Shown piece by piece: positions 1-64,000 of a stretch of DNA of 64,000 nucleotides. Source of the DNA: Malaciobacter halophilus (GTDB lineage Bacteria; Campylobacterota; Campylobacteria; Campylobacterales; Arcobacteraceae). Position 1 is the first letter of the stretch. Each line of letters opens with the position of its first letter. A model generated the notes under the pieces. It had not been told where the DNA came from. It searched no databases and worked only from the letters and a program-made list of their open reading frames with translations. Position numbers and translations under genes: made by a program. The stretch lies in NCBI RefSeq assembly GCF_002837275.1, contig NZ_NXIF01000008.1, positions 1-64,000 on the forward strand. The letters run 5' to 3'.

Positions 1-360
1 AACTATATCATTTTATAGTATTATAAAAGTATTATTTTAAATCAACTATAATTTATCAAACGATTTTTTATTATAAATACATTTTTCACTCATTAAATTA
101 GAATTTTGTAAAAATGAATATTGACTATATTATTTTTAAATTTACTACAAATACTTACAAACTCAATACTTGCTAAATTTTTTACACTTTTTCTTTTTTA
201 ATTTTTCATTTATTGAAAAATCATTTTTTTGACTTCTTTTATTTATTCAAATATTATTTAGATATTATATTTGACACTTTATAATGGCTTTTTTACAGTT
301 ATTTGCCTATTTTTCTTAAGCAGTTTTTTTATATTGATGTTTGATATTTTAATAAAGAGA
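1..360. other. AT-rich non-coding stretch at the window edge
   Basis: About 360 bases with very low GC, long T and A runs and no reading frame beyond about 20 codons. I see no tRNA, rRNA or transposase remnant. It is probably the upstream or downstream region of a gene lying left of the window. Confidence 0.6.
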
Positions 361-390
361 TAAAAGTAGCTAGAAAACTAGCTACTTTTA
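361..390. terminator. Perfect 13-bp hairpin, likely intrinsic terminator
   Basis: Positions 361-373 pair perfectly with 378-390 around an AAAA loop. The stem core is AGTAGCTAG/CTAGCTACT and ends in a TTTTA run. The symmetry allows it to act on either strand. No gene precedes it for at least 360 bases, so it ends either a transcript from left of the window or a small non-coding transcript. Confidence 0.55.
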
Positions 391-401
391 TATGAGGAGG
401 A

Positions 402-417
402 GTACTAAAATTAGTAC
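402..417. repeat. Short inverted repeat after an orphan GGAGG
   Basis: GTACTAA at 402-408 pairs with TTAGTAC at 411-417. A Shine-Dalgarno-like GAGGAGG lies just before it at 394-400, but no start codon follows at useful spacing. Function unknown. Confidence 0.35.
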
Positions 418-493
418 AAAAATATTATAACTTTATACAGTAGCAACATAGTAGCAGTTAAAAATATTTAAGTGGATTTTATAAATTTTTATA

Positions 494-499
494 TATAAT
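494..499 (+). promoter_or_regulatory. -10 box of the bioF-like operon
   Basis: A perfect TATAAT lies 23 bases before the TTG start at 522, with AGGAG at 512-516 between them. This would give a leader of about 16 bases. No clear -35 is seen, as is usual for the main sigma factor in this phylum. Confidence 0.6.
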
Positions 500-521
500 A
501 TTAAAATTTTTAGGAGATATT

Positions 522-1613
522 TTGTATTCTAAAGAACTGAATTCTATAAAAAAATCTAATCGTTTTAGGACAAGAGAGATTTTTGATGAAAACCTAATTG
601 ATTTAGCCTCTAATGATTATTTAGGTTTAACTACAAATAAACAACTTTTTGAAAATGCTTACAAAAGAGTTTTAGAAGAGAACTACACAGGCCCTAAAGC
701 TTCACAACTTGTAAATGGTTACAATAAAATACACAAAGAGTTTGAGACTCTACTTTGCAAAGCAAATGGATTTGAAGATGCAATAACTGTTGGTTCTGGA
801 TTTTTAGCAAATATCTCACTTATTGAAGCCTTAGTTAGAAAAAAAGATAGACTTTTTATTGATGAGCAATACCATGCAAGTGGGATTTTGGCTACTAAAC
901 TTTTAGATAAAAATCAAATAATTACTTTTAAACACAACGATATAGAAGATTTAAAAAATAAATTTAATCAGTTTTCAACTAATAGAAATATCATAGCAAT
1001 TGAAGGAATTTACTCAATGCAAGGAGATATAGCTTCTAAAGAAATTTTTGATTTTGCAGATGAAAAAGAAGCTTTATTAATTGTTGATGAAGCTCATTCA
1101 AGCGGTGTAATTGGAGAGAATTTATTAGGAGTTTTTGATTATTATAAAATTAAACCAAAAAACAATCATATAAAAATGGGAACGCTTGGAAAAGCTTATG
1201 GAAGTTATGGAGCATATATTTTAAGTAGTTCTCATATTATTAGTTATCTACAAAACAGAGCAAAGGCAATCATATATACAACAGCTCCTTCTCTTTTTGA
1301 TATATCCTTAGCTTTACAATCTTTAAAATATATTTTAAGCAATAAACTAAGTTTAAAATCTTCAATAAAAGAAAAACTTGATATAGTAAAAGATATTTTA
1401 GGTATTCAATCAAATAGTTTAATTATCCCTATTGATATTGCAGATAATAAAAAAGTTTTAGCAATTCAGCAAGAGCTTAAAAAGCAAGGATATTTAGTAG
1501 GAGCAATTCGTCAACCAACAGTAACAAGTGCAATTATAAGATTAATTGCAAAAATTGATATAAGTAAACAAGATTTAAAACTTGTATGTAACTTTTTAAA
1601 GGAGAATAGATGA
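522..1613 (+). CDS. bioF: 8-amino-7-oxononanoate synthase-like PLP acyltransferase
   Basis: Member of the alpha-oxoamine synthase family (BioF/KBL). BioF condenses pimeloyl-ACP or -CoA with alanine to make KAPA for biotin synthesis in the cytoplasm. Visible marks are the cofactor-contacting Asp189 and His192 in IVDEAHSSG and the Schiff-base Lys224 in TLGKAYGSYG. The length of 363 aa is slightly short of the usual ~385. The start is TTG at 522, supported by AGGAG at 512-516. The stop overlaps the next start as ATGA, so the genes are translationally coupled. No other biotin gene is adjacent, so BioF specificity rests on similarity; another alpha-oxoamine synthase activity is possible. Confidence 0.8.
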   Translation: MYSKELNSIKKSNRFRTREIFDENLIDLASNDYLGLTTNKQLFENAYKRVLEENYTGPKASQLVNGYNKIHKEFETLLCKANGFEDAITVGSGFLANISLIEALVRKKDRLFIDEQYHASGILATKLLDKNQIITFKHNDIEDLKNKFNQFSTNRNIIAIEGIYSMQGDIASKEIFDFADEKEALLIVDEAHSSGVIGENLLGVFDYYKIKPKNNHIKMGTLGKAYGSYGAYILSSSHIISYLQNRAKAIIYTTAPSLFDISLALQSLKYILSNKLSLKSSIKEKLDIVKDILGIQSNSLIIPIDIADNKKVLAIQQELKKQGYLVGAIRQPTVTSAIIRLIAKIDISKQDLKLVCNFLKENR

Positions 1614-1849
1614 AGAAAATAGTTTTATTGTGTTTTTTCACACTTTTTGCATACTCCAATGATAATACTTTACAGCCAAAAAAATGTGAAGTTATAAAAC
1701 TTTCAAATTACACAACATTAGTTTCTTGTCACAAACTTGATTATATAGTTCAAACAAAACAATCAAGAAGAGATGATGAAGATAATATTAAAAAGATTAC
1801 TGTTTTAACTAAACAAGAGAGCAAAATCATATTAAATAAGAGAGATTAA
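1610..1849 (+). CDS. Small exported protein of unknown function
   Basis: A 79-aa protein with an N-terminal signal-like segment (MKKIVLLCFFTLFAYS), so probably periplasmic. The remaining ~60 residues are basic and hold two cysteines (KKCEVIK and VSCHK) that could form a disulfide. It overlaps the bioF-like stop by four bases and ends one base before the carbonic anhydrase start, so it sits inside one operon. I recognise no family. Confidence 0.7.
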   Translation: MKKIVLLCFFTLFAYSNDNTLQPKKCEVIKLSNYTTLVSCHKLDYIVQTKQSRRDDEDNIKKITVLTKQESKIILNKRD

Positions 1850-1850
1850 C

Positions 1851-2501
1851 ATGAAAGAATTAATTAAAGGTAATAAAAGGTTTAGAGAAAAAAAATTCCC
1901 TCAATTAAAAAAGAGTGTAGAAAAACTTGTAAAAGAGGGACAAAAACCTGAAGTTTTGTTTATAGGGTGTTCAGATAGCAGAGTTACTCCTGATATAATG
2001 CTAGATGTAAATCCAGGTGATATGTTTATTTTAAGAAATGTTGGAAACTTTGTTCCTCCATTTAAATGTGATGAAGATTATCATGGTAGTGCAGCTGCAA
2101 TTGAGTATGCAGTATCTGTACTTGAAGTTAAGCATATTATTGTTTGTGGACATTCACATTGTGGTGCTTGTCAAAGTTTATATACAGAAATTCCTTTAGA
2201 AAAACAAAAAGTTATTCATGTTAAAAAATGGCTTGAACTTGGTGCAAAAGCAAAAGAGAAAACATTAAGCTTAGTAAAAGATCCAAATAACAAAGAAGAG
2301 TTATATAGACTTACTGAAAAAATATCTGTAACATATCAATTAAAGAACTTATTAACTTATCCTGATGTAAAAAGAAGAATAGAAAATGGAAGTTTACAAA
2401 TACATGGATGGTATTATAAACTAGAAGATGGTTCAATTGATTGTTATGATCAAGAAGCAGAAAGATTTAAAAGTTTAGAAGAGTGTGTAAATGCAAAATG
2501 A
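1851..2501 (+). CDS. can: Beta-class carbonic anhydrase
   Basis: Zinc enzyme interconverting CO2 and bicarbonate, supplying bicarbonate for carboxylations and pH control. The beta-class signature is complete: Cys40, Asp42 and Arg44 in CSDSR, then His101 and Cys104 in HSHCGAC. The length of 216 aa is normal for the family. No signal peptide is seen, so it is cytoplasmic. It lies one base after the small exported protein and overlaps the next gene by 11 bases, so it belongs to the bioF-mqnE operon. Confidence 0.93.
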   Translation: MKELIKGNKRFREKKFPQLKKSVEKLVKEGQKPEVLFIGCSDSRVTPDIMLDVNPGDMFILRNVGNFVPPFKCDEDYHGSAAAIEYAVSVLEVKHIIVCGHSHCGACQSLYTEIPLEKQKVIHVKKWLELGAKAKEKTLSLVKDPNNKEELYRLTEKISVTYQLKNLLTYPDVKRRIENGSLQIHGWYYKLEDGSIDCYDQEAERFKSLEECVNAK

Positions 2502-2808
2502 TGTAAGAAAACTACCTAAAAAAAGTAAAATAATAATCGTAGTTTTAGCTCTACTTGCTATCATATGCTTTTTATTATTAACTTACTTAAAAGAGTTAAA
2601 AATCACAGGGATTTTAAACTCTCTTGGCTATAAACAAATTAGCAATGTAACAGTTATAAATAAATTAAGTGTTGAAAACAAGGAGACTAGAAAAAAAGGG
2701 ACTGTATATAAAGTTCTTTTTAATAATGATAAAACAAATCAAGAGTGTATTGGTTTTTTACATAAAGATAGTTCAGACCAGTACTATGAAGATTTTGATT
2801 GTAAATAG
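2491..2808 (+). CDS. Small single-pass membrane protein, unknown
   Basis: A 105-aa protein with one hydrophobic segment at about residues 13-34 after a basic N-terminus. This suggests an inner-membrane anchor with a ~70-residue periplasmic tail. The tail holds a cysteine pair (NQECIG near residue 86 and DFDCK at the C-terminus) and is lysine-rich. The start lies inside the carbonic anhydrase gene (11-base overlap) and mqnE begins nine bases after the stop, so it is cotranscribed. I recognise no family. Confidence 0.7.
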   Translation: MQNDVRKLPKKSKIIIVVLALLAIICFLLLTYLKELKITGILNSLGYKQISNVTVINKLSVENKETRKKGTVYKVLFNNDKTNQECIGFLHKDSSDQYYEDFDCK

Positions 2809-2817
2809 TAGGAATAA

Positions 2818-3879
2818 ATGGATATATTAAAAAAATTAGAAAATAACGAGAGATTAAATTACGAAGATGCAATTAAACTTTATGACTTAGATTTTTTTGA
2901 ACTTGCATATTATGCGAATAGAATTAGAGAAGATAAACACGGTAAAAAAACATATTTTAATATAAATAGACATATAAACCCAACAAATATTTGTAAAGAT
3001 GTTTGTCAATTCTGTGCTTATAGTGCAAGTAGAAAAAATCCAAACCCATATACAATGAGTCATGAAGAGATATTAGATGTAGTTGAAAACTCATCTAAAA
3101 ATGGTATAAAAGAGGTACATATAGTATCAGCTCATAACCCAGATACTGGTTTACAATGGTATTTAGATGTTTTTAAAAAAATAAAACAAAAATTTCCATC
3201 AATTCATGTAAAAGCTTTAACAGCAGCAGAAATTCATTTCTTAGCAACACAATATAACTTAAGTTATGAAGATATTATAAATAAAATGCTTGAACATGGT
3301 GTTGATTCAATGCCAGGAGGTGGGGCTGAAATTTTTGATGAGAAAGTAAGAAAAAGAGTTTGTGGAGGAAAAGTTACTTCCCAACAATGGCTTGATATTC
3401 ATAAACTTTGGCACAAAAATGGAAAACATAGTAATGCAACAATGCTATTTGGTCACATAGAAACAAGAGAACACAGAGTTGACCATATGCTAAGACTAAG
3501 AGATTTACAAGATGAAACAGGAGGCTTTAATGCCTTTATTCCCTTAGTATTTCAAACAAAAAATAACTATTTAAAAGTAAAAGAAGCAATAACAGGTCAA
3601 GAGATATTAAAAACTTATGCTATTGCAAGAATTTTACTTGATAATATTCCAAATATTAAAGCATATTGGGCAACATCAACAGTAAAATTAGCTTTAATAG
3701 CTCAAGAGTTTGGAGCAAATGACTTAGATGGAACAATTGAAAAAGAGTCTATTCAAAGTGCAGCAGGAGCACAAAGTGCCCATGGTGTACAAGTACAACA
3801 GTTTGTTGATTTAATTAAAAACTCTGGTTTTACTCCTGTTGAAAGAGATTCAGTTTATAATGAATTAAAAGTTTGGTAA
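2818..3879 (+). CDS. mqnE: Aminofutalosine synthase MqnE
   Basis: Radical SAM enzyme that joins a chorismate-derived enolpyruvyl ether to SAM in the futalosine route to menaquinone. The CX3CX2C motif for the 4Fe-4S cluster is at Cys59, Cys63 and Cys66. The block TMLFGHIETREHR followed by LQDETGGF is typical of MqnE; the paralogue MqnC usually reads MMFGH. The length of 353 aa is normal. Menaquinone is the quinone that feeds reductases such as the PsrABC encoded at 24901-28745. It is the last gene of its operon. Confidence 0.9.
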   Translation: MDILKKLENNERLNYEDAIKLYDLDFFELAYYANRIREDKHGKKTYFNINRHINPTNICKDVCQFCAYSASRKNPNPYTMSHEEILDVVENSSKNGIKEVHIVSAHNPDTGLQWYLDVFKKIKQKFPSIHVKALTAAEIHFLATQYNLSYEDIINKMLEHGVDSMPGGGAEIFDEKVRKRVCGGKVTSQQWLDIHKLWHKNGKHSNATMLFGHIETREHRVDHMLRLRDLQDETGGFNAFIPLVFQTKNNYLKVKEAITGQEILKTYAIARILLDNIPNIKAYWATSTVKLALIAQEFGANDLDGTIEKESIQSAAGAQSAHGVQVQQFVDLIKNSGFTPVERDSVYNELKVW

Positions 3880-3903
3880 ATCAAAGGCAATAGCCTTGAT
3901 TTA
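3877..3903. terminator. Terminator between convergent genes
   Basis: The stem starts inside the mqnE stop codon: TAAATCAAAGGC pairs with GCCTTGATTTA around AATA, with one bulged A. A T-rich stretch follows on the plus strand. It separates mqnE from the convergent gene ending at 3912. Confidence 0.7.
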
Positions 3904-3911
3904 CTTTTTAT

Positions 3912-5480
3912 CTATTTTGGTTGATGAAACTGTAAGATAAACTGCATTTCTATTCCTCCTGCAGTTTTAACAAAACTTATTGGATAAGAGATATGAATTG
4001 AATATAACTCATTATTTAAAATATCAACAATATCAAAAAATGCCATAGGACTAGTAACAGTCATATTTACTAAATAGTTAAAAGTAACAACATCTGATTT
4101 AAAACTTGACTTAAAGTTTACCCTTGCATTCTTAGGAAATAGTGTTTTTAACTGCTCTGTTACTCTTATAATTGGAATAAACTCATCTGTGATATATGTC
4201 TCTTCATATATTTTCATAGCAGTTGTTTTAAAAGGTTTAGTATTACTATTTTCAATTAAAGCTTCATATACAATATCTTTATTATCTATAAACTCTACTG
4301 TAGATTTTTCATAAAGTTTTAAAAGTTGAGGCTGTAATGTTTTTATATATGTATCATCACTTAATAAATTAGCATGAATTGTTGAACCATCTTTTCTAAT
4401 CTCTAAATCTTTTAAAACCACATCAAAAGGAATTAATTCAAAAATATCACTAACTCTTTTTTTTGCAATAAGATTCTTTTCTATATGATTAGGCAATTTA
4501 AATTTTTTCTTTACTTGAACAGTTTTCTCTTCAAGTTTTTTTCTATTTTCATTTAACAAATCATTTAAAGGAATAGTTAAATATGCAACTAATCCTACAA
4601 TTATAATTGATAATATAGTTAATAAAATTTTTGAACTATTTTTACTTGGTTTTTTTCGTGGAACAATAAAACTCTTGTGCTGATGTCTATCTTTTACTAG
4701 CTCAAAAAGTTCCTCATCAATAGATATAGGATGATAAAAAACATCAAGCATTAACTCATCTTTTATTTGAGTTATTTGCTCCTCTTCAAACTGTTTTACA
4801 GTATAAAGTAGTCTAATTTGTTCAATAAAAATATCATTTGTATTTTCATAAAACTCATTAATAATACTATTTATAGAATCCATAACCTCAAAAAAGTGAA
4901 TCTCATCAAATAGTTTTTGCCCAATTACATCACTTTCATAAAATCTACTACTTTTAACTGTTTCAAAAGAAGTAAACTCGATTACTTTTGCAAAAACAAT
5001 ATCACCTTTTTTATTTAAGATTACAATATATGCTTTATTATTAAAAAATAGTGCTATTAAAGAGTTTGTATAAGGATTTTTTTCAATAAAAAGGTTTAAT
5101 ACATGAAAAATTGAGTACACATAATCTATTCCAGTACTTTCAAAATAGTGTCTTGTTTCAAAAAGCTTATTTTTTAATACTGCAACATCATACTCATTAT
5201 TTAAGTTTGTTGTAGCATACTCTTTTAATCTTTTTGATAAATTTCTTTTAACAAGTTTTGTATCATCACTTAATAATAGTGCTGAAATATATGTATTATC
5301 AATTTCATCTTGTAGTGCATTTATTTTATGTACTGCATCTCTTGGTAAAATCTCATCTTTAGATAAAAACACTGATTGACTTGAGTCTATAATTTCTGCT
5401 TTTTCTAACTTCTTAAAGTTTAGTTTTAAAGAGTTATTGTTTTTAATAGCATTTATATATAAAGATTGTTTATTAAACAT
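3912..5480 (-). CDS. Bitopic membrane protein, PilM/PilN- or GspL-like
   Basis: A 522-aa protein with three parts: a cytoplasmic N-terminal region of about 280 residues; one transmembrane helix at about 284-305 followed by a short Lys/Glu-rich coiled coil; and a ~200-residue periplasmic region ending in a small alpha/beta domain. This is the build of GspL and of PilM-PilN(-PilO) assembly proteins of type II secretion and type IV pili. I infer that role from architecture only; no motif proves it. It is the last gene of an operon with the acyltransferase, miaB and the HP0268-like gene, and similar neighbours occur in Campylobacter, where the protein is unnamed. Confidence 0.6.
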   Translation of the reverse strand: MFNKQSLYINAIKNNNSLKLNFKKLEKAEIIDSSQSVFLSKDEILPRDAVHKINALQDEIDNTYISALLLSDDTKLVKRNLSKRLKEYATTNLNNEYDVAVLKNKLFETRHYFESTGIDYVYSIFHVLNLFIEKNPYTNSLIALFFNNKAYIVILNKKGDIVFAKVIEFTSFETVKSSRFYESDVIGQKLFDEIHFFEVMDSINSIINEFYENTNDIFIEQIRLLYTVKQFEEEQITQIKDELMLDVFYHPISIDEELFELVKDRHQHKSFIVPRKKPSKNSSKILLTILSIIIVGLVAYLTIPLNDLLNENRKKLEEKTVQVKKKFKLPNHIEKNLIAKKRVSDIFELIPFDVVLKDLEIRKDGSTIHANLLSDDTYIKTLQPQLLKLYEKSTVEFIDNKDIVYEALIENSNTKPFKTTAMKIYEETYITDEFIPIIRVTEQLKTLFPKNARVNFKSSFKSDVVTFNYLVNMTVTSPMAFFDIVDILNNELYSIHISYPISFVKTAGGIEMQFILQFHQPK

Positions 5481-5488
5481 TACTATTC

Positions 5489-6115
5489 CTACACTATTGC
5501 ATTAATTAGCATTTTCTCTTTTATCAATGTCTTAGCTTCATCTATTTCTAAATTTGAAATATCTAATGGCTCTTGAATAAAGAACTCTAAAGTTCCAAAA
5601 GGCTTTGGAACAACAAATTTATCCCATGATTTCATTTGCCAATATTTACTTGGCTTACAATTAAAAATAGCAATCTTACAACCACTTTTTTTTGCAATAG
5701 CAACAATTCCATCAGCTACACTAAATCTTGGTCCTCTAGGACCATCAGGCGTAATAGCAATGTCATTTTTTGCTTTTAACTCTTTAATTGTACTAATTAA
5801 TGCTTTAGCACCACCTTTTGAAGAAGAACCTCTAATAGAACCAATACCTAAATATTCCACCGTTCTAGTTATTGCTTCTCCATCTTTATGCTGACTTATC
5901 ATAGCTTTTACAAGTGTGTTTGGCCTTAATTTTTGATAATTAAAAGGTTGCATCAATAATTCACCATGCCAAAAAGCCACTATAATTGGCTCATTTGAAT
6001 CTATATTCGCATGGTGAAAAACTTTTTTACTAGTAAGATAAATAAATCTAACGATTAATTGCATTATAAAAGGCACAACTTTTATTGAGATAAAAGTTTT
6101 AATTCTCTTTTTCAT
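5489..6115 (-). CDS. DUF374 lysophospholipid acyltransferase family protein
   Basis: A 208-aa protein of the DUF374 branch of acyltransferases related to KDO-lipid and lysophospholipid acyltransferases. It has a hydrophobic N-terminus (about residues 10-28), the block VAFWHGELL in place of the HX4D region, and TPDGPRGPR, the most diagnostic DUF374 motif. It probably transfers an acyl chain to a lipid at the inner face of the membrane; the substrate is unknown. It begins one base after the miaB stop, so the two are cotranscribed, as in Helicobacter and Campylobacter (HP0270, Cj0457c). Confidence 0.8.
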   Translation of the reverse strand: MKKRIKTFISIKVVPFIMQLIVRFIYLTSKKVFHHANIDSNEPIIVAFWHGELLMQPFNYQKLRPNTLVKAMISQHKDGEAITRTVEYLGIGSIRGSSSKGGAKALISTIKELKAKNDIAITPDGPRGPRFSVADGIVAIAKKSGCKIAIFNCKPSKYWQMKSWDKFVVPKPFGTLEFFIQEPLDISNLEIDEAKTLIKEKMLINAIV

Positions 6116-6116
6116 A

Positions 6117-7433
6117 CTATTTTACTATTTCACCTTTTAGTGCTGTTCTTGTAACATCTGTAACTTTAACATCAACAAATTTTCCAAGAAGTTCATCACT
6201 ACCTTTTGCAAATACTTGTAAATAATTATCTGTATATCCAGATATTTCTGAATTAGGTTTTAAAGACTCCACTAAAATAGTAACAGTAGTTCCAATTAGT
6301 TTTGGCATATGATCTTCTAAATATCTTTTATGAAGCTCAATTAATTCAGTAAGTCTTGCACTACCTATTTTATCTTCAATCTCTAAATGTTCTAGTTTTA
6401 AAGCTTCTGTTTCAGGTCTTGGAGAGTATTTAAAGTTAAAAATCTGGTCAAATTTAACTTGATTAACCACATCTAATGTATCTTCAAAATCTTTTTGTGT
6501 TTCTCCAGGAAAAGCTACAATAATATCTGTAGTAATTCTTAAATTTGGTACTAAATCTCTTAATTTTTTAGCTCTATTTAAAAACCACTCTTTTGTGTAC
6601 CCTCTTTTCATTGCTCTTAAAATTTCAGTAGAACCACTTTGTAATGGCATATGAATACATTTAGAAATTTTTGGATTTTTAGCAAACTCTTCAATAAACT
6701 CATCATCCATATGTAATGGGTGTGGAGAAGTAAATCTAATTCTTTGTAAATTTTCTATTTTAGATACATCTTGTAAAAGTTTTGTAAAGCTATATTTTGC
6801 TCTACCATCAGAGAATCTTCTACCATAAGAGTTTACATTTTGTCCTAAAAGCATAACTTCAACAGCACCATCATCAACTGCTTTTTTTACTTGCTCTACA
6901 ATCATTTCAGGAGGAATAGAAATCTCTTCACCTCTTGTATTTGGTACGATACAGTAAGTACACTTTTTATCACAACCAATAGAGATATTTACACTAGCTC
7001 TATACTTATTTGTTTTTGCAGGAGCAAACTCATACGTAGATTCGTCATTGTCAATTGATATTTCTACTGCACCTTTAATATCTACAACATCTTTAATTTT
7101 TGAGATATTTCTAGCTCCAACAACAAAATCTACATATGGTGCTCTTTTTATAATATCATTTCCTAAATGACTTGCTGTACATCCACATACACCAATTTTT
7201 GCACCATCTTTTTTCTTTATATTAAATTGTCCAATTTCAGAAAATAGTTTTTGTACTGGTTTTTCTCTTACTGAACATGTGTTAATAATAATTAAATCTG
7301 CATCTTCAATATTTTCTGTTTTATCATAATCTTTATATTTTTTTAATTCTGCAGCTATATGTTGACTGTCAGTATCATTCATCTGACAGCCTAATGTTTG
7401 TATAAATAACTTTTTTGACTCTTCTTTACTCAT
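6117..7433 (-). CDS. miaB: tRNA-2-methylthio-N6-dimethylallyladenosine synthase MiaB
   Basis: Radical SAM methylthiotransferase that modifies i6A37 of tRNAs reading UNN codons. The N-terminal UPF0004 domain carries cysteines at 16, 53 and 83, the radical SAM motif CX3CX2C is Cys154, Cys158 and Cys161 (CDKKCTYC), and a C-terminal TRAM domain follows from about 375. The length of 438 aa is normal. Its paralogue RimO is at 43875-45218; the GCQMNDTDS start and the YCIVPNTRGEE block mark this copy as MiaB. Confidence 0.93.
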   Translation of the reverse strand: MSKEESKKLFIQTLGCQMNDTDSQHIAAELKKYKDYDKTENIEDADLIIINTCSVREKPVQKLFSEIGQFNIKKKDGAKIGVCGCTASHLGNDIIKRAPYVDFVVGARNISKIKDVVDIKGAVEISIDNDESTYEFAPAKTNKYRASVNISIGCDKKCTYCIVPNTRGEEISIPPEMIVEQVKKAVDDGAVEVMLLGQNVNSYGRRFSDGRAKYSFTKLLQDVSKIENLQRIRFTSPHPLHMDDEFIEEFAKNPKISKCIHMPLQSGSTEILRAMKRGYTKEWFLNRAKKLRDLVPNLRITTDIIVAFPGETQKDFEDTLDVVNQVKFDQIFNFKYSPRPETEALKLEHLEIEDKIGSARLTELIELHKRYLEDHMPKLIGTTVTILVESLKPNSEISGYTDNYLQVFAKGSDELLGKFVDVKVTDVTRTALKGEIVK

Positions 7434-7441
7434 TTATTTGC

Positions 7442-7693
7442 CTACTTAATTAAAAGTGCATGTACCTCATACATATACTCATCATCAGCTAATCCATACT
7501 TCACTTCTCTAAAGTATACATTAAATCCTTCTTCTTCTAAGGCATCAACTAAAGCCATCATATCTTTATGTGAATTGTCTCTATCGAAATAAAAAATTTT
7601 TTCACCAGCTTTTGATAACTCATCTTTTATTTTATCTAATTGCACTTTTTTTGGTTTTTCATTTAACTCATTTCTTGCAAATAATAATTCCAT
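7442..7693 (-). CDS. HP0268-family small nuclease-like protein
   Basis: An 83-aa protein that aligns by eye along its length with Helicobacter pylori HP0268: both share a MxLxxARN-like start, FYFxxxNxHKDM in the middle and an EVH near the end. HP0268 has been reported to have DNA-nicking and RNase activity with a small alpha/beta fold related to Smr domains. Function here is therefore inferred. It is the first gene of the minus-strand operon leading into miaB, the same order as in Helicobacter and Campylobacter. Confidence 0.75.
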   Translation of the reverse strand: MELLFARNELNEKPKKVQLDKIKDELSKAGEKIFYFDRDNSHKDMMALVDALEEEGFNVYFREVKYGLADDEYMYEVHALLIK

Positions 7694-7775
7694 ATAACTA
7701 AACCTTTTTTATCTTTTAAATTAGCTATATATTTTAGCTTAAAATGGCTTTAATTTGTATAAAAGAAGTTTTAGA

Positions 7776-7781
7776 TATAAT
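7776..7781 (+). promoter_or_regulatory. -10 box for nusA-cysS
   Basis: TATAAT in the symmetric context GATATAATATC gives a start near 7788 and a leader of about 60 bases before nusA. The reverse strand reads TATTAT at nearly the same place, facing the HP0268-miaB operon, so the box could serve both directions. Confidence 0.6.
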
Positions 7782-7847
7782 ATCAGTCTAACAATAACAT
7801 TGAAAATCAAAAACATTCATTTCAATGTCAACAAACAAAGGGTTTTA

Positions 7848-9029
7848 ATGGATAAAATTATTGATATTTTAGACTCAATTGCCTATGAAAAAGGTCTAAA
7901 AGTTGAAGATGTAGAGCAGGCATTAAAAGAGGCATTGATAAAAACTGCTCAAAAGATGGTTGACCCATCTCTTAATTTTGATGCACAAATAGATAGAGAA
8001 AATAAAAAACTTGAGCTTTTTCAAAAGTTAGAAGTTGTTGAAAATGATGATGAAAGATTACTTGGTAACTCTTTAGATGAATACAATAACTTAATTAATC
8101 CTGAAAACTTCATTTGTATAGATGAAGCAAAAGAGATTGACCCTGACTTAGAGATTGGGGACTCAGTTGACTATGATCTTGAGTTTGAAAATATGGGAAG
8201 AAATGCTGCAACAATTCTTCATAATAACTTTGAATATAGAGTACAAAGATATATTGAAGAGAATCTTGTTAGTAAATATAAAAATAAAATAGGAAAAATT
8301 GTAAATGGTTCTGTAACTAGAATAGATAGAGCTGAAAATACTTTTATTGAGATTGGTGAAGTTAAAGCAATTTTACCAAGAAAAAATAGGATTAAAGGTG
8401 AATTCTTTAAAATTGGAGACAATTTAAAAGCAGTAGTAAAAGCTGTTAAAATTGATAAATCTTTAGGATTAATTATTGAAATTTCAAGAACATCTCCAAA
8501 ATTTTTGGAAGCTTTACTAAAACTTGAAGTGCCAGAAATAAAAGATGAAAGAATTACAATTGAAGCAAGTGCTAGAATTCCAGGAAGTAGAGCAAAAATT
8601 GCACTTTCTACTATTGAGCCAAATATTGACCCAATTGGTTCAGTTGTTGGAGTAAAAGGTGTAAGAATTAGTGCTGTTAGTAAAGAATTAAATGGTGAAA
8701 GCATTGATTGTGTTGAATATTCAACAGTACCTGAAATGTTCTTATCAAGAGCATTATCACCTGCTATTATTTCAAGTGTAGTAATAGATAAAACTTCAAT
8801 TCCAGGAAGAAATGATAAAGCTGTTGTTACAATACCAAGTGACCAAAAATCTAAAGCCATTGGAAAATCAGGATTAAATATTAGACTTGCTTCTATGCTT
8901 ACTAAAACTGATATTGAACTAAAAGAGATTGAATCTAAAAACACACTTTCAAGCTTTGGTTCACCTGATGATTCTGGTTCAAATGAGAAATCAACTGATA
9001 CAGCTGATTTAGAGGCACTGTTTAAATAA
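7848..9029 (+). CDS. nusA: Transcription termination/antitermination factor NusA
   Basis: RNA polymerase-binding factor for pausing, termination and antitermination. From the chosen start it has the N-terminal polymerase-binding domain (about 1-125), an S1 domain (about 135-200, containing IEIGEVKAILPRKNR) and two KH domains, with GVKGVRI near 273 and AIGKSGLNIRLA near 340. The frame stays open upstream to 7755, but ATG at 7848 is preferred: AAAGGG lies at 7837-7842 and the product then starts MDKIIDILDSIA, like other NusA proteins. The stop shares a base with the cysS start (TAATG). The C-terminal tail is Ser/Asp-rich with no acidic repeats. Confidence 0.92.
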   Translation: MDKIIDILDSIAYEKGLKVEDVEQALKEALIKTAQKMVDPSLNFDAQIDRENKKLELFQKLEVVENDDERLLGNSLDEYNNLINPENFICIDEAKEIDPDLEIGDSVDYDLEFENMGRNAATILHNNFEYRVQRYIEENLVSKYKNKIGKIVNGSVTRIDRAENTFIEIGEVKAILPRKNRIKGEFFKIGDNLKAVVKAVKIDKSLGLIIEISRTSPKFLEALLKLEVPEIKDERITIEASARIPGSRAKIALSTIEPNIDPIGSVVGVKGVRISAVSKELNGESIDCVEYSTVPEMFLSRALSPAIISSVVIDKTSIPGRNDKAVVTIPSDQKSKAIGKSGLNIRLASMLTKTDIELKEIESKNTLSSFGSPDDSGSNEKSTDTADLEALFK

Positions 9030-10435
9030 TGAAAAAGCTACATCTATTTGACTCTGTAAAAAAAGAAAAAACTCTTTTTGAACCAATTTCTAAAAATGAT
9101 GTAAAAGTTTATGTTTGTGGTCCAACTGTGTACGATGATGCACATTTGGGTCATGCACGAAGTGCAATTGCATTTGATTTGTTACATAGGGTTTTAAAAG
9201 CGAACAACTATAATGTAACTATGACAAAAAACTTTACAGATATTGATGATAAAATTATCAAAAAGATGAACGAAACTAATCAATCTTTAGAAGAAGTAAC
9301 AAACTACTACATAAACTCATATAAAAGTGATATGCGAAAATTAAATATCTTAGATAATACATTAGAACCAAAAGCTACTCAAAACCTTGATGTTATGATT
9401 GAAATGATTGAAGATTTAAAACAAAAAGATATAGCATATACTATTAGTAATGGTATTTATTTTGATACTTCAAAAGATAAAGATTATGGAAATATTAGTC
9501 ATAGAGCAAGTGATGAGAACTCACAAGCAAGAGTAGAAACAAATAGTGAAAAAAGAAACTCAAAAGATTTTGCTTTATGGAAATTTCCAAAAGATGAAAA
9601 AGAAGTAGCATATGAGGCTCCTTTTGGAAGAGGAAGACCAGGTTGGCATATTGAGTGTTCTGCTATGATTAATAAGCACTTAGCTTATAAAAATTCAGAG
9701 TTTGCTATTGATATTCATGGAGGGGGAGCAGATTTACTTTTTCCTCATCATGAAAACGAAGCTGCACAAACTAGATGTTCATCAAAACAACATTTAGCAA
9801 AATATTGGTTACATAATGGTTTTGTAAATATTGATGGAGAGAAAATGAGTAAATCTTTAGGAAACTCATTTTTCTTAAAAGATATATTAAACTCATATTT
9901 TGGTGAAGTAGTTAGATACTATTTATTAAGTGCACATTATAGAGCTGATTTTAACTTTAATGAAGAGGATTTAATCTCAAGTAAAAAAAGATTAGACAAA
10001 ATATATAGAGTTAAAAAAAGAGTATATGGTCTTGGTGCATCTACTGTAAATAAAGAGTTTAAACACTCTATATTAGAAGCTTTAAATGACGATTTAAACA
10101 CATCAAAAGCAATCTCAATTGTAGATGAAATGATTTCAAAAGCAAATGACACATTAGATAAAGAGCCTAAAAATAAATCATTTAAAAAAGAGCTTGTTGC
10201 AAACTTTGAGTTTATAAATGATACTTTAGGTGTTGCAGCAAGTGATGCTTTTAAATATTTTCAATTTGGAATATCAAAAGAACAAATAGAAAATATAGAA
10301 CAACTAATTTATAAAAGAGATGAGGCTAAGAAAAATAAAGATTTTGAAACAGCTGATAAAATTAGAGAAGAGTTAACAAATATGAGTATATCAATAATGG
10401 ATACACCAAATGGTGTTGTTTGGGAAAAATTGTAA
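9029..10435 (+). CDS. cysS: Cysteinyl-tRNA synthetase
   Basis: Class I synthetase charging tRNA-Cys. The HIGH motif appears as HLGH at 39-42, the zinc ligand Cys30 is in VCGPTVYD, and KMSKS is at about 272-276. The length of 468 aa matches the family. It is translationally coupled to nusA by a one-base overlap. A long perfect terminator hairpin follows at 10455. Confidence 0.96.
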   Translation: MKKLHLFDSVKKEKTLFEPISKNDVKVYVCGPTVYDDAHLGHARSAIAFDLLHRVLKANNYNVTMTKNFTDIDDKIIKKMNETNQSLEEVTNYYINSYKSDMRKLNILDNTLEPKATQNLDVMIEMIEDLKQKDIAYTISNGIYFDTSKDKDYGNISHRASDENSQARVETNSEKRNSKDFALWKFPKDEKEVAYEAPFGRGRPGWHIECSAMINKHLAYKNSEFAIDIHGGGADLLFPHHENEAAQTRCSSKQHLAKYWLHNGFVNIDGEKMSKSLGNSFFLKDILNSYFGEVVRYYLLSAHYRADFNFNEEDLISSKKRLDKIYRVKKRVYGLGASTVNKEFKHSILEALNDDLNTSKAISIVDEMISKANDTLDKEPKNKSFKKELVANFEFINDTLGVAASDAFKYFQFGISKEQIENIEQLIYKRDEAKKNKDFETADKIREELTNMSISIMDTPNGVVWEKL

Positions 10436-10454
10436 TATATAAATATTTTTCATA

Positions 10455-10489
10455 AAAAAAGGGAAGAAGTTAAACTTCTTCCCTTTTTT
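10455..10489. terminator. Bidirectional terminator between cysS and rpsR
   Basis: A perfect 16-bp stem (10455-10470 with 10474-10489, loop TAA) has a GGGAAGAAGT core flanked by A and T tracts, so it can end transcripts on both strands. It lies between the convergent cysS and rpsR. Confidence 0.9.
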
Positions 10490-10512
10490 ATTACTTTACT
10501 ACTTATTATATA

Positions 10513-10770
10513 CTATTTAATGTGTGCAGGGTCTGTAACATTTTTAGTATCAACAATATATGGAACTAATGCCATATGTCTAGCTCTTTTAATAGCTTTT
10601 TCTACCATCTCTTGAGCATTTTTTGAGTTACCTGTAAGTCTTCTAGGCATAATTTTACCTCTTTCACTCATTGATAACTTTAATAAGTCAGTATTTTTAT
10701 AATCGATGAAATCAATTTTCATCTCTGTATATTTACAATATTTTTTTCCGTATTTTCTTTTTTCTGCCAT
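10513..10770 (-). CDS. rpsR: 30S ribosomal protein S18
   Basis: An 85-aa S18, with the family core [20 protein letters not shown] and the RRLTGNSKN block that contacts rRNA together with S6. It is the last gene of the rpsF-ssb-rpsR operon, 16 bases after ssb. The N-terminal KYCKY carries a single cysteine. Confidence 0.96.
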
Positions 10771-10786
10771 TTTTTATCCTTGTTTT

Positions 10787-11332
10787 CTAGAAAGGTATTT
10801 CATCTTCATCAATATCAATTTCAGGTATTTTATGCTCAGGAGCACTATTTTGTGCCGAGTTCATACCACCATAATTATTCTTTTGTCCATAATCGTTTTG
10901 AGGTGCAGAGTTGTATTGATTTTGTTGTGGTTGTGAATATCCTGCATTTGCATTGTTATAGTTATTATAACTATTATCCATTCCACCTTGTTGTTGCTGA
11001 CTATCACTTTTTGAGTCTAACATTTTCATAGTATCAACTCTTAAAGAGTGTTTACTTCTATTAGTCCCATCTTGTGCAGTCCACTGCTCTAATACAAGTC
11101 TTCCTTCTAATAGTACTTTTGAACCTTTTCTTAAATATTGATTAGCAACTTCAGCTGATCTTCCAAAGATATTAAAGTCTAAAAAGCAAACTTCATCTTT
11201 TTGCTCACCAGTTGATGTTTTATACTTGTAACTCGTTGCAATTGCAGATTTAGCTATTGCTGCACCACTTGGTAAATATCTAAGTTCAATATCTCTTGTA
11301 AGATTTCCTACCATTACTATTTTATTATACAT
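10787..11332 (-). CDS. ssb: Single-stranded DNA-binding protein
   Basis: Binds single-stranded DNA in replication, repair and recombination. The OB fold covers about residues 1-105 (start MYNKIVMVGNLTRDIELR). A Gln/Asn/Gly-rich flexible linker runs from about 115 to 165, and the acidic partner-binding tip ends DEDEIPF. The length of 181 aa is typical. It sits between rpsF and rpsR, the usual order. Confidence 0.96.
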   Translation of the reverse strand: MYNKIVMVGNLTRDIELRYLPSGAAIAKSAIATSYKYKTSTGEQKDEVCFLDFNIFGRSAEVANQYLRKGSKVLLEGRLVLEQWTAQDGTNRSKHSLRVDTMKMLDSKSDSQQQQGGMDNSYNNYNNANAGYSQPQQNQYNSAPQNDYGQKNNYGGMNSAQNSAPEHKIPEIDIDEDEIPF

Positions 11333-11352
11333 TTGAAGGTCCTTATGTGTTA

Positions 11353-11706
11353 TTAGTTAGCTTTTTTAGCTGCCTCGTCACTCATTTTTGTCCAAGCTGC
11401 AATCTCTTTTTTGTTTTCATATTTAATAAAAATAAATCTTAAGATTTGCTCATTGATTCTGTAAGTTCTTTCTAACTCCAAAATAGCATTTGCAGGTGAT
11501 TTAAAGTAAATTACGAAATAGTAACCTCTTTTATTTTTCTCAATTTCATAAGCTAATTGTTTAGTTCCCATATCATCACAAGATACGATTTCTCCACCGT
11601 TTTTTTCGATGTTAGCTTTTACTTTTTCGATTTCAGCTACAGTCTCTTCTTCAGTAAGAGTTGGTTTTAAAATAAACATTGTTTCATAATGCTTTAATTT
11701 TGACAT
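11353..11706 (-). CDS. rpsF: 30S ribosomal protein S6
   Basis: A 117-aa S6, recognised by the start [10 protein letters not shown] and the [13 protein letters not shown] block that meets S18. It is the first gene of the rpsF-ssb-rpsR operon, with AAGGAG directly before the ATG. Its leader contains a hairpin with a CCG on the 3' side, which may be the S6:S18 autoregulatory site (see 11724-11747). Confidence 0.95.
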
Positions 11707-11723
11707 TTAGTTTCTCCTTATAG

Positions 11724-11747
11724 TTTATGCCGGTATCTTTACATAAA
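11724..11747 (-). promoter_or_regulatory. Candidate S6:S18 autoregulatory hairpin in the rpsF leader
   Basis: Read on the minus strand, TTTATG (11747-11742) pairs with CATAAA (11729-11724), and the 3' side of the loop carries CCGG. A stem-loop with an unpaired CCG on its 3' side, just before the rpsF Shine-Dalgarno, is the known binding motif of the S6:S18 complex on its own mRNA. The apical helix here is very short, so this is a candidate only. Confidence 0.4.
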
Positions 11748-11781
11748 TATCAGCAAGGATTTTTTTGTAAAGTTCGTGATT

Positions 11782-12762
11782 TTATCTAAACATAACTGTA
11801 AATTTTCTTAGACTTGCTTGTAAAAATAGGTTTTCTTTATTAATTTTTGTAGATTTAAGTTGTAGTTCTAAATCTAAAAGAAACTCAAACATTTCTTGAA
11901 AAGTTTCAGGTTTTATAGAAATTGCAAGCTTACTCTTTTTTTCCCAAATATTTTTAGGAGGTATAAATCCTAAGATTTCTTTAGCATTTGGTGTTCCAAA
12001 TGCTCTTGTATATGCACTTATCATAAATAATTGCTGTACAAAAGAAGTAATTTGATTTAGTAAATATATCTCATTCATACCCTCTTCAAGTAAGATTGAT
12101 AACTCTTCAGAGATGTCATTTCCTACTATTAAATCATTTAAAAACTCTTCAAAAGAGATATTTCCTATTCCAAAGCAGTGTGAATTTATAAGATTTGTTG
12201 TTACTTTTTTATTTAAAACTGACACCTTTTTTAAATCATTTATACATAAACTTAGGTCATGTCTATGCATAAAATATAGATGATTTAAAGCTGACATTTC
12301 AAACTCAAGATTCATACTTCTTGCTTCTTTTTCTAAAAGTTTTAAAGCTTCATTTGCATAAGGAGCGAACATTCTTACACTAACAGAGTTTGTTTTAGCG
12401 CTAAAAGAGCTACTCATAGTTTTAAACTCACTATCTCCTAAACAAGCAAAAATAATTGTTGAGTCTGGATTTATATTACAAGCATTTATTAATTCAGTAA
12501 TATCTTTTTTTTGTATCTTTTTCTCTGTTTTGATAATTATTAAATTGTTTGAAGAAAAAAGTGACGATTGTAAAAGCTGGTCTTTAATATATTTAAAATC
12601 ATAATCATCAAAGTAAAATCTTTGAATCTCATCTTTTGAAGCAATACTATTTGCTACTAAATTGCTATAATAGTCAATAAGAAAAGTAGATTGCCCATAA
12701 AACATATATGCATCAAACTTTTTATTCTGTTTTAATAAGTTATCAAATTCATTTTTATACAT
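11782..12762 (-). CDS. holA: DNA polymerase III subunit delta
   Basis: Clamp-loader delta subunit, which opens the beta clamp. The 326-aa protein has the degenerate AAA+ fold of HolA (MFYGQSTFLIDYYSN near the N-terminus, LSLCINDLKKV in the middle). Sequence conservation in this family is low; position beside rpsF and rnr agrees with Campylobacter order. A TATTAT -10 box ends seven bases before the ATG and there is no Shine-Dalgarno, so the mRNA may be leaderless. Confidence 0.82.
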   Translation of the reverse strand: MYKNEFDNLLKQNKKFDAYMFYGQSTFLIDYYSNLVANSIASKDEIQRFYFDDYDFKYIKDQLLQSSLFSSNNLIIIKTEKKIQKKDITELINACNINPDSTIIFACLGDSEFKTMSSSFSAKTNSVSVRMFAPYANEALKLLEKEARSMNLEFEMSALNHLYFMHRHDLSLCINDLKKVSVLNKKVTTNLINSHCFGIGNISFEEFLNDLIVGNDISEELSILLEEGMNEIYLLNQITSFVQQLFMISAYTRAFGTPNAKEILGFIPPKNIWEKKSKLAISIKPETFQEMFEFLLDLELQLKSTKINKENLFLQASLRKFTVMFR

Positions 12763-12767
12763 AAAGA

Positions 12768-12774
12768 TATAATA
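12768..12774. promoter_or_regulatory. Shared -10 element between holA and fliW
   Basis: The sequence GATATAATATC gives TATAAT on the plus strand (12768-12773, toward fliW) and TATTAT on the minus strand (12774-12769, toward holA). The predicted holA start of transcription falls on the A of its ATG; fliW would get a leader of about 68 bases. Confidence 0.5.
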
Positions 12775-12847
12775 TCTAAGATTAAGTTATTTTTTAATAA
12801 AATCAATAAGTTTTACACAAAAACAATTAAATTAAAAGGCACCTATC

Positions 12848-13216
12848 TTGTATGATGTAAAAGTTCCTATTTTAGGTTTTGATAAAATCAAAAATATGAA
12901 TATAAAAAAATTAGATAATGACTTCTCTATTTTAGAAATTGATTCAGAAGATGGCACTAATATGCACTTACTTTCATCTAATTCAATAAAAAGTTTTGAT
13001 ATTGATATAAATGAAGATTTCTTAAAAAAAATGAGTATTGATGAAGATACTAAAATATCATTTTACTTCTCAATTGTAATAAATAATCCTATATCAAACT
13101 CTGTTGTTAATTTAACTGCCCCAATAGTTGTAAACGAAGATAAAAAACTATTAGGTCAGTATGTAATAAAAGACTCAAATTGTCTTTTTACAACAATGGC
13201 TGAACTTAATACTTAA
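12848..13216 (+). CDS. fliW: Flagellar assembly factor FliW
   Basis: Binds flagellin and antagonises CsrA, linking filament assembly to flagellin translation. The start YDVKVPILGF and the block VNLTAPIVVN are FliW hallmarks, and the length of 122 aa is close to the usual ~130. The start is TTG at 12848 with AAAAGG at 12834-12839. It stands apart from the flagellar cluster at 46-56 kb, and its 3' end overlaps the convergent rnr by 11 bases. Confidence 0.88.
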   Translation: MYDVKVPILGFDKIKNMNIKKLDNDFSILEIDSEDGTNMHLLSSNSIKSFDIDINEDFLKKMSIDEDTKISFYFSIVINNPISNSVVNLTAPIVVNEDKKLLGQYVIKDSNCLFTTMAELNT

Positions 13217-15059
13217 TTGAAGCAATAATAGTTTTTGTAATTAAATCAGCTGATTTAATTACAACTTTTAGTTTTGAGTAAATAACTTGACCTTTATAAT
13301 TATCTAAAACTACTTTCATACCAGCCATTTTATCATATACTTTAGCTAAACCTCTTTCACTATCTGTTATATAAGCTTTAAACTCTGAACCAATATGTTT
13401 TTTTGCAAATCTTGCATATTTTCTATCTTCAAAATCCCAAACTAATTGGTCAACTTTTCTTTCTTGAATAGAGATATAATCACAAATATCATCTATATTA
13501 TTTGGAGTATTTTTTGTTTTTAACATTCTATGTAAAACTAAATCTGAATATCTTCTAATTGGACTTGTAAAGTGAGAATATGAATCAAAACCTAAACCAA
13601 AGTGACCTAGATTTTTAGATGAATATTTTGCTTGTGTTTGAGAATGTATTATTAACTCATCAATCTCTTTTGATAAAGTAGTTTTTTTAGCTTTTTCTTG
13701 TATATGAGTTATTGTTTCATGAACAGTTGATTGTAACTTTACTTTTACCCCAAGCATATTTACATCATCAACAAGCTTTGTTATTGCTTTAAAAGGTGGT
13801 TCTTCATGTATTCTATAAATACCAACACTATTAACTTTTTTACTTGCTTCTATATTTGCAAAAAGCATACACTCTTCTACTAATTGATGAGAAGCAGTTG
13901 AATACTCTTGTTCTATTGATTCAAGTTCACTATTATGATTTAATTTCAGTCTTAATTCTGTTGACCTAAACTCATAACCTTTTTGCAATCTTTTACTTCT
14001 AAATGATTTTGTAAGCTCATAAAGTTTTACAAGTGAATCAAATATCTCTTTTTCTAAACTTGTATATTTATCTAATTTTCCTTCTAAAACCCTATCAATT
14101 CGTCCATATGAAAATTTTCTTTTAGATTCAATTATTGCTTCATATAATTTTGATTCTTTAATTTCTAAGTTATTTGCATCTAAATGTATTTCAAAAACAT
14201 ACGCATATCTTTTTTCATCTTGCCTTAAAGAACACATATCCTCACTTAATTTTTTAGGAAGCATAGGTAAAACTTTTGAAGGAAGATAAACAGATGTAGA
14301 TTTCAAATATGCTTGTTTATCTAAAGCTGAATTCTCTTTTACAAAATAAGAAACATCTGCAATTGCAACATAAAGTATTTGATTTTTTTCATCATAATAT
14401 ATTGCGTCATCATGGTCTTTTGCACTTGCTGGGTCTATTGTACAAAAATTTAAAGAAGTTAAATCAACTCTTTTATTAGTATCATCCATTTTGGCATCTA
14501 TTTGTATCTCTTTTTCTAATCTAATTAACTCTTTATATAAATACAAAGAGATAAACTCATCAACTTTTGGATTATTTATATTTCCTATATCTTTTATTAA
14601 TTCAAAACTTTTACTATTAATTAAAAGTATTTGTCCATCTTCATACTTTTGTTTTACTTTAAAATCTAATTCAATATTTTCTTTAACTGTTAAAAACTTA
14701 CTATTTTGTACATAAACTAAAAGCTCTTTTGCTTTTGAAGAAAATACTTCTATAACTTTTGCTTTTATTTTACTTCTTGGATTAAAAACTCTTTTTGCAA
14801 CTACATAATCACCATCATATGCACCATTTAAATAATCAAAATCTAATTTAATATTTTTATGTTCATTGCTTATATCTTCTAATAAAGCGTAGTTTTTTTC
14901 AAAAGATAACTTTCCTATTTTAAATTTAGAATTTATCTCAAACTTATCATCTTTTTTAAATAAGATAGACTCTTTAATAAGTTTATCTATAATTTTTTGT
15001 TCTTCTTTACTAAAATAATCATTAGAATTAATTATCTTTTTAAACAGTTCTTTATACAA
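13206..15059 (-). CDS. rnr: Ribonuclease R family exoribonuclease
   Basis: Processive 3'-5' exoribonuclease of the RNB family. The central RNB domain shows the metal-binding block CTIDPASAKDHDDAIYY near residue 210 and the later HFTSPIRRYSDLVLHR segment. The length of 617 aa is short compared with 813 in E. coli but close to the Helicobacter and Campylobacter enzymes; the N-terminal cold-shock and C-terminal S1 parts are reduced. The start is TTG with AAGGA upstream. It converges on fliW. Confidence 0.9.
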   Translation of the reverse strand: MYKELFKKIINSNDYFSKEEQKIIDKLIKESILFKKDDKFEINSKFKIGKLSFEKNYALLEDISNEHKNIKLDFDYLNGAYDGDYVVAKRVFNPRSKIKAKVIEVFSSKAKELLVYVQNSKFLTVKENIELDFKVKQKYEDGQILLINSKSFELIKDIGNINNPKVDEFISLYLYKELIRLEKEIQIDAKMDDTNKRVDLTSLNFCTIDPASAKDHDDAIYYDEKNQILYVAIADVSYFVKENSALDKQAYLKSTSVYLPSKVLPMLPKKLSEDMCSLRQDEKRYAYVFEIHLDANNLEIKESKLYEAIIESKRKFSYGRIDRVLEGKLDKYTSLEKEIFDSLVKLYELTKSFRSKRLQKGYEFRSTELRLKLNHNSELESIEQEYSTASHQLVEECMLFANIEASKKVNSVGIYRIHEEPPFKAITKLVDDVNMLGVKVKLQSTVHETITHIQEKAKKTTLSKEIDELIIHSQTQAKYSSKNLGHFGLGFDSYSHFTSPIRRYSDLVLHRMLKTKNTPNNIDDICDYISIQERKVDQLVWDFEDRKYARFAKKHIGSEFKAYITDSERGLAKVYDKMAGMKVVLDNYKGQVIYSKLKVVIKSADLITKTIIASIKY

Positions 15060-15120
15060 AATAGTTCCTTAGTTATGTTATGATAGAATATTATCTAAAA
15101 TCCTTTTAAGGCTTATTGTA

Positions 15121-15885
15121 ATGTTAAAAAAATTCTATTTACTAACACTTTTAATCTCTATATTCAACTTTACTGCATTTGCAAAGAGTAAACCAACTTT
15201 AATATTTTATTGTGGAATTACTATGGTTAAACCAATAAAAGAGATGGCAAAAATCATTGAAGATAAATACAATTGTAAAATTAAAATCTCACAAGGTGGC
15301 TCAAAAGATTTATACGAAGCTTTAAAATACTCAAAAAAGGGTGATTTATATTTGCCAGGAAGTGACTCTTATAGAAAAAAGAACTTAAAAGATGGATATT
15401 TACTTGATGCAGTTTATATAGGATATAATCAAGCAGCAATCTTTGTAGAAAAAACTAATCCACTAAAAATAGAAAATTTAGAAGCTTTTACAAATCCAAA
15501 TTATGCTTCAGTACTGTGTGATCCAAAATCAGGAAGTATAGGAAGAATGACAAGAAAAATATTTCTAAGGTATAAAGGTGAACAGTTTTACAATAATGCT
15601 TATGACAATACAGTTGAGATTGGAACAGACTCTAGAAATTTAAATAGGTCAATTATTGATAAAAGAGCCAATATCTCTATAAACTGGAAGGCTACTGCTT
15701 TTTGGCCAGAAAACTCTAAACATATAGATATTGTAAATATTGATGAAAAGTATGCTCCTAAAAAAAGATTGCTTATCAATCTTCTTAGTTTTTCTGAAAA
15801 TAAAAAGATTGCAAAAGCATTTATGCAATTTGCAAAGAGTAAAGAGGGTAAAAAGATTATGAAAAAATATGGATTTTTAGATTAG
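15121..15885 (+). CDS. Periplasmic substrate-binding protein, ModA-like
   Basis: A 254-aa protein with a signal peptide (about residues 1-21, ending TAFA). Its fold segments resemble the ModA/type 2 periplasmic binding family: LIFYCGITMVKPIKEMA at the N-terminus, KISQGGSKDLYEAL, the GDLYLPGS block, and AKAFMQFAKSKEGKKIMKKYGF at the C-terminus. Such proteins bind oxyanions or small organic anions. No transporter permease or ATPase is adjacent. Instead a sensor kinase follows after eight bases, which suggests a sensing role like AioX or TorT. The ligand is unknown. Confidence 0.75.
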   Translation: MLKKFYLLTLLISIFNFTAFAKSKPTLIFYCGITMVKPIKEMAKIIEDKYNCKIKISQGGSKDLYEALKYSKKGDLYLPGSDSYRKKNLKDGYLLDAVYIGYNQAAIFVEKTNPLKIENLEAFTNPNYASVLCDPKSGSIGRMTRKIFLRYKGEQFYNNAYDNTVEIGTDSRNLNRSIIDKRANISINWKATAFWPENSKHIDIVNIDEKYAPKKRLLINLLSFSENKKIAKAFMQFAKSKEGKKIMKKYGFLD

Positions 15886-15893
15886 GATAAATT

Positions 15894-19041
<3,148 letters not shown>

Positions 19042-19042
<1 letters not shown>

Positions 19043-19070
19043 TAAAAGTAAGGTAACTCCTTACTTTTAT
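19042..19070 (+). terminator. Terminator after ilvC
   Basis: A 12-bp perfect stem (19042-19053 with 19059-19070, core AAGTAAGG/CCTTACTT) starts inside the ilvC stop codon and ends with TTTTAT. Confidence 0.75.
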
Positions 19071-19084
19071 AAATATTGATATTT

Positions 19085-20140
19085 ATGGCAAAAAGAAAAC
19101 CAAGAAAAACTAATACCGTTAGAAAAAAAGCAAGAAAAAAGACTCAAAGAAATAAATCAAACTTAAAAATTATAAATATTGTTTTATTGATTTTAATTGT
19201 TACATTAGTAACATCTATTGCTAGCTACTTTTTTTTATTAAAAGATGAGAAAAAAGAGCTAAAACCTACTATCGAAAAAAAAGTTGAAATAAAAAAAGAT
19301 TTAGATTTAAATAATTACGCAAATAAAAAAATTGAAAAATATTTCATGGATGACTCAAATAACTTAAAATATGAAGAGTACACAAAAGAGTTTGATAAAG
19401 AGTATATTCATAAAAAACAAAAAGATTCTAAAAAAAGTGATAAACAAACAAATAAAGTTGTAAAACAAGAAAAAAGAAGTGAAAAACCAAAATTAGTAGT
19501 TATAATTGATGATGTAACTTTACAAAGACAAGTTGATAAGATACTAGATATAGGATATAAAATAACAATGTCTTTTCTACCTCCAACTAAACAGCATCCT
19601 CATTCAGCTAAAGTTGCAAAAGGTTTACCATTTTATATGATACATTTTCCTATGCAAGCACAGTCATTTAAGTTTGAAGAAGAGAATACCTTACATGTTG
19701 GTGATTCATATGAAAGAATCGAAAAAAGAGTAAGAGAGCTTAAAAAAGCTTATCCTGATGCAATTTATACAAATAATCATACAGGAAGCAAATTTACTTC
19801 AGATGAAAAAAGTATGGATTATTTATTTAAAGCACTAAAAAAATACAATTTAATTTTTGTTGATAGTAGAACTACATCAAAAACTGTGGCTAAAAAGTAT
19901 GCCAAAAAGTATGAGATGCCATATATTGCAAGAAATATATTCATTGATAATAAAAAAGATTTTAATTATATTCAGACTCAATTAAAAAAAGCTATTAAAA
20001 TCTCTAAAAAAAGTGGCTATTCAATTGCTATTGGTCACCCTTATAGCATTACTTTAAAAGTATTAAAAGAATCAAAACATCTTTTAAAAGATTTAGAACT
20101 AATATATTTAAGTGAACTTCCCTTTTTACCAAAACCTTGA
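19085..20140 (+). CDS. Divergent polysaccharide deacetylase family protein (YibQ/DUF610)
   Basis: About 351 aa: a very basic N-terminus, one membrane anchor at about 27-48, a Lys-rich linker to about 135, then the YibQ/DUF610 domain. The domain has VVIIDDVTLQRQ, HFPMQAQ, NNHTGSKFT and AIGHPYS; the Asp-Asp and His positions are those that would bind metal in carbohydrate deacetylases. It is probably an inner-membrane protein facing the periplasm, perhaps acting on cell-wall glycans; the substrate is not known. ATG at 19085 is preferred to TTG at 19076, though no Shine-Dalgarno is clear. Order ilvC-yibQ-dprA matches Campylobacter. Confidence 0.8.
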   Translation: MAKRKPRKTNTVRKKARKKTQRNKSNLKIINIVLLILIVTLVTSIASYFFLLKDEKKELKPTIEKKVEIKKDLDLNNYANKKIEKYFMDDSNNLKYEEYTKEFDKEYIHKKQKDSKKSDKQTNKVVKQEKRSEKPKLVVIIDDVTLQRQVDKILDIGYKITMSFLPPTKQHPHSAKVAKGLPFYMIHFPMQAQSFKFEEENTLHVGDSYERIEKRVRELKKAYPDAIYTNNHTGSKFTSDEKSMDYLFKALKKYNLIFVDSRTTSKTVAKKYAKKYEMPYIARNIFIDNKKDFNYIQTQLKKAIKISKKSGYSIAIGHPYSITLKVLKESKHLLKDLELIYLSELPFLPKP

Positions 20141-20146
20141 TATAAT
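20141..20146 (+). promoter_or_regulatory. -10 box of dprA
   Basis: TATAAT lies directly after the stop codon of the upstream gene, 30 bases before the dprA ATG. AAGG at 20166-20169 serves as Shine-Dalgarno. Confidence 0.5.
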
Positions 20147-20175
20147 AATATAAATTATTATTTTCAAGGTTTACT

Positions 20176-20946
20176 ATGACTAAAACTTTAGATTTTCATA
20201 TAAAAAAGTTTGATTGTTTAAAAACTTATCCAAATGAGATTTATTATAGAGGAAACCTAGATTTATTAAATAAAAATAGCATCTCAATTGTGGGTACAAG
20301 AAGACCTATTAATTATACTAAGCAGTTATGCTATGAATTAGCATCTAAACTATCAAATAGAGGTATATGCATTGTAAGTGGTGGTGCAATGGGTGTTGAT
20401 GCCATAGCACATCAAGGTGCTGGTTTTAATAATACAATATCTATTTTAGCCAATGGACTAAATATTAAATATCCAAAAGTAAATAAAAATCTCTTAACAA
20501 GTATTGAAAATCAAGGCTTGTTATTAAGTACATATAAAGATAATTTTAAAGCAACTAAATATACCTTTGTACATAGAAATGAACTAGTTGTAGCATTAAG
20601 TGATACTTTAGTAATAATGCAAGCAGATGAAAACTCTGGAAGTATTAGAAGTTTAGAGTATGCCTTAAAAATGAATAAAAAAATTTATACAATATCTCAT
20701 AGAGCAAATGATAATAAAGGATTAATACAATATATAAAAAAAGGTTTAGTTGAAGTTATTTATGATGTTGATGAATTTGTAAACAGCTTTAAAAAAGAAG
20801 AATCTAAACAAGATGATGAAATACTAACTTATTTAAAAACTAATCCAACTTATGAAGAAGCACTTTTAAGATACAATCAAAAGATATTTGAATATGAATT
20901 AAACTCCATTTTCAAAGTAGAAAATGGAGTTTGTATAGTTATTTAG
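20176..20946 (+). CDS. dprA: DNA-processing protein DprA
   Basis: Binds incoming single-stranded DNA and loads RecA during natural transformation. The Rossmann-like core has ISIVGTRRP, IVSGGAMGVDAIAH and ENSGSIRSLEYAL. The length of 256 aa lacks the N-terminal SAM domain of longer DprA proteins, as is usual in this phylum, and keeps a short C-terminal region. It overlaps the convergent nhaA by eight bases. A perfect 10-bp inverted repeat lies within its last codons (20903-20930). Confidence 0.9.
   Translation: MTKTLDFHIKKFDCLKTYPNEIYYRGNLDLLNKNSISIVGTRRPINYTKQLCYELASKLSNRGICIVSGGAMGVDAIAHQGAGFNNTISILANGLNIKYPKVNKNLLTSIENQGLLLSTYKDNFKATKYTFVHRNELVVALSDTLVIMQADENSGSIRSLEYALKMNKKIYTISHRANDNKGLIQYIKKGLVEVIYDVDEFVNSFKKEESKQDDEILTYLKTNPTYEEALLRYNQKIFEYELNSIFKVENGVCIVI
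20903..20930. repeat. Inverted repeat inside the 3' end of dprA
   Basis: ACTCCATTTT at 20903-20912 pairs with AAAATGGAGT at 20921-20930. It lies just before the dprA stop and just downstream of the convergent nhaA stop. It could be a weak terminator for the minus strand, although no clean U tract follows. Confidence 0.4.
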
Positions 20947-22111
20947 TAGCTGTACTTCTTAAAATTAAGTATCCAAAGATACCAGAAAGAAAAGAACCTA
21001 TTAAAATTGCTAATTTATCTGTATAAGCAAATAAAGTATCATCTGTAAAGGCTAATGAATTAACAAATAAACTCATTGTAAAACCAATACCTGTTAATAT
21101 GGCGACTCCATACAATTGCTTAAAGTTAGCACCTTCTGGAATAGTTGCAAGTTTTAATTTAATAGCAATATATGAAAAACCAAATACCCCTAATTGTTTA
21201 CCAATAAATAGTCCTAACATAATACCCATTGGTACATTTGTTAATAGTTGTTCAGGAGATATATTTCTTAAATCTACTCCTGCATTTACAAATGCAAAAA
21301 GAGGAAGAATAAAAAATGCTACCCAATAGTGCAAAGAGTGTTCCATATCTTTTAACATAGAGAACTCTTTTCCATCTTTTGTTTTAGACCTTAAAGGAAT
21401 TGTAAAAGCTAAAGCAACCCCCGCTAATGTAGCATGAACACCTGATTTTAATACAGAAACCCAAAGTATAATACCAACTAAAATATATGCAGCTGGCTTA
21501 ATAACTTTAAATCTATTTAATGCTATTAATACTATTAAAGCCAAAGTAGCAACAACAATAGAAGTAATAGACAAATCAGTAGTATAAAATAAAGCAATAA
21601 CAACAATAGCACCTAAATCATCAAGAATTGCCAATGCCATCAAAAATATTTTTAAAGATACAGGAACTCTACTTCCAAGTAAAGATAAAATTCCTAAAGC
21701 AAAAGCAATATCAGTAGCTGTTGGAATTGCCCAACCTTTCATAGCAATTTCATCACCCATATTAAAATATACATAAACTAAAGCTGGAACTAACATCCCA
21801 CCAACAGCAGCAATTGCTGGTAGAGTAATCTGTTTTGCGCTAGAAAGATGACCTTCAAGTAACTCCCTTTTTACTTCAAGACCAATAAGAAAGAAAAATA
21901 TAGCCATCAAACCATCATTAATCCATAGAAAAAGTGGTTTTGCAATATTTAATGCACCAAACCTTACTTCAACAGGAGTATGTAAAAAAGCATTATATAT
22001 TGGAGAAAAATCAGTATTCTTCAATATTAATGCTGCTATTGTAACGAAGATAAGCACTATCCCCGCACTTGACTCGCTTTTTATAAAATCCTCTATTGTT
22101 ACTTTTAACAT
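20939..22111 (-). CDS. nhaA: Na+/H+ antiporter NhaA (copy 1)
   Basis: Electrogenic Na+/H+ antiporter of the inner membrane, with about 12 transmembrane helices. The ion-binding aspartates are in TATDIAFALG and in the pair of LAILDDLGAI. The length of 390 aa matches E. coli NhaA. ATG at 22111 is preferred over TTG at 22114 because GAGGA then has normal spacing. A second paralogue is at 28849-30036. Confidence 0.95.
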   Translation of the reverse strand: MLKVTIEDFIKSESSAGIVLIFVTIAALILKNTDFSPIYNAFLHTPVEVRFGALNIAKPLFLWINDGLMAIFFFLIGLEVKRELLEGHLSSAKQITLPAIAAVGGMLVPALVYVYFNMGDEIAMKGWAIPTATDIAFALGILSLLGSRVPVSLKIFLMALAILDDLGAIVVIALFYTTDLSITSIVVATLALIVLIALNRFKVIKPAAYILVGIILWVSVLKSGVHATLAGVALAFTIPLRSKTKDGKEFSMLKDMEHSLHYWVAFFILPLFAFVNAGVDLRNISPEQLLTNVPMGIMLGLFIGKQLGVFGFSYIAIKLKLATIPEGANFKQLYGVAILTGIGFTMSLFVNSLAFTDDTLFAYTDKLAILIGSFLSGIFGYLILRSTATK

Positions 22112-22222
22112 CAATTTCCTCTTTTTTTTTATTAAGTTTATTAAATTTTTCTTTAAACAACTTTAAAATGACAAACTATAATATTGATGTAGAAAGTATA
22201 CACACTTTAATAATATTAAGCT

Positions 22223-23047
22223 TTATATATAGATTTTTAATACATAAGTTCCTATTTGTTCTTTATTAATATTATATATTGGAGTATATAATAAATAGTA
22301 ATTCGAACGTTTAACATATGCAGTATATTTAAACTCTTGATTGTCTAAAAAAGAGAAATCTTCTAATTTGTTATTTAGTACAACATAATTTTTCAGAATT
22401 TGTTCTTTTTTAAACTCTATTTTAGTAGGAATAGATATATATTTTTTATCCATTAATACATAAAGTTTAATACCTAAATCTTTAAAATGCTCAATAATAG
22501 AACTAAAATCTGTAATGGCTTCAATTGAACCTAAATACTCTCCATTCTCAACAACAGGACTAATACCTCTAATAAGCATAGAGAATCGACCAATCTCAAT
22601 ACAGGCTTTTGGTATCTTCTCATTTTTTACTATTTTTAGACAGTCCCTAAACTCTTTTAGTGAGTCATTTTTACTATTATTTAAATCCCATAATCTAAAA
22701 AAACTTTGTAAATTTTTTTTATGAAGATGGATTTTAACATCTTTAAATAACGAAGTATTAACCAAACTCTGTTTTGACTTTTGTAAATACTTGACACACT
22801 CTTTTTTATTATTTGTTTTTAAACATCTTTTTATATCACTGTTTTTAGATAATAATACAGCTGAAGTTAAAACTAACTCTTTATTTTTTCTAATCTCTTT
22901 AGTTAAATTTTCAAGATACATATCCATAATATCTTCATTTGCACTTTTTTGTTCATAAATCATATAACTATTAAATGCCCAAAAAAGAAAAAAAGAGCTA
23001 ATAGCTATAAAAAATAAAAGAAATACAAAATTTCTATTAAATATCAT
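22223..23047 (-). CDS. Stand-alone Cache-domain sensor protein
   Basis: About 274 aa: one N-terminal membrane helix (about residues 4-24), a helical linker, then an extracytoplasmic Cache-type ligand-binding domain recognised by LHKKNLQSFFRLWD, IGRFSMLIRGISPV and GEYLGSIEAITDF. There is no HAMP, kinase, methyl-accepting or other output domain, and the protein ends inside the sensor. It overlaps the kinase gene by 11 bases; ATG at 23047 uses the GGAG just before it (an upstream ATG at 23059 has none). I infer that it passes a ligand signal to the adjacent kinase. Confidence 0.75.
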   Translation of the reverse strand: MIFNRNFVFLLFFIAISSFFLFWAFNSYMIYEQKSANEDIMDMYLENLTKEIRKNKELVLTSAVLLSKNSDIKRCLKTNNKKECVKYLQKSKQSLVNTSLFKDVKIHLHKKNLQSFFRLWDLNNSKNDSLKEFRDCLKIVKNEKIPKACIEIGRFSMLIRGISPVVENGEYLGSIEAITDFSSIIEHFKDLGIKLYVLMDKKYISIPTKIEFKKEQILKNYVVLNNKLEDFSFLDNQEFKYTAYVKRSNYYLLYTPIYNINKEQIGTYVLKIYI

Positions 23048-24206
23048 CTTCAACTCCATCTAGAAACTTTTTTTTGTAATTATTAAAAGTATAAATAAAT
23101 GCTGTACCTTCATTGATTTTTGTATTTACATCAATTTTAATACCATTTTTATTTGCAATATTTTTTATAATATTTAAACCTAATCCAAATCCACCTTGAA
23201 CCTCATCTTGTCTTTCAAATCTATTAAAAGCCTTTTTTATATCTTTTATTCCATGTCCATAATCTTTAATAATTAATACCGATTCGTCTGAATTATTTTT
23301 TAAACTAATTTCAATTTTACTTTTTGGGTTTGAGTATTTTATTGCATTACTTAAAGTATTATCAATTACTCTTTGAAACTCCAAAGAGTTCATAAAAATA
23401 AAGCAGTTTTTATCTATTTGTACATAAAACTCAATTGCTTTTGAACTAGCAACATCCTCAAAAAAATCAACTCTTGATTGTAAAAGTTTTGATATATCTA
23501 ATTTCTCTTTTATATATCTTACTTTCTTATTTTTTATATGATACTCTATATCTTCATAAGTTATTTGTATCTGCTTTAATGCAGTTTTCATTCTTTTTGT
23601 ATATTTATTTGTTTCAGTTTTTTGAACAAGTAAATCTAAATTGATATTTATTACACCCAAAGGAGTTTTTAACTCATGCATTGTATCATTGAAAAAAGAG
23701 TTTGTATATTTTTGCATTAGTTCATATGGTCTTGCAGTATTTTTTATAATAACTTTATTTAAAATATAAATATTTGCAAGAATAACTAAAAAAAGTAAGA
23801 TTGCAATAAATATAATTTTTGCATAATTTATCTGTGCTTCACTTATAATATATCTTGCATCATATCTATTTAGATACTCTAACTCTTTTTTATAATACAT
23901 ATAAGGGTATTCAATTGAAGTTTTAAAATCAAAATCCTCAATATCTTTTGATAAGCTTGATGATATTATTTGCATATTTTTATCAAAAAGTGCAAACTTA
24001 ATCTTCACACTTCTTGATAAATCTAAATTTGTAGAGTATATTCTTCTTTCAAGATTATTTGTAAACTTTTCTAAAGCCAACTCTTTTAAAATCAACTCTT
24101 TTTCAAAAGAGAATACAACTGCAAAATATGTAGGTATTGAAAAAAGAATCATTACCAAAAAAGTATAAAAGTATGCAACTTTTTTTTCGTTAACTTGGTA
24201 CTTCAA
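23037..24206 (-). CDS. Sensor histidine kinase of the psr island
   Basis: A 389-aa kinase with transmembrane helices at about 9-33 and 129-150 flanking a small periplasmic part of about 95 residues. HisKA has His177 in NDTMHELKTPLG, and HATPase_c shows DNTLSNAIKYS, DYGHGI and GGFGLGLN. The periplasmic part is too small for a full Cache domain, which fits a separate sensor subunit encoded next. The start is TTG at 24206, inside the regulator gene (17-base overlap). It is the partner of the OmpR-type regulator upstream. Confidence 0.88.
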   Translation of the reverse strand: MKYQVNEKKVAYFYTFLVMILFSIPTYFAVVFSFEKELILKELALEKFTNNLERRIYSTNLDLSRSVKIKFALFDKNMQIISSSLSKDIEDFDFKTSIEYPYMYYKKELEYLNRYDARYIISEAQINYAKIIFIAILLFLVILANIYILNKVIIKNTARPYELMQKYTNSFFNDTMHELKTPLGVININLDLLVQKTETNKYTKRMKTALKQIQITYEDIEYHIKNKKVRYIKEKLDISKLLQSRVDFFEDVASSKAIEFYVQIDKNCFIFMNSLEFQRVIDNTLSNAIKYSNPKSKIEISLKNNSDESVLIIKDYGHGIKDIKKAFNRFERQDEVQGGFGLGLNIIKNIANKNGIKIDVNTKINEGTAFIYTFNNYKKKFLDGVEDDI

Positions 24207-24858
24207 TTTTATATCCCAATCCCCTTGAAGAGAGGATAAACTCTTTATTTGTTTTAACTCTTATTTTACTAATATACATTCTAATATCTGCATAATGTAT
24301 CTCTTTACCTTCCCATACATTCTCTCTTAATGTTTCAATTTCACAGTAACAGTTTGCATTTTTTATTAGAAATCTTACTAACTCTATCTCTTTTGATGTT
24401 AATTCTATGTCTTTATCATCTTTTTTTAATACTCCTGAAATAAATTCAAAAGTATAACCATTTTTTAGTTTATATGAAGAGTCTTTATCTGTATTGTATT
24501 TACTCTTAATTAACTGGTTCACTCTTAATTCTAACTCTTTTAATTCAAAAGGTTTTTTTAAATAATCATCACAACCTAATTCATAACCAATAGTCATATT
24601 ATCAATATCAACTAAAGAGGTCATTATTAAAATTGGTGTGTTATTATCTCCCATCTCTTTTATAGCTTTAATTAATTCGTGACCGTTTAATTTAGGAACT
24701 TTAATATCCAAAATTAATAGATAATAACTATTTTCTACAATAGCATCTAATGCTTCTTCCCCATCATAAAAACTATCAACTTGAAATCCTAACTCTTCTA
24801 AGTATTCAGTAATACTCTCATTGTAGTTATAGTCATCTTCTAAAAGTAATATTTTCAT
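24190..24858 (-). CDS. OmpR-family response regulator of the psr island
   Basis: A 222-aa regulator: receiver domain (about 1-115) with acidic residues EDD at 7-9, phospho-Asp51 in LILDIKVPKLNG and the conserved Lys in LKKPF; then a winged-helix DNA-binding domain (about 130-222, with SKEIELVRFL and YISKIRVK). It is followed by the overlapping kinase gene and lies 42 bases after psrC. The psrABC promoter is the obvious candidate target. Confidence 0.92.
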   Translation of the reverse strand: MKILLLEDDYNYNESITEYLEELGFQVDSFYDGEEALDAIVENSYYLLILDIKVPKLNGHELIKAIKEMGDNNTPILIMTSLVDIDNMTIGYELGCDDYLKKPFELKELELRVNQLIKSKYNTDKDSSYKLKNGYTFEFISGVLKKDDKDIELTSKEIELVRFLIKNANCYCEIETLRENVWEGKEIHYADIRMYISKIRVKTNKEFILSSRGLGYKIEVPS

Positions 24859-24871
24859 ATGTTATTATATA

Positions 24872-24898
24872 ACTAGAAAGGTTAAAAACCCCTCTAGT
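24872..24898 (-). terminator. Weak hairpin between psrC and the regulator gene
   Basis: ACTAGA and TCTAGT form the outer stem, with a GG/CC inner part and two mismatches. It may attenuate read-through from psrABC into the two-component genes. Weak. Confidence 0.3.
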
Positions 24899-24900
24899 AG

Positions 24901-25872
24901 TTAAGCTCCTGTAAATAATTGTCCAGCATATACTACATAAAATCTAAGTAGTATTACACCTGCTAAAACAATCATTGAGTTTATTAATATAAACCCCACT
25001 TTATAAGCGTGATTTCTCAATGCTGTAAATGCTATTAGTAAAGGAGAAACCAATCCTAATCCAATAACACCAAACCAAAAAATAGAAGCCCATTTTCCAA
25101 CAGTTAATGCTTGAATTGCTGCAACTTCAGCACTTCCACCTGCATAAAGCATACCTACAAAAAGTATAATTAATAGAGGTATTTCTAATAAAATAACTCT
25201 TAAATCTAAAATAAGTAAATATTTAATACTCTCTTTATTAATACTGCTTTTAAAGAAAATCATTCCTACTAAAATATTTCCAGCAATCCCTGCACTAATA
25301 CCTGAAGCTAAAAATAGTATAGGTAATACTGGTGAATTCCACATAGGATATGTCATATTAGCTGATAATAAGAACCCTGTATAAGCTCCTACAACTAAAG
25401 CTAAACCAAACAGTACATACTCAATTCTTTTTGCATAAACCTCAAAACTTTTAATATATGAGATTATTGGTGAAAACATAGATAACAGTTTATTCTGTTT
25501 TATAGTATCTTCAAAAATTAGTCCCATAAAAACAAATGCTAATGGTGTATAAATAAATAATGCTATTACACCAAGTGTCATAACTGATGTAAAGTTATAA
25601 CTAATCAATAACCAATAAAAAGATAAAGGTTTCCCTAAATCAACAATTAAAAGCAATAATCCAACACAAATAGTAAGAGGAGAGATTATTGCACCAGCTT
25701 TAATCATAGCATCCCAAATAGATGAACTATCTTTTTCATGACGATTCCATTTTACAAGAAGTGCTATTATTATTGAACCTGCACTAAGTCCTGCTAAAAA
25801 CAGATATACTGCAATTGGCCAAGGCCAATTAATAACCTCATATTGAGCTGTGCTTCCCCACATATTATTCAT
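24901..25872 (-). CDS. psrC: PsrC/NrfD-family membrane quinol-binding subunit
   Basis: A 323-aa integral membrane protein with about eight to nine hydrophobic helices, of the NrfD/PsrC family that passes electrons from menaquinol to the iron-sulfur subunit. The start has the typical VINWPWPIAVYLFLAGLSAG pattern. Wolinella PsrC is about the same length. Its start overlaps the psrB stop by eight bases. Confidence 0.9.
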   Translation of the reverse strand: MNNMWGSTAQYEVINWPWPIAVYLFLAGLSAGSIIIALLVKWNRHEKDSSSIWDAMIKAGAIISPLTICVGLLLLIVDLGKPLSFYWLLISYNFTSVMTLGVIALFIYTPLAFVFMGLIFEDTIKQNKLLSMFSPIISYIKSFEVYAKRIEYVLFGLALVVGAYTGFLLSANMTYPMWNSPVLPILFLASGISAGIAGNILVGMIFFKSSINKESIKYLLILDLRVILLEIPLLIILFVGMLYAGGSAEVAAIQALTVGKWASIFWFGVIGLGLVSPLLIAFTALRNHAYKVGFILINSMIVLAGVILLRFYVVYAGQLFTGA

Positions 25873-26434
25873 AACTTACTCCTCTTTTATTAGGAACAAA
25901 TGCTACTTTAGGTTTAGTTCCTAAATGTGCTTTTGGATACAATAAATTATTCTCATTTGCTTTTTTATAAACTTCAGAACTTGTATCACTTATATCTCCA
26001 AATACTAATGCATCTGTAGGACATACTGTTACACATGCTGGGTCTAAACCTTTTTTTACTCTATTTGAATAACAAAAAGTACATTTATCAACTGCTTTTG
26101 TAACAGGATTCATAAATCTTGCATTATAAGGACATGCAACAATACAATATTTACAAGATACACATGTATCTTCATCAATATGTACAACTCCATCTTTTGT
26201 TTGAAACGATGCTTTTGTAGGACAAACCTCAACACATGGTGCATCTTCACACATAACACATGATTGTCTTCTCATATCCATTTTCAAGTTTGGAAAAGTT
26301 CCTTTTGTCTCAACTCTTACTTGTAATCTAAAAACATCATCAGGTACATCATTTTCACTTCTACATGCAACACTACAAGCTTGGCACCCTATACATAAAT
26401 TCTCATCATGAATCATTCTATATTTTTTACTCAT
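25865..26434 (-). CDS. psrB: PsrB-like four-cluster ferredoxin subunit
   Basis: A 189-aa electron-transfer subunit with four cysteine groups for 4Fe-4S clusters: CIGCQACSVAC, CVMCEDAPCVEVCP, CVSCKYCIVACPYNARF and CTFCYS...CVTVCP. The length matches Wolinella PsrB. It sits between the catalytic and membrane subunits. It has no signal peptide and is presumably exported with PsrA by the Tat route. Confidence 0.93.
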   Translation of the reverse strand: MSKKYRMIHDENLCIGCQACSVACRSENDVPDDVFRLQVRVETKGTFPNLKMDMRRQSCVMCEDAPCVEVCPTKASFQTKDGVVHIDEDTCVSCKYCIVACPYNARFMNPVTKAVDKCTFCYSNRVKKGLDPACVTVCPTDALVFGDISDTSSEVYKKANENNLLYPKAHLGTKPKVAFVPNKRGVSYE

Positions 26435-26444
26435 AACTTACCCC

Positions 26445-28745
26445 TTAAGCTTTAGTGATTTTTACGCCCACATTTGTAACCATAGTCGAACAAACAGGAC
26501 CTTTAATTAATGGTAATAGTTTAGATTGATTTGTTCCTATACCATTTGTTCTTTTTAAATCACTTGACTCTCTACCAAATCCCATATAAACAAAAAGTGT
26601 ATCTGGTCTAATTCCCTCAGTTACAAAAACTGTACCTTTCTCTTTTCCTATATCATTTTCTAAATAGATTTTATCTCCATTTTTCAAATTCTCTTTTTTA
26701 GCTGTTTGAGGATTTATCCAAACAGGATTATCACTCATTAGCATATTTAAATAAGGTACATTATGTGTATGACCATTTGTATGAATTGCACTTTTTCCAG
26801 AAGTTAATATATAAGGATAACCTCTAGTTACATCCATATTATTATCATCTCTTGGAACACCATAACCTTTAAACTCTTCTTCTACTTGTTGTGAGAAAAT
26901 CTCAATTTTTCCACTTGGAGTTTTTAAGTTATCTAACATACTTCCCATTAATCCATCTTCATCTAAATATTTTCTAGCATTTGGATATTTATTTACAAAA
27001 TCTTTTACATATTTTTCTTCTCTATAATATAAAGTTGGAATAGAGTATGAAACATACCCTTTAGACATAAGCTCTTTTAGTAATTTATCATTACCTTTTG
27101 CTTGTTGTACTCTATACTGTAAAATATTATCCCATTTATAATCTTTATCAATTCCCATTTTTTTAGCTAATGTTCTAAAAATTTCATGACTTGCTAAAGT
27201 ATTATTAATAGGGTCAACAATTTTATTTCTTATCATATATGTTGGTTTAGATGAACTTTTATCCATAATTCCTTCATCTCTTTCAAGATAAGTTGCCTCT
27301 GGTAAAACAACATCAGCCATTAGTGCAGTTTCTGACATATAAACATCTGTTACAACAATAAAATCTAATTTATGCATAGCCTCTTTCATTGTTTTAGGAT
27401 CTGCAACTGTAATTAATGGATTTGTTCTTATCATAAACCACCCTTTTACTTCATAAGGGTCTTTATTTAAAATCGCTTTTGGTATATCCATTAATACACC
27501 TTGATTTCTACCAACAAAAGCATTATCACTACCTTTTAGTGAAGCTCTATCAACTCTTAATGTTTTAGGAGTTTCAAAGTGTTTATCTGGATTTGTTATA
27601 GTTGGTGCTATATCAATACCTGCAAGTTTATTACATGTTTTTGCTTTTTTCTTAAAAAATAAACCACCCTCTTTTTCTATATTACCCATTAGTGCATTTG
27701 CAATTAATATAGCTCTTGTTCTTTGATACTCACTTTGACCAGTTGTTGTTTTATGTCCCCAGTCAATAATACAGTTTGGAGCTGCTTTATATAATTCATT
27801 TGCAACTCTTTCTGCAACATCAGCTTTAATACCTGTAATTTTCTCTTGCCATTGAGGAGTTGTTGTTTTAGTACTTTCAATTAAGTGCTCAATTCCTACT
27901 GTATATCTTTGTACAAACTCTTTATCATATTTCCCATCTCTTAACCAAACATGAATTAAAGATAATACAAAAGCTAAATCAGTTCCAGGTTTTACACTAT
28001 GCCACTCATCTGCTTTTGCTGCAACTATTGAAAATCTAGGTTCTAAAACTACAAGTTTTGTTTTTTCACTTGCAGCAGCTTTTGCTAATTTTTTTGTTGA
28101 GCTTACATTAATACCCTCAAATAAATTATGCCCAAAATTCAAAATATATTTTGATTTAGAAAAGTCTCTTTTTAAACCTGTTCCATATGTATGTTTAAAT
28201 GCAACTTTATAAGCAATTGGACAGTGACTGTGGTGTGAAAATAAATTTGGACTTTCAAATGCCTTTGAAAATGTACTTAAATGAGAAAAATGCTCACCTG
28301 TTTTTGAAGAGAATAGAACTGCTTGAGGACCATACTCCTCTTTGATTTTCATCATTTTTTTAGCAATTAAATTCAATGCCTCTTCATAAGTAGCCTCTTT
28401 CCATCTACCCTCACCTCTTTTTCCTACTCTAATTAGTGGTTTAACTAATCTTTGTGGGTCATAAAGTTGTGAGTGTCCTGCAGCACCTCTAGCACATACA
28501 GATGTACCCATTCCTTTAGAATATTTATTTCCTTGGATAAATACACTTTTACCATCAACTACTTTACCTTCAATTTGACATCTACTAGTACACATCTCGC
28601 AGTAACTTCTAACAAATTTAGTGCTTCCACTTATAGTTTGTGCACCTAAACTCCCTAGAGTTCCTGTCATACAAGATATTCCAGCAATAGCAGTCGAGCA
28701 TGAAGTAACTTTAAGAAAATCTCTTCTTGTATAATTACTACTCAT
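26445..28745 (-). CDS. psrA: PsrA/PhsA-like molybdopterin oxidoreductase
   Basis: A 766-aa catalytic subunit of the DMSO reductase superfamily. It has a Tat signal (TRRDFLK, about residues 6-12), a 4Fe-4S motif at Cys49, Cys52, Cys56 and Cys84, and a probable molybdenum ligand Cys175 in HHSHCPIA. Length and gene order ABC match Wolinella polysulfide reductase; thiosulfate reductase PhsA or a tetrathionate-type enzyme are alternatives that sequence alone cannot exclude. It works in the periplasm with PsrB and PsrC using menaquinol. AAGGAT precedes the ATG. Confidence 0.88.
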   Translation of the reverse strand: MSSNYTRRDFLKVTSCSTAIAGISCMTGTLGSLGAQTISGSTKFVRSYCEMCTSRCQIEGKVVDGKSVFIQGNKYSKGMGTSVCARGAAGHSQLYDPQRLVKPLIRVGKRGEGRWKEATYEEALNLIAKKMMKIKEEYGPQAVLFSSKTGEHFSHLSTFSKAFESPNLFSHHSHCPIAYKVAFKHTYGTGLKRDFSKSKYILNFGHNLFEGINVSSTKKLAKAAASEKTKLVVLEPRFSIVAAKADEWHSVKPGTDLAFVLSLIHVWLRDGKYDKEFVQRYTVGIEHLIESTKTTTPQWQEKITGIKADVAERVANELYKAAPNCIIDWGHKTTTGQSEYQRTRAILIANALMGNIEKEGGLFFKKKAKTCNKLAGIDIAPTITNPDKHFETPKTLRVDRASLKGSDNAFVGRNQGVLMDIPKAILNKDPYEVKGWFMIRTNPLITVADPKTMKEAMHKLDFIVVTDVYMSETALMADVVLPEATYLERDEGIMDKSSSKPTYMIRNKIVDPINNTLASHEIFRTLAKKMGIDKDYKWDNILQYRVQQAKGNDKLLKELMSKGYVSYSIPTLYYREEKYVKDFVNKYPNARKYLDEDGLMGSMLDNLKTPSGKIEIFSQQVEEEFKGYGVPRDDNNMDVTRGYPYILTSGKSAIHTNGHTHNVPYLNMLMSDNPVWINPQTAKKENLKNGDKIYLENDIGKEKGTVFVTEGIRPDTLFVYMGFGRESSDLKRTNGIGTNQSKLLPLIKGPVCSTMVTNVGVKITKA

Positions 28746-28754
28746 TTGTTATCC

Positions 28755-28811
28755 TTTACATAATTTCTTATATACTGAAATAGTAATATTAAAGTATAAA
28801 TTTTATGTAAA
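28755..28811. promoter_or_regulatory. psrA promoter region with a spaced inverted repeat
   Basis: TTTACATAA at 28755-28763 and TTATGTAAA at 28803-28811 form a perfect 9-bp inverted repeat with a 39-base spacer in the region upstream of psrA. Between them, minus-strand TATACT (28798-28793) could be a -10 box. The arms may bind a dimeric regulator such as the adjacent OmpR-type protein, but the wide spacing is unusual. Confidence 0.4.
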
Positions 28812-28828
28812 TTTAAAATAAATAAGTA

Positions 28829-28850
28829 AAAGCCCTATTTAAAGGGCTTT
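28829..28850 (-). terminator. Terminator after nhaA copy 2
   Basis: AAAGCCCT pairs with AGGGCTTT; the stem overlaps the nhaA stop codon and is followed on the minus strand by a T-rich run. It separates nhaA from the psrA transcript. Confidence 0.7.
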
Positions 28851-30036
28851 ATGATTGACAGAATTTTTTACTTTTTGCTTTTCTTAGAATTAAATAGCCA
28901 ACAATACCAGAAAGAAAAGAACCAATTAATATTGCTAACTTGTCTGTATATGCATACATATCAGAGTCTTGATATGCTAAAGAGTCTATAAATAAACTCA
29001 TAGTAAATCCAATACCTGTTAAAACAGCAACTCCATAAATTTGCATCCATGAAGCACACTTAGGAAGTTTTGCTAGATTTAGTCTTACTGCTATATAAAC
29101 AAAAAGCATTACACCTAATTGTTTTCCAAGAAATAGACCTAAAATAATTCCTAAAGATACAGGAGTTAAAAGCTGTTCAAAAGATAAACCTTTCAAGTTT
29201 ACTCCCGCATTTACAAAAGCAAAAATTGGTAAAATAAAATATGCTACCCAAAAATGCAAATTATGCTCTAAATTTTTTAAAGGAGATACACTTTTATTTT
29301 TATCATTTTTAACAGCAAGTGGAATAGTAAAAGCTAATATAATTCCAGCAAGAGTAGCATGTACACCTGATTTTAAAACAGAAACCCACAGTATTAAACC
29401 TACTAAAATATAAGCAGTTGGTCTAATAATATTTAATCGATTCATTACAATTAAAGTTATAGTACATGCAAGTGCTGCAAGAATTGATAATAAAGATAAA
29501 TCAGAAGTATAAAATACTGCAATAATTAAAATTGCACCCAAATCGTCAAAAATTGCCAGTGCCATTAAGAATATTTTTAAACTAACAGGTACTTTTTTTC
29601 CAAGTAAAGATAAAATACCTAAAGCAAAAGCAATGTCAGTTGCTGTTGGAATTGCCCAACCTCTCATAGCAAAATCACTATCAAAATTAAAGCTTACAAA
29701 TATTAAAGCAGGTACTATCATACCTCCAGCTGCTGCAATAGCGGGAAGTGCTATTTTTGAAAGAGAAGAGAGATGGCCTGCTAAAAGTTCTCTTTTAATT
29801 TCAAGTCCAACTAAAAGAAAAAATATAGCCATTAAACCATCATTTATCCATAAAATAAGAGGTTTTTCTATTAGTAAAATATCTCCAAAGGAGAAAGTAA
29901 TTATTGTTTTTAAAAAGGCATCATAAACTTCAGAAAAAGAAGAGTTTCTAAATAGTAATGCAACTATTGTTACAAAAATAAGAATTATACCTGAGGCTGA
30001 CTCTTTTTTTATATATTCATTTATTAATATTTTCAT
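28849..30036 (-). CDS. nhaA: Na+/H+ antiporter NhaA (copy 2)
   Basis: A 395-aa NhaA paralogue of the copy at 20939-22111, with the same TATDIAFALG and DDLGAI aspartate motifs and C-terminal YTDKLAILIGSFLSGI block. In Campylobacter the two nhaA genes stand side by side; here the psr island lies between them. It starts with ATG and is followed by a terminator that overlaps its stop. Two antiporters suit a marine or saline habitat. Confidence 0.95.
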   Translation of the reverse strand: MKILINEYIKKESASGIILIFVTIVALLFRNSSFSEVYDAFLKTIITFSFGDILLIEKPLILWINDGLMAIFFLLVGLEIKRELLAGHLSSLSKIALPAIAAAGGMIVPALIFVSFNFDSDFAMRGWAIPTATDIAFALGILSLLGKKVPVSLKIFLMALAIFDDLGAILIIAVFYTSDLSLLSILAALACTITLIVMNRLNIIRPTAYILVGLILWVSVLKSGVHATLAGIILAFTIPLAVKNDKNKSVSPLKNLEHNLHFWVAYFILPIFAFVNAGVNLKGLSFEQLLTPVSLGIILGLFLGKQLGVMLFVYIAVRLNLAKLPKCASWMQIYGVAVLTGIGFTMSLFIDSLAYQDSDMYAYTDKLAILIGSFLSGIVGYLILRKAKSKKFCQS

Positions 30037-30114
30037 TTAATTGCCCTACTTTCAAATAAAGCTATACAATTATTTTATAATAATTGCCTTTAGTTTTACT
30101 TAGGGCAATTTAAA

Positions 30115-31413
30115 TTATTTTTTTCTTAGTTGATAGGTAATATCCCCTGCACCAACACCTAAAATAATTCCATCACTATACTCATAAATTATTTCATCAT
30201 CCTTTATAAGTGCTATTTTATTATCTATTGATTCAACTTTATCTGCAAAAATCGGATTATAAGAAGCAAACTCTTTTTCAAAATCTATATGTAAAGACTC
30301 TTCTCCAGCACTATAAACAGGTAATATAACAAGTGCATCACAACCTGTAAAACATTTTTTAAATTCATCAAGATTACTAACAGTTCTACTATATTTATGA
30401 GGCTGCCAAACTACAACAATTTTTTCCATATTCTTTAAATTTGAATATAAGCTAACAGACTTCATAGTAGCAGCTACTTCTGTTGGATGATGAGCATAAT
30501 CATCAATTACTACAAACTGTTCAGTTTTATGAACAATATCAAATCTTTTTTTAATCCCTTTGTAGTTTTTAATATTATTCTTAATCTCTACTAATGGAAG
30601 TTCATTTAAAGCTGCTAAAATTGCCAAAGAAGCATCAATAGCAATATGATAGCCAAACCCCCATACTTCAAACTCACCCAAATCTTTTAAATGAAACTTT
30701 GTATATGGCTCTCCATCTTTTAAAGTATAAGAAACTTCTGTAATATCAACACTTGGATGAAGTTTTATAGCTTCTATATCTAAACTACTTAAAAACTCAT
30801 CTTCTGCATTTATAACTCTTACTTTTGCAATTTTTAAAAATGATTCATAAGCTTGATAAAATCTTTTTAAATCATAATTATAATACTCCATATGCTCTGG
30901 TTCTGCATTTGTAACAATTGCACAATATGGATTTGAAAGAAGAAAACTTCCATCACTCTCATCAGCTTCAAAAGCAACTAAGTTATCAACATATCTAAAA
31001 TTTGAATCAAACTCTTTAGATATTGCTCCAATTAAAGTTGAACTTTTTAAAATTGAAGCTAAAATAGCTGTTGTTGTACTTTTCCCATGAGCTCCTGCGA
31101 CACAATAGTTTTTTTTATCACCTAAAACTATTGGTAAGGCCTCTTTTCTTGGAATAGTTTTTATTCCCTTTTCAACAGCTTGTAAAATCTCTACATTATT
31201 TGGTTTTACTGCTGCTGAATGTATTACTATATCTTGATTATCTATTATTGAAGCATTATGAGGAGTAATTACTTTAATTCCTTCTTCTTCAAGTTGCTTT
31301 GTAATAGGAGAACTTTTAATATCTGACCCACTTACATAATGCCCATCATGCTTTAAAAATCTTCCAAGTGCTGATAAGCCTATTCCACCAATTCCAATAA
31401 AATGTATATTCAT
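30115..31413 (-). CDS. murC: UDP-N-acetylmuramate--L-alanine ligase
   Basis: Cytoplasmic Mur ligase adding L-alanine to UDP-MurNAc in peptidoglycan synthesis. N-terminal GIGGIGLSALG binds the nucleotide-sugar and AGAHGKSTTT at 106-115 is the ATP P-loop; DDYAHHPTEV is the MurC block in the C-terminal domain. The length of 432 aa is normal. It lies three bases after the unknown gene upstream, in an operon with dapC, which serves the same pathway. Confidence 0.96.
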   Translation of the reverse strand: MNIHFIGIGGIGLSALGRFLKHDGHYVSGSDIKSSPITKQLEEEGIKVITPHNASIIDNQDIVIHSAAVKPNNVEILQAVEKGIKTIPRKEALPIVLGDKKNYCVAGAHGKSTTTAILASILKSSTLIGAISKEFDSNFRYVDNLVAFEADESDGSFLLSNPYCAIVTNAEPEHMEYYNYDLKRFYQAYESFLKIAKVRVINAEDEFLSSLDIEAIKLHPSVDITEVSYTLKDGEPYTKFHLKDLGEFEVWGFGYHIAIDASLAILAALNELPLVEIKNNIKNYKGIKKRFDIVHKTEQFVVIDDYAHHPTEVAATMKSVSLYSNLKNMEKIVVVWQPHKYSRTVSNLDEFKKCFTGCDALVILPVYSAGEESLHIDFEKEFASYNPIFADKVESIDNKIALIKDDEIIYEYSDGIILGVGAGDITYQLRKK

Positions 31414-31416
31414 ATA

Positions 31417-31995
31417 TTAATCCAATAGATATTTTAAGTTTTCATGCTCTTTTTTTAAAACATCACTGTTTTGTTTTAAAAAAACTTTTATAGCAAAATT
31501 AAAGTTAACAATAAAATATCCATGTGAATCATCTTCTAATACACTATTTACATCAACTTTTTTCTCATAGAATGTATCTAAATCCATACCTTTTGAAAGT
31601 GCAATTACATGTATTTTTAATGCATCTTCCAATCTTTCATCATCAATGATATTATACAGTACAAAAAACAGTTGCTTTGCACCTTCAATATCTTGAAAAC
31701 TCCATTTTTCAATTGCATGTTCATAAAAAGACCTTACGTAAAAAAGCTCTTTATCTTTAAGTTTTAACTTTTTACCACTATTTACTATCTTTTCAACATT
31801 TGTAAATGATATTTTTAAAATCTCTTCATAAACCTCATTTATCTTACTCTCTTCTAAATCTAAAATAAGCATTGAGTCAAGAACTTCATAAAGTGCTGAA
31901 ATATTTTTAGTATTTAAAGCATCTACTCTTGTTTCTTCTAAATACTTTAAAAAATCAGGGTTTGTTCTAGCTTCATTTAACTCTTGCTTATTCAT
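31417..31995 (-). CDS. Unknown helical protein between dapC and murC
   Basis: A 192-aa protein predicted soluble and largely helical, acidic, with no signal or membrane segment. It has repeated Leu/Glu-rich stretches and a segment FIVNFNFAIKVFLK near residue 155. Its start overlaps dapC by eight bases and its stop lies three bases before murC, so its expression is coupled to cell-wall precursor genes. I recognise no family. Confidence 0.65.
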   Translation of the reverse strand: MNKQELNEARTNPDFLKYLEETRVDALNTKNISALYEVLDSMLILDLEESKINEVYEEILKISFTNVEKIVNSGKKLKLKDKELFYVRSFYEHAIEKWSFQDIEGAKQLFFVLYNIIDDERLEDALKIHVIALSKGMDLDTFYEKKVDVNSVLEDDSHGYFIVNFNFAIKVFLKQNSDVLKKEHENLKYLLD

Positions 31996-33118
31996 TAATA
32001 AAATCCTTCAATCTTTTTAATACCTCTCTTGTTTTATTTTCATTTTCTACTAAGGCTATTCTTACATATCCTTTTGCATTACCTTCTCTTCCTAAAAAAC
32101 TTCCAGGAAGAACTTTTATATGTTTCTTTTTATATAGTTCTTTTGTAAATTCTAATTCATCTTCTACTTCTAACCATATATAAAAAGTAGCTTGTGGTGG
32201 ATTTATACCTAAAATCTCTTTTGCTATTTCAAAGTTCTTTTTATATATTTTTCTAAAACTCTCAACGTGCTCTTCATCATTCCAAGCAATAGTTGCAGCT
32301 TTTTGTAAAGGAACAGGACTTGCACACCCAACATAAGTTCTATATTTCATATACTCTTTTAAAATAGTTGAATCACCCGCGATAAAACCACTTCTAAGTC
32401 CAGGAGCACTACTTCTTTTTGAAATTGAATTCATCACTAGTATATTTTTAAAATTTTCATTTCCTGCTTTTATACTAGCTTCTAATAAAGAGACTGGTTT
32501 ATTGTTGTTGTCAAAATATATTTCACTATAACACTCATCATTTATTAAAATAAAATCAAACTCTAATGCTTTTTTTACCCAAATAACAAGCTCATCTATA
32601 CTCATATTTGCAGAAGTTGGATTATTAGGATAGTTTAAAATAACTAAGTCACATCTTTTTAGCTCTTCATCACTAAGTGTTGCTTTAAAACTATTTTCTT
32701 TAGTTAAATTTATGTGAATAACTTCTGCACGACTTGCAATTGCAGCACCTTCATAGATTTGATAAAAAGGATTAGTATATGCCATAACTGGATTTTTTTT
32801 ATCAAATAATGCAAACTGAGGAAAATTAAAAAGTACCTCTCTAGTTCCAAAAGTAGGGATTATTTGCTCATTTTGTAAAGAAACATTAAATCTTTTTGAT
32901 ACAAAATTTCTCATGGCATCTTTTAATTGGGGAATTCCAGCACTTGCTGGATACTTTTTTAAAAGTTCTGAACTATTTTTCAACTCATCTTGAATAAATT
33001 GTGGAGTTTCAAACTGTGGCTCTCCAATTGTAAGAGAAGATAATTCATACTCACTTGTAGCAGTTACATCACTTAATAGTTCATTTAACTTTTCAAAGGG
33101 ATAAGTCTCAAATTTCAT
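31988..33118 (-). CDS. dapC: Succinyldiaminopimelate transaminase (class I aminotransferase)
   Basis: PLP aminotransferase of fold type I, 376 aa. The PLP lysine is Lys234 in NSISKRSSAPG, with NYPNNPTSA and the Asp of LINDECYSE also present. The substrate-region block NPFYQIYEGAA is typical of the DapC group that makes N-succinyl-LL-diaminopimelate for lysine and peptidoglycan. Its position before murC supports this. Another class I aminotransferase specificity remains possible. Confidence 0.82.
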   Translation of the reverse strand: MKFETYPFEKLNELLSDVTATSEYELSSLTIGEPQFETPQFIQDELKNSSELLKKYPASAGIPQLKDAMRNFVSKRFNVSLQNEQIIPTFGTREVLFNFPQFALFDKKNPVMAYTNPFYQIYEGAAIASRAEVIHINLTKENSFKATLSDEELKRCDLVILNYPNNPTSANMSIDELVIWVKKALEFDFILINDECYSEIYFDNNNKPVSLLEASIKAGNENFKNILVMNSISKRSSAPGLRSGFIAGDSTILKEYMKYRTYVGCASPVPLQKAATIAWNDEEHVESFRKIYKKNFEIAKEILGINPPQATFYIWLEVEDELEFTKELYKKKHIKVLPGSFLGREGNAKGYVRIALVENENKTREVLKRLKDFINE

Positions 33119-33127
33119 TTAATTCCT

Positions 33128-34552
33128 TTAATCTTCAATAATAGGGATAAGTAATTGATTATATTTTGCCATATCAAAAGATATTAAATCAGAGTTTGTA
33201 TAAATAAAGTTCCATGAGAATCTTTTTTGAAACATACTCTTTTTAAGTGGCAAAATTTGTAAAATATTTTGTTCTTTTCTAAGTTGTCTTATTGGGTTTT
33301 TATCACAAGAGATAACTTCAATTTTTTGACTAAATATTTTTGAAAGATTCTCAAAATGGTCAAGAAGTTTTGATTTATCATCAAAGCCTACTGGGTCCAT
33401 ATCAAATATCTTCGTTTTTGTTTTTAATTGGCTTGATACATCAAATACAATAGGAGAAATTTGTTCATAAGATTTTGTATCATTTAACACAATTAAAGTA
33501 TTTTTTGTTGCACCGATTGGTTCTCTACCAAGTTTAAATAGTGGAACTTTTGTATTTGCTAATTCATTGGCAATCTCTTTGTTTTTAAACATCTCACTTG
33601 TTAACATCATCATACCAATATCAAGCTTTTTAAAATCCATCTTTCTTATTTTTCTAAAGCCTAAACAGTGATAATCAATATTTATAATAACTGACTCATC
33701 ATCTCTAAATTGTTCTTTAATAAAATTCATAATTCCAACTGTTGTTGGTCTTGTAATTCTAATAACTAATTTTCTATTCTTTAGATATTTATGTAGATAT
33801 TTAGCTTCATGTACAGCTTTTTCAACTCTATGTTTTTTCATTAGATACAAGTCTAAGTATAGATATAAATTATGTCCAAATGGCATAGGGAATTGCCCTC
33901 TTGTTTTACCAATTGCACTATAAACTTGCATTAATACTTTTGGTTCACCAATTACTAAAATAGTATCATTTGGTTTTAAGATTAAAGATGGTTTTAAATC
34001 TTCTAATTTTTCATTTCTGTATAAAGCAAAAATTCTCCAATTCTTTTGCTCGATTGAACCTATGTATCTATAAGCATATGAACTACCAAAAGGTATTCTA
34101 ATTTCCATAATTTCACCATGCTTTAATCCAATATTTTGAGCAACAACAGGAATATTTGGCAATCTTTCTACCATTCCATTTGCTAAAACTTCTATACCTT
34201 TATATACATTTACATAAGGATCTTCAAGCTCTAAATTCCAATAATCTAAAATATTCATTTGAAGATTATGTTTATGAGATTTAATATTTTCAATAACACT
34301 TAACATCTCATCTTTTGAATTAAGTACAATTAGTACTTCTGTATGAATATTTTTATCTAAAACCATTGCAAGTTTTGATTTAGAAGTTGGATCAAACTTA
34401 TAAAATGTAACATTTGATAATTTTTGTTCTGGAACTATTGCGTCATTAACATAAACAATATCATAATAGTTTTCACCAGTATTAGTTTCAACTATTCTTT
34501 GCATTAAGTTTTTAGCGACAATTCCGTCTAATATAACAAGTATCTTTTTCAT
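33128..34552 (-). CDS. TrkA-like (RCK_N/RCK_C) protein, COG3400 type
   Basis: A 474-aa cytoplasmic protein with an N-terminal Rossmann-like region (ILVILDGIVAKNL), a middle segment like TrkA-C (LKPNDTILVIGEP near residue 200) and a longer C-terminal half with an FxKLGREPIG segment. TrkA/RCK domains bind nucleotides or ions and gate K+ channels. The N-terminus lacks a clear GxGxxG, so NAD binding is doubtful. No channel gene is adjacent. It is the first gene of the operon leading to dapC and murC. Confidence 0.65.
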   Translation of the reverse strand: MKKILVILDGIVAKNLMQRIVETNTGENYYDIVYVNDAIVPEQKLSNVTFYKFDPTSKSKLAMVLDKNIHTEVLIVLNSKDEMLSVIENIKSHKHNLQMNILDYWNLELEDPYVNVYKGIEVLANGMVERLPNIPVVAQNIGLKHGEIMEIRIPFGSSYAYRYIGSIEQKNWRIFALYRNEKLEDLKPSLILKPNDTILVIGEPKVLMQVYSAIGKTRGQFPMPFGHNLYLYLDLYLMKKHRVEKAVHEAKYLHKYLKNRKLVIRITRPTTVGIMNFIKEQFRDDESVIINIDYHCLGFRKIRKMDFKKLDIGMMMLTSEMFKNKEIANELANTKVPLFKLGREPIGATKNTLIVLNDTKSYEQISPIVFDVSSQLKTKTKIFDMDPVGFDDKSKLLDHFENLSKIFSQKIEVISCDKNPIRQLRKEQNILQILPLKKSMFQKRFSWNFIYTNSDLISFDMAKYNQLLIPIIED

Positions 34553-34557
34553 AGTAG

Positions 34558-35766
<1,209 letters not shown>

Positions 35767-35805
35767 CTTTAGTAATATTTTATATCATTAAAAACTCTTT
35801 TTTGA

Positions 35806-35811
35806 TATAAT
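35806..35811 (+). promoter_or_regulatory. -10 box of gatC
   Basis: TATAAT lies 35 bases before the gatC start, with AAAGGA at 35835-35840. Confidence 0.55.
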
Positions 35812-35845
35812 AAATATTATAGTATAAAAAGTTCAAAGGAAAAAA

Positions 35846-36136
35846 ATGACAGTTGATGATAAACTAATTGAAAAACTATCAAAACTTTCTAGTTTAGAGA
35901 TTGATGAACAAAGAAAAGAGAGTTTAAAAGCAGAGCTAGGAGATATTATCAATTTTGTTGAGAATTTAAATGAAATTGATGTTAGTAATATCGATGCAAC
36001 ATTTAATACTGTTGAGGGAGGTACTCCTTTAAGAGATGATATTTCAACTCAAGACTTACAAAGAGCAAAAAGCATAATAGATAATGCACCAAAATCAGAA
36101 GATGGATACTTTATAGTTCCAAAAATTATTGAGTAG
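35846..36136 (+). CDS. gatC: Asp-tRNA(Asn)/Glu-tRNA(Gln) amidotransferase subunit C
   Basis: Small stabilising subunit of GatCAB, which makes Gln-tRNA and Asn-tRNA by amidation. The 96-aa protein has the typical LSSLEIDEQ...LGDIINFVENLNEID helical core and the VEGGTPLRDD linker. gatA and gatB are not in the window, which is common in this phylum. Confidence 0.92.
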   Translation: MTVDDKLIEKLSKLSSLEIDEQRKESLKAELGDIINFVENLNEIDVSNIDATFNTVEGGTPLRDDISTQDLQRAKSIIDNAPKSEDGYFIVPKIIE

Positions 36137-36143
36137 TAATATT

Positions 36144-36485
36144 ATGATAAAAGTACACGGTATAAAAAATTGTGATACAGTAAGAAAAGCTCTTAAGTTT
36201 TTCAAAGAAAATTCAATAGATTATGATTTTTTTGATTTTAAAAAAGAAGAAGTAACTACACAAATGGTTGAATACTGGGTTGAGAACTCATCACTTGATA
36301 AACTATTTAATAATAGAGGTGCTACTTATAGAAATCTAAAACTAAAAGATTTAAACCTTGATGATGAGGGTAAAATAGAGTGGTTAAAAAAAGAATCTAT
36401 GCTTTTTAAAAGACCTATAATTGAGTATAACAATAAAGTTATTGTTGGTTTTAATGAGCAAGAGTATAAAGACACTTTCTTATAA
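36144..36485 (+). CDS. ArsC/Spx/YffB family protein
   Basis: A 113-aa thioredoxin-like protein. The start MIKVHGIKNCDTVRKAL has the single cysteine of the YffB/ArsC-like group, followed by FDFKKEEVT and LFNNRGATYRNL. It may reduce a thiol substrate or arsenate, or act as an adaptor like Spx; none is proven, and no ars genes are nearby. ATG at 36144 is preferred to TTG at 36129, which lies inside gatC; the Shine-Dalgarno is weak. A terminator overlaps the stop. Confidence 0.8.
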   Translation: MIKVHGIKNCDTVRKALKFFKENSIDYDFFDFKKEEVTTQMVEYWVENSSLDKLFNNRGATYRNLKLKDLNLDDEGKIEWLKKESMLFKRPIIEYNNKVIVGFNEQEYKDTFL

Positions 36486-36509
36486 AAAAGAGGAACCCTC
36501 TTTTTTATA
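36481..36509. terminator. Bidirectional terminator between arsC-like gene and DAHP synthase
   Basis: A 13-bp perfect stem (36481-36493 with 36497-36509) has core AAAGAGG/CCTCTTT flanked by A and T tracts. It contains the stop codons of both convergent genes. Confidence 0.85.
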
Positions 36510-37869
36510 CTACTAAATCTTTTCTAGCCTCTTTTAATGTTTCAGCTATCATAAAAGATAATTCTAAAGCTTGATCAGCATTTAATCTTGGGTCACATTG
36601 AGTATGATATCTACTAGATAGTCCCTCTTGAGTAATAGCAGAAGAACAAGAACCTGTACACTCTGTTACATTTTGTCCTGTCATTTCTAAATGAATACCA
36701 CCTGCATATGTACCCTCAGCTCTATGAATTTGGAAGAATTGTTTAACTTCTGATAAGATTGATTCAAAATCTCTTGTTTTAAATCCATTATCAGTTTTTA
36801 TTGTATTTCCATGCATTGGATCACTTGACCATAATACATTTTTACCTTCAGCTTTAACTTTTGCTAAAAGTTTAGGGAAATTATCTGCAATTTTTTCAGC
36901 TCCCATTCTTACAATTAAGTTTAATCTTCCTGCTTCATTTTCTGGATTTAACTTATCAATAAGCTTAATTAGTTCATCTTCTTGCATAGATGGTCCAACT
37001 TTACAACCTATTGGATTTTTTATACCTCTAAAATACTCAATATGTGCATCATCAAGTCCTCTAGTTCTATCTCCAATCCATAACATATGTGCACTACAAT
37101 CATACCAATCACCTGTTAATGAATCTTTTCTTGTTAAAGCTTGCTCATAGTTTAATAATAGTGCTTCATGTGAAGTATAAAGTGTTGTTTCACTTAATTG
37201 TTGAGTATTCTCTGACGTAATACCACATGATTTCATAAAATTTAATGTTTCAGAAATTTTATCTGCTAATTGTTCATACTTCTCCCCTAAAGCATTTCCT
37301 TTAACAAAATCTAAATTCCATGAATGAACTTTATTTAAATCAGCCATACCACCTCTTGCAAATGCTCGTAAAAGGTTTAGTGTTGCCGCACTTTGATTAT
37401 ATGCTTTTAAAAGTTTTTTTGGTCTTGGATTTCTTGATTCTTCATCAAACTCAATACCATTTACAATATCTCCTCTATATGAAGGTAATGCTATTCCATT
37501 TATCTCTTCAAAATCCGAACTTCTAGGCTTTGCAAATTGACCTGCTACTCTTCCAACTTTTACAACAGGACAACCTCCTGAGAAAGTTAAAACAACTGCC
37601 ATTTGCATCATTACTTTAAATAAATCTTTAATATTATTTGCATCAAATGCATTAAATGATTCAGCACAATCCCCACCTTGAAGTAGAAATGACTTACCAT
37701 TTACAACATCTGCTAATTTACTTTTTAATCTTCTTGCTTCTCCCGCAAAAATAAGTGGAGGATATGAAGATAATTCAGCTTCAACATTTGCTAATTTTTC
37801 TAAATCAGTATATTGTGGTTGTTGCTTTATAGGAAAATCTCTCCAGCTATTTGGACTCCAGTTATTCAT
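36505..37869 (-). CDS. aroG: 3-deoxy-7-phosphoheptulonate synthase, class II
   Basis: First enzyme of the shikimate pathway, condensing PEP and erythrose 4-phosphate. The class II (plant-like) form is recognised by [17 protein letters not shown] at the start, [25 protein letters not shown] and the metal-binding [12 protein letters not shown]. The length of 454 aa is normal for this class. Chorismate made by this pathway is also the precursor used by MqnE. Confidence 0.94.
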
Positions 37870-37923
37870 TATAAACCCTTTTTTTATTCTAGATAATTAA
37901 AGTTTAGCAAAAACTTTCTTAAT

Positions 37924-37949
37924 AAAATAGCCTTAAACAAGGCTATTTT
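37924..37949 (-). terminator. Terminator after transaldolase
   Basis: AAAATAGCCTT (37924-37934) pairs with AAGGCTATTTT (37939-37949). The stem includes the tal stop codon, and TTTTATT follows on the minus strand. It separates tal from the DAHP synthase gene. Confidence 0.8.
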
Positions 37950-38935
37950 GTCAACTTATTTAATAAATCACTAAATGATACTTTAAATGCTTCTAAGCCG
38001 TCAGTTAATAGTTTTTCATAAACTTCTGACATATTTATTCCAACTTTACTAAGCTCTTTAAAATATTCATCACATTCATCTTCACTAGGAATTTTTGATG
38101 GTTCTTTAAATCCATCAATCACCCAATCTTCAATTGTTGCTAAAGGAGCAGTATTAATAGAGTTTGGATATAAAAGTTTATCAACATAATAACTTGCCGT
38201 TAATTCATCACCTTTTACTCCTGTACTTGCAAAAAGTGTTCTAATATTTTCATTCTCAAACTTATTTATTTCATGATAACATTTTGTTGCATTCATAATT
38301 CCAAGAGTTGATTTTTTTAATCCTTTTGCAACAAGTTCATCATCACAAAGTCTATCAAATCTAGATACAAATACTGAGATAACAGCTTTTGTATCTGTAT
38401 TTGACTCTTTTATTCCAGCATCTAATGCTTTTGCACAATTTATTGCTTGTTCAACAGAGAAAATAAGTGTTGCGTTAACATTAATTCCTTGACTAGTTAA
38501 CTCTTTCATTGCTAGATAACCAGCTTGTGTTGCTGGTACTTTTATCATTACATTATCACAATTAATCATTGAGTTTAATCTAATTCCTTCTTCAATAGTA
38601 CCCTTTGCATCATCACAAAGTGTTGGGTCAACTTCTAATGATACAAAACCATCATTTCTATCATTTTCATATAAAGGTTTTAAAAGTTCTGCTGCTCTTT
38701 TAATATCTCTTATTGCTAACTCTTCGTAAATTGTTTTTGAATTATTTGCTTTTAACATATCTAGTTGTTGTCTATAAGCAAGTGAACTTGTAATTGAAGA
38801 CTCAAATATAGCAGGATTTGAAGTTGCTCCATGAATAATTTTTTCTTCTATTAGCTCTTGGAATCTATTTTCTAAAAACTCTCTTTCTATAAAATCACAC
38901 CAAAGTGAAAAGTTAATATCCTCTTTTAAACTCAT
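37943..38935 (-). CDS. tal: Transaldolase
   Basis: Pentose-phosphate enzyme transferring a dihydroxyacetone unit; the Schiff-base lysine is in the MIKVPATQAGY block. Further family marks are HGATSNPAIFESSI near the start and FVSRFDRL. The length of 330 aa fits the Tal subfamily of this phylum. It supplies erythrose 4-phosphate to the downstream DAHP synthase. It lies ten bases after serB. Confidence 0.93.
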   Translation of the reverse strand: MSLKEDINFSLWCDFIEREFLENRFQELIEEKIIHGATSNPAIFESSITSSLAYRQQLDMLKANNSKTIYEELAIRDIKRAAELLKPLYENDRNDGFVSLEVDPTLCDDAKGTIEEGIRLNSMINCDNVMIKVPATQAGYLAMKELTSQGINVNATLIFSVEQAINCAKALDAGIKESNTDTKAVISVFVSRFDRLCDDELVAKGLKKSTLGIMNATKCYHEINKFENENIRTLFASTGVKGDELTASYYVDKLLYPNSINTAPLATIEDWVIDGFKEPSKIPSEDECDEYFKELSKVGINMSEVYEKLLTDGLEAFKVSFSDLLNKLTK

Positions 38936-38945
38936 TTCTCTCTCC

Positions 38946-39566
38946 TTAAATACTTTCTAAGATTTGTGTTAAATCTTTTTTATCTACTATTATATTTGCT
39001 TCTTTTTTTAGCACATCTTTTGCACAAAAAGCTACTTTTTTTGCTGCAAATGGAAACATACTAACATCATTTGCTCCATCTCCAGCTACTAATGTATCTT
39101 CAATTGACACTCCAAGCATCGCTTGCACTCTTTGAATCATATCACCTTTAGAAAATCCAAACATCATATCACCACCTACAAGTCCTGTTAAAACTCCATC
39201 TTTTTCGTGTAAAATATTTGAAAAATCTGCATCAAGACCAAGTTTTTCCTTTGCAGGAGATGTTCCTATTCTAAATCCACCTGAAAAACATATTACTTTA
39301 TAGCCCATTTTTTTCAATTCACTTACTGTTTCATAAGCTCCTGGCATCAAAGGTAAATCTTTACAAATCTCTACTGCTTTACTATACTCAAGCCCTTTTA
39401 ATAAAGATACTCTTTGAATTAATGATTCAAAAAAATCAAGTCTTCCAGCCATAGCTTCTTCTGTGATTTTAGCTACTTTTTCTTCAAGTCCTAAAGGTTT
39501 TGCTAAAAAATCAATAGTCTCTCCATCCATAAGTGTTGAGTCAAAATCAAATACTGCTAATTTCAT
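38946..39566 (-). CDS. serB: Phosphoserine phosphatase
   Basis: HAD-family hydrolase releasing serine from phosphoserine. The nucleophile motif is DFDST (Asp7, Asp9), followed by CFSGGFRIG and the Mg-binding GDGANDVSMF. The 206-aa protein lacks the N-terminal ACT region found in some SerB. First gene of the serB-tal unit. Confidence 0.93.
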   Translation of the reverse strand: MKLAVFDFDSTLMDGETIDFLAKPLGLEEKVAKITEEAMAGRLDFFESLIQRVSLLKGLEYSKAVEICKDLPLMPGAYETVSELKKMGYKVICFSGGFRIGTSPAKEKLGLDADFSNILHEKDGVLTGLVGGDMMFGFSKGDMIQRVQAMLGVSIEDTLVAGDGANDVSMFPFAAKKVAFCAKDVLKKEANIIVDKKDLTQILESI

Positions 39567-39607
39567 ATTTTTCCCTGTTTGCTTTAATACTTTTATACTT
39601 TAAAGGG

Positions 39608-39613
39608 TATAAT
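39608..39613 (+). promoter_or_regulatory. -10 box between serB and the MTHFR-like gene
   Basis: TATAAT lies 40 bases before the ATG at 39648, with AAAAGGA between. The reverse strand offers TATTAT toward serB. Confidence 0.5.
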
Positions 39614-39647
39614 AATATCTAAAATATACTAAAAGGATAGTTTTTTA

Positions 39648-40559
39648 ATGTTTGAAACACTTATTCAAAAGTTACAAGAAGACAAATATTTAACCTTAGA
39701 AACCACACCTCAGCATGAACCAATTATGCATAATATTATAGAAAAAGTTAAAAAATTTGATCTTCAAAATAGAGTTGATGGATTCTCTGCAACAGATAAT
39801 CCACTTGCAAAATTAAAATACAATGCACTCTTTGCAAGTTTAAGATTACAACAAGAGTTTAATAAACCTGTAATTGCAACGATGAGTATGAGAGATAGAA
39901 ATAAAATTGCATTGCAATCAGATTTATTAGGGGCAAATGAGTTTGATGTAAGAGCTATTTTAGCACTTACAGGAGACCCTGCTAAAATGAGTGACCAACC
40001 ACACTCAAAAGGAGTATTTGAATCAAACTCTTCAATGCTTTTAAAAATGATTAAATCCTTTAACTATGGAATGGATATTGCAGGTAGACCTTTTAAAATA
40101 GAACCAAAACAAATCTATCCATTTGCAGTTACTAACTCATATGCAAGAAGTTTTACATCTTTACAAAAAAAGATGCATACAAAAATACAAAATGGAGCAA
40201 TGGGAATAATTACTCAACCTGTATTTGATGTAAATAATGCAAAAAAACTTTTAGAAATTTTTGAGAATGCAAAAGAAGATGTAGTTGGAAACAAGAAAAA
40301 AGCACAACTGATTTTTGGAATTTTTCCAATAACAAAACTAAGAACTGCACTATTTTTATCAGCACAAGTTCCTGGAATCCATGTACCACAAAACTGGGTA
40401 GATAAACTTGAATTAGCAAATCAAATCTCAGAAGAAGAAGAGTATAAAGTAGGTATGCAATTAAGTAAAGAACTTTTTTATAACATAAAAAAACTTCATC
40501 CAAAAATCCATTTAATGACTGCAAATAAATTTGACTTAGCAGATGAGATACTATCTTGA
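39648..40559 (+). CDS. Methylenetetrahydrofolate reductase-like protein
   Basis: A 303-aa TIM-barrel flavoprotein of the MTHFR/MetF fold. The N-terminus has a LETTP block where MetF places its catalytic Glu; ILALTGDPAKMSDQPH is the folate/FAD-binding segment, and GIITQPVFD and IFGIFPITK follow. It probably reduces methylene-THF to methyl-THF for methionine synthesis, but it is divergent from classical MetF, so specificity is uncertain. The stop overlaps the ruvX start. Confidence 0.7.
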   Translation: MFETLIQKLQEDKYLTLETTPQHEPIMHNIIEKVKKFDLQNRVDGFSATDNPLAKLKYNALFASLRLQQEFNKPVIATMSMRDRNKIALQSDLLGANEFDVRAILALTGDPAKMSDQPHSKGVFESNSSMLLKMIKSFNYGMDIAGRPFKIEPKQIYPFAVTNSYARSFTSLQKKMHTKIQNGAMGIITQPVFDVNNAKKLLEIFENAKEDVVGNKKKAQLIFGIFPITKLRTALFLSAQVPGIHVPQNWVDKLELANQISEEEEYKVGMQLSKELFYNIKKLHPKIHLMTANKFDLADEILS

Positions 40560-40939
40560 AACTAGCAAGTATTGATGTAGGATTAAAAAGAATTGGTGTT
40601 GCAATAAATCTTACTTCTGATATTGTAACACCACAAAATGCTATTTTAAGAAAAAATAGAAATCAAGCAGCAAATGAAGTTAAAGCTTTTTTAAAAGAGT
40701 GGGAAATAGATAAACTTATTGTAGGTTTTCCTAGTGCAAGTGAAGAGATGCAAAGAAGAATAAACCACTTTGTAGGTCTTCTTGATATTGATATTCCTAT
40801 TGAGTATTGTGAAGAGAATATGAGCTCAATTGAAGCAGAAGATATGATGAAAGGTCAAATCAAATACAAAAGAGATGGAAGAGTTGACTCTCTTGCTGCA
40901 AAAATTATTTTAGAAAGATACTTAAGTAAAAAATCTTAA
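40556..40939 (+). CDS. ruvX: RuvX/YqgF family putative Holliday junction resolvase
   Basis: RNase H-like nuclease family also implicated in 16S rRNA processing. The 127-aa protein starts MKLASIDVGLKRIGVA with the first catalytic Asp, has LIVGFP and ends with the DSLAAKIILERYL block. The start is TTG at 40556, overlapping the previous stop by four bases. A strong terminator contains its stop codon. Confidence 0.9.
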   Translation: MKLASIDVGLKRIGVAINLTSDIVTPQNAILRKNRNQAANEVKAFLKEWEIDKLIVGFPSASEEMQRRINHFVGLLDIDIPIEYCEENMSSIEAEDMMKGQIKYKRDGRVDSLAAKIILERYLSKKS

Positions 40940-40952
40940 GTATCTATTTTTT
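40916..40952 (+). terminator. Terminator of ruvX
   Basis: An 11-bp perfect stem (40916-40926 with 40935-40945, AGATACTTAAG/CTTAAGTATCT) is followed by ATTTTTTT. The stop codon lies inside the 3' arm. Confidence 0.85.
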
Positions 40953-41294
40953 TATATTATTTACAACTGCAATGGCAAAACCTTGGTCATGGGTAATTGA
41001 AAGATATGATTTTTTTATCTTAAATTTTTTCCTAATAGATTTTTTATATTTTATCTTAGGAGCACCAAGTTTACTCTTTTTTATTTTTATATCATGAAAA
41101 GAGCACTCTTTCCCAATTCCAGTACCTAAAGCTTTACTTGCCGCCTCTTTTGCAGCCCAAAACCCAGCTGCAGTTTCAACTTTTTTTACTAATAAAATCT
41201 CTTTTTGGCTTAAAAATTTTTCATATGCTTTTATTCCAAATTTTTCATACATTCGCTCTATTCTATTTATCGAAGTTATATCAATTCCTATCAT
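40944..41294 (-). CDS. acpS: Holo-[acyl-carrier-protein] synthase
   Basis: Transfers 4'-phosphopantetheine from CoA to ACP. The 116-aa protein shows MIGIDITSINRIER with the metal-binding Asp and FWAAKEAASKALGTGIG with the catalytic Glu and Lys. It is convergent with ruvX and divergent from the permease gene. Confidence 0.94.
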   Translation of the reverse strand: MIGIDITSINRIERMYEKFGIKAYEKFLSQKEILLVKKVETAAGFWAAKEAASKALGTGIGKECSFHDIKIKKSKLGAPKIKYKKSIRKKFKIKKSYLSITHDQGFAIAVVNNIKK

Positions 41295-41310
41295 AATTAA
41301 ACCTATCTTT

Positions 41311-41319
41311 TGTATAATA
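41311..41319. promoter_or_regulatory. Shared -10 element between acpS and the permease gene
   Basis: TGTATAATAC gives an extended -10 (TGTATAAT) on the plus strand and TATTAT on the minus strand. On the plus strand the last T is seven bases before the ATG at 41325, so the permease mRNA is probably leaderless. Confidence 0.55.
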
Positions 41320-41324
41320 CTTTT

Positions 41325-42284
41325 ATGAATATTGTATTAAAAAAACTATTATATCTAATTGTTATGCTTATTATCATAAGTCTTATATCTTTTTTTGCTA
41401 TTAATTTAGCTCCAAACTCATTTTTTGCTAGTGGAGAACTAAATCCTAATATCACAAAAGAATCAATAGAACAATTAAAGGCTGTTTATGGTCTTGACAA
41501 ACCTTTATATATACAATATTTATCTTGGTTAAGTGCTATTTTACAACTAGATTTTGGAATATCTTTTGCAAGTGGAACAATGGTAAAAGATGAGATATTA
41601 ACAAGATTACCAATTACTCTTATATTAAATATTAGTTCTATGATACTTATTTTCATTTTATCATTATATCTTGGTATAAAAGCAGCATTTAGTAAATCTA
41701 AATTTTTTGATAAATTTGCGACTCAACTTTCCTTGCTTAGTTTTTCTATGCCTTCTTTTTATTTAGCACTTATTTTAATCCTAGTATTTTCTGTTAATTT
41801 AGAACTCTTTCCTATTGCAGGTCTTCATTCAGTCACAAATGACGGAAGTTTAAACTACTACTTGGATTTCTTATGGCATCTTATTATGCCAATTTTTGTA
41901 ATTGTTTTTGCAGGGATTGGAAGCTTAACACTTTATGTAAGGTCACTTGTAATTGAAATACTAAAATCTGATTATATTTTTTTTGCAAAAGCTAGAGGTT
42001 TAAGTAAAAAAGAGCTTTTAAGATATTATATTTTACCAAACCTATATCCACCAGTAATAACACTTTTAGGACTTTCACTTCCAGCAGTTATAGGTGGAAG
42101 TGTAATTTTAGAAACAATCTTTTCTATTGATGGTATGGGACTTTTATTTTATAAAAGTGCACTTGCATATGATTATCCAGTAATTATGGGAATATTAATA
42201 ATTGGTGCTTTTTTAACACTACTAGGTAATATTTTAGCTGATTTAGTTCTTTTAAAACTAAATCCAAATTATAATAATGAATGA
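41325..42284 (+). CDS. DppB/OppB-family ABC transporter permease
   Basis: A 319-aa inner-membrane permease with about six helices, of the dipeptide/oligopeptide/nickel transporter family. It has the N-terminal [14 protein letters not shown] loop typical of OppB-type proteins, and the cytoplasmic EAA loop near [23 protein letters not shown] at 41325 is chosen over TTG at 41310, which overlaps the -10 box. No binding protein, second permease or ATPase is next to it; panC follows. It must work with subunits encoded elsewhere or be a remnant. Confidence 0.85.
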
Positions 42285-42294
42285 GGGAAAAAAT

Positions 42295-43113
42295 TTGAAA
42301 ATTTTAAAAACTATTGAAGAATTAAAAGAGATTAGAAAAACTATTAACTTAAGTGTAGGATTTGTTCCAACAATGGGAGCACTTCATGATGGACATATCT
42401 CACTTATTAAGCAAGCAAGAGAAGAAAATGATGTAGTAATTGTATCTATTTTTGTAAATCCAACTCAATTTTTACCAGGAGAAGATTTAGATAAGTATCC
42501 TAAAAAAGATGAAGCAGATAAAAAAATTTGTGAAATGTGTAAAGTTGATTATGTTTTTATGCCTGAAATATCAACGATGTATCAAAAAGAAGAGGTTTTG
42601 ATAAAAGCTCCTAATATAAGCTATATTTTAGAAGGAGAGAGTAGACCTGGACACTTTGATGGTGTTTTACAAGTTGTATTAAAACTGTTTAATCTTACAA
42701 AACCAACAAATGCATATTTTGGTAAAAAAGATGCACAACAATTAGCACTTATTCAACAAATGGTTAAAAATCTTTTTTTAGATATAAATATTGTTCCATG
42801 CGAAATAGTAAGAGAAAAAGATGGCTTAGCTCTTAGTTCTAGAAATGTATATTTAAATGATACACAAAGAAAAGATGCTCTTTTAATTTCAAAATCACTA
42901 TACCAAGCTGCATCACTTGTAGGAAAAGGTGAAAAAAAATCAGCTATATTAAAAGCAAAAATGTATGAGATAATGAAAAATTTAGAAGTTGAGTACATAG
43001 CTATTGTAAATAGAAATTTTAATCAAATTGAAGAGGTTGAATTAAAAAATACAATAATATTAGTAGTTGCAAGATTTGGAAACACAAGGCTTCTTGATAA
43101 TATTTGGCTTTAA
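42295..43113 (+). CDS. panC: Pantothenate synthetase
   Basis: Joins pantoate and beta-alanine with ATP to make pantothenate, the CoA precursor. It shows [16 protein letters not shown] with the HIGH-like nucleotide-binding motif, SIFVNPTQF, and [13 protein letters not shown] at 42295 is favoured: GAGGG at 42282-42286 precedes it and the product begins [10 protein letters not shown]; an in-frame ATG at 42277 lies inside the permease gene. The length is about 272 aa. Confidence 0.94.
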
Positions 43114-43150
43114 TTTTAAAAGGTGTACTTAAAAAGTACACCTTTTAAAA
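43114..43150. terminator. Bidirectional terminator between panC and the CheY-like gene
   Basis: A perfect 17-bp stem (43114-43130 with 43134-43150, core AAGGTGTACTT, loop AAA) has A/T tracts at both ends. It contains the stop codon of the minus-strand gene. Confidence 0.9.
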
Positions 43151-43546
43151 ATCATCTATTTGTTCAGTCTTCTCAATTGTTTTTTCAATAGAAGCACCTA
43201 AAAGAGTTGTAGTAAAAGGTTTTACCATCCAAGAAGTTGCTCCAACTTGATAACCCTTCTCTTTCATCTCATCACTACTCTCAGTTGTCAATACTAAAAT
43301 AGGTGTACTCATATAATTATATTTATTTCTTAGATTCTCTATAAACTCAAATCCATTCATTTTTGGCATATTAATATCTGTAATAATAAAATCAAACTCT
43401 TCTTCTTCACAAAGAGCTAAAGCTTCTACTCCATCTTCTGCTGATTTTGTATCAAGATAACCTAATTCAATTAATGAACTAGATAACATATCTAATATAG
43501 TTGTACTATCATCTACATAAAGAATTTTTAAATTCGCTCTACTCAT
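43145..43546 (-). CDS. CheY-like single-domain response regulator
   Basis: A 133-aa receiver domain alone, with Asp12-Asp13, phospho-Asp57 in FIITDINMPKMNG, TTESS with the conserved Thr/Ser and the Lys of MVKPF. It resembles the CheY-type regulators of chemotaxis, but the stand-alone position with a terminator on one side and no kinase nearby leaves its partner unknown. GAGGA precedes the ATG. Confidence 0.88.
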   Translation of the reverse strand: MSRANLKILYVDDSTTILDMLSSSLIELGYLDTKSAEDGVEALALCEEEEFDFIITDINMPKMNGFEFIENLRNKYNYMSTPILVLTTESSDEMKEKGYQVGATSWMVKPFTTTLLGASIEKTIEKTEQIDDF

Positions 43547-43874
43547 TTTTTATCCTCTTAATTTTTAAATGAAACGTTTACTTTAATAGATTCATTTTAA
43601 ATAGCTTTATTATTACAAGCTGTAAAGAAATAGTTATTATAAAAAACAATGAAAAGATAACTCTTTTGTTTATTATTTATTTTAAACTATTTTAAAAGTG
43701 TATTATATATTATTTACCTTAAGCAGTAGAATTTATTCTTTGCTTATAAGTATATTTTTAATTACTTATATACTATTTTATCTAAAAGTACTAAAAACAA
43801 CTTGATACTTTAATATTTACAAAAAATTAAGATTATGCTAAAATTCGCAAAAAATTAAACAAAGATAAAAAATA
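43547..43874. other. Intergenic region upstream of rimO and the CheY-like gene
   Basis: A 328-base AT-rich gap between divergent genes. I see no reading frame longer than a few codons and no strong hairpin. It should hold the two promoters; a possible -10 for rimO is in TATGCTAAAAT near 43833. Confidence 0.5.
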
Positions 43875-45218
43875 ATGAAATTTAGCGAAACAAAACCCAC
43901 AAAAACTTTACACTTAGTAAGTCTAGGCTGTACAAAAAATCTTGTTGACTCAGAGGTTATGCTTGGAAAACTAAATGAATATAAACTAACAAATGATAAT
44001 GATAAAGCTGATGTTATAATTGTAAACACATGTGGATTTATTGATAGTGCAAAAGAAGAGAGTATAAATACAATCTTAAATCTTCATGAACAAAGAAAAA
44101 AAGATTCAGTATTAGTTATGGCTGGTTGTTTAAGTGAAAGATATAAAGAGGAGCTTCAAAAAGAGTTACCTGAAATTGATGTTTTTACAGGTGTTGGAGA
44201 CTATGATAGAATAGATGAATTAGTACAACAAAAACAATCAAATTTTAAAGATGAAGTATTCTTAGCAAACGATACAAATGAAAGAGTAATTACAGGTTCA
44301 AGTTACCATGCATATGTAAAATTAAGTGAAGGTTGTAATCAAGCCTGTTCATTTTGTGCAATTCCTAGTTTTAAAGGAAAATTACATTCAAGAACTTTAC
44401 AATCACTTGTAAAAGAGGTTAAAGCATTAGTAAACAAAGGTTATGTGGATTTCTCTTTTGTATCTCAAGATTCATCATCTTTTTTAAGAGATTTAGGGCA
44501 TAAAGATGGCTTAATTGATTTAATCAATGAAATTGAAAAAATAGAAGGGATAAAAACAGCTAGAATCTTATATCTATATCCATCTACTACATCACTAGAG
44601 TTAATTGATAAAATTGCTGAATCTAAAGTATTTGTAAACTATTTTGATATGCCTTTACAACATATTAGTGCTTCTATGTTAAAGATTATGAAAAGAGGTA
44701 AAGGTGTAGAAAAATTAAGAGAGCTTATGTCTTATATGAAATCAAAACCAAACTCTTTTGTAAGAACTACATTTATAGCAGGTCACCCAGGAGAAACACA
44801 AGAAGATTTTAATGAACTTTGTAATTATGTAGAAGAGTTTAAATTTGATAGAGCAAATGTTTTTTCTTATTCAGATGAAGAAGGAACAACAGCTTGTAAA
44901 AGTAAAGATAAACTGCAACAAAATGTAATTGATACAAGAGCTCAAGAGTTAGGAGAGATTATTACAAATACAACTTTTGAATCTTTAGAAAATGAAATAG
45001 GTAAAGAGTTTGAAGTTTATATCGATGGAGAGAGTGATGAGCATGAATATCTACTTAGTGCAAGAAAAACTATTTGGGCTCCTGATATAGATGGAGAGAT
45101 TTTTATAAATGATAATGAATTAGATGAACAAATAGAGTTTGGGAAAATATATAAAGTAAAAACAACAGAGCTTGCAGGAGATAAAATTCTTGCAACAGTA
45201 GTAGAAAAATGCGTCTAA
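43875..45218 (+). CDS. rimO: Ribosomal protein S12 methylthiotransferase RimO
   Basis: Radical SAM enzyme that methylthiolates an aspartate of ribosomal protein S12. UPF0004 cysteines are at 19, 53 and 85; the CX3CX2C motif is Cys154, Cys158 and Cys161 (CNQACSFC), followed by AIPSFKGKLHSR, which is the RimO signature. A TRAM domain is at the C-terminus. The length is 447 aa. It overlaps tilS by ten bases, giving an RNA/ribosome-modification pair. Confidence 0.94.
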   Translation: MKFSETKPTKTLHLVSLGCTKNLVDSEVMLGKLNEYKLTNDNDKADVIIVNTCGFIDSAKEESINTILNLHEQRKKDSVLVMAGCLSERYKEELQKELPEIDVFTGVGDYDRIDELVQQKQSNFKDEVFLANDTNERVITGSSYHAYVKLSEGCNQACSFCAIPSFKGKLHSRTLQSLVKEVKALVNKGYVDFSFVSQDSSSFLRDLGHKDGLIDLINEIEKIEGIKTARILYLYPSTTSLELIDKIAESKVFVNYFDMPLQHISASMLKIMKRGKGVEKLRELMSYMKSKPNSFVRTTFIAGHPGETQEDFNELCNYVEEFKFDRANVFSYSDEEGTTACKSKDKLQQNVIDTRAQELGEIITNTTFESLENEIGKEFEVYIDGESDEHEYLLSARKTIWAPDIDGEIFINDNELDEQIEFGKIYKVKTTELAGDKILATVVEKCV

Positions 45219-46198
45219 GTTTAAATGAATTAGAATCAAAAAAGAATTTATTAGCTTTTTCAGCAGGTGTTGATTCTACTGCTTTATTTTTTCTTTTAAA
45301 AGAGAATAATATTGAGTTTGATATTGCAATAGTAAACTACAATTTAAGAGAAGAATCTAAAGAAGAGTTAGCTTATGCAAAAGCACTTGCTACTAAATAC
45401 AAAAAAGAGATTTTTATAAAAGAGCTTACTTTAGAAGGTAGTAATATAGAAAAAAAAGCAAGAGATATTAGATATGCTTTTTTTGAAGAGATTATTAAAA
45501 ATAACAACTATGAAAACTTAATTACTGCTCATCAACTAAACGATAAATTAGAGTGGTTTTTAATGCAACTATCAAAGGGTGCAGGATTAGTTGAACTTCT
45601 TGGACTACAAGAGTATATAGATAAAGAGAATTATAAAATTGTAAGACCCTTACTACACATAACAAAAAATAGTTTAGAGGCATATCTAAAACAAAATAAC
45701 ATCAAATACTTTATTGATAAATCAAACTTTGAAGAAAAATATAAAAGAAATTATTTTAGACACGAATTTTCAAATAGATTTTTAGATGAGTTTGAAAATG
45801 GAGTATCAAAAAGTTTTGATTTTTTACAAAAAGACTTAAAGTCATTAAATATAAACTATACACCAATATTTAAAGAAAAAAGTCTTACTATTTTTAAAAA
45901 CTTACACGATGAAAACTTAAATATTAAAGTAATTGATAAACATCTAAAAAAAGAGGGTTTTTTACTTTCAAAAGCTCAAAGAGATGAAATAATAAAACAA
46001 CAACAAACTGTAATCTCAAATCAAGTTGCAGTATGTATAAATGAAGAGTTTATTTGGATTTGTCCTTATGTTATAAAAACCATGAATAAAAAATTTAAAG
46101 AATTTTGTAGAATCAATAAAATACCAAAATTAGCAAGGGCATATATTTTTAATAGAAAAATAGATGAAAAAGAGATTGTTAAAGCTATTTATTCTTAG
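45209..46198 (+). CDS. tilS: tRNA(Ile)-lysidine synthase
   Basis: Converts C34 of the AUA-reading tRNA-Ile to lysidine. The PP-loop is FSAGVDSTA at about 17-25 (usually SGGxDS; here Ala replaces the first Gly). It also has AIVNYNLREES and LITAHQLNDKLEWFLMQL. The 329-aa length matches the short TilS forms. It is coupled to rimO and overlaps the convergent flagellar gene by 14 bases. Confidence 0.9.
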   Translation: MRLSLNELESKKNLLAFSAGVDSTALFFLLKENNIEFDIAIVNYNLREESKEELAYAKALATKYKKEIFIKELTLEGSNIEKKARDIRYAFFEEIIKNNNYENLITAHQLNDKLEWFLMQLSKGAGLVELLGLQEYIDKENYKIVRPLLHITKNSLEAYLKQNNIKYFIDKSNFEEKYKRNYFRHEFSNRFLDEFENGVSKSFDFLQKDLKSLNINYTPIFKEKSLTIFKNLHDENLNIKVIDKHLKKEGFLLSKAQRDEIIKQQQTVISNQVAVCINEEFIWICPYVIKTMNKKFKEFCRINKIPKLARAYIFNRKIDEKEIVKAIYS

Positions 46199-46457
46199 CA
46201 AACTCTTTTAACTTTTGGGTATTTTTTAACTCATCTTGTGTTTGTTTTTTATACTCTTTTAAAAAATTTATATTTTTAAAAAATAGTTCGGAAAGTTTTT
46301 CTAAATCCTGTAAAGGTAAGTCAAAATCAGTAATATCATTAGAAGTTAAATAATCATTATTCCATCTTACTAAAGCTTGTGCTTTATCATAAGATTCAAG
46401 TGAGTCAATATAGACTAACTCACTTAAGGCTTTTAAAGACCAGTCTCGTCTTTCCAT
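46185..46457 (-). CDS. Small protein after fliS, possible FliT-like chaperone
   Basis: A 90-aa helical, charged protein with no membrane segment. It follows fliS with a 25-base overlap, the place where FliT (the FliD export chaperone) is found in other bacteria, and its size and helical content fit. Sequence similarity to FliT is not obvious to me, so the role is inferred from position. Its 3' end overlaps tilS. Confidence 0.6.
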   Translation of the reverse strand: MERRDWSLKALSELVYIDSLESYDKAQALVRWNNDYLTSNDITDFDLPLQDLEKLSELFFKNINFLKEYKKQTQDELKNTQKLKEFAKNK

Positions 46458-46789
46458 GCGTCAATCAAACCTTGAGTTACTTTCATAACCTGATTTATAG
46501 AGTTAATATTATCATCAATACCAGCTGAAAATAGTGTCTCTATTTGATATAGATATAATCCATCTAAGTAGTATGCAACGTCACCACCATCAAAATCCAA
46601 TACATTTCTTAATTCGTCAAAAATTGCAATTGATTTATTTATGTATGTAAATTTTTGCTCTACATCACCATTTTCCATTGCACTTTTTACAAAAGATAAA
46701 TATTTTAATAATCCCTCATAAAGTTTAAGTATCAATACATAAGGATCATCTGATACAGCATTTTGTTGTTGGTATGCTTCAATTCCCAT
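46433..46789 (-). CDS. fliS: Flagellin export chaperone FliS
   Basis: Binds the C-terminus of flagellin in the cytoplasm before export. The 118-aa helical protein starts with AYQQNAVS, has the LILKLYEGLLKYLSFVKSAME block and ends ITLIDAWK-like TQGLIDAWKDE. It has its own -10 box upstream, after a terminator that ends fliD. Confidence 0.92.
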   Translation of the reverse strand: MGIEAYQQQNAVSDDPYVLILKLYEGLLKYLSFVKSAMENGDVEQKFTYINKSIAIFDELRNVLDFDGGDVAYYLDGLYLYQIETLFSAGIDDNINSINQVMKVTQGLIDAWKDETGL

Positions 46790-46829
46790 TAAATAACTCC
46801 AAAAGTATAGTTCTTTGAGATTTTAGTAT

Positions 46830-46835
46830 ATTATA
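46830..46835 (-). promoter_or_regulatory. -10 box of fliS
   Basis: TATAAT on the minus strand lies 41 bases before the fliS ATG and downstream of the fliD terminator, so fliS can be transcribed independently of the long flagellar operon. Confidence 0.55.
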
Positions 46836-46860
46836 TATTAACTTAAAAGAAGTTATGAAA

Positions 46861-46892
46861 AATTAGCAGGTGAAAAATTCACCTACTAATTT
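46861..46892 (-). terminator. Terminator after fliD
   Basis: AATTAGCAGGTGAA pairs with TTCACCTACTAATT around AAA with one mismatch; the stem spans the fliD stop codon. Confidence 0.75.
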
Positions 46893-48244
46893 TGAGCAGT
46901 AGATTGAAGTATCATTTGCTTAAGTCCAGCAAAAGAAGCTTCCATTTGTGTAATTATTGCACCATACTCAGCAAATTGTAAAGACAATTGTCTATATTTA
47001 CTGTCTAAACTCTCAACAGCTTTTTCTTTATCTTCTGTTAAAGTCTCTTTTCTTTCATCTAAATAAGTCTCATATCTACCTACTAATCCACTTGAAAGTG
47101 TAGAATCAGTTAAATACTCTTTTAGTTGAGTTCCTAAACCTTTTGCTTCAGCTTTACCAATAAAAAGATCTTTTAAGCCATTAAAATCATTTTCAATTCC
47201 TTCTTGGAATTTTGCGGTATCAAGTGATAATTTACCTTCTTTATCAACTTCAAAACCGTAATTAAAAAGAGATTTATCATCTGCTCCATATGTTCCAAAT
47301 ATTTTATCTTTAATTCCTGATTGTAAAGCTCTTAACGCAGATTTATCTGAAATTGGAGTATTCTGATTTGCTAGCTCATCATCAATCATTGTAACAAACT
47401 CATTATATTTAGAAATAAAATCACTTACTTGTGTGCTTATTTGAGCTGTATCATCATTAATATTGATTGAAGATTCTCCTAATTTTAATGCAGTTACTTT
47501 TAAACCTCCATCAATAGTTAATACATTTGTTGCATTTTCATAATCAATCCCATCAACAGTTGCTGTCATATTTTTTGCACTTAATAGGTGATTAGATGCA
47601 TTTACAGTTGTTCCATCAGTTGTATAACCTAAAGTTTGACTTGCATCTCCAGTTATTGTTAAAGAGTTATCTAATCCTGTTTCACTACTTTTAATAATAA
47701 GCCTATAAGAATCACTACCCACTTGTTCAACAGAGGCTGTCATCCCAGTTTTTGATTTAATTTCACTTGCTAACTCATCATAAGTTTTATCAGTTGTATC
47801 AAAAGTACTTGTAACCCCTCCAACAGTAATTTTTAAATCTCCTGCATTAATTGCTGCATTTTTTGTAGCTTCTGTAATACTATTTGATTGGAAAACATCT
47901 TTTTGTGCTAATTGTGTAACATTAACTGTTGTTACACCATTAGTTAACATCGTTGAATCAGGAGCTTCAAATACAACTGAATCACCAGTTGTTGAAGCAA
48001 CTTTTTGTTCAAATGCATTTGCACCACCAGAAACAAATAAATCAAAAGGTTTTACAGCTTCTAATAGCTCATTTAATTTTGTTTGAATTTCTCCAAACTT
48101 CTCTTTTTCTAAATCCCAAGTTTCCAAACTCTTTTCAATTGGTTCAACTTGAGCTTTTCTTTCTGCTGATTTTAACTTATCAATTAATTCTTGATTTAAA
48201 GCAGAACCTTGTCCACTCCCTAATCCTAAAATTCCCTCAGCCAT
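46886..48244 (-). CDS. fliD: Flagellar filament cap protein FliD
   Basis: Cap (HAP2) at the filament tip that folds flagellin subunits. The 452-aa protein has the FliD_N region (coiled start, VEPIEKSLETWDLEKEKFGEIQ pattern), a variable middle and the FliD_C region with LSGLVGRYETYLDERKETL-like segment near 395 and helical ends that lie in the channel. It is short for Campylobacter relatives (~640 aa), meaning a smaller surface domain. 15 bases separate it from flgK. Confidence 0.92.
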   Translation of the reverse strand: MAEGILGLGSGQGSALNQELIDKLKSAERKAQVEPIEKSLETWDLEKEKFGEIQTKLNELLEAVKPFDLFVSGGANAFEQKVASTTGDSVVFEAPDSTMLTNGVTTVNVTQLAQKDVFQSNSITEATKNAAINAGDLKITVGGVTSTFDTTDKTYDELASEIKSKTGMTASVEQVGSDSYRLIIKSSETGLDNSLTITGDASQTLGYTTDGTTVNASNHLLSAKNMTATVDGIDYENATNVLTIDGGLKVTALKLGESSININDDTAQISTQVSDFISKYNEFVTMIDDELANQNTPISDKSALRALQSGIKDKIFGTYGADDKSLFNYGFEVDKEGKLSLDTAKFQEGIENDFNGLKDLFIGKAEAKGLGTQLKEYLTDSTLSSGLVGRYETYLDERKETLTEDKEKAVESLDSKYRQLSLQFAEYGAIITQMEASFAGLKQMILQSTAQN

Positions 48245-48259
48245 AATAAACTCCTTTTG

Positions 48260-50110
48260 TTACTTAAGGCCTAAAATAGTTTGTAACATTTCATCTACTA
48301 CTGTAACTATTTTAGCATTTGCTGTATAAGCAGACTGAAACTTTATCAAGTTTAACATCTCTTCATCTTTATCAACTTTTACTAAATTATCATAACTACT
48401 TTGAACTGACTGTTTTACTGCTTTTTGTGTTGTAAGTAAAAAGTCACTTGTCTCTTTATCTGATGATACACTAATTCTTACTTCTTGAAAATACTCAGAA
48501 ATAGAAGTAGCTTCAGGACCTGCTAAATCTTGTCCTCTACCTTCAAAAGAAATATCACTTTTCCATTGTAAAGTAGCTAAATAATCAAGTTTTGTTTGAT
48601 CTAAATTATTTACTTCTTTTGTGTTAAACTGTAAACTTTTAACTGTTGAACCAGAAAAAAGATTAATTCCTACAATATCATCTTGATTTCCAGTATATCT
48701 ATCTGTTGAAATACCACCTTCTATGTAAGTAGTTTCACCAGTTTTTACAAACTTATCTGTAATATCACTTAAAGTTTGAGCCAATGCATCTAGTTTATCT
48801 TTATAAACTGTAAACTTATTTGATGCGGAACTTGTTGTTAAGTTTTCACTTTGTGCTTTTAAAACACCTGATTTTAACTCAATTGGAGCATCGAAGGCAT
48901 AAATTTGAACACTATTTTCACCATCATTACTTTGATACTCATCTCTAAAAACAGTATTTTTTGAAGTTACACTTGTTGGATCACTTGCATCTGTTTGCTC
49001 AGTAACTGTAATTCTTCCTTCAAATTTACCTACTTCTCCAGGTTCAACTGCTTCAACCAATAAAAAATTATCTTGTCTATCATCAGTTGTTTTTGAGCCA
49101 TCTGCTTGTTGTGTATAAGTACCATTATAAGCAACAACAGTCTTTGATAATTCTGGGTCACTATTAATTTTATGAACTAATCCTCTTACATAATTAGTTT
49201 CATCAACTGTAAAGTCTGGCGTTCCATCTCCATTTGTATCAATAGACTCTCCAAACTGCACAGAAACTTCACTACTATTATTTAGTTTATAAGTTATTGT
49301 ATCATCATTATCAAAAGTAACACCATCTAAAATAGAACTTGTTTTTCCATCGTCTTTAATAAATCTGTCTTTTTGAGGAGAGTATTGGTCTTCTACTGTA
49401 ATATCTCTAATTACTGTATTATTACCAATAGCTACAACATCTCCTATTTTTAAAGTATAAGTTCCTGCAAACTCTTCAGAGCTTATATCTGCATATTTTG
49501 ATAGTTCTAGTTCTAATTGATCTCTTCTATCAAGTAAGTCATTTGATGCAATTTGACTTTTACCTAATTGTTGATTGATTTTTCCTATCTCTTTTAAAAT
49601 TCCATTTACTTGAGAGATATTCTCTTTCATTGACTCTTTTGTAAGTTCTTCAGCTTTTTCAATATCTGAATATAAAGTTTGCATATTCTCAACAAGTAAA
49701 GTACCATGAGTAATCAAATCTGATTTATATATTTCTGAAGTTGGACTTGCTCTTAAGTTTTCAACAGCTTGCAAATACCTATTAATATCTTTTGACAAAC
49801 CACTTTCATCTGTCTCTTTAAATGCTGTTTCTATATTTCCAAGCATTTGAGATTTTTGGATAAAATAGTTCTCTCTAGTATTTTCTCTAATTAAATTTTG
49901 AGACATATAAATAGATGTAATTCTATAAGCAGTACTTGCTTCAACTCCTCGACCGTAAAATCTTGAATCTGAATGCTCTAGCTCTGATTGGTCAATTACT
50001 CTTTTTTTATATCCAGGAGTATTTTCATTAGCTATATTATTAGAAACATTTTCTACGGCCACTTTAGAGGCAGCTAAACCAGATTGGGCCACATTTAATG
50101 AATTTAGCAT
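48260..50110 (-). CDS. flgK: Flagellar hook-associated protein FlgK
   Basis: HAP1 at the hook-filament junction. Start LNVAQSGLAASKVAVENVSNN with the ANENTPGYKKR rod/hook signature, and a helical C-terminus MLNLIKFQSAYTANAKIVTV, as in other FlgK. The length of 616 aa is normal. AAAGGAG precedes the ATG. No GG-N10-GC element typical of sigma-54 promoters is visible in the 59 bases upstream. Confidence 0.94.
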   Translation of the reverse strand: MLNSLNVAQSGLAASKVAVENVSNNIANENTPGYKKRVIDQSELEHSDSRFYGRGVEASTAYRITSIYMSQNLIRENTRENYFIQKSQMLGNIETAFKETDESGLSKDINRYLQAVENLRASPTSEIYKSDLITHGTLLVENMQTLYSDIEKAEELTKESMKENISQVNGILKEIGKINQQLGKSQIASNDLLDRRDQLELELSKYADISSEEFAGTYTLKIGDVVAIGNNTVIRDITVEDQYSPQKDRFIKDDGKTSSILDGVTFDNDDTITYKLNNSSEVSVQFGESIDTNGDGTPDFTVDETNYVRGLVHKINSDPELSKTVVAYNGTYTQQADGSKTTDDRQDNFLLVEAVEPGEVGKFEGRITVTEQTDASDPTSVTSKNTVFRDEYQSNDGENSVQIYAFDAPIELKSGVLKAQSENLTTSSASNKFTVYKDKLDALAQTLSDITDKFVKTGETTYIEGGISTDRYTGNQDDIVGINLFSGSTVKSLQFNTKEVNNLDQTKLDYLATLQWKSDISFEGRGQDLAGPEATSISEYFQEVRISVSSDKETSDFLLTTQKAVKQSVQSSYDNLVKVDKDEEMLNLIKFQSAYTANAKIVTVVDEMLQTILGLK

Positions 50111-50169
50111 AAATACTCCTTTATCGTAATAATCTATCTAATTATCACATTACATTTCTTAAATTTAGT

Positions 50170-50886
50170 TTAAAAAGGCCATATCTTTCTTAATAGTTTG
50201 ATTCCCCATGGCGTTTCTAACACATCTTGTTCTGCTCCATCTTTTTTATACAAAATCTTCAAATTTGCAACCTGAGAAGACAATACTGAATTCTCAGGAG
50301 TAATATCATATGGACGAATAACTCCTGTAATAATCAATTCTTGGCGTTGTCCATCAATTAATAATTGTTTATTACCTTTAATAAAGTAGTTCCCATTTTG
50401 ATAAGTTTCTTCAATAATTACAGAAACTGTAGTAGAAAAAGACTCATCTAATGAAGTCTTAACTTCTCCCTCATTTGAACTATTACTTTGTGAACTAAAA
50501 TTTACACCAGCAACTCTATTAAACTTATTTGCATACTTATCAACAGTTCCACCCAAAGTGTTACCTGTCATAGGAGATAAAAGACCTCCTCCTAAATTTG
50601 TTTCATCAGTTCTTGTTAACTCTCTTTTATTATTTGTATCTGATGTTAAAGATTCATCAATTCTTACTTGTATAATATCACCAATTTGTAAATCTTTCTT
50701 ATCTGCAAATAAAGAAGGCCCTTTTCTTGTATATAAAGAGCCTTTTTTCTTTTCAACTTTTTTTACTGGTTTTGGAATTTGCATTTTTGGTTTGGAAAAA
50801 TCCAACTTCTCTTCTGTTGCAGCACACGCTGAAAAAAGAAATATGGCCATTAATGCAATACATATGTTTTTATAATTACTCGTCAT
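50170..50886 (-). CDS. flgH: Flagellar L-ring protein FlgH
   Basis: Outer-membrane ring lipoprotein. The signal peptide ends in the lipobox FSAC (Cys21). The family core is seen in GDIIQVRIDESLTSDTNNKRE, NEGEVKTSLDESFSTTVSV and GNYFIKGNKQLLIDGQRQ. The length is 238 aa. It overlaps the unknown gene before it by 11 bases. Confidence 0.94.
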   Translation of the reverse strand: MTSNYKNICIALMAIFLFSACAATEEKLDFSKPKMQIPKPVKKVEKKKGSLYTRKGPSLFADKKDLQIGDIIQVRIDESLTSDTNNKRELTRTDETNLGGGLLSPMTGNTLGGTVDKYANKFNRVAGVNFSSQSNSSNEGEVKTSLDESFSTTVSVIIEETYQNGNYFIKGNKQLLIDGQRQELIITGVIRPYDITPENSVLSSQVANLKILYKKDGAEQDVLETPWGIKLLRKIWPF

Positions 50887-51304
50887 TAAATTTACTCTCT
50901 ACTATATACTCTAAATCAATCGCTATTTTTATATCATCTATTGTTCTTTTTACTAATGCTAATGTTCCATACCTTACTACTAAAGCATCAATATTAGTAT
51001 CAGGGTCACATACTATTAGTATTCTATTTGATACAATTTTTACGTTTCTTACATTTAATTGACCAACTAAATCAACAGCACTTTCAACTTCTCTATATAT
51101 AAGTTTTTCAAGTTTTGCTTTTCTTTGTTGCTCTTTTATTTTCTTACTATTTTCAAGTTGTACTAACTCTTTTTGTTTCTCTTCTTGCGCAAATTTATCA
51201 CTCATATGAGAGTAATAAGCAACAAACATAGCAATTACTGCAATAACAGAGATAACTTTTATAATCACTCTTTTTTTAGATGTTCTTTTTACTGCAATAA
51301 TCAT
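50876..51304 (-). CDS. Unknown bitopic protein in the flagellar operon
   Basis: A 142-aa protein: basic N-terminus, one membrane helix at about 13-32, a charged coiled-coil stretch to about 75, then a small periplasmic domain (VRNVKIVSNRILIVCDPD...). It lies between fliL and flgH with an 11-base overlap into flgH. The layout resembles flagellar or motor accessory proteins, but I recognise no family. Confidence 0.65.
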   Translation of the reverse strand: MIIAVKRTSKKRVIIKVISVIAVIAMFVAYYSHMSDKFAQEEKQKELVQLENSKKIKEQQRKAKLEKLIYREVESAVDLVGQLNVRNVKIVSNRILIVCDPDTNIDALVVRYGTLALVKRTIDDIKIAIDLEYIVESKFNDE

Positions 51305-51322
51305 TATTTACCTTTAATTTAG

Positions 51323-51853
51323 TTACTTAATAACAAAAGTTGTGAAGTATAAATTTTTGATACTATCTTTTTTTATATCTTCATTAGATGCAGTTACTTC
51401 ATTTAATATTGAGTTAATCTCATCTATTAACTCCTCTTTTAGTAATGCTTTTCCTCCAACAGTTAATAACTCTTCAGAACTTCTTGCACTAATTTGAGAA
51501 ATAACAATATCTACAATTTCTGGTTTATACTCTTCTACAACAGCCTCAATTGTTGGCTCTGTACTTTTTAAAGTAAATGACAATTTCATTAACTTTTCTC
51601 TACCTCTTGAGTTAGTAATATTTAAAACCAAATCATTTATTGCAGTTTTAAAACTCTCCCCATCAGCATTTTGTTCTTGAGTCTTTTCTTGCCCATTTTC
51701 ACCACTATTTTGATCCGATAAAACACCTTTTGAAAAAAGAAAATAAGCCATTCCACCAACAGCTAGTAGCAATACAATAATTAGTGCAACAAGCACTATC
51801 ATTAAACCTTTTCCGCCTTTTTGTTCCGCTGGTGCGTTCTCTTCTTCTGCCAT
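51323..51853 (-). CDS. fliL: Flagellar basal body-associated protein FliL
   Basis: Inner-membrane protein around the stator that supports motor torque. The 176-aa protein has one membrane helix (about 17-40, after KGGKGLMIV), an acidic linker, and the periplasmic FliL domain with VLNITNSRGREKLMKLSFTLK and IVDIVISQISARSSEEL. It starts two bases before the next upstream gene ends. Confidence 0.92.
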   Translation of the reverse strand: MAEEENAPAEQKGGKGLMIVLVALIIVLLLAVGGMAYFLFSKGVLSDQNSGENGQEKTQEQNADGESFKTAINDLVLNITNSRGREKLMKLSFTLKSTEPTIEAVVEEYKPEIVDIVISQISARSSEELLTVGGKALLKEELIDEINSILNEVTASNEDIKKDSIKNLYFTTFVIK

Positions 51854-51855
51854 TC

Positions 51856-52347
51856 CTATCCCTTTGTTTTATTATTATAATCTTTTAACATTAGTGTTAA
51901 TAATGAAGCGTTTTTAACACTTAAATATCGCATTATTAGAGTAACTTTTTTCTCTTTAAGTTTCAAGATAATGTCAAATACATCTTCAATATTTCCTTCA
52001 TCTATCATTTTATTAAAAATTTCAGCTGAAACTTTTGGCTTCATACCATTATAAATTTTCGCTGTTTTTGTTTTTACTTCACCTTTAATGTCTTGTAATA
52101 TTTCTAAATTTTGATCTCTTAAAGTTTGTATCTGTTTTTTCTCTTTTTCTATTTTTGAAAGTAAATCTTCAAGCTCTTTTTTTCGTTGTTTATACTCTGC
52201 TTCTTTTTTATTATAAAACTCATTTAACTCTTTTTTCAACTCTCTTATTTCAATTCTTTGTTTTATAAACTTTGAAGTTGTATCATCTGCACTAAATAGA
52301 AATGATGTTGTAAAAATGATAACTGCAAAAACTATCTTAAGCAACAC
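51856..52347 (-). CDS. MotE-like periplasmic flagellar protein
   Basis: A 163-aa protein with a signal peptide (about 1-19), a long Lys/Glu coiled coil (30-95) and a C-terminal MgtE-N-like helical domain with YNGMKPKVSAEIFNKM and LKEKKVTLIMRYL. This is the build of MotE and of Campylobacter Cj1496c, periplasmic proteins tied to motility. Position between fliJ-like and fliL genes supports it. The exact role is inferred. Confidence 0.75.
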   Translation of the reverse strand: MLLKIVFAVIIFTTSFLFSADDTTSKFIKQRIEIRELKKELNEFYNKKEAEYKQRKKELEDLLSKIEKEKKQIQTLRDQNLEILQDIKGEVKTKTAKIYNGMKPKVSAEIFNKMIDEGNIEDVFDIILKLKEKKVTLIMRYLSVKNASLLTLMLKDYNNKTKG

Positions 52348-52354
52348 TTCTCCT

Positions 52355-52759
52355 TTAACCTCTTATGTATTTACTTTGCATATATTCTGAAGAGGCTTCC
52401 TCTTCAGCAGCCAATGCTAATTTTATTTTCTCTTTTCTCTCTTCTTGCAAAATATAATTAAACTGTTCACTCTGTTTTTGCAGTTCAATTAACTCTTGTA
52501 CAACTATTTCATGCTTTTTATTTAACTGTTTCTTTTTTGCTTCAAGTTTTAACATATGTTGCTTCATACTATTTTTATGCATCTGTAAAATAGCAAAATC
52601 TGAAATAGCACCATGAGGTTGAACTCCAGTGGTATTTATTTTAGTTTGAGTAATAGTAAGCTCAGTTTCAATTGCATCGATTTGTTGCATTAGTTGACCT
52701 TTTTCAACTAACTTTCTATCAATTTGAGTCTTTTTTAAATCATAAAGTTTTTCTATCAT
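52355..52759 (-). CDS. FliJ-like coiled-coil export protein
   Basis: A 134-aa protein from the ATG at 52759; almost entirely charged helix and coiled coil (EKLYDLKKTQIDRKLVEKG, then LEAKKKQLNKKHE). FliJ, the stalk of the flagellar export ATPase, has this size and build and sits in flagellar operons. The longer frame from 52792 would overlap fliQ, so the later ATG with GGAAAA ahead is chosen. Sequence of FliJ is poorly conserved, so the call is moderate. Confidence 0.6.
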   Translation of the reverse strand: MIEKLYDLKKTQIDRKLVEKGQLMQQIDAIETELTITQTKINTTGVQPHGAISDFAILQMHKNSMKQHMLKLEAKKKQLNKKHEIVVQELIELQKQSEQFNYILQEERKEKIKLALAAEEEASSEYMQSKYIRG

Positions 52760-52761
52760 AA

Positions 52762-53028
52762 CTATTTTCCAAAAACCAACATAATATCCCAAAGGTCTTT
52801 TGTATAAGTACTAATATGATCTCCCATCCAAGGTAATGATATTAATACAAATACTGATACAAAAATCATTTTAGGTACAAAAGATAATGATGCATCAGAA
52901 ACTTGTGTAACTGCTTGAAAAATCGAAATCAATAGACCAATTACCATACTTACAATAAGTGAAGGCATTCCAAGTATTAAAATAATCTTTACGGTATTTT
53001 CAGCAATACCTATTAAGTCCATTTCCAT
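52762..53028 (-). CDS. fliQ: Flagellar export gate protein FliQ
   Basis: An 88-aa protein with two transmembrane helices (about 12-38 and 50-75), part of the FliPQR export gate. Start MEMDLIGIAENTVKIIL and the block VSMVIGLLISIFQAVTQVSDASL are clear FliQ marks. It lies two bases after the acidic protein gene. Confidence 0.94.
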   Translation of the reverse strand: MEMDLIGIAENTVKIILILGMPSLIVSMVIGLLISIFQAVTQVSDASLSFVPKMIFVSVFVLISLPWMGDHISTYTKDLWDIMLVFGK

Positions 53029-53030
53029 CT

Positions 53031-54131
53031 TTAGTCTTTAATCTTTACAGTAATCTCCAAAGTTTTATTATTTAATAGTTGTTGAATTAAAGCAACTATA
53101 TCAGATGCATTATTACTATCCAATTTTATAGTTTCATTATCCTCTTGAGGTACACTTTTTACCTCTTCAATACTAGGCATAGAGTTTGTAGGTTCAATAT
53201 CATCAGTTAAACCTTCTAGTGCTGATAAAACATCTTTTTCATTTAAACTATCTAACTCAGAAAACTCATTTGCCATATTCTCTCCTTTTAAAGACATATT
53301 CTCTTTTATATCTTCAATTTTATCTTTAGGTATTATATCATCTTTTAAATCACTTTGTATCTCTTCATCTGGAAGATTCATCAGTTCATCAAGATCTTTT
53401 AAATCTACTTCTTTTGCCTCTTCTTCATCTAAAGCTGTTAATAATTCATCTTTAATATTATCTTTAACTTTTAGTTCATCTTCACTTAAATCTATATCTT
53501 GTTGCTCAATTTCAGGTCTTATATCTTCATATGTTTGAGGTTCTTGAGCTTCATTTATATAATCATCAAAATAGTCTTTTGAAGAAGTTGCTATTACATC
53601 ATCTTCCATTTTTGGAGTTTGATTAAAAAAATCATCCATTTGTTCATCATCTTCATTTGGGTCAATATGAGTAAGTAAAGAGCTTAATTCATCATCTAAC
53701 TCTGTGTCATAAGATTCATCACTCTCTTCATATGCTTCATCAACTATATCTCTAATTGACTCTTCTACTCCATCTTCAATAACATTATTTTGTGAATTAT
53801 CAAGTTTGTTTAAGATATGCGTAGTTAATTCATCTAAAGAATCAACAGACATATCTCCTATTCCATGGTCAAGTAAATACTCTTGTTCAATACCATCTTT
53901 AGGTCTTAAAAACTTAAATTTTGAATTTATTGATTTTTTCTTTATTATTTTTGAATCATCAATTAAATAGATATCTTCTGGATTCTCTTCAATTGCATCT
54001 TTTAAGTCATCCAACTCATTTAATTCTATTACAGAACTATTTTTATCGAGTCTAAATTTAACATTGGCATGTTCTAGAAGATTATTTATTTCTTCTTTAA
54101 AGTCTTCGTTTCCATAAATATATATATTCAA
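53031..54131 (-). CDS. Long acidic protein heading the flagellar operon
   Basis: A 366-aa protein: an N-terminal ~90 residues that look folded (MNIYIYGNEDFKEEINNLL, DIYLIDDSKI), a middle of about 220 residues extremely rich in Asp and Glu and likely disordered, and a short C-terminal segment (DIVALIQQLLNNKTLEITVKI). No membrane segment. The start is TTG at 54131 with AGGG ahead and a TATAAT -10 box at 54160-54165. As first gene before fliQ it is probably flagellar or regulatory, but I recognise no family. Confidence 0.65.
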   Translation of the reverse strand: MNIYIYGNEDFKEEINNLLEHANVKFRLDKNSSVIELNELDDLKDAIEENPEDIYLIDDSKIIKKKSINSKFKFLRPKDGIEQEYLLDHGIGDMSVDSLDELTTHILNKLDNSQNNVIEDGVEESIRDIVDEAYEESDESYDTELDDELSSLLTHIDPNEDDEQMDDFFNQTPKMEDDVIATSSKDYFDDYINEAQEPQTYEDIRPEIEQQDIDLSEDELKVKDNIKDELLTALDEEEAKEVDLKDLDELMNLPDEEIQSDLKDDIIPKDKIEDIKENMSLKGENMANEFSELDSLNEKDVLSALEGLTDDIEPTNSMPSIEEVKSVPQEDNETIKLDSNNASDIVALIQQLLNNKTLEITVKIKD

Positions 54132-54159
54132 AAAATGCCCTAAAATAATTTTTATGTAG

Positions 54160-54165
54160 ATTATA
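54160..54165 (-). promoter_or_regulatory. -10 box of the minus-strand flagellar operon
   Basis: Minus-strand TATAAT within GGTATAATC, 28 bases before the TTG start at 54131; expected transcription start near 54153. Confidence 0.55.
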
Positions 54166-54188
54166 CCTTTATTTTATAAAATTTTAGA

Positions 54189-54194
54189 TAAAAT
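54189..54194 (+). promoter_or_regulatory. Probable -10 box of flgI-fliM
   Basis: TAAAAT within TTTAGATAAAATT, 27 bases before the flgI TTG, with AAAAGGG at 54207-54213. One mismatch to TATAAT. Confidence 0.4.
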
Positions 54195-54221
54195 TAAATG
54201 AAATTGTAAAAGGGTGTTTCA

Positions 54222-55277
54222 TTGAGAAGTATATTAGCTATTATTTTATTATTAACATCATCAATTTTTGCACAAACAATTAAAGATATTTCAAATGTGG
54301 TGGGTATTAGAGATAACCAGTTAATTGGATATGGATTAGTTGTAGGTCTTGCAGGAACAGGTGATAAAAGTCAATTTACAATGCAATCACTACAAAATCT
54401 TCTTAGAAACTCATATATAAAAATCCCAACATCTTCAATAAAATCAAAAAATATTGCAGCTGTCATGGTAACTGCAAAACTTCCTCCTTTTGCTAGACAA
54501 GGTGATAAAATCAAAATAAAAGTTTCAGCAATTGGTGATGCAAAATCTATTGATCATGGACAACTACTTTTAACACAATTAAAAGGTGTTGATGGTAATG
54601 TTTATGCTTTAGGTCAAGGAACAGTTGTAGCTGATTTAAAAAACTTAACAACAGGTTTTATATATAATGGTGCTACAATTGAGAATGAAGTTGATTTTAA
54701 ACTTGGCGATGAAGAAGAGATAACACTAAGTCTATTTAAAAACAGTGCAAAACATGCAGATATAATTGAAAGAAAAGTAAATGAAAGATTTGGTAAAAGA
54801 CTTGCAAGAGCCATAGATACAAGAACAATAAAAATAAAAAAGCCTCCAACTATGTCTATTGTAAAATTTTTATCAATTGTTCAAAATATTCAACTTGATG
54901 ATAGCTTTAAGAAAAAAATCATCATTGATATGAATAGAGAGATTATTATTGCAGGTGCAGATATAAAAATTGACCCCGTTACTGTTACTAGAGATAACTT
55001 CACTTTAAGGGTAAAAAAATCAGCTTTAAATGAAGAAGAGTGGAATGATAGAGCTGTAAATAGAGGTGTTGATATAGGTGATGATGTAAAAGTTGGTAAT
55101 AATCCAGCTGAAGTTAATATAGATAATGCACTAATAAATACAAAGAGTGCTCCAACGGTTTCAGACCTAATGAGAGCAATGAAAGTAATGAAATTACCTA
55201 TAACAGATATAATTGAAACTATAAAACTTATTAAAGATTTAGGTTCAATTAATGCTGAAGTTGAAATAAGAGGATAA
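54222..55277 (+). CDS. flgI: Flagellar P-ring protein FlgI
   Basis: Periplasmic ring protein around the rod. Signal peptide of about 18 residues ending IFA, then QTIKDISNVVGIRDNQLIGY, the FlgI hallmark, and AVMVTAKLPPFARQGDKI. The length is 351 aa. The start is TTG at 54222 with AAAAGGG ahead. It is read divergently from the rest of the flagellar operon and is followed two bases later by fliM. Confidence 0.95.
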   Translation: MRSILAIILLLTSSIFAQTIKDISNVVGIRDNQLIGYGLVVGLAGTGDKSQFTMQSLQNLLRNSYIKIPTSSIKSKNIAAVMVTAKLPPFARQGDKIKIKVSAIGDAKSIDHGQLLLTQLKGVDGNVYALGQGTVVADLKNLTTGFIYNGATIENEVDFKLGDEEEITLSLFKNSAKHADIIERKVNERFGKRLARAIDTRTIKIKKPPTMSIVKFLSIVQNIQLDDSFKKKIIIDMNREIIIAGADIKIDPVTVTRDNFTLRVKKSALNEEEWNDRAVNRGVDIGDDVKVGNNPAEVNIDNALINTKSAPTVSDLMRAMKVMKLPITDIIETIKLIKDLGSINAEVEIRG

Positions 55278-55279
55278 GA

Positions 55280-56377
55280 ATGGCTGAATTTTTAAGTCAA
55301 GATGAAATTGATGCTCTTTTAGATATTGCCGAACAGGGTGAAGATATCGACACAACTGTCGAAGAAAAACCCATATCTAAAGAAAAAAATTACTCAATTT
55401 ACGATTTTAAAAAACCAAATAGAATATCAAATGAACAGTTTAAAGCCTTCTCAACTCTACACGATAAGATGTTAAGGGATTTAATTACTGACCTTTCAGC
55501 AATGCTTAGAAAAATTGTTGATATTAAACTTTACTCAATTGAACAAATGACTTATGGTGAGTTTATTCTTTCTATTCCTCAATTAACATCTCTTAATACA
55601 TTATCGATTAAACCTCTTGAAGGAAGAATAGTAATTGAGTGTAACCCTGGAATTTCACATAAAATTATTGCCGAACTTTTAGGTAGTGGTGCTGTTGCAG
55701 CAAGTGACAATTTAGATAGAGAATTAACAGAAATTGAAGTAGAAATATTTGACCATTTTTATAAAATGTTTGTAAAACATATGTATAGAGCATGGGATGA
55801 AGTGACAACTTTAAATTTCAAAATAGAATCAAGAGATACAAATGCAAATGCAATTCAAATTATCTCAGACCATGAGATAGTTTTACTTGTTGTATTAGAA
55901 ATTACAATTGATGAAGAGTCTGGATTTTTATCTATTTGTTATCCTATTTCTTATATCGAGCAACTATTAAACAAAATTGTTGAAAGAATTTTCTCAGAAG
56001 GTAAAAATAGAAAAATTAGTAGAAAAAGAGATATTACAACTCTTATTTCTGGTGCAAAAATGCATATTCAAGCTATTATGGCAGAAACAGAAATGAATGT
56101 TGAAGATATACTAAATCTTAAAAAAGGAGATGTAATTGTATTTAATAAAAATGCAACTTCATCATCTTCAAAACTATATATTAATAATAAAGAGAAATTT
56201 GTTGGTTTATCGGGAATTTCTAATAATAGAAAAGCTGTACAAATTGAATCAAATATTGACCATGAAAAACAAGAAACTCTTGATATTTTAAGAGTTATGA
56301 GAGAAGAAAGAGAGAAAAAAGCAAAAGAGACAAATGCAAATATCAAACGTCTTCTTGCAGAAAAAGGTATTTTTTAA
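55280..56377 (+). CDS. fliM: Flagellar motor switch protein FliM
   Basis: C-ring protein that receives CheY-P and sets rotation direction. The N-terminal CheY-binding peptide reads EFLSQDEIDALLDI; the CheC-like middle domain follows (FSTLHDKMLRDLITDLSAML), then the C-terminal SpoA domain (about 255-325, VEDILNLKKGDVIVFNK). The length of 365 aa is normal. Confidence 0.95.
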   Translation: MAEFLSQDEIDALLDIAEQGEDIDTTVEEKPISKEKNYSIYDFKKPNRISNEQFKAFSTLHDKMLRDLITDLSAMLRKIVDIKLYSIEQMTYGEFILSIPQLTSLNTLSIKPLEGRIVIECNPGISHKIIAELLGSGAVAASDNLDRELTEIEVEIFDHFYKMFVKHMYRAWDEVTTLNFKIESRDTNANAIQIISDHEIVLLVVLEITIDEESGFLSICYPISYIEQLLNKIVERIFSEGKNRKISRKRDITTLISGAKMHIQAIMAETEMNVEDILNLKKGDVIVFNKNATSSSSKLYINNKEKFVGLSGISNNRKAVQIESNIDHEKQETLDILRVMREEREKKAKETNANIKRLLAEKGIF

Positions 56378-56399
56378 GAAGTAAGAAATACTTACTTCT
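56377..56399. terminator. Hairpin between fliM and glnB
   Basis: AGAAGTAAG pairs with CTTACTTCT around AAATA, beginning at the fliM stop codon. There is no long T run, so termination may be partial. Confidence 0.5.
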
Positions 56400-56413
56400 A
56401 AATTAATATAGAT

Positions 56414-56794
<381 letters not shown>

Positions 56795-56836
56795 TTAAAT
56801 TAAAATTATCTTAAACTTTCAATATCCTAAAGGATA

Positions 56837-58024
56837 TTAAAAAGCTCTTTTAAATTCAGGATATGCTTCAAGTCCACACTCTTCAACATCTAATCCTTGC
56901 ATCTCTTCATCACTATGTGCTCTTAATTCTACTATTTTATTTAAAAAAAATAAAACAATATAAGAGATTACAAAAGCGAAAACTCCTATAACAACTACAC
57001 CTTTTAATTGTCCTAAAAAAGTTATACTTTCGCCATTACTTGCAAAAATACCAACAGCTAATGTTCCCCAAACTCCATTTACTAAATGAACAGATAAAGC
57101 ACCAACTGGGTCATCAATTCTTAATTTATCAAAAAAAGATACTGCAAATACAACTAATGCACCGCCAATTGCTCCAATTAATATAGGCACATAAATATTA
57201 TATAAATCAGGTCCAGCTGTAATTGCTACTAGCCCTCCTAAAGCACCATTTAATATCATAGTCAAATCTAGTTTTGAATACTTTATATACATAATTATAG
57301 AAACCATTATAGCTCCTGCTAAACCTGCTGTATTTGTATTCATTATAGTAAGAGCAACTGCATTAGCACTCTCTTTACTAGAGATTGAACCAACACTTCC
57401 ACCATTAAATCCAAACCATCCAATCCATAATAAAAGAGCCCCTAAAGTTACTAAAGGAATATTTGAAGCTGGAATTACTCTAACTCCTCCTGTTTTTGGG
57501 TATCTTCCTTTTCTATTTCCAATGATTAAAATTGCTGCAAGAAGTGCCCATCCTCCTGTACTATGAATTACAGTTGAACCAGCTAAATCATACATACTTA
57601 AATTTAATATTGTTCCTTCTAAAAAGTTTGCTCCCCATGTAATATTAACTACTAAAGGGTATATAACTGATGCCATAATAACAGTAAAAAAGGCTAAAGG
57701 AATAACCTTTGCTCTTTCACTAACTCCACCACTCATAATATTGATAACTTTTCCAACAAATGCCATTTGAAATAAAAAAGCTGCCCATTTACTCATACTA
57801 TCACTTCCAAAATCACCAAATGCTATTGAATAGCCAAATAGTAAAAATGCCAAAGAAGCAACTGCATAAATTAAAGTATTAATTGTTAATACTGCTGTAA
57901 CATTCTTAGTTCTTACAAGTCCTGCTTCAAGCATAGCAAAACCAGGAACCATAAAGATAATTAATACCATTGCAAAAATTGCAAAAAAAGTATCTAGTAC
58001 ATAAGGAATTGATTCAAGTTCCAT
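56837..58024 (-). CDS. amtB: Ammonium transporter AmtB (copy 1)
   Basis: A 395-aa inner-membrane ammonium channel with 11 helices. The twin histidines are in STVIHSTGGW and LSVHLVNGVWG, and the start is MVPGFAMLEAGLVRTKN. The C-terminal tail EECGLEAYPEF is the PII-controlled segment. It has no cleavable signal peptide. It has its own -10 box at 58058-58063. Confidence 0.95.
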   Translation of the reverse strand: MELESIPYVLDTFFAIFAMVLIIFMVPGFAMLEAGLVRTKNVTAVLTINTLIYAVASLAFLLFGYSIAFGDFGSDSMSKWAAFLFQMAFVGKVINIMSGGVSERAKVIPLAFFTVIMASVIYPLVVNITWGANFLEGTILNLSMYDLAGSTVIHSTGGWALLAAILIIGNRKGRYPKTGGVRVIPASNIPLVTLGALLLWIGWFGFNGGSVGSISSKESANAVALTIMNTNTAGLAGAIMVSIIMYIKYSKLDLTMILNGALGGLVAITAGPDLYNIYVPILIGAIGGALVVFAVSFFDKLRIDDPVGALSVHLVNGVWGTLAVGIFASNGESITFLGQLKGVVVIGVFAFVISYIVLFFLNKIVELRAHSDEEMQGLDVEECGLEAYPEFKRAF

Positions 58025-58057
58025 TATATTGTCCTCTCAATGATTTTTATTAGAACA

Positions 58058-58063
58058 ATTATA
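58058..58063 (-). promoter_or_regulatory. -10 box of amtB copy 1
   Basis: Minus-strand TATAAT 34 bases before the ATG; GAGGA is at the normal place. It lies downstream of the terminator at 58119-58145, so the two amtB-glnK pairs are separate units. Confidence 0.5.
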
Positions 58064-58118
58064 ATAAGAAATTTAAAAGTAGAGCTATTTTTTTTGTATA
58101 TATTTTATACAATTGTTT

Positions 58119-58145
58119 AAAAAGAGGCATAAGTTGCCCCTTTTT
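58119..58145 (-). terminator. Terminator after glnK copy 2
   Basis: AAAAAGAGGC pairs with GCCCCTTTTT with one mismatch, loop ATAAGTT, followed by T-rich sequence on the minus strand. Confidence 0.65.
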
Positions 58146-58146
58146 A

Positions 58147-58488
<342 letters not shown>

Positions 58489-58503
58489 TTAATCCTTTAC
58501 TTT

Positions 58504-59718
58504 TTAGGCTCTTTTAAATTCAGGATAAGCTTCTAATCCTGTTTCATGAATATCTAAACCATTTACCTCTGTCTCTTCATCAACTCTTAACCCAATTACT
58601 AAATCAAGAATCTTCCAAACAATAAATGATGTAACAAATACGAAGATACCAATTACTACTACACCTTTAACTTGTGCTATAAAAGAAACATCTGGATTAA
58701 AAATTCCCACAGCTAAAGTTCCCCATATACCAGCAACTAAGTGAACAGAAAGAGCACCAACTGGGTCATCAATTTTTAATTTATCCCATAAAGGAACAGC
58801 TATTACTACTAATGCACCACCAACAATTCCTTCAATAAAAGATACAACCATTCCTAAATCTGGACCTGCTGTTACAGAAACAAGTCCTGCTAATGCACCA
58901 TTTAAAACCATAGTTAAATCTACTTTTTTATAGATAAATTGAGTTAATAATGCAGCAGCAATAGCACCTGCACAAGCTGCCATATTTGTATCAGCAATAA
59001 CTAAAGCTATTCCATCAATATCTGCTTTACTTCCTAAAGCTAGTTGTGAACCACCATTAAATCCAAACCATCCCATCCATAAAATAAATGTACCAAGTGT
59101 TGCTAAAGTTAAATTTGAACCTGGAATTGGTCTTACATTTCCATTCTTATCATATTTTCCTTTTCTAGCCCCAAGGATTAAAACTCCAGCAAGTGCAGCC
59201 CATCCACCAACTGAGTGTACTATTGTTGAACCAGCAAAATCAGAAAAACCTGATAAAACTCCACCTAATTCACTTCCACCCCAAGTCCAATGACCTTGAA
59301 TAGGATAAATAACACCACTTAAAATAACTACAAATATTAAAAAAGGCCATAATTTCATTCTTTCTGCAATCGTACCTGAAATTACTGATGCTGCTGTTGC
59401 AACAAATACTACTTGGAAAAAGAAATCTGCCATTACTGGGTATCCCATAGCTTCATTTGTTTTACCTGAAAGCATTGCTCCACTACCAATAAATGATGAA
59501 CCCTCTCCATACATAAAGTTATATCCTACAAAATAGAACATAATGCAAGATATTGCAAATAACGCAATATTTTTTGTAAGTACTGTTGCATTATTTTTTG
59601 TTCTTGTAAGACCAGCCTCTAACATAGCAAAACCCGCTGCCATCCACATAACAAGAATTCCTGCAAATACAAACAAGAACCCGTCTAATATATATTTTAC
59701 ATCTGCAAAATTTTCCAT
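58504..59718 (-). CDS. amtB: Ammonium transporter AmtB (copy 2)
   Basis: A 404-aa paralogue of amtB copy 1, with twin-histidine blocks STIVHSVGGW and LSVHLVAGIWG and a PII-controlled tail (ETGLEAYPEFKRA). The true start is ATG at 59718 with AAAGGAGA in front; the open frame continues upstream to 59922 but without coding character. Compared with copy 1 it has an insertion after helix 2 (GEGSSFIGSGAM). Confidence 0.95.
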   Translation of the reverse strand: MENFADVKYILDGFLFVFAGILVMWMAAGFAMLEAGLTRTKNNATVLTKNIALFAISCIMFYFVGYNFMYGEGSSFIGSGAMLSGKTNEAMGYPVMADFFFQVVFVATAASVISGTIAERMKLWPFLIFVVILSGVIYPIQGHWTWGGSELGGVLSGFSDFAGSTIVHSVGGWAALAGVLILGARKGKYDKNGNVRPIPGSNLTLATLGTFILWMGWFGFNGGSQLALGSKADIDGIALVIADTNMAACAGAIAAALLTQFIYKKVDLTMVLNGALAGLVSVTAGPDLGMVVSFIEGIVGGALVVIAVPLWDKLKIDDPVGALSVHLVAGIWGTLAVGIFNPDVSFIAQVKGVVVIGIFVFVTSFIVWKILDLVIGLRVDEETEVNGLDIHETGLEAYPEFKRA

Positions 59719-59745
59719 AAGTCTCCTTTTGGTTTTTATGCTATC

Positions 59746-59751
59746 AGTATA
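59746..59751 (-). promoter_or_regulatory. Probable -10 box of amtB copy 2
   Basis: Minus-strand TATACT 28 bases before the ATG. No GG-N10-GC element is visible. Confidence 0.4.
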
Positions 59752-59932
59752 AAATATATAATTTTTTTTGTAAATAGGAGAACTGTCTATTTTATATACA
59801 AGATTTGCTATATTTTTTATACATTGACAAATATGACTATTTCTTGTAAACTTTTTATTTAAACACATTAAATATACAATTGAATAGTTTTTATACAACT
59901 TTTGCAACACTATTGCTGCCATATTTTAGTAC

Positions 59933-59938
59933 TATAAT
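59933..59938 (+). promoter_or_regulatory. -10 box of the glnD operon
   Basis: TATAAT 23 bases before the ATG at 59961, with AAAAGGAGAG at 59949-59957 as a strong Shine-Dalgarno. Confidence 0.55.
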
Positions 59939-59960
59939 AATATACAAAAAAGGAGAGCCA

Positions 59961-60821
59961 ATGAGAGAGTTTTTAGAAGTTTATGAAGAAAATCAAGAAA
60001 AAATTGACTACTTTATACAAGAGAGCTTAAAAAATATTGGAAAGCTATCTGCACATAAAAAGTTAAACTTTACACAACTGTTTAATCTTTTTCCATCATT
60101 AGAATTAGTATATATTGTTGATAGTAATACAAAGTGTCAAATATCTGAAGATATATATAAGTATAAAGCAGATAGTAAAGGAAAAGATAAAGATAGGTCT
60201 CACCTTATTTCAAAACTTGAATTAAAAAATAATCATATGGCATTTTCAAAACCATATATAAGTAGTGCAACTAGAAACAATTGTATAACTGTATCTATTA
60301 AAGAAGATGATGAGATTATATTTTTAGATTTTAGATTAGATATTTTACTTGAAAAACTAAATCTTATTGAACTTCATAAACCTTTTCACAGTATAACAAA
60401 AGCTTTTTATTTGTTTGTTGGTTTTTCAATGATTGCTCTTGCAACAATAACAATTATATTCTCTTTATATGACTTTGTTGTTTATTTATTTAAAAATCAA
60501 GATATAAAGCTTGAATCTATGTTTAAACCAATTATTGCACTTACTTTAGGAATGGCAATTTTTGATTTAGCAAAAACTATTTTAGAACAAGAAGTATTTT
60601 TCAAATCTTATGCTAAAAACTCTAAAATTGAAACAAAAATGATAACAAAATTTTTAATTACTATTATTATTGCTTTATCAATTGAAGCTTTAATTGTTGT
60701 ATTTAAGATTGCTATTAATGGCTATGACCAAATGATAAATGCCTTATATTTAATTACTGGAGTATCTATTATCTTAGTAGCTTTAGCAATTTTTATATAT
60801 TTTGCAAAAAAGAAAAAGTAA
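59961..60821 (+). CDS. PDC-like domain protein with four C-terminal membrane helices
   Basis: A 286-aa protein. Residues 1-145 look like a PDC/Cache-type sensor (LELVYIVDSNTKCQIS, KPYISSATRNNCITVSI). Then come four membrane helices at about 155-180, 192-212, 228-252 and 260-281. The soluble part has no preceding membrane helix or signal, so it may be cytoplasmic, unlike usual Cache sensors. ATG at 59961 is set by the Shine-Dalgarno. It is followed after ten bases by the NtrC-like gene and then glnD. Function unknown; nitrogen-related sensing is a guess from position. Confidence 0.65.
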   Translation: MREFLEVYEENQEKIDYFIQESLKNIGKLSAHKKLNFTQLFNLFPSLELVYIVDSNTKCQISEDIYKYKADSKGKDKDRSHLISKLELKNNHMAFSKPYISSATRNNCITVSIKEDDEIIFLDFRLDILLEKLNLIELHKPFHSITKAFYLFVGFSMIALATITIIFSLYDFVVYLFKNQDIKLESMFKPIIALTLGMAIFDLAKTILEQEVFFKSYAKNSKIETKMITKFLITIIIALSIEALIVVFKIAINGYDQMINALYLITGVSIILVALAIFIYFAKKKK

Positions 60822-60831
60822 AGGATAAAAT

Positions 60832-61584
60832 ATGGAAGAGTTTATAGCAGCCTCACCAAACTCAAAAGAGATTTTAAACTCAGCAAAACTTTTACAAGCT
60901 GTAAATATTCATGCACTTATTTATGGTGATATAGGAGTAGGTAAAAAAACTCTAGCAAAGTTTATTTCGCCAGAAGCTAGAGTTTTCTCATGCCATGAAC
61001 TTCAAAAAGATATTATTGATAAAGTCATAAATATTGAAAAACAAACCATTATTATAAAAAAAGTAGAAGAGATTACAAATATAGATTTAATTCTAAATTG
61101 GGTTGAAAAAAATGAGATTAGAGTTATTGCTACAACACAAGCAAAAACTCTAAATAGTAAATTAAATGATATTTTTTCTATCACACTTTCAATTCCTCCT
61201 TTATCCAAAAGAGAAGAGGACTTAAAACTATTAACTCAAAAGTTTTCAAATGAAGCAAGCAAAGTGCTTAGAACTGAAAAAATTTTACCTTCAAAACTTA
61301 TGTTAAATACTAGTAAAAATGCTCATAGTTTAAGAAAATCCATCTACTTTTCTTATCTTTTTGAAACAGTAGGAGAAGATGAAATTTTAATGTTTTTAGA
61401 GAATTTTATGCTTACTAATTTAGAAGGAGAGAACTCTTACAAAGATTTTGTATATCTTTTTGAAGTTCCTTTATTAAAAGCTGCTAAAAAAAAGTATAAA
61501 TCGCAAGTACAAATGGCTAAACATTTAGGTTTAAACAGAATTACACTTAGAAAAAAACTTGAAATTCACAAAGAGTTATTATGA
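60832..61584 (+). CDS. Degenerate NtrC-like protein with Fis-type HTH
   Basis: A 250-aa protein built like a shortened NtrC-family regulator. Walker A is GDIGVGKKTLAKF (about 33-45). The Walker B region reads IIIKKVEEI, lacking the acidic pair; no GAFTGA loop is present. A Fis-type helix-turn-helix closes the protein (QVQMAKHLGLNRITLRKKL). It has no receiver domain. It should bind DNA but cannot activate sigma-54 in the classical way. Its stop overlaps the glnD start as ATGA, which ties it to nitrogen control. Confidence 0.75.
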   Translation: MEEFIAASPNSKEILNSAKLLQAVNIHALIYGDIGVGKKTLAKFISPEARVFSCHELQKDIIDKVINIEKQTIIIKKVEEITNIDLILNWVEKNEIRVIATTQAKTLNSKLNDIFSITLSIPPLSKREEDLKLLTQKFSNEASKVLRTEKILPSKLMLNTSKNAHSLRKSIYFSYLFETVGEDEILMFLENFMLTNLEGENSYKDFVYLFEVPLLKAAKKKYKSQVQMAKHLGLNRITLRKKLEIHKELL

Positions 61585-64000
61585 ATGAATTTAATCTTAA
61601 TGAAGTAAATTTAAAAGTAGAAGAGTTAATCTCAAACAATGCAAGTGATTTTGAGATTTCAAAAGTATTTAAAAATCATATAAAAGAGTACAAAAAATCA
61701 ATTGACTCAATACTTGATACAACAGGTGGAAAAGATTTTTTTGTTAAAAATACAAAACATACAGATAAATTTTTAACCTCTTTATACAAATATATTCTAA
61801 GAAAACATTTTGGCTCTTATCAGCCTATGAGTACATCTATTCCTATTACTTTAATTGCCCTTGGAAGCTATGGAAGAGAACAACTTTGCATCTATTCTGA
61901 TATTGATTTAATGATTCTTTATGAGGATATAAAAGGATATAATTTAAAAGAGATTATGGAAGATTTTATTACTCTTGCTTGGGATTGTGGATTAAAACTA
62001 GGTTCAAGAGTTCATGAGTTAAATGAGATTGAACAAGCTGTTAAAGAAGATATTACAATAAAAACATCAATTATTGAATCAAGGGTTATTTATGGTTCAA
62101 AATATCTTTGGTATGCTTATGAAAATGCTTTAAATAGTATTAGAAAAACAGATATAAAAGATTTTGTTATTGAAAAATTAGAAGAACATAAACAAAGACT
62201 TTTAAAATATCCTTTAAAAATGGAGCCAAATATTAAAGATGGTTATGGAGGTCTTAGAGAATCAAATATGATATCTTGGATGGCATATATTCTTTATGGC
62301 ACACAAAACACAAAAGAGCTAATAGGTAAAGAGATAACAGAAGAAGAACATAAGGTATATAGAAGCTCTTTAGAGTATATTTTTCAAGTAAGAAATGCCC
62401 TTCACAATATCTCAAAAAGAAAACTAGATGTTGTAAATTTTGATGTATTACCAGAATTAAGTTCAAAGCTAGGTTTTACAAATAAACCAAGATATACAAA
62501 AGAGAGACAATGTATGTCTAAACTTCTAGCTTCACTTCATAATATTCATTTTTTCTCTACAATTATGGTTAAAAAATTTGCAAGAATACTTTTAAATGAA
62601 AAAACATCTGTAAATCTTATCAAAAGTTCAAGACTAAAGAAAAATCTATTTTTTGATAAAGGTAAAATTTATACCTCTTTTCATAGGAAAGCTATTGGAC
62701 TAAATGCCTTGCTTAAAGAACTTATTTCACTACCAAAAGAGGTTAAAGCATTTGATAGGTCATATATATATTTTGCAAGTAAAACAAAACTTCCAACAAA
62801 ACAGAGTAATGAGCTTAAAAAAAACATTAAAACTCTTTTATTAAAAGAGTCTTTATATCCAATAATTAAACTTTTATACAATGCAAAACTTTTTCAAGCA
62901 ATTATTCCAATAACAAAAAAAATCATTAATCAACCACAATTTGATGGCTATCATCAGCACCCCGTTGATATTCACTCAATTAGAACATTAAAGAAAATTG
63001 AAAATATTGAAGATAACTTTATAAAAGAGGTTTATGACTCTTTAACACCTAGTGAAAAATCTATTGCAAAATTAGCAGCTTTATTACATGATGTAGGAAA
63101 AGGAAGAACAGTTGATCACCACTTAGCAGGAGAAAAACTTTTTAAAAATATTACAAGCTCTTTAGATTTTGATAGTAAACAAGTTCAAATGGGAAGCCAA
63201 TTAGTTAGATACCATAATAAAATGAGCGCTTATGCTAAAAATGAAGATATATACTCAGAAAGAATAATCTTAGCTTTCACAGGTATTGTTAAAACAAAAA
63301 CCATGCTTAAGATGCTTTATGTAGTAACATATGCAGATATTTCTGCTGTTGGACAAAATGTATTTAATAGCTCTATTGCTTCTTTATTAAAAGAGCTTTA
63401 TTTACAATCTTTACCAGCATTTGAAAATACAGAATTATTAAAAGAGAGTTCAAGAAGAGTAGCAAAAATAAATACAATAAAAAATCTAAAAAGATATAAA
63501 GAGTTATCAAATCTTATGAAAAGAAAAATCAAATATATCTCTTCAAATCAAATATTTTTAAGATTAAAAGCAGAAGATATTTTAGATATTGCAATTAAAG
63601 CAAAAGATGTAAATAGCTATATTTATAAAATTAAAAATGAAGAACAATTGGTTATTAGAATTATAAGAAAAGACCCTCTAAATTTAGGTTTTTTACTTGG
63701 GAAATTAGAGTTTTTAAATATTTTTAGTATGAATATTTTTAAACTTTATGATGAAAAAAAAGCTTTTGAAATAACTTTTAGTGAAAAAGTTGATAATGCT
63801 GATATTAGATATATTAAACAAATAATTGAGAACTCTTTTGATATGAGTAAAACAACAAAACTAAGAAAACCTATAATAAAGAAAAGTGAAGTGAAAGCAA
63901 ACTGCAATCATAGTCCATACTTAGCTTCTCTTCAAGTTAGAACAAAAGACCAAAAAGGCCTTTTTGCTTATATTGCAAAGATTTTTGATGATTTTGATAT
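61581..64000 (+). CDS. glnD: [Protein-PII] uridylyltransferase/uridylyl-removing enzyme GlnD (3' cut by window)
   Basis: Bifunctional sensor that uridylylates PII under nitrogen limitation and removes UMP under excess. Residues from the sequence: nucleotidyltransferase motif GSYGRE at 95-100 with SDIDL at 106-110; HD domain with His503-Asp504 in LLHDVGKGR; and the beginning of the first ACT domain (SLQVRTKDQKGLFAYIAKIF) near the window end. About 806 codons are present; the family is usually 830-900 aa, so only the C-terminus is missing. It is coupled to the NtrC-like gene by ATGA. Confidence 0.93.
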   Translation, partial: MNEFNLNEVNLKVEELISNNASDFEISKVFKNHIKEYKKSIDSILDTTGGKDFFVKNTKHTDKFLTSLYKYILRKHFGSYQPMSTSIPITLIALGSYGREQLCIYSDIDLMILYEDIKGYNLKEIMEDFITLAWDCGLKLGSRVHELNEIEQAVKEDITIKTSIIESRVIYGSKYLWYAYENALNSIRKTDIKDFVIEKLEEHKQRLLKYPLKMEPNIKDGYGGLRESNMISWMAYILYGTQNTKELIGKEITEEEHKVYRSSLEYIFQVRNALHNISKRKLDVVNFDVLPELSSKLGFTNKPRYTKERQCMSKLLASLHNIHFFSTIMVKKFARILLNEKTSVNLIKSSRLKKNLFFDKGKIYTSFHRKAIGLNALLKELISLPKEVKAFDRSYIYFASKTKLPTKQSNELKKNIKTLLLKESLYPIIKLLYNAKLFQAIIPITKKIINQPQFDGYHQHPVDIHSIRTLKKIENIEDNFIKEVYDSLTPSEKSIAKLAALLHDVGKGRTVDHHLAGEKLFKNITSSLDFDSKQVQMGSQLVRYHNKMSAYAKNEDIYSERIILAFTGIVKTKTMLKMLYVVTYADISAVGQNVFNSSIASLLKELYLQSLPAFENTELLKESSRRVAKINTIKNLKRYKELSNLMKRKIKYISSNQIFLRLKAEDILDIAIKAKDVNSYIYKIKNEEQLVIRIIRKDPLNLGFLLGKLEFLNIFSMNIFKLYDEKKAFEITFSEKVDNADIRYIKQIIENSFDMSKTTKLRKPIIKKSEVKANCNHSPYLASLQVRTKDQKGLFAYIAKIFDDFD

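Follow-up and report, generated by a model that had tools for sequence, protein, structure and literature searches.

A reduced NtrC-like protein of Malaciobacter halophilus as a candidate sigma-70-type regulator of nitrogen assimilation in Arcobacteraceae

Introduction

The E. coli-type NtrB-NtrC pair has a regulon core of glnA, amtB, glnK, gltB, and nifA, and its NtrC box, TGCAC-N7-GTGCA, is a 17-bp odd-centred dyad. In the NifL-NifA system, a sensor consisting of PAS and kinase-like ATPase domains is combined with a receiver-less AAA+ activator and acts through complex formation. VpsR, TyrR, and other GAFTGA-less relatives of the bEBPs are degenerate AAA+ regulators of sigma-70 promoters. 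As well, NtrC proteins devoid of GAFTGA operate at sigma-70 promoters in Rhodobacter capsulatus and Caulobacter, where an NtrC-type AAA+ domain with an L1 deletion is joined to a Fis helix-turn-helix (HTH), and glnA and other nitrogen genes are under sigma-70 control (PMC10274813). The latter proteins keep a receiver, in which phosphorylation of the Asp matters, and are accompanied by a standard NtrB.

The 2007 genome paper on Arcobacter butzleri described homologues of NtrC and NtrB, as well as RpoN, as apparently lacking (PMC2147049), and a large study of NtrC regulons omitted the epsilonproteobacteria because orthologues of the target factors were absent (PMC5343134). A literature search of open-licence papers returned no named nitrogen regulator for Campylobacterota or the Arcobacter group. 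Here, we describe a reduced NtrC-like protein from a 64,000-nucleotide stretch of the Malaciobacter halophilus genome (hereafter, the window), which is likely a sigma-70-type regulator of nitrogen assimilation and, most likely, a dimeric DNA-binding activator.

Gene neighbourhood

The window carries an upstream gene, the regulator gene, and glnD in this order, divergent from an amtB-glnK-amtB-glnK array:

56414-56752, minus strand: PII (glnK) copy 2 (P-II, 115.7 bits)
56837-58024, minus strand: amtB2, ammonium transporter
58147-58488, minus strand: PII (glnK) copy 1 (P-II, 119.8 bits)
58504-59718, minus strand: amtB1, ammonium transporter
59961-60821, plus strand: upstream gene ("PDC"), apparently in one operon with the regulator, start from MREF, order conserved with the regulator
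60832-61584, plus strand: reduced NtrC-like regulator (AAA+ domain with neither receiver nor L1/GAFTGA, followed by a Fis-type HTH)
61581-64000, plus strand: glnD (PII uridylyltransferase), overlapping start, continuing beyond the window end (PF08335, 89 bits)

The amtB-glnK pair is thus present twice in tandem (56414-59718), each amtB having its own operator. The upstream gene (286 codons) matched no Pfam or NCBIfam family, and its product is, by sequence, likely a membrane sensor; its order with the regulator is kept in many Arcobacteraceae. The regulator open reading frame encodes 250 amino acids from an ATG start and overlaps the glnD start by 4 bp.

Across Arcobacteraceae, the regulator gene is coupled to glnD or adjoins amtB-glnK. 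In a tree, the regulators fell into three subclades, split by the coupled downstream gene. In the first (PAS-type), this is an NtrB-like PAS gene next to amtB-glnK; in the second, it is fabD, the regulator gene lying between slyD and fabD; in the third, which comprises most Arcobacteraceae and the window, it is glnD. The coupling to glnD in the original prediction is borne out in the window by the 4-bp overlap, but is limited to most Arcobacteraceae, an NtrB-like gene or fabD being found elsewhere. In genomes of one genus (g2) without the regulator, a divergent glnD is immediately preceded by a gene of approximately 642 aa that reads as ankyrin repeats (1301-3229 in locus L069), and a similar ankyrin-repeat-like gene is located upstream of amtB in some carriers of the regulator.

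Domain architecture of the reduced protein

The following features were located in the regulator gene:

60925-60951, plus strand: Walker A, residues G32-T40 (GDIGVGKKT), G32 and G37 being invariant in 59 homologues
61048-61065, plus strand: degenerate Walker B site, residues 73-78 (IIIKKV), from the 59-homologue alignment
61495-61566, plus strand: Fis-type HTH, approximately residues 222-245 (YKSQVQMAKHLGLNRITLRKKLEI)

Residues 5-105 match Sigma54_activ_2 (PF14532) with 25.8 bits, against a Pfam cut-off of 25, while the Fis-type families HTH_50 and HTH_8 were found at residues 200-244, slightly under the Pfam cut-off. According to both Pfam and the predicted structure, the protein begins at the AAA+ domain and has no receiver. 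Profile alignment with a GAFTGA-bearing bEBP (E 3e-15, query residues 5-246) runs through the HTH and sets the GAFTGA segment against a gap that follows residue 63 of the regulator; the loop and the receiver are absent in all relatives inspected or aligned.

The Walker A motif reads G32-D-I-G-V-G-K-K39 in the window's protein, with G32 and G37 invariant in 59/59 homologues and K38 kept in 58, and this conservation suggests nucleotide binding. At the Walker B position, the Asp-Glu pair for ATP hydrolysis is replaced by K76-K77; Asp occurs at position 76 in 27 of the 59 homologues, and the adjacent catalytic Glu (position 77) in only two. No conserved Arg was seen in the R-finger region upon inspection of the homologue and profile alignments. 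The HTH is the best-conserved part of the protein, N235, R236, T238, and LRKK (NR-TLRKK) being invariant in the family.

The AlphaFold model (pLDDT 91.6) has a AAA+ fold of the sigma-54-activator type, with residues 1-180 matching bEBP AAA+ domains. Sigma-54 activators were the best structural matches (NtrC4, Z 17.1, 180 residues, rmsd 2.4), and VpsR was also among the matches (Z 16.0). The AAA+ domain is about 55 residues shorter than those of NtrC1 and NtrC4 and lacks the L1 loop, so that the structural match and the profile alignment rule out a hidden GAFTGA loop. It was proposed earlier that the protein keeps a Walker A and a Fis HTH and has lost GAFTGA, the Walker B acids, and the receiver; all of this was confirmed, and the structural search suggested at that time gave no GAFTGA-like loop. 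Unlike the R. capsulatus and Caulobacter proteins, of which Caulobacter NtrC needs its ATPase residues, the reduced protein has neither a receiver nor the Walker B acids, and it also differs from VpsR and TyrR, which carry N-terminal sensory or receiver domains, in having none.

A conserved operator at nitrogen genes

Footprinting of the amtB/regulator intergenic region, aligned for 22 species (six of the same genus and 16 others), exposed a conserved 17-bp dyad, TGTATA-N5-TATACA. Three copies are present near the regulator:

58095-58111, minus strand: operator O3 (12/12), upstream of amtB2, one of three exact sites in the genome
59784-59800, minus strand: operator O1 (11/12, TGTATA-N5-TAGACA), upstream of amtB1
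59881-59897, plus strand: operator O2 (11/12, TGAATA-N5-TATACA), 80 bp upstream of the regulator-carrying operon

Genome-wide counts cover the exact (12/12) sites. The genome of M. halophilus contains three, located upstream of glnA, amtB2, and a dCache-domain gene; this number, against a control of two, equals chance and is not significant by itself. The locations do not look like chance, and the case is made by location together with comparison. Within the family, carrier genomes have 420 sites in 212.9 Mb (1.97/Mb; control 0.43), whereas non-carrier genomes have 15 in 44.4 Mb (0.34/Mb; control 0.38). Within genus g2, 92 sites were found in 17 carrier genomes vs. one in 14 non-carriers. In the region upstream of glnA, 15 of 16 carriers reach 11-12/12, and none of 13 non-carriers exceeds 9/12.

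The predicted operators precede the genes of a nitrogen regulon, namely glnA and amtB with glnK. Others lie upstream of the regulator gene, of gltB and nifA, and of the genes for a quinohemoprotein amine dehydrogenase and for a pyridine nucleotide-disulphide oxidoreductase, the latter reading as nirB. At amtB, the same operator also occurs in PAS-type carriers, which have a regulator of about 40% identity. In an rpoN-positive genome, a nifA-like gene with a GAF and a full sigma-54 AAA+ domain (locus L224, start 1444, minus strand) has the operator approximately 57 bp upstream, which suggests a cascade into nitrogen fixation. The dCache-domain gene of M. halophilus (locus L204, 1589 onward), preceded by one of the three exact operators in the genome, may encode a nitrogen-linked receptor.

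Most other families of Campylobacterales show no enrichment of the exact operator, which may therefore be confined to Arcobacteraceae and certain relatives of the PAS type. In other Campylobacterales families, the reduced protein is encoded between slyD and fabD in a tolB-pal-slyD-fabD cluster. No such operator was seen in genomes with these fabD-linked homologues, so that their function may differ.

Promoter geometry and the sign of regulation

Phasing was examined in 50 non-redundant sites (sequences <80% identical over 70 bp) upstream of amtB1, amtB2, glnA, gltB, and the regulator operon. In 46 of the 50, the operator is followed at exactly 31 or 32 bp by a hexamer resembling a -10 box, the background being 5.2% per position; since the sampled species are related, the nominal binomial value should not be read as a true probability. 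The operator is centred near -52, upstream of the -35 region, which would be the position expected for a sigma-70 activator. In the window, amtB1 has a -10 box TATACT (59746-59751) 32 bp from O1, with TTTACA at 59769-59774, and amtB2 has TATAAT (58058-58063) 31 bp from O3; at the regulator operon the gap is 35 bp, or 32 bp to a weaker hexamer. These boxes agree with the TATAAT-type promoters anticipated for amtB. No GG-N10-GC is present upstream of amtB1 or amtB2, which rules out a sigma-54 promoter there, and a window-wide -24/-12 scan gave 32 matches vs. 22 expected, none of note at amtB.

Activation is what the promoter position argues for, but none of the sequence results gives the sign of regulation directly, and the sites could in principle mediate repression, of which GAFTGA-less regulators are also capable (PMC10274813). 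That the reduced protein binds these sites as a repressor is nonetheless unlikely, since a site upstream of -35 at a fixed phase of 31-32 bp in 46/50 cases is the usual place of an activator and not of a blocker.

The link from protein to operator, drawn from co-occurrence, position, and dyad geometry, could also be misleading. Slightly less probable than repression is that another factor, for example of the CRP/NtcA type, owns TGTATA-N5-TATACA and that the reduced protein is a co-inherited partner. The losses of the regulator gene are clustered in a few lineages, so another operator-owning regulator might have been lost with it, and NtcA likewise uses a GTA-N8-TAC site at nitrogen genes. However, the 17-bp dyad is odd-centred as NtrC boxes are and CRP-type dyads are not; the regulator gene adjoins operator sites and has one itself; the HTH residues named above are invariant in the regulator family; and two regulator subclades only about 40% identical have the operator in common. 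These points favour operator binding by the reduced protein itself.

Distribution of the regulator and of rpoN

The regulator was found in 81 of 104 Arcobacteraceae genomes and, across Campylobacterales, in 274 of 399 genomes and 66 of 87 sampled genera, so the reduced form predates any recent rpoN loss. No match to the rpoN DNA-binding domain was found in the M. halophilus genome, and other PF00158 AAA+ matches in it are long open reading frames with low scores, none of which was taken as an activator. The absence of sigma-54 from Arcobacter on which the original prediction was built holds for this genome but not for the family, in which rpoN is patchy (33/104 genomes; three of six in the window's genus). 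The reduced protein is present in 32 of the 33 rpoN-positive genomes and in 49 without rpoN, indicating that its reduction was not caused by sigma-54 loss in the lineage. Action as a sigma-70-type regulator, as had been supposed, is supported by the phased operator and -10 box, while the idea of a relic left by recent rpoN loss is ruled out by the 32 rpoN-positive carriers.

A non-functional relic, or a purely protein-binding partner of GlnD or PII with no role at DNA, would explain the loss of Walker B, R-finger, and GAFTGA and the 4-bp overlap with glnD. However, dN/dS of the regulator is 0.03-0.17 within the genus, indicating purifying selection and ruling out a decaying pseudogene, the HTH is the part most strongly conserved, and linkage to glnD is not seen in other lineages, which makes this explanation very improbable. 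That the protein is a true sigma-54 activator whose GAFTGA loop is disguised, for which the nearest fold and the 32 rpoN-positive carriers might speak, is already contradicted by the roughly 55 missing residues with the L1 loop, the 49 carriers without rpoN, and the same operator/-10 layout at amtB1 in three rpoN-positive sister species, and is most improbable. For M. halophilus itself, action with sigma-54 is at odds with the lack of an rpoN match and with operators phased to a sigma-70 -10 box.

A putative PAS-ATPase partner and the proposed mechanism

At PAS-type loci, the gene after the regulator encodes an NtrB-like protein of approximately 230 aa. A homologue of this PAS-ATPase protein is located elsewhere in the M. 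halophilus genome, and across Arcobacteraceae its gene is mostly unlinked to the regulator. The two nevertheless co-occur: among the 104 Arcobacteraceae genomes, 80 have both, 22 have neither, and one of each mismatched kind was found. The predicted structure (pLDDT 88) comprises a PAS domain and an ATPase domain separated by about 12 residues, leaving no room for a DHp, so that the DHp histidine of a cognate NtrB is missing. A PDB profile search with the partner gave no match, matches being obtained from the fold search alone; for the ATPase domain, the top match was the catalytic domain of NtrB (1r62, Z 13.9), on a par with other kinases. Because receiver and DHp are both missing, direct contact between regulator and partner is most likely.

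Similar to E. coli-type NtrB-NtrC, the predicted system has the same regulon core, a 17-bp odd-centred dyad, and a partner ATPase closest to NtrB. Unlike it, there is no receiver, DHp, GAFTGA, or sigma-54, and the operator is AT-rich and lies beside the promoter in place of distal enhancers. The missing receiver and DHp, together with the co-occurrence, suggest a phosphotransfer-free complex of the NifL-NifA type, which likewise combines a PAS/ATPase sensor with a receiver-less AAA+ activator, and PDB 9qq6 is among the structural matches of both proteins. However, NifA has kept GAFTGA and acts with sigma-54, the present partner is far shorter, and the predicted regulon is that of general nitrogen assimilation. 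Likeness to sigma-70 activation of the R. capsulatus type is suggested by the promoter geometry.

We propose that a regulator dimer would bind TGTATA-N5-TATACA some 31-32 bp upstream of a sigma-70 -10 box and recruit or stabilise the housekeeping RNA polymerase at amtB-glnK, glnA, gltB, nifA, and its own operon. It would not remodel sigma-54 polymerase, and ATP hydrolysis is probably absent, any role of the nucleotide being presumed from Walker A. The signal would most likely arrive through direct contact with the PAS-ATPase protein, and possibly from PII/GlnD. The pair looks like an NtrB-NtrC pair stripped of phosphotransfer on both sides and working by direct contact. As to its origin, we lean towards an ancient Campylobacterales NtrB-NtrC that lost the DHp, the receiver, and the sigma-54/ATP-hydrolysis machinery, and turned into a nitrogen master regulator of the sigma-70 type that works by direct contact, has an AT-rich operator of its own, and stands above sigma-54-dependent NifA in nitrogen fixers.

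Conclusions

On genomic evidence, a small protein with the appearance of a defective nitrogen regulator very probably serves Arcobacter and its relatives as a functional master switch for the genes of ammonium assimilation. A candidate nitrogen regulator is thereby named for this group, with an operator, a regulon, and a partner that can be tested at the bench. If the proposal is true, both members of a two-component system can lose phosphotransfer and still function as a pair.
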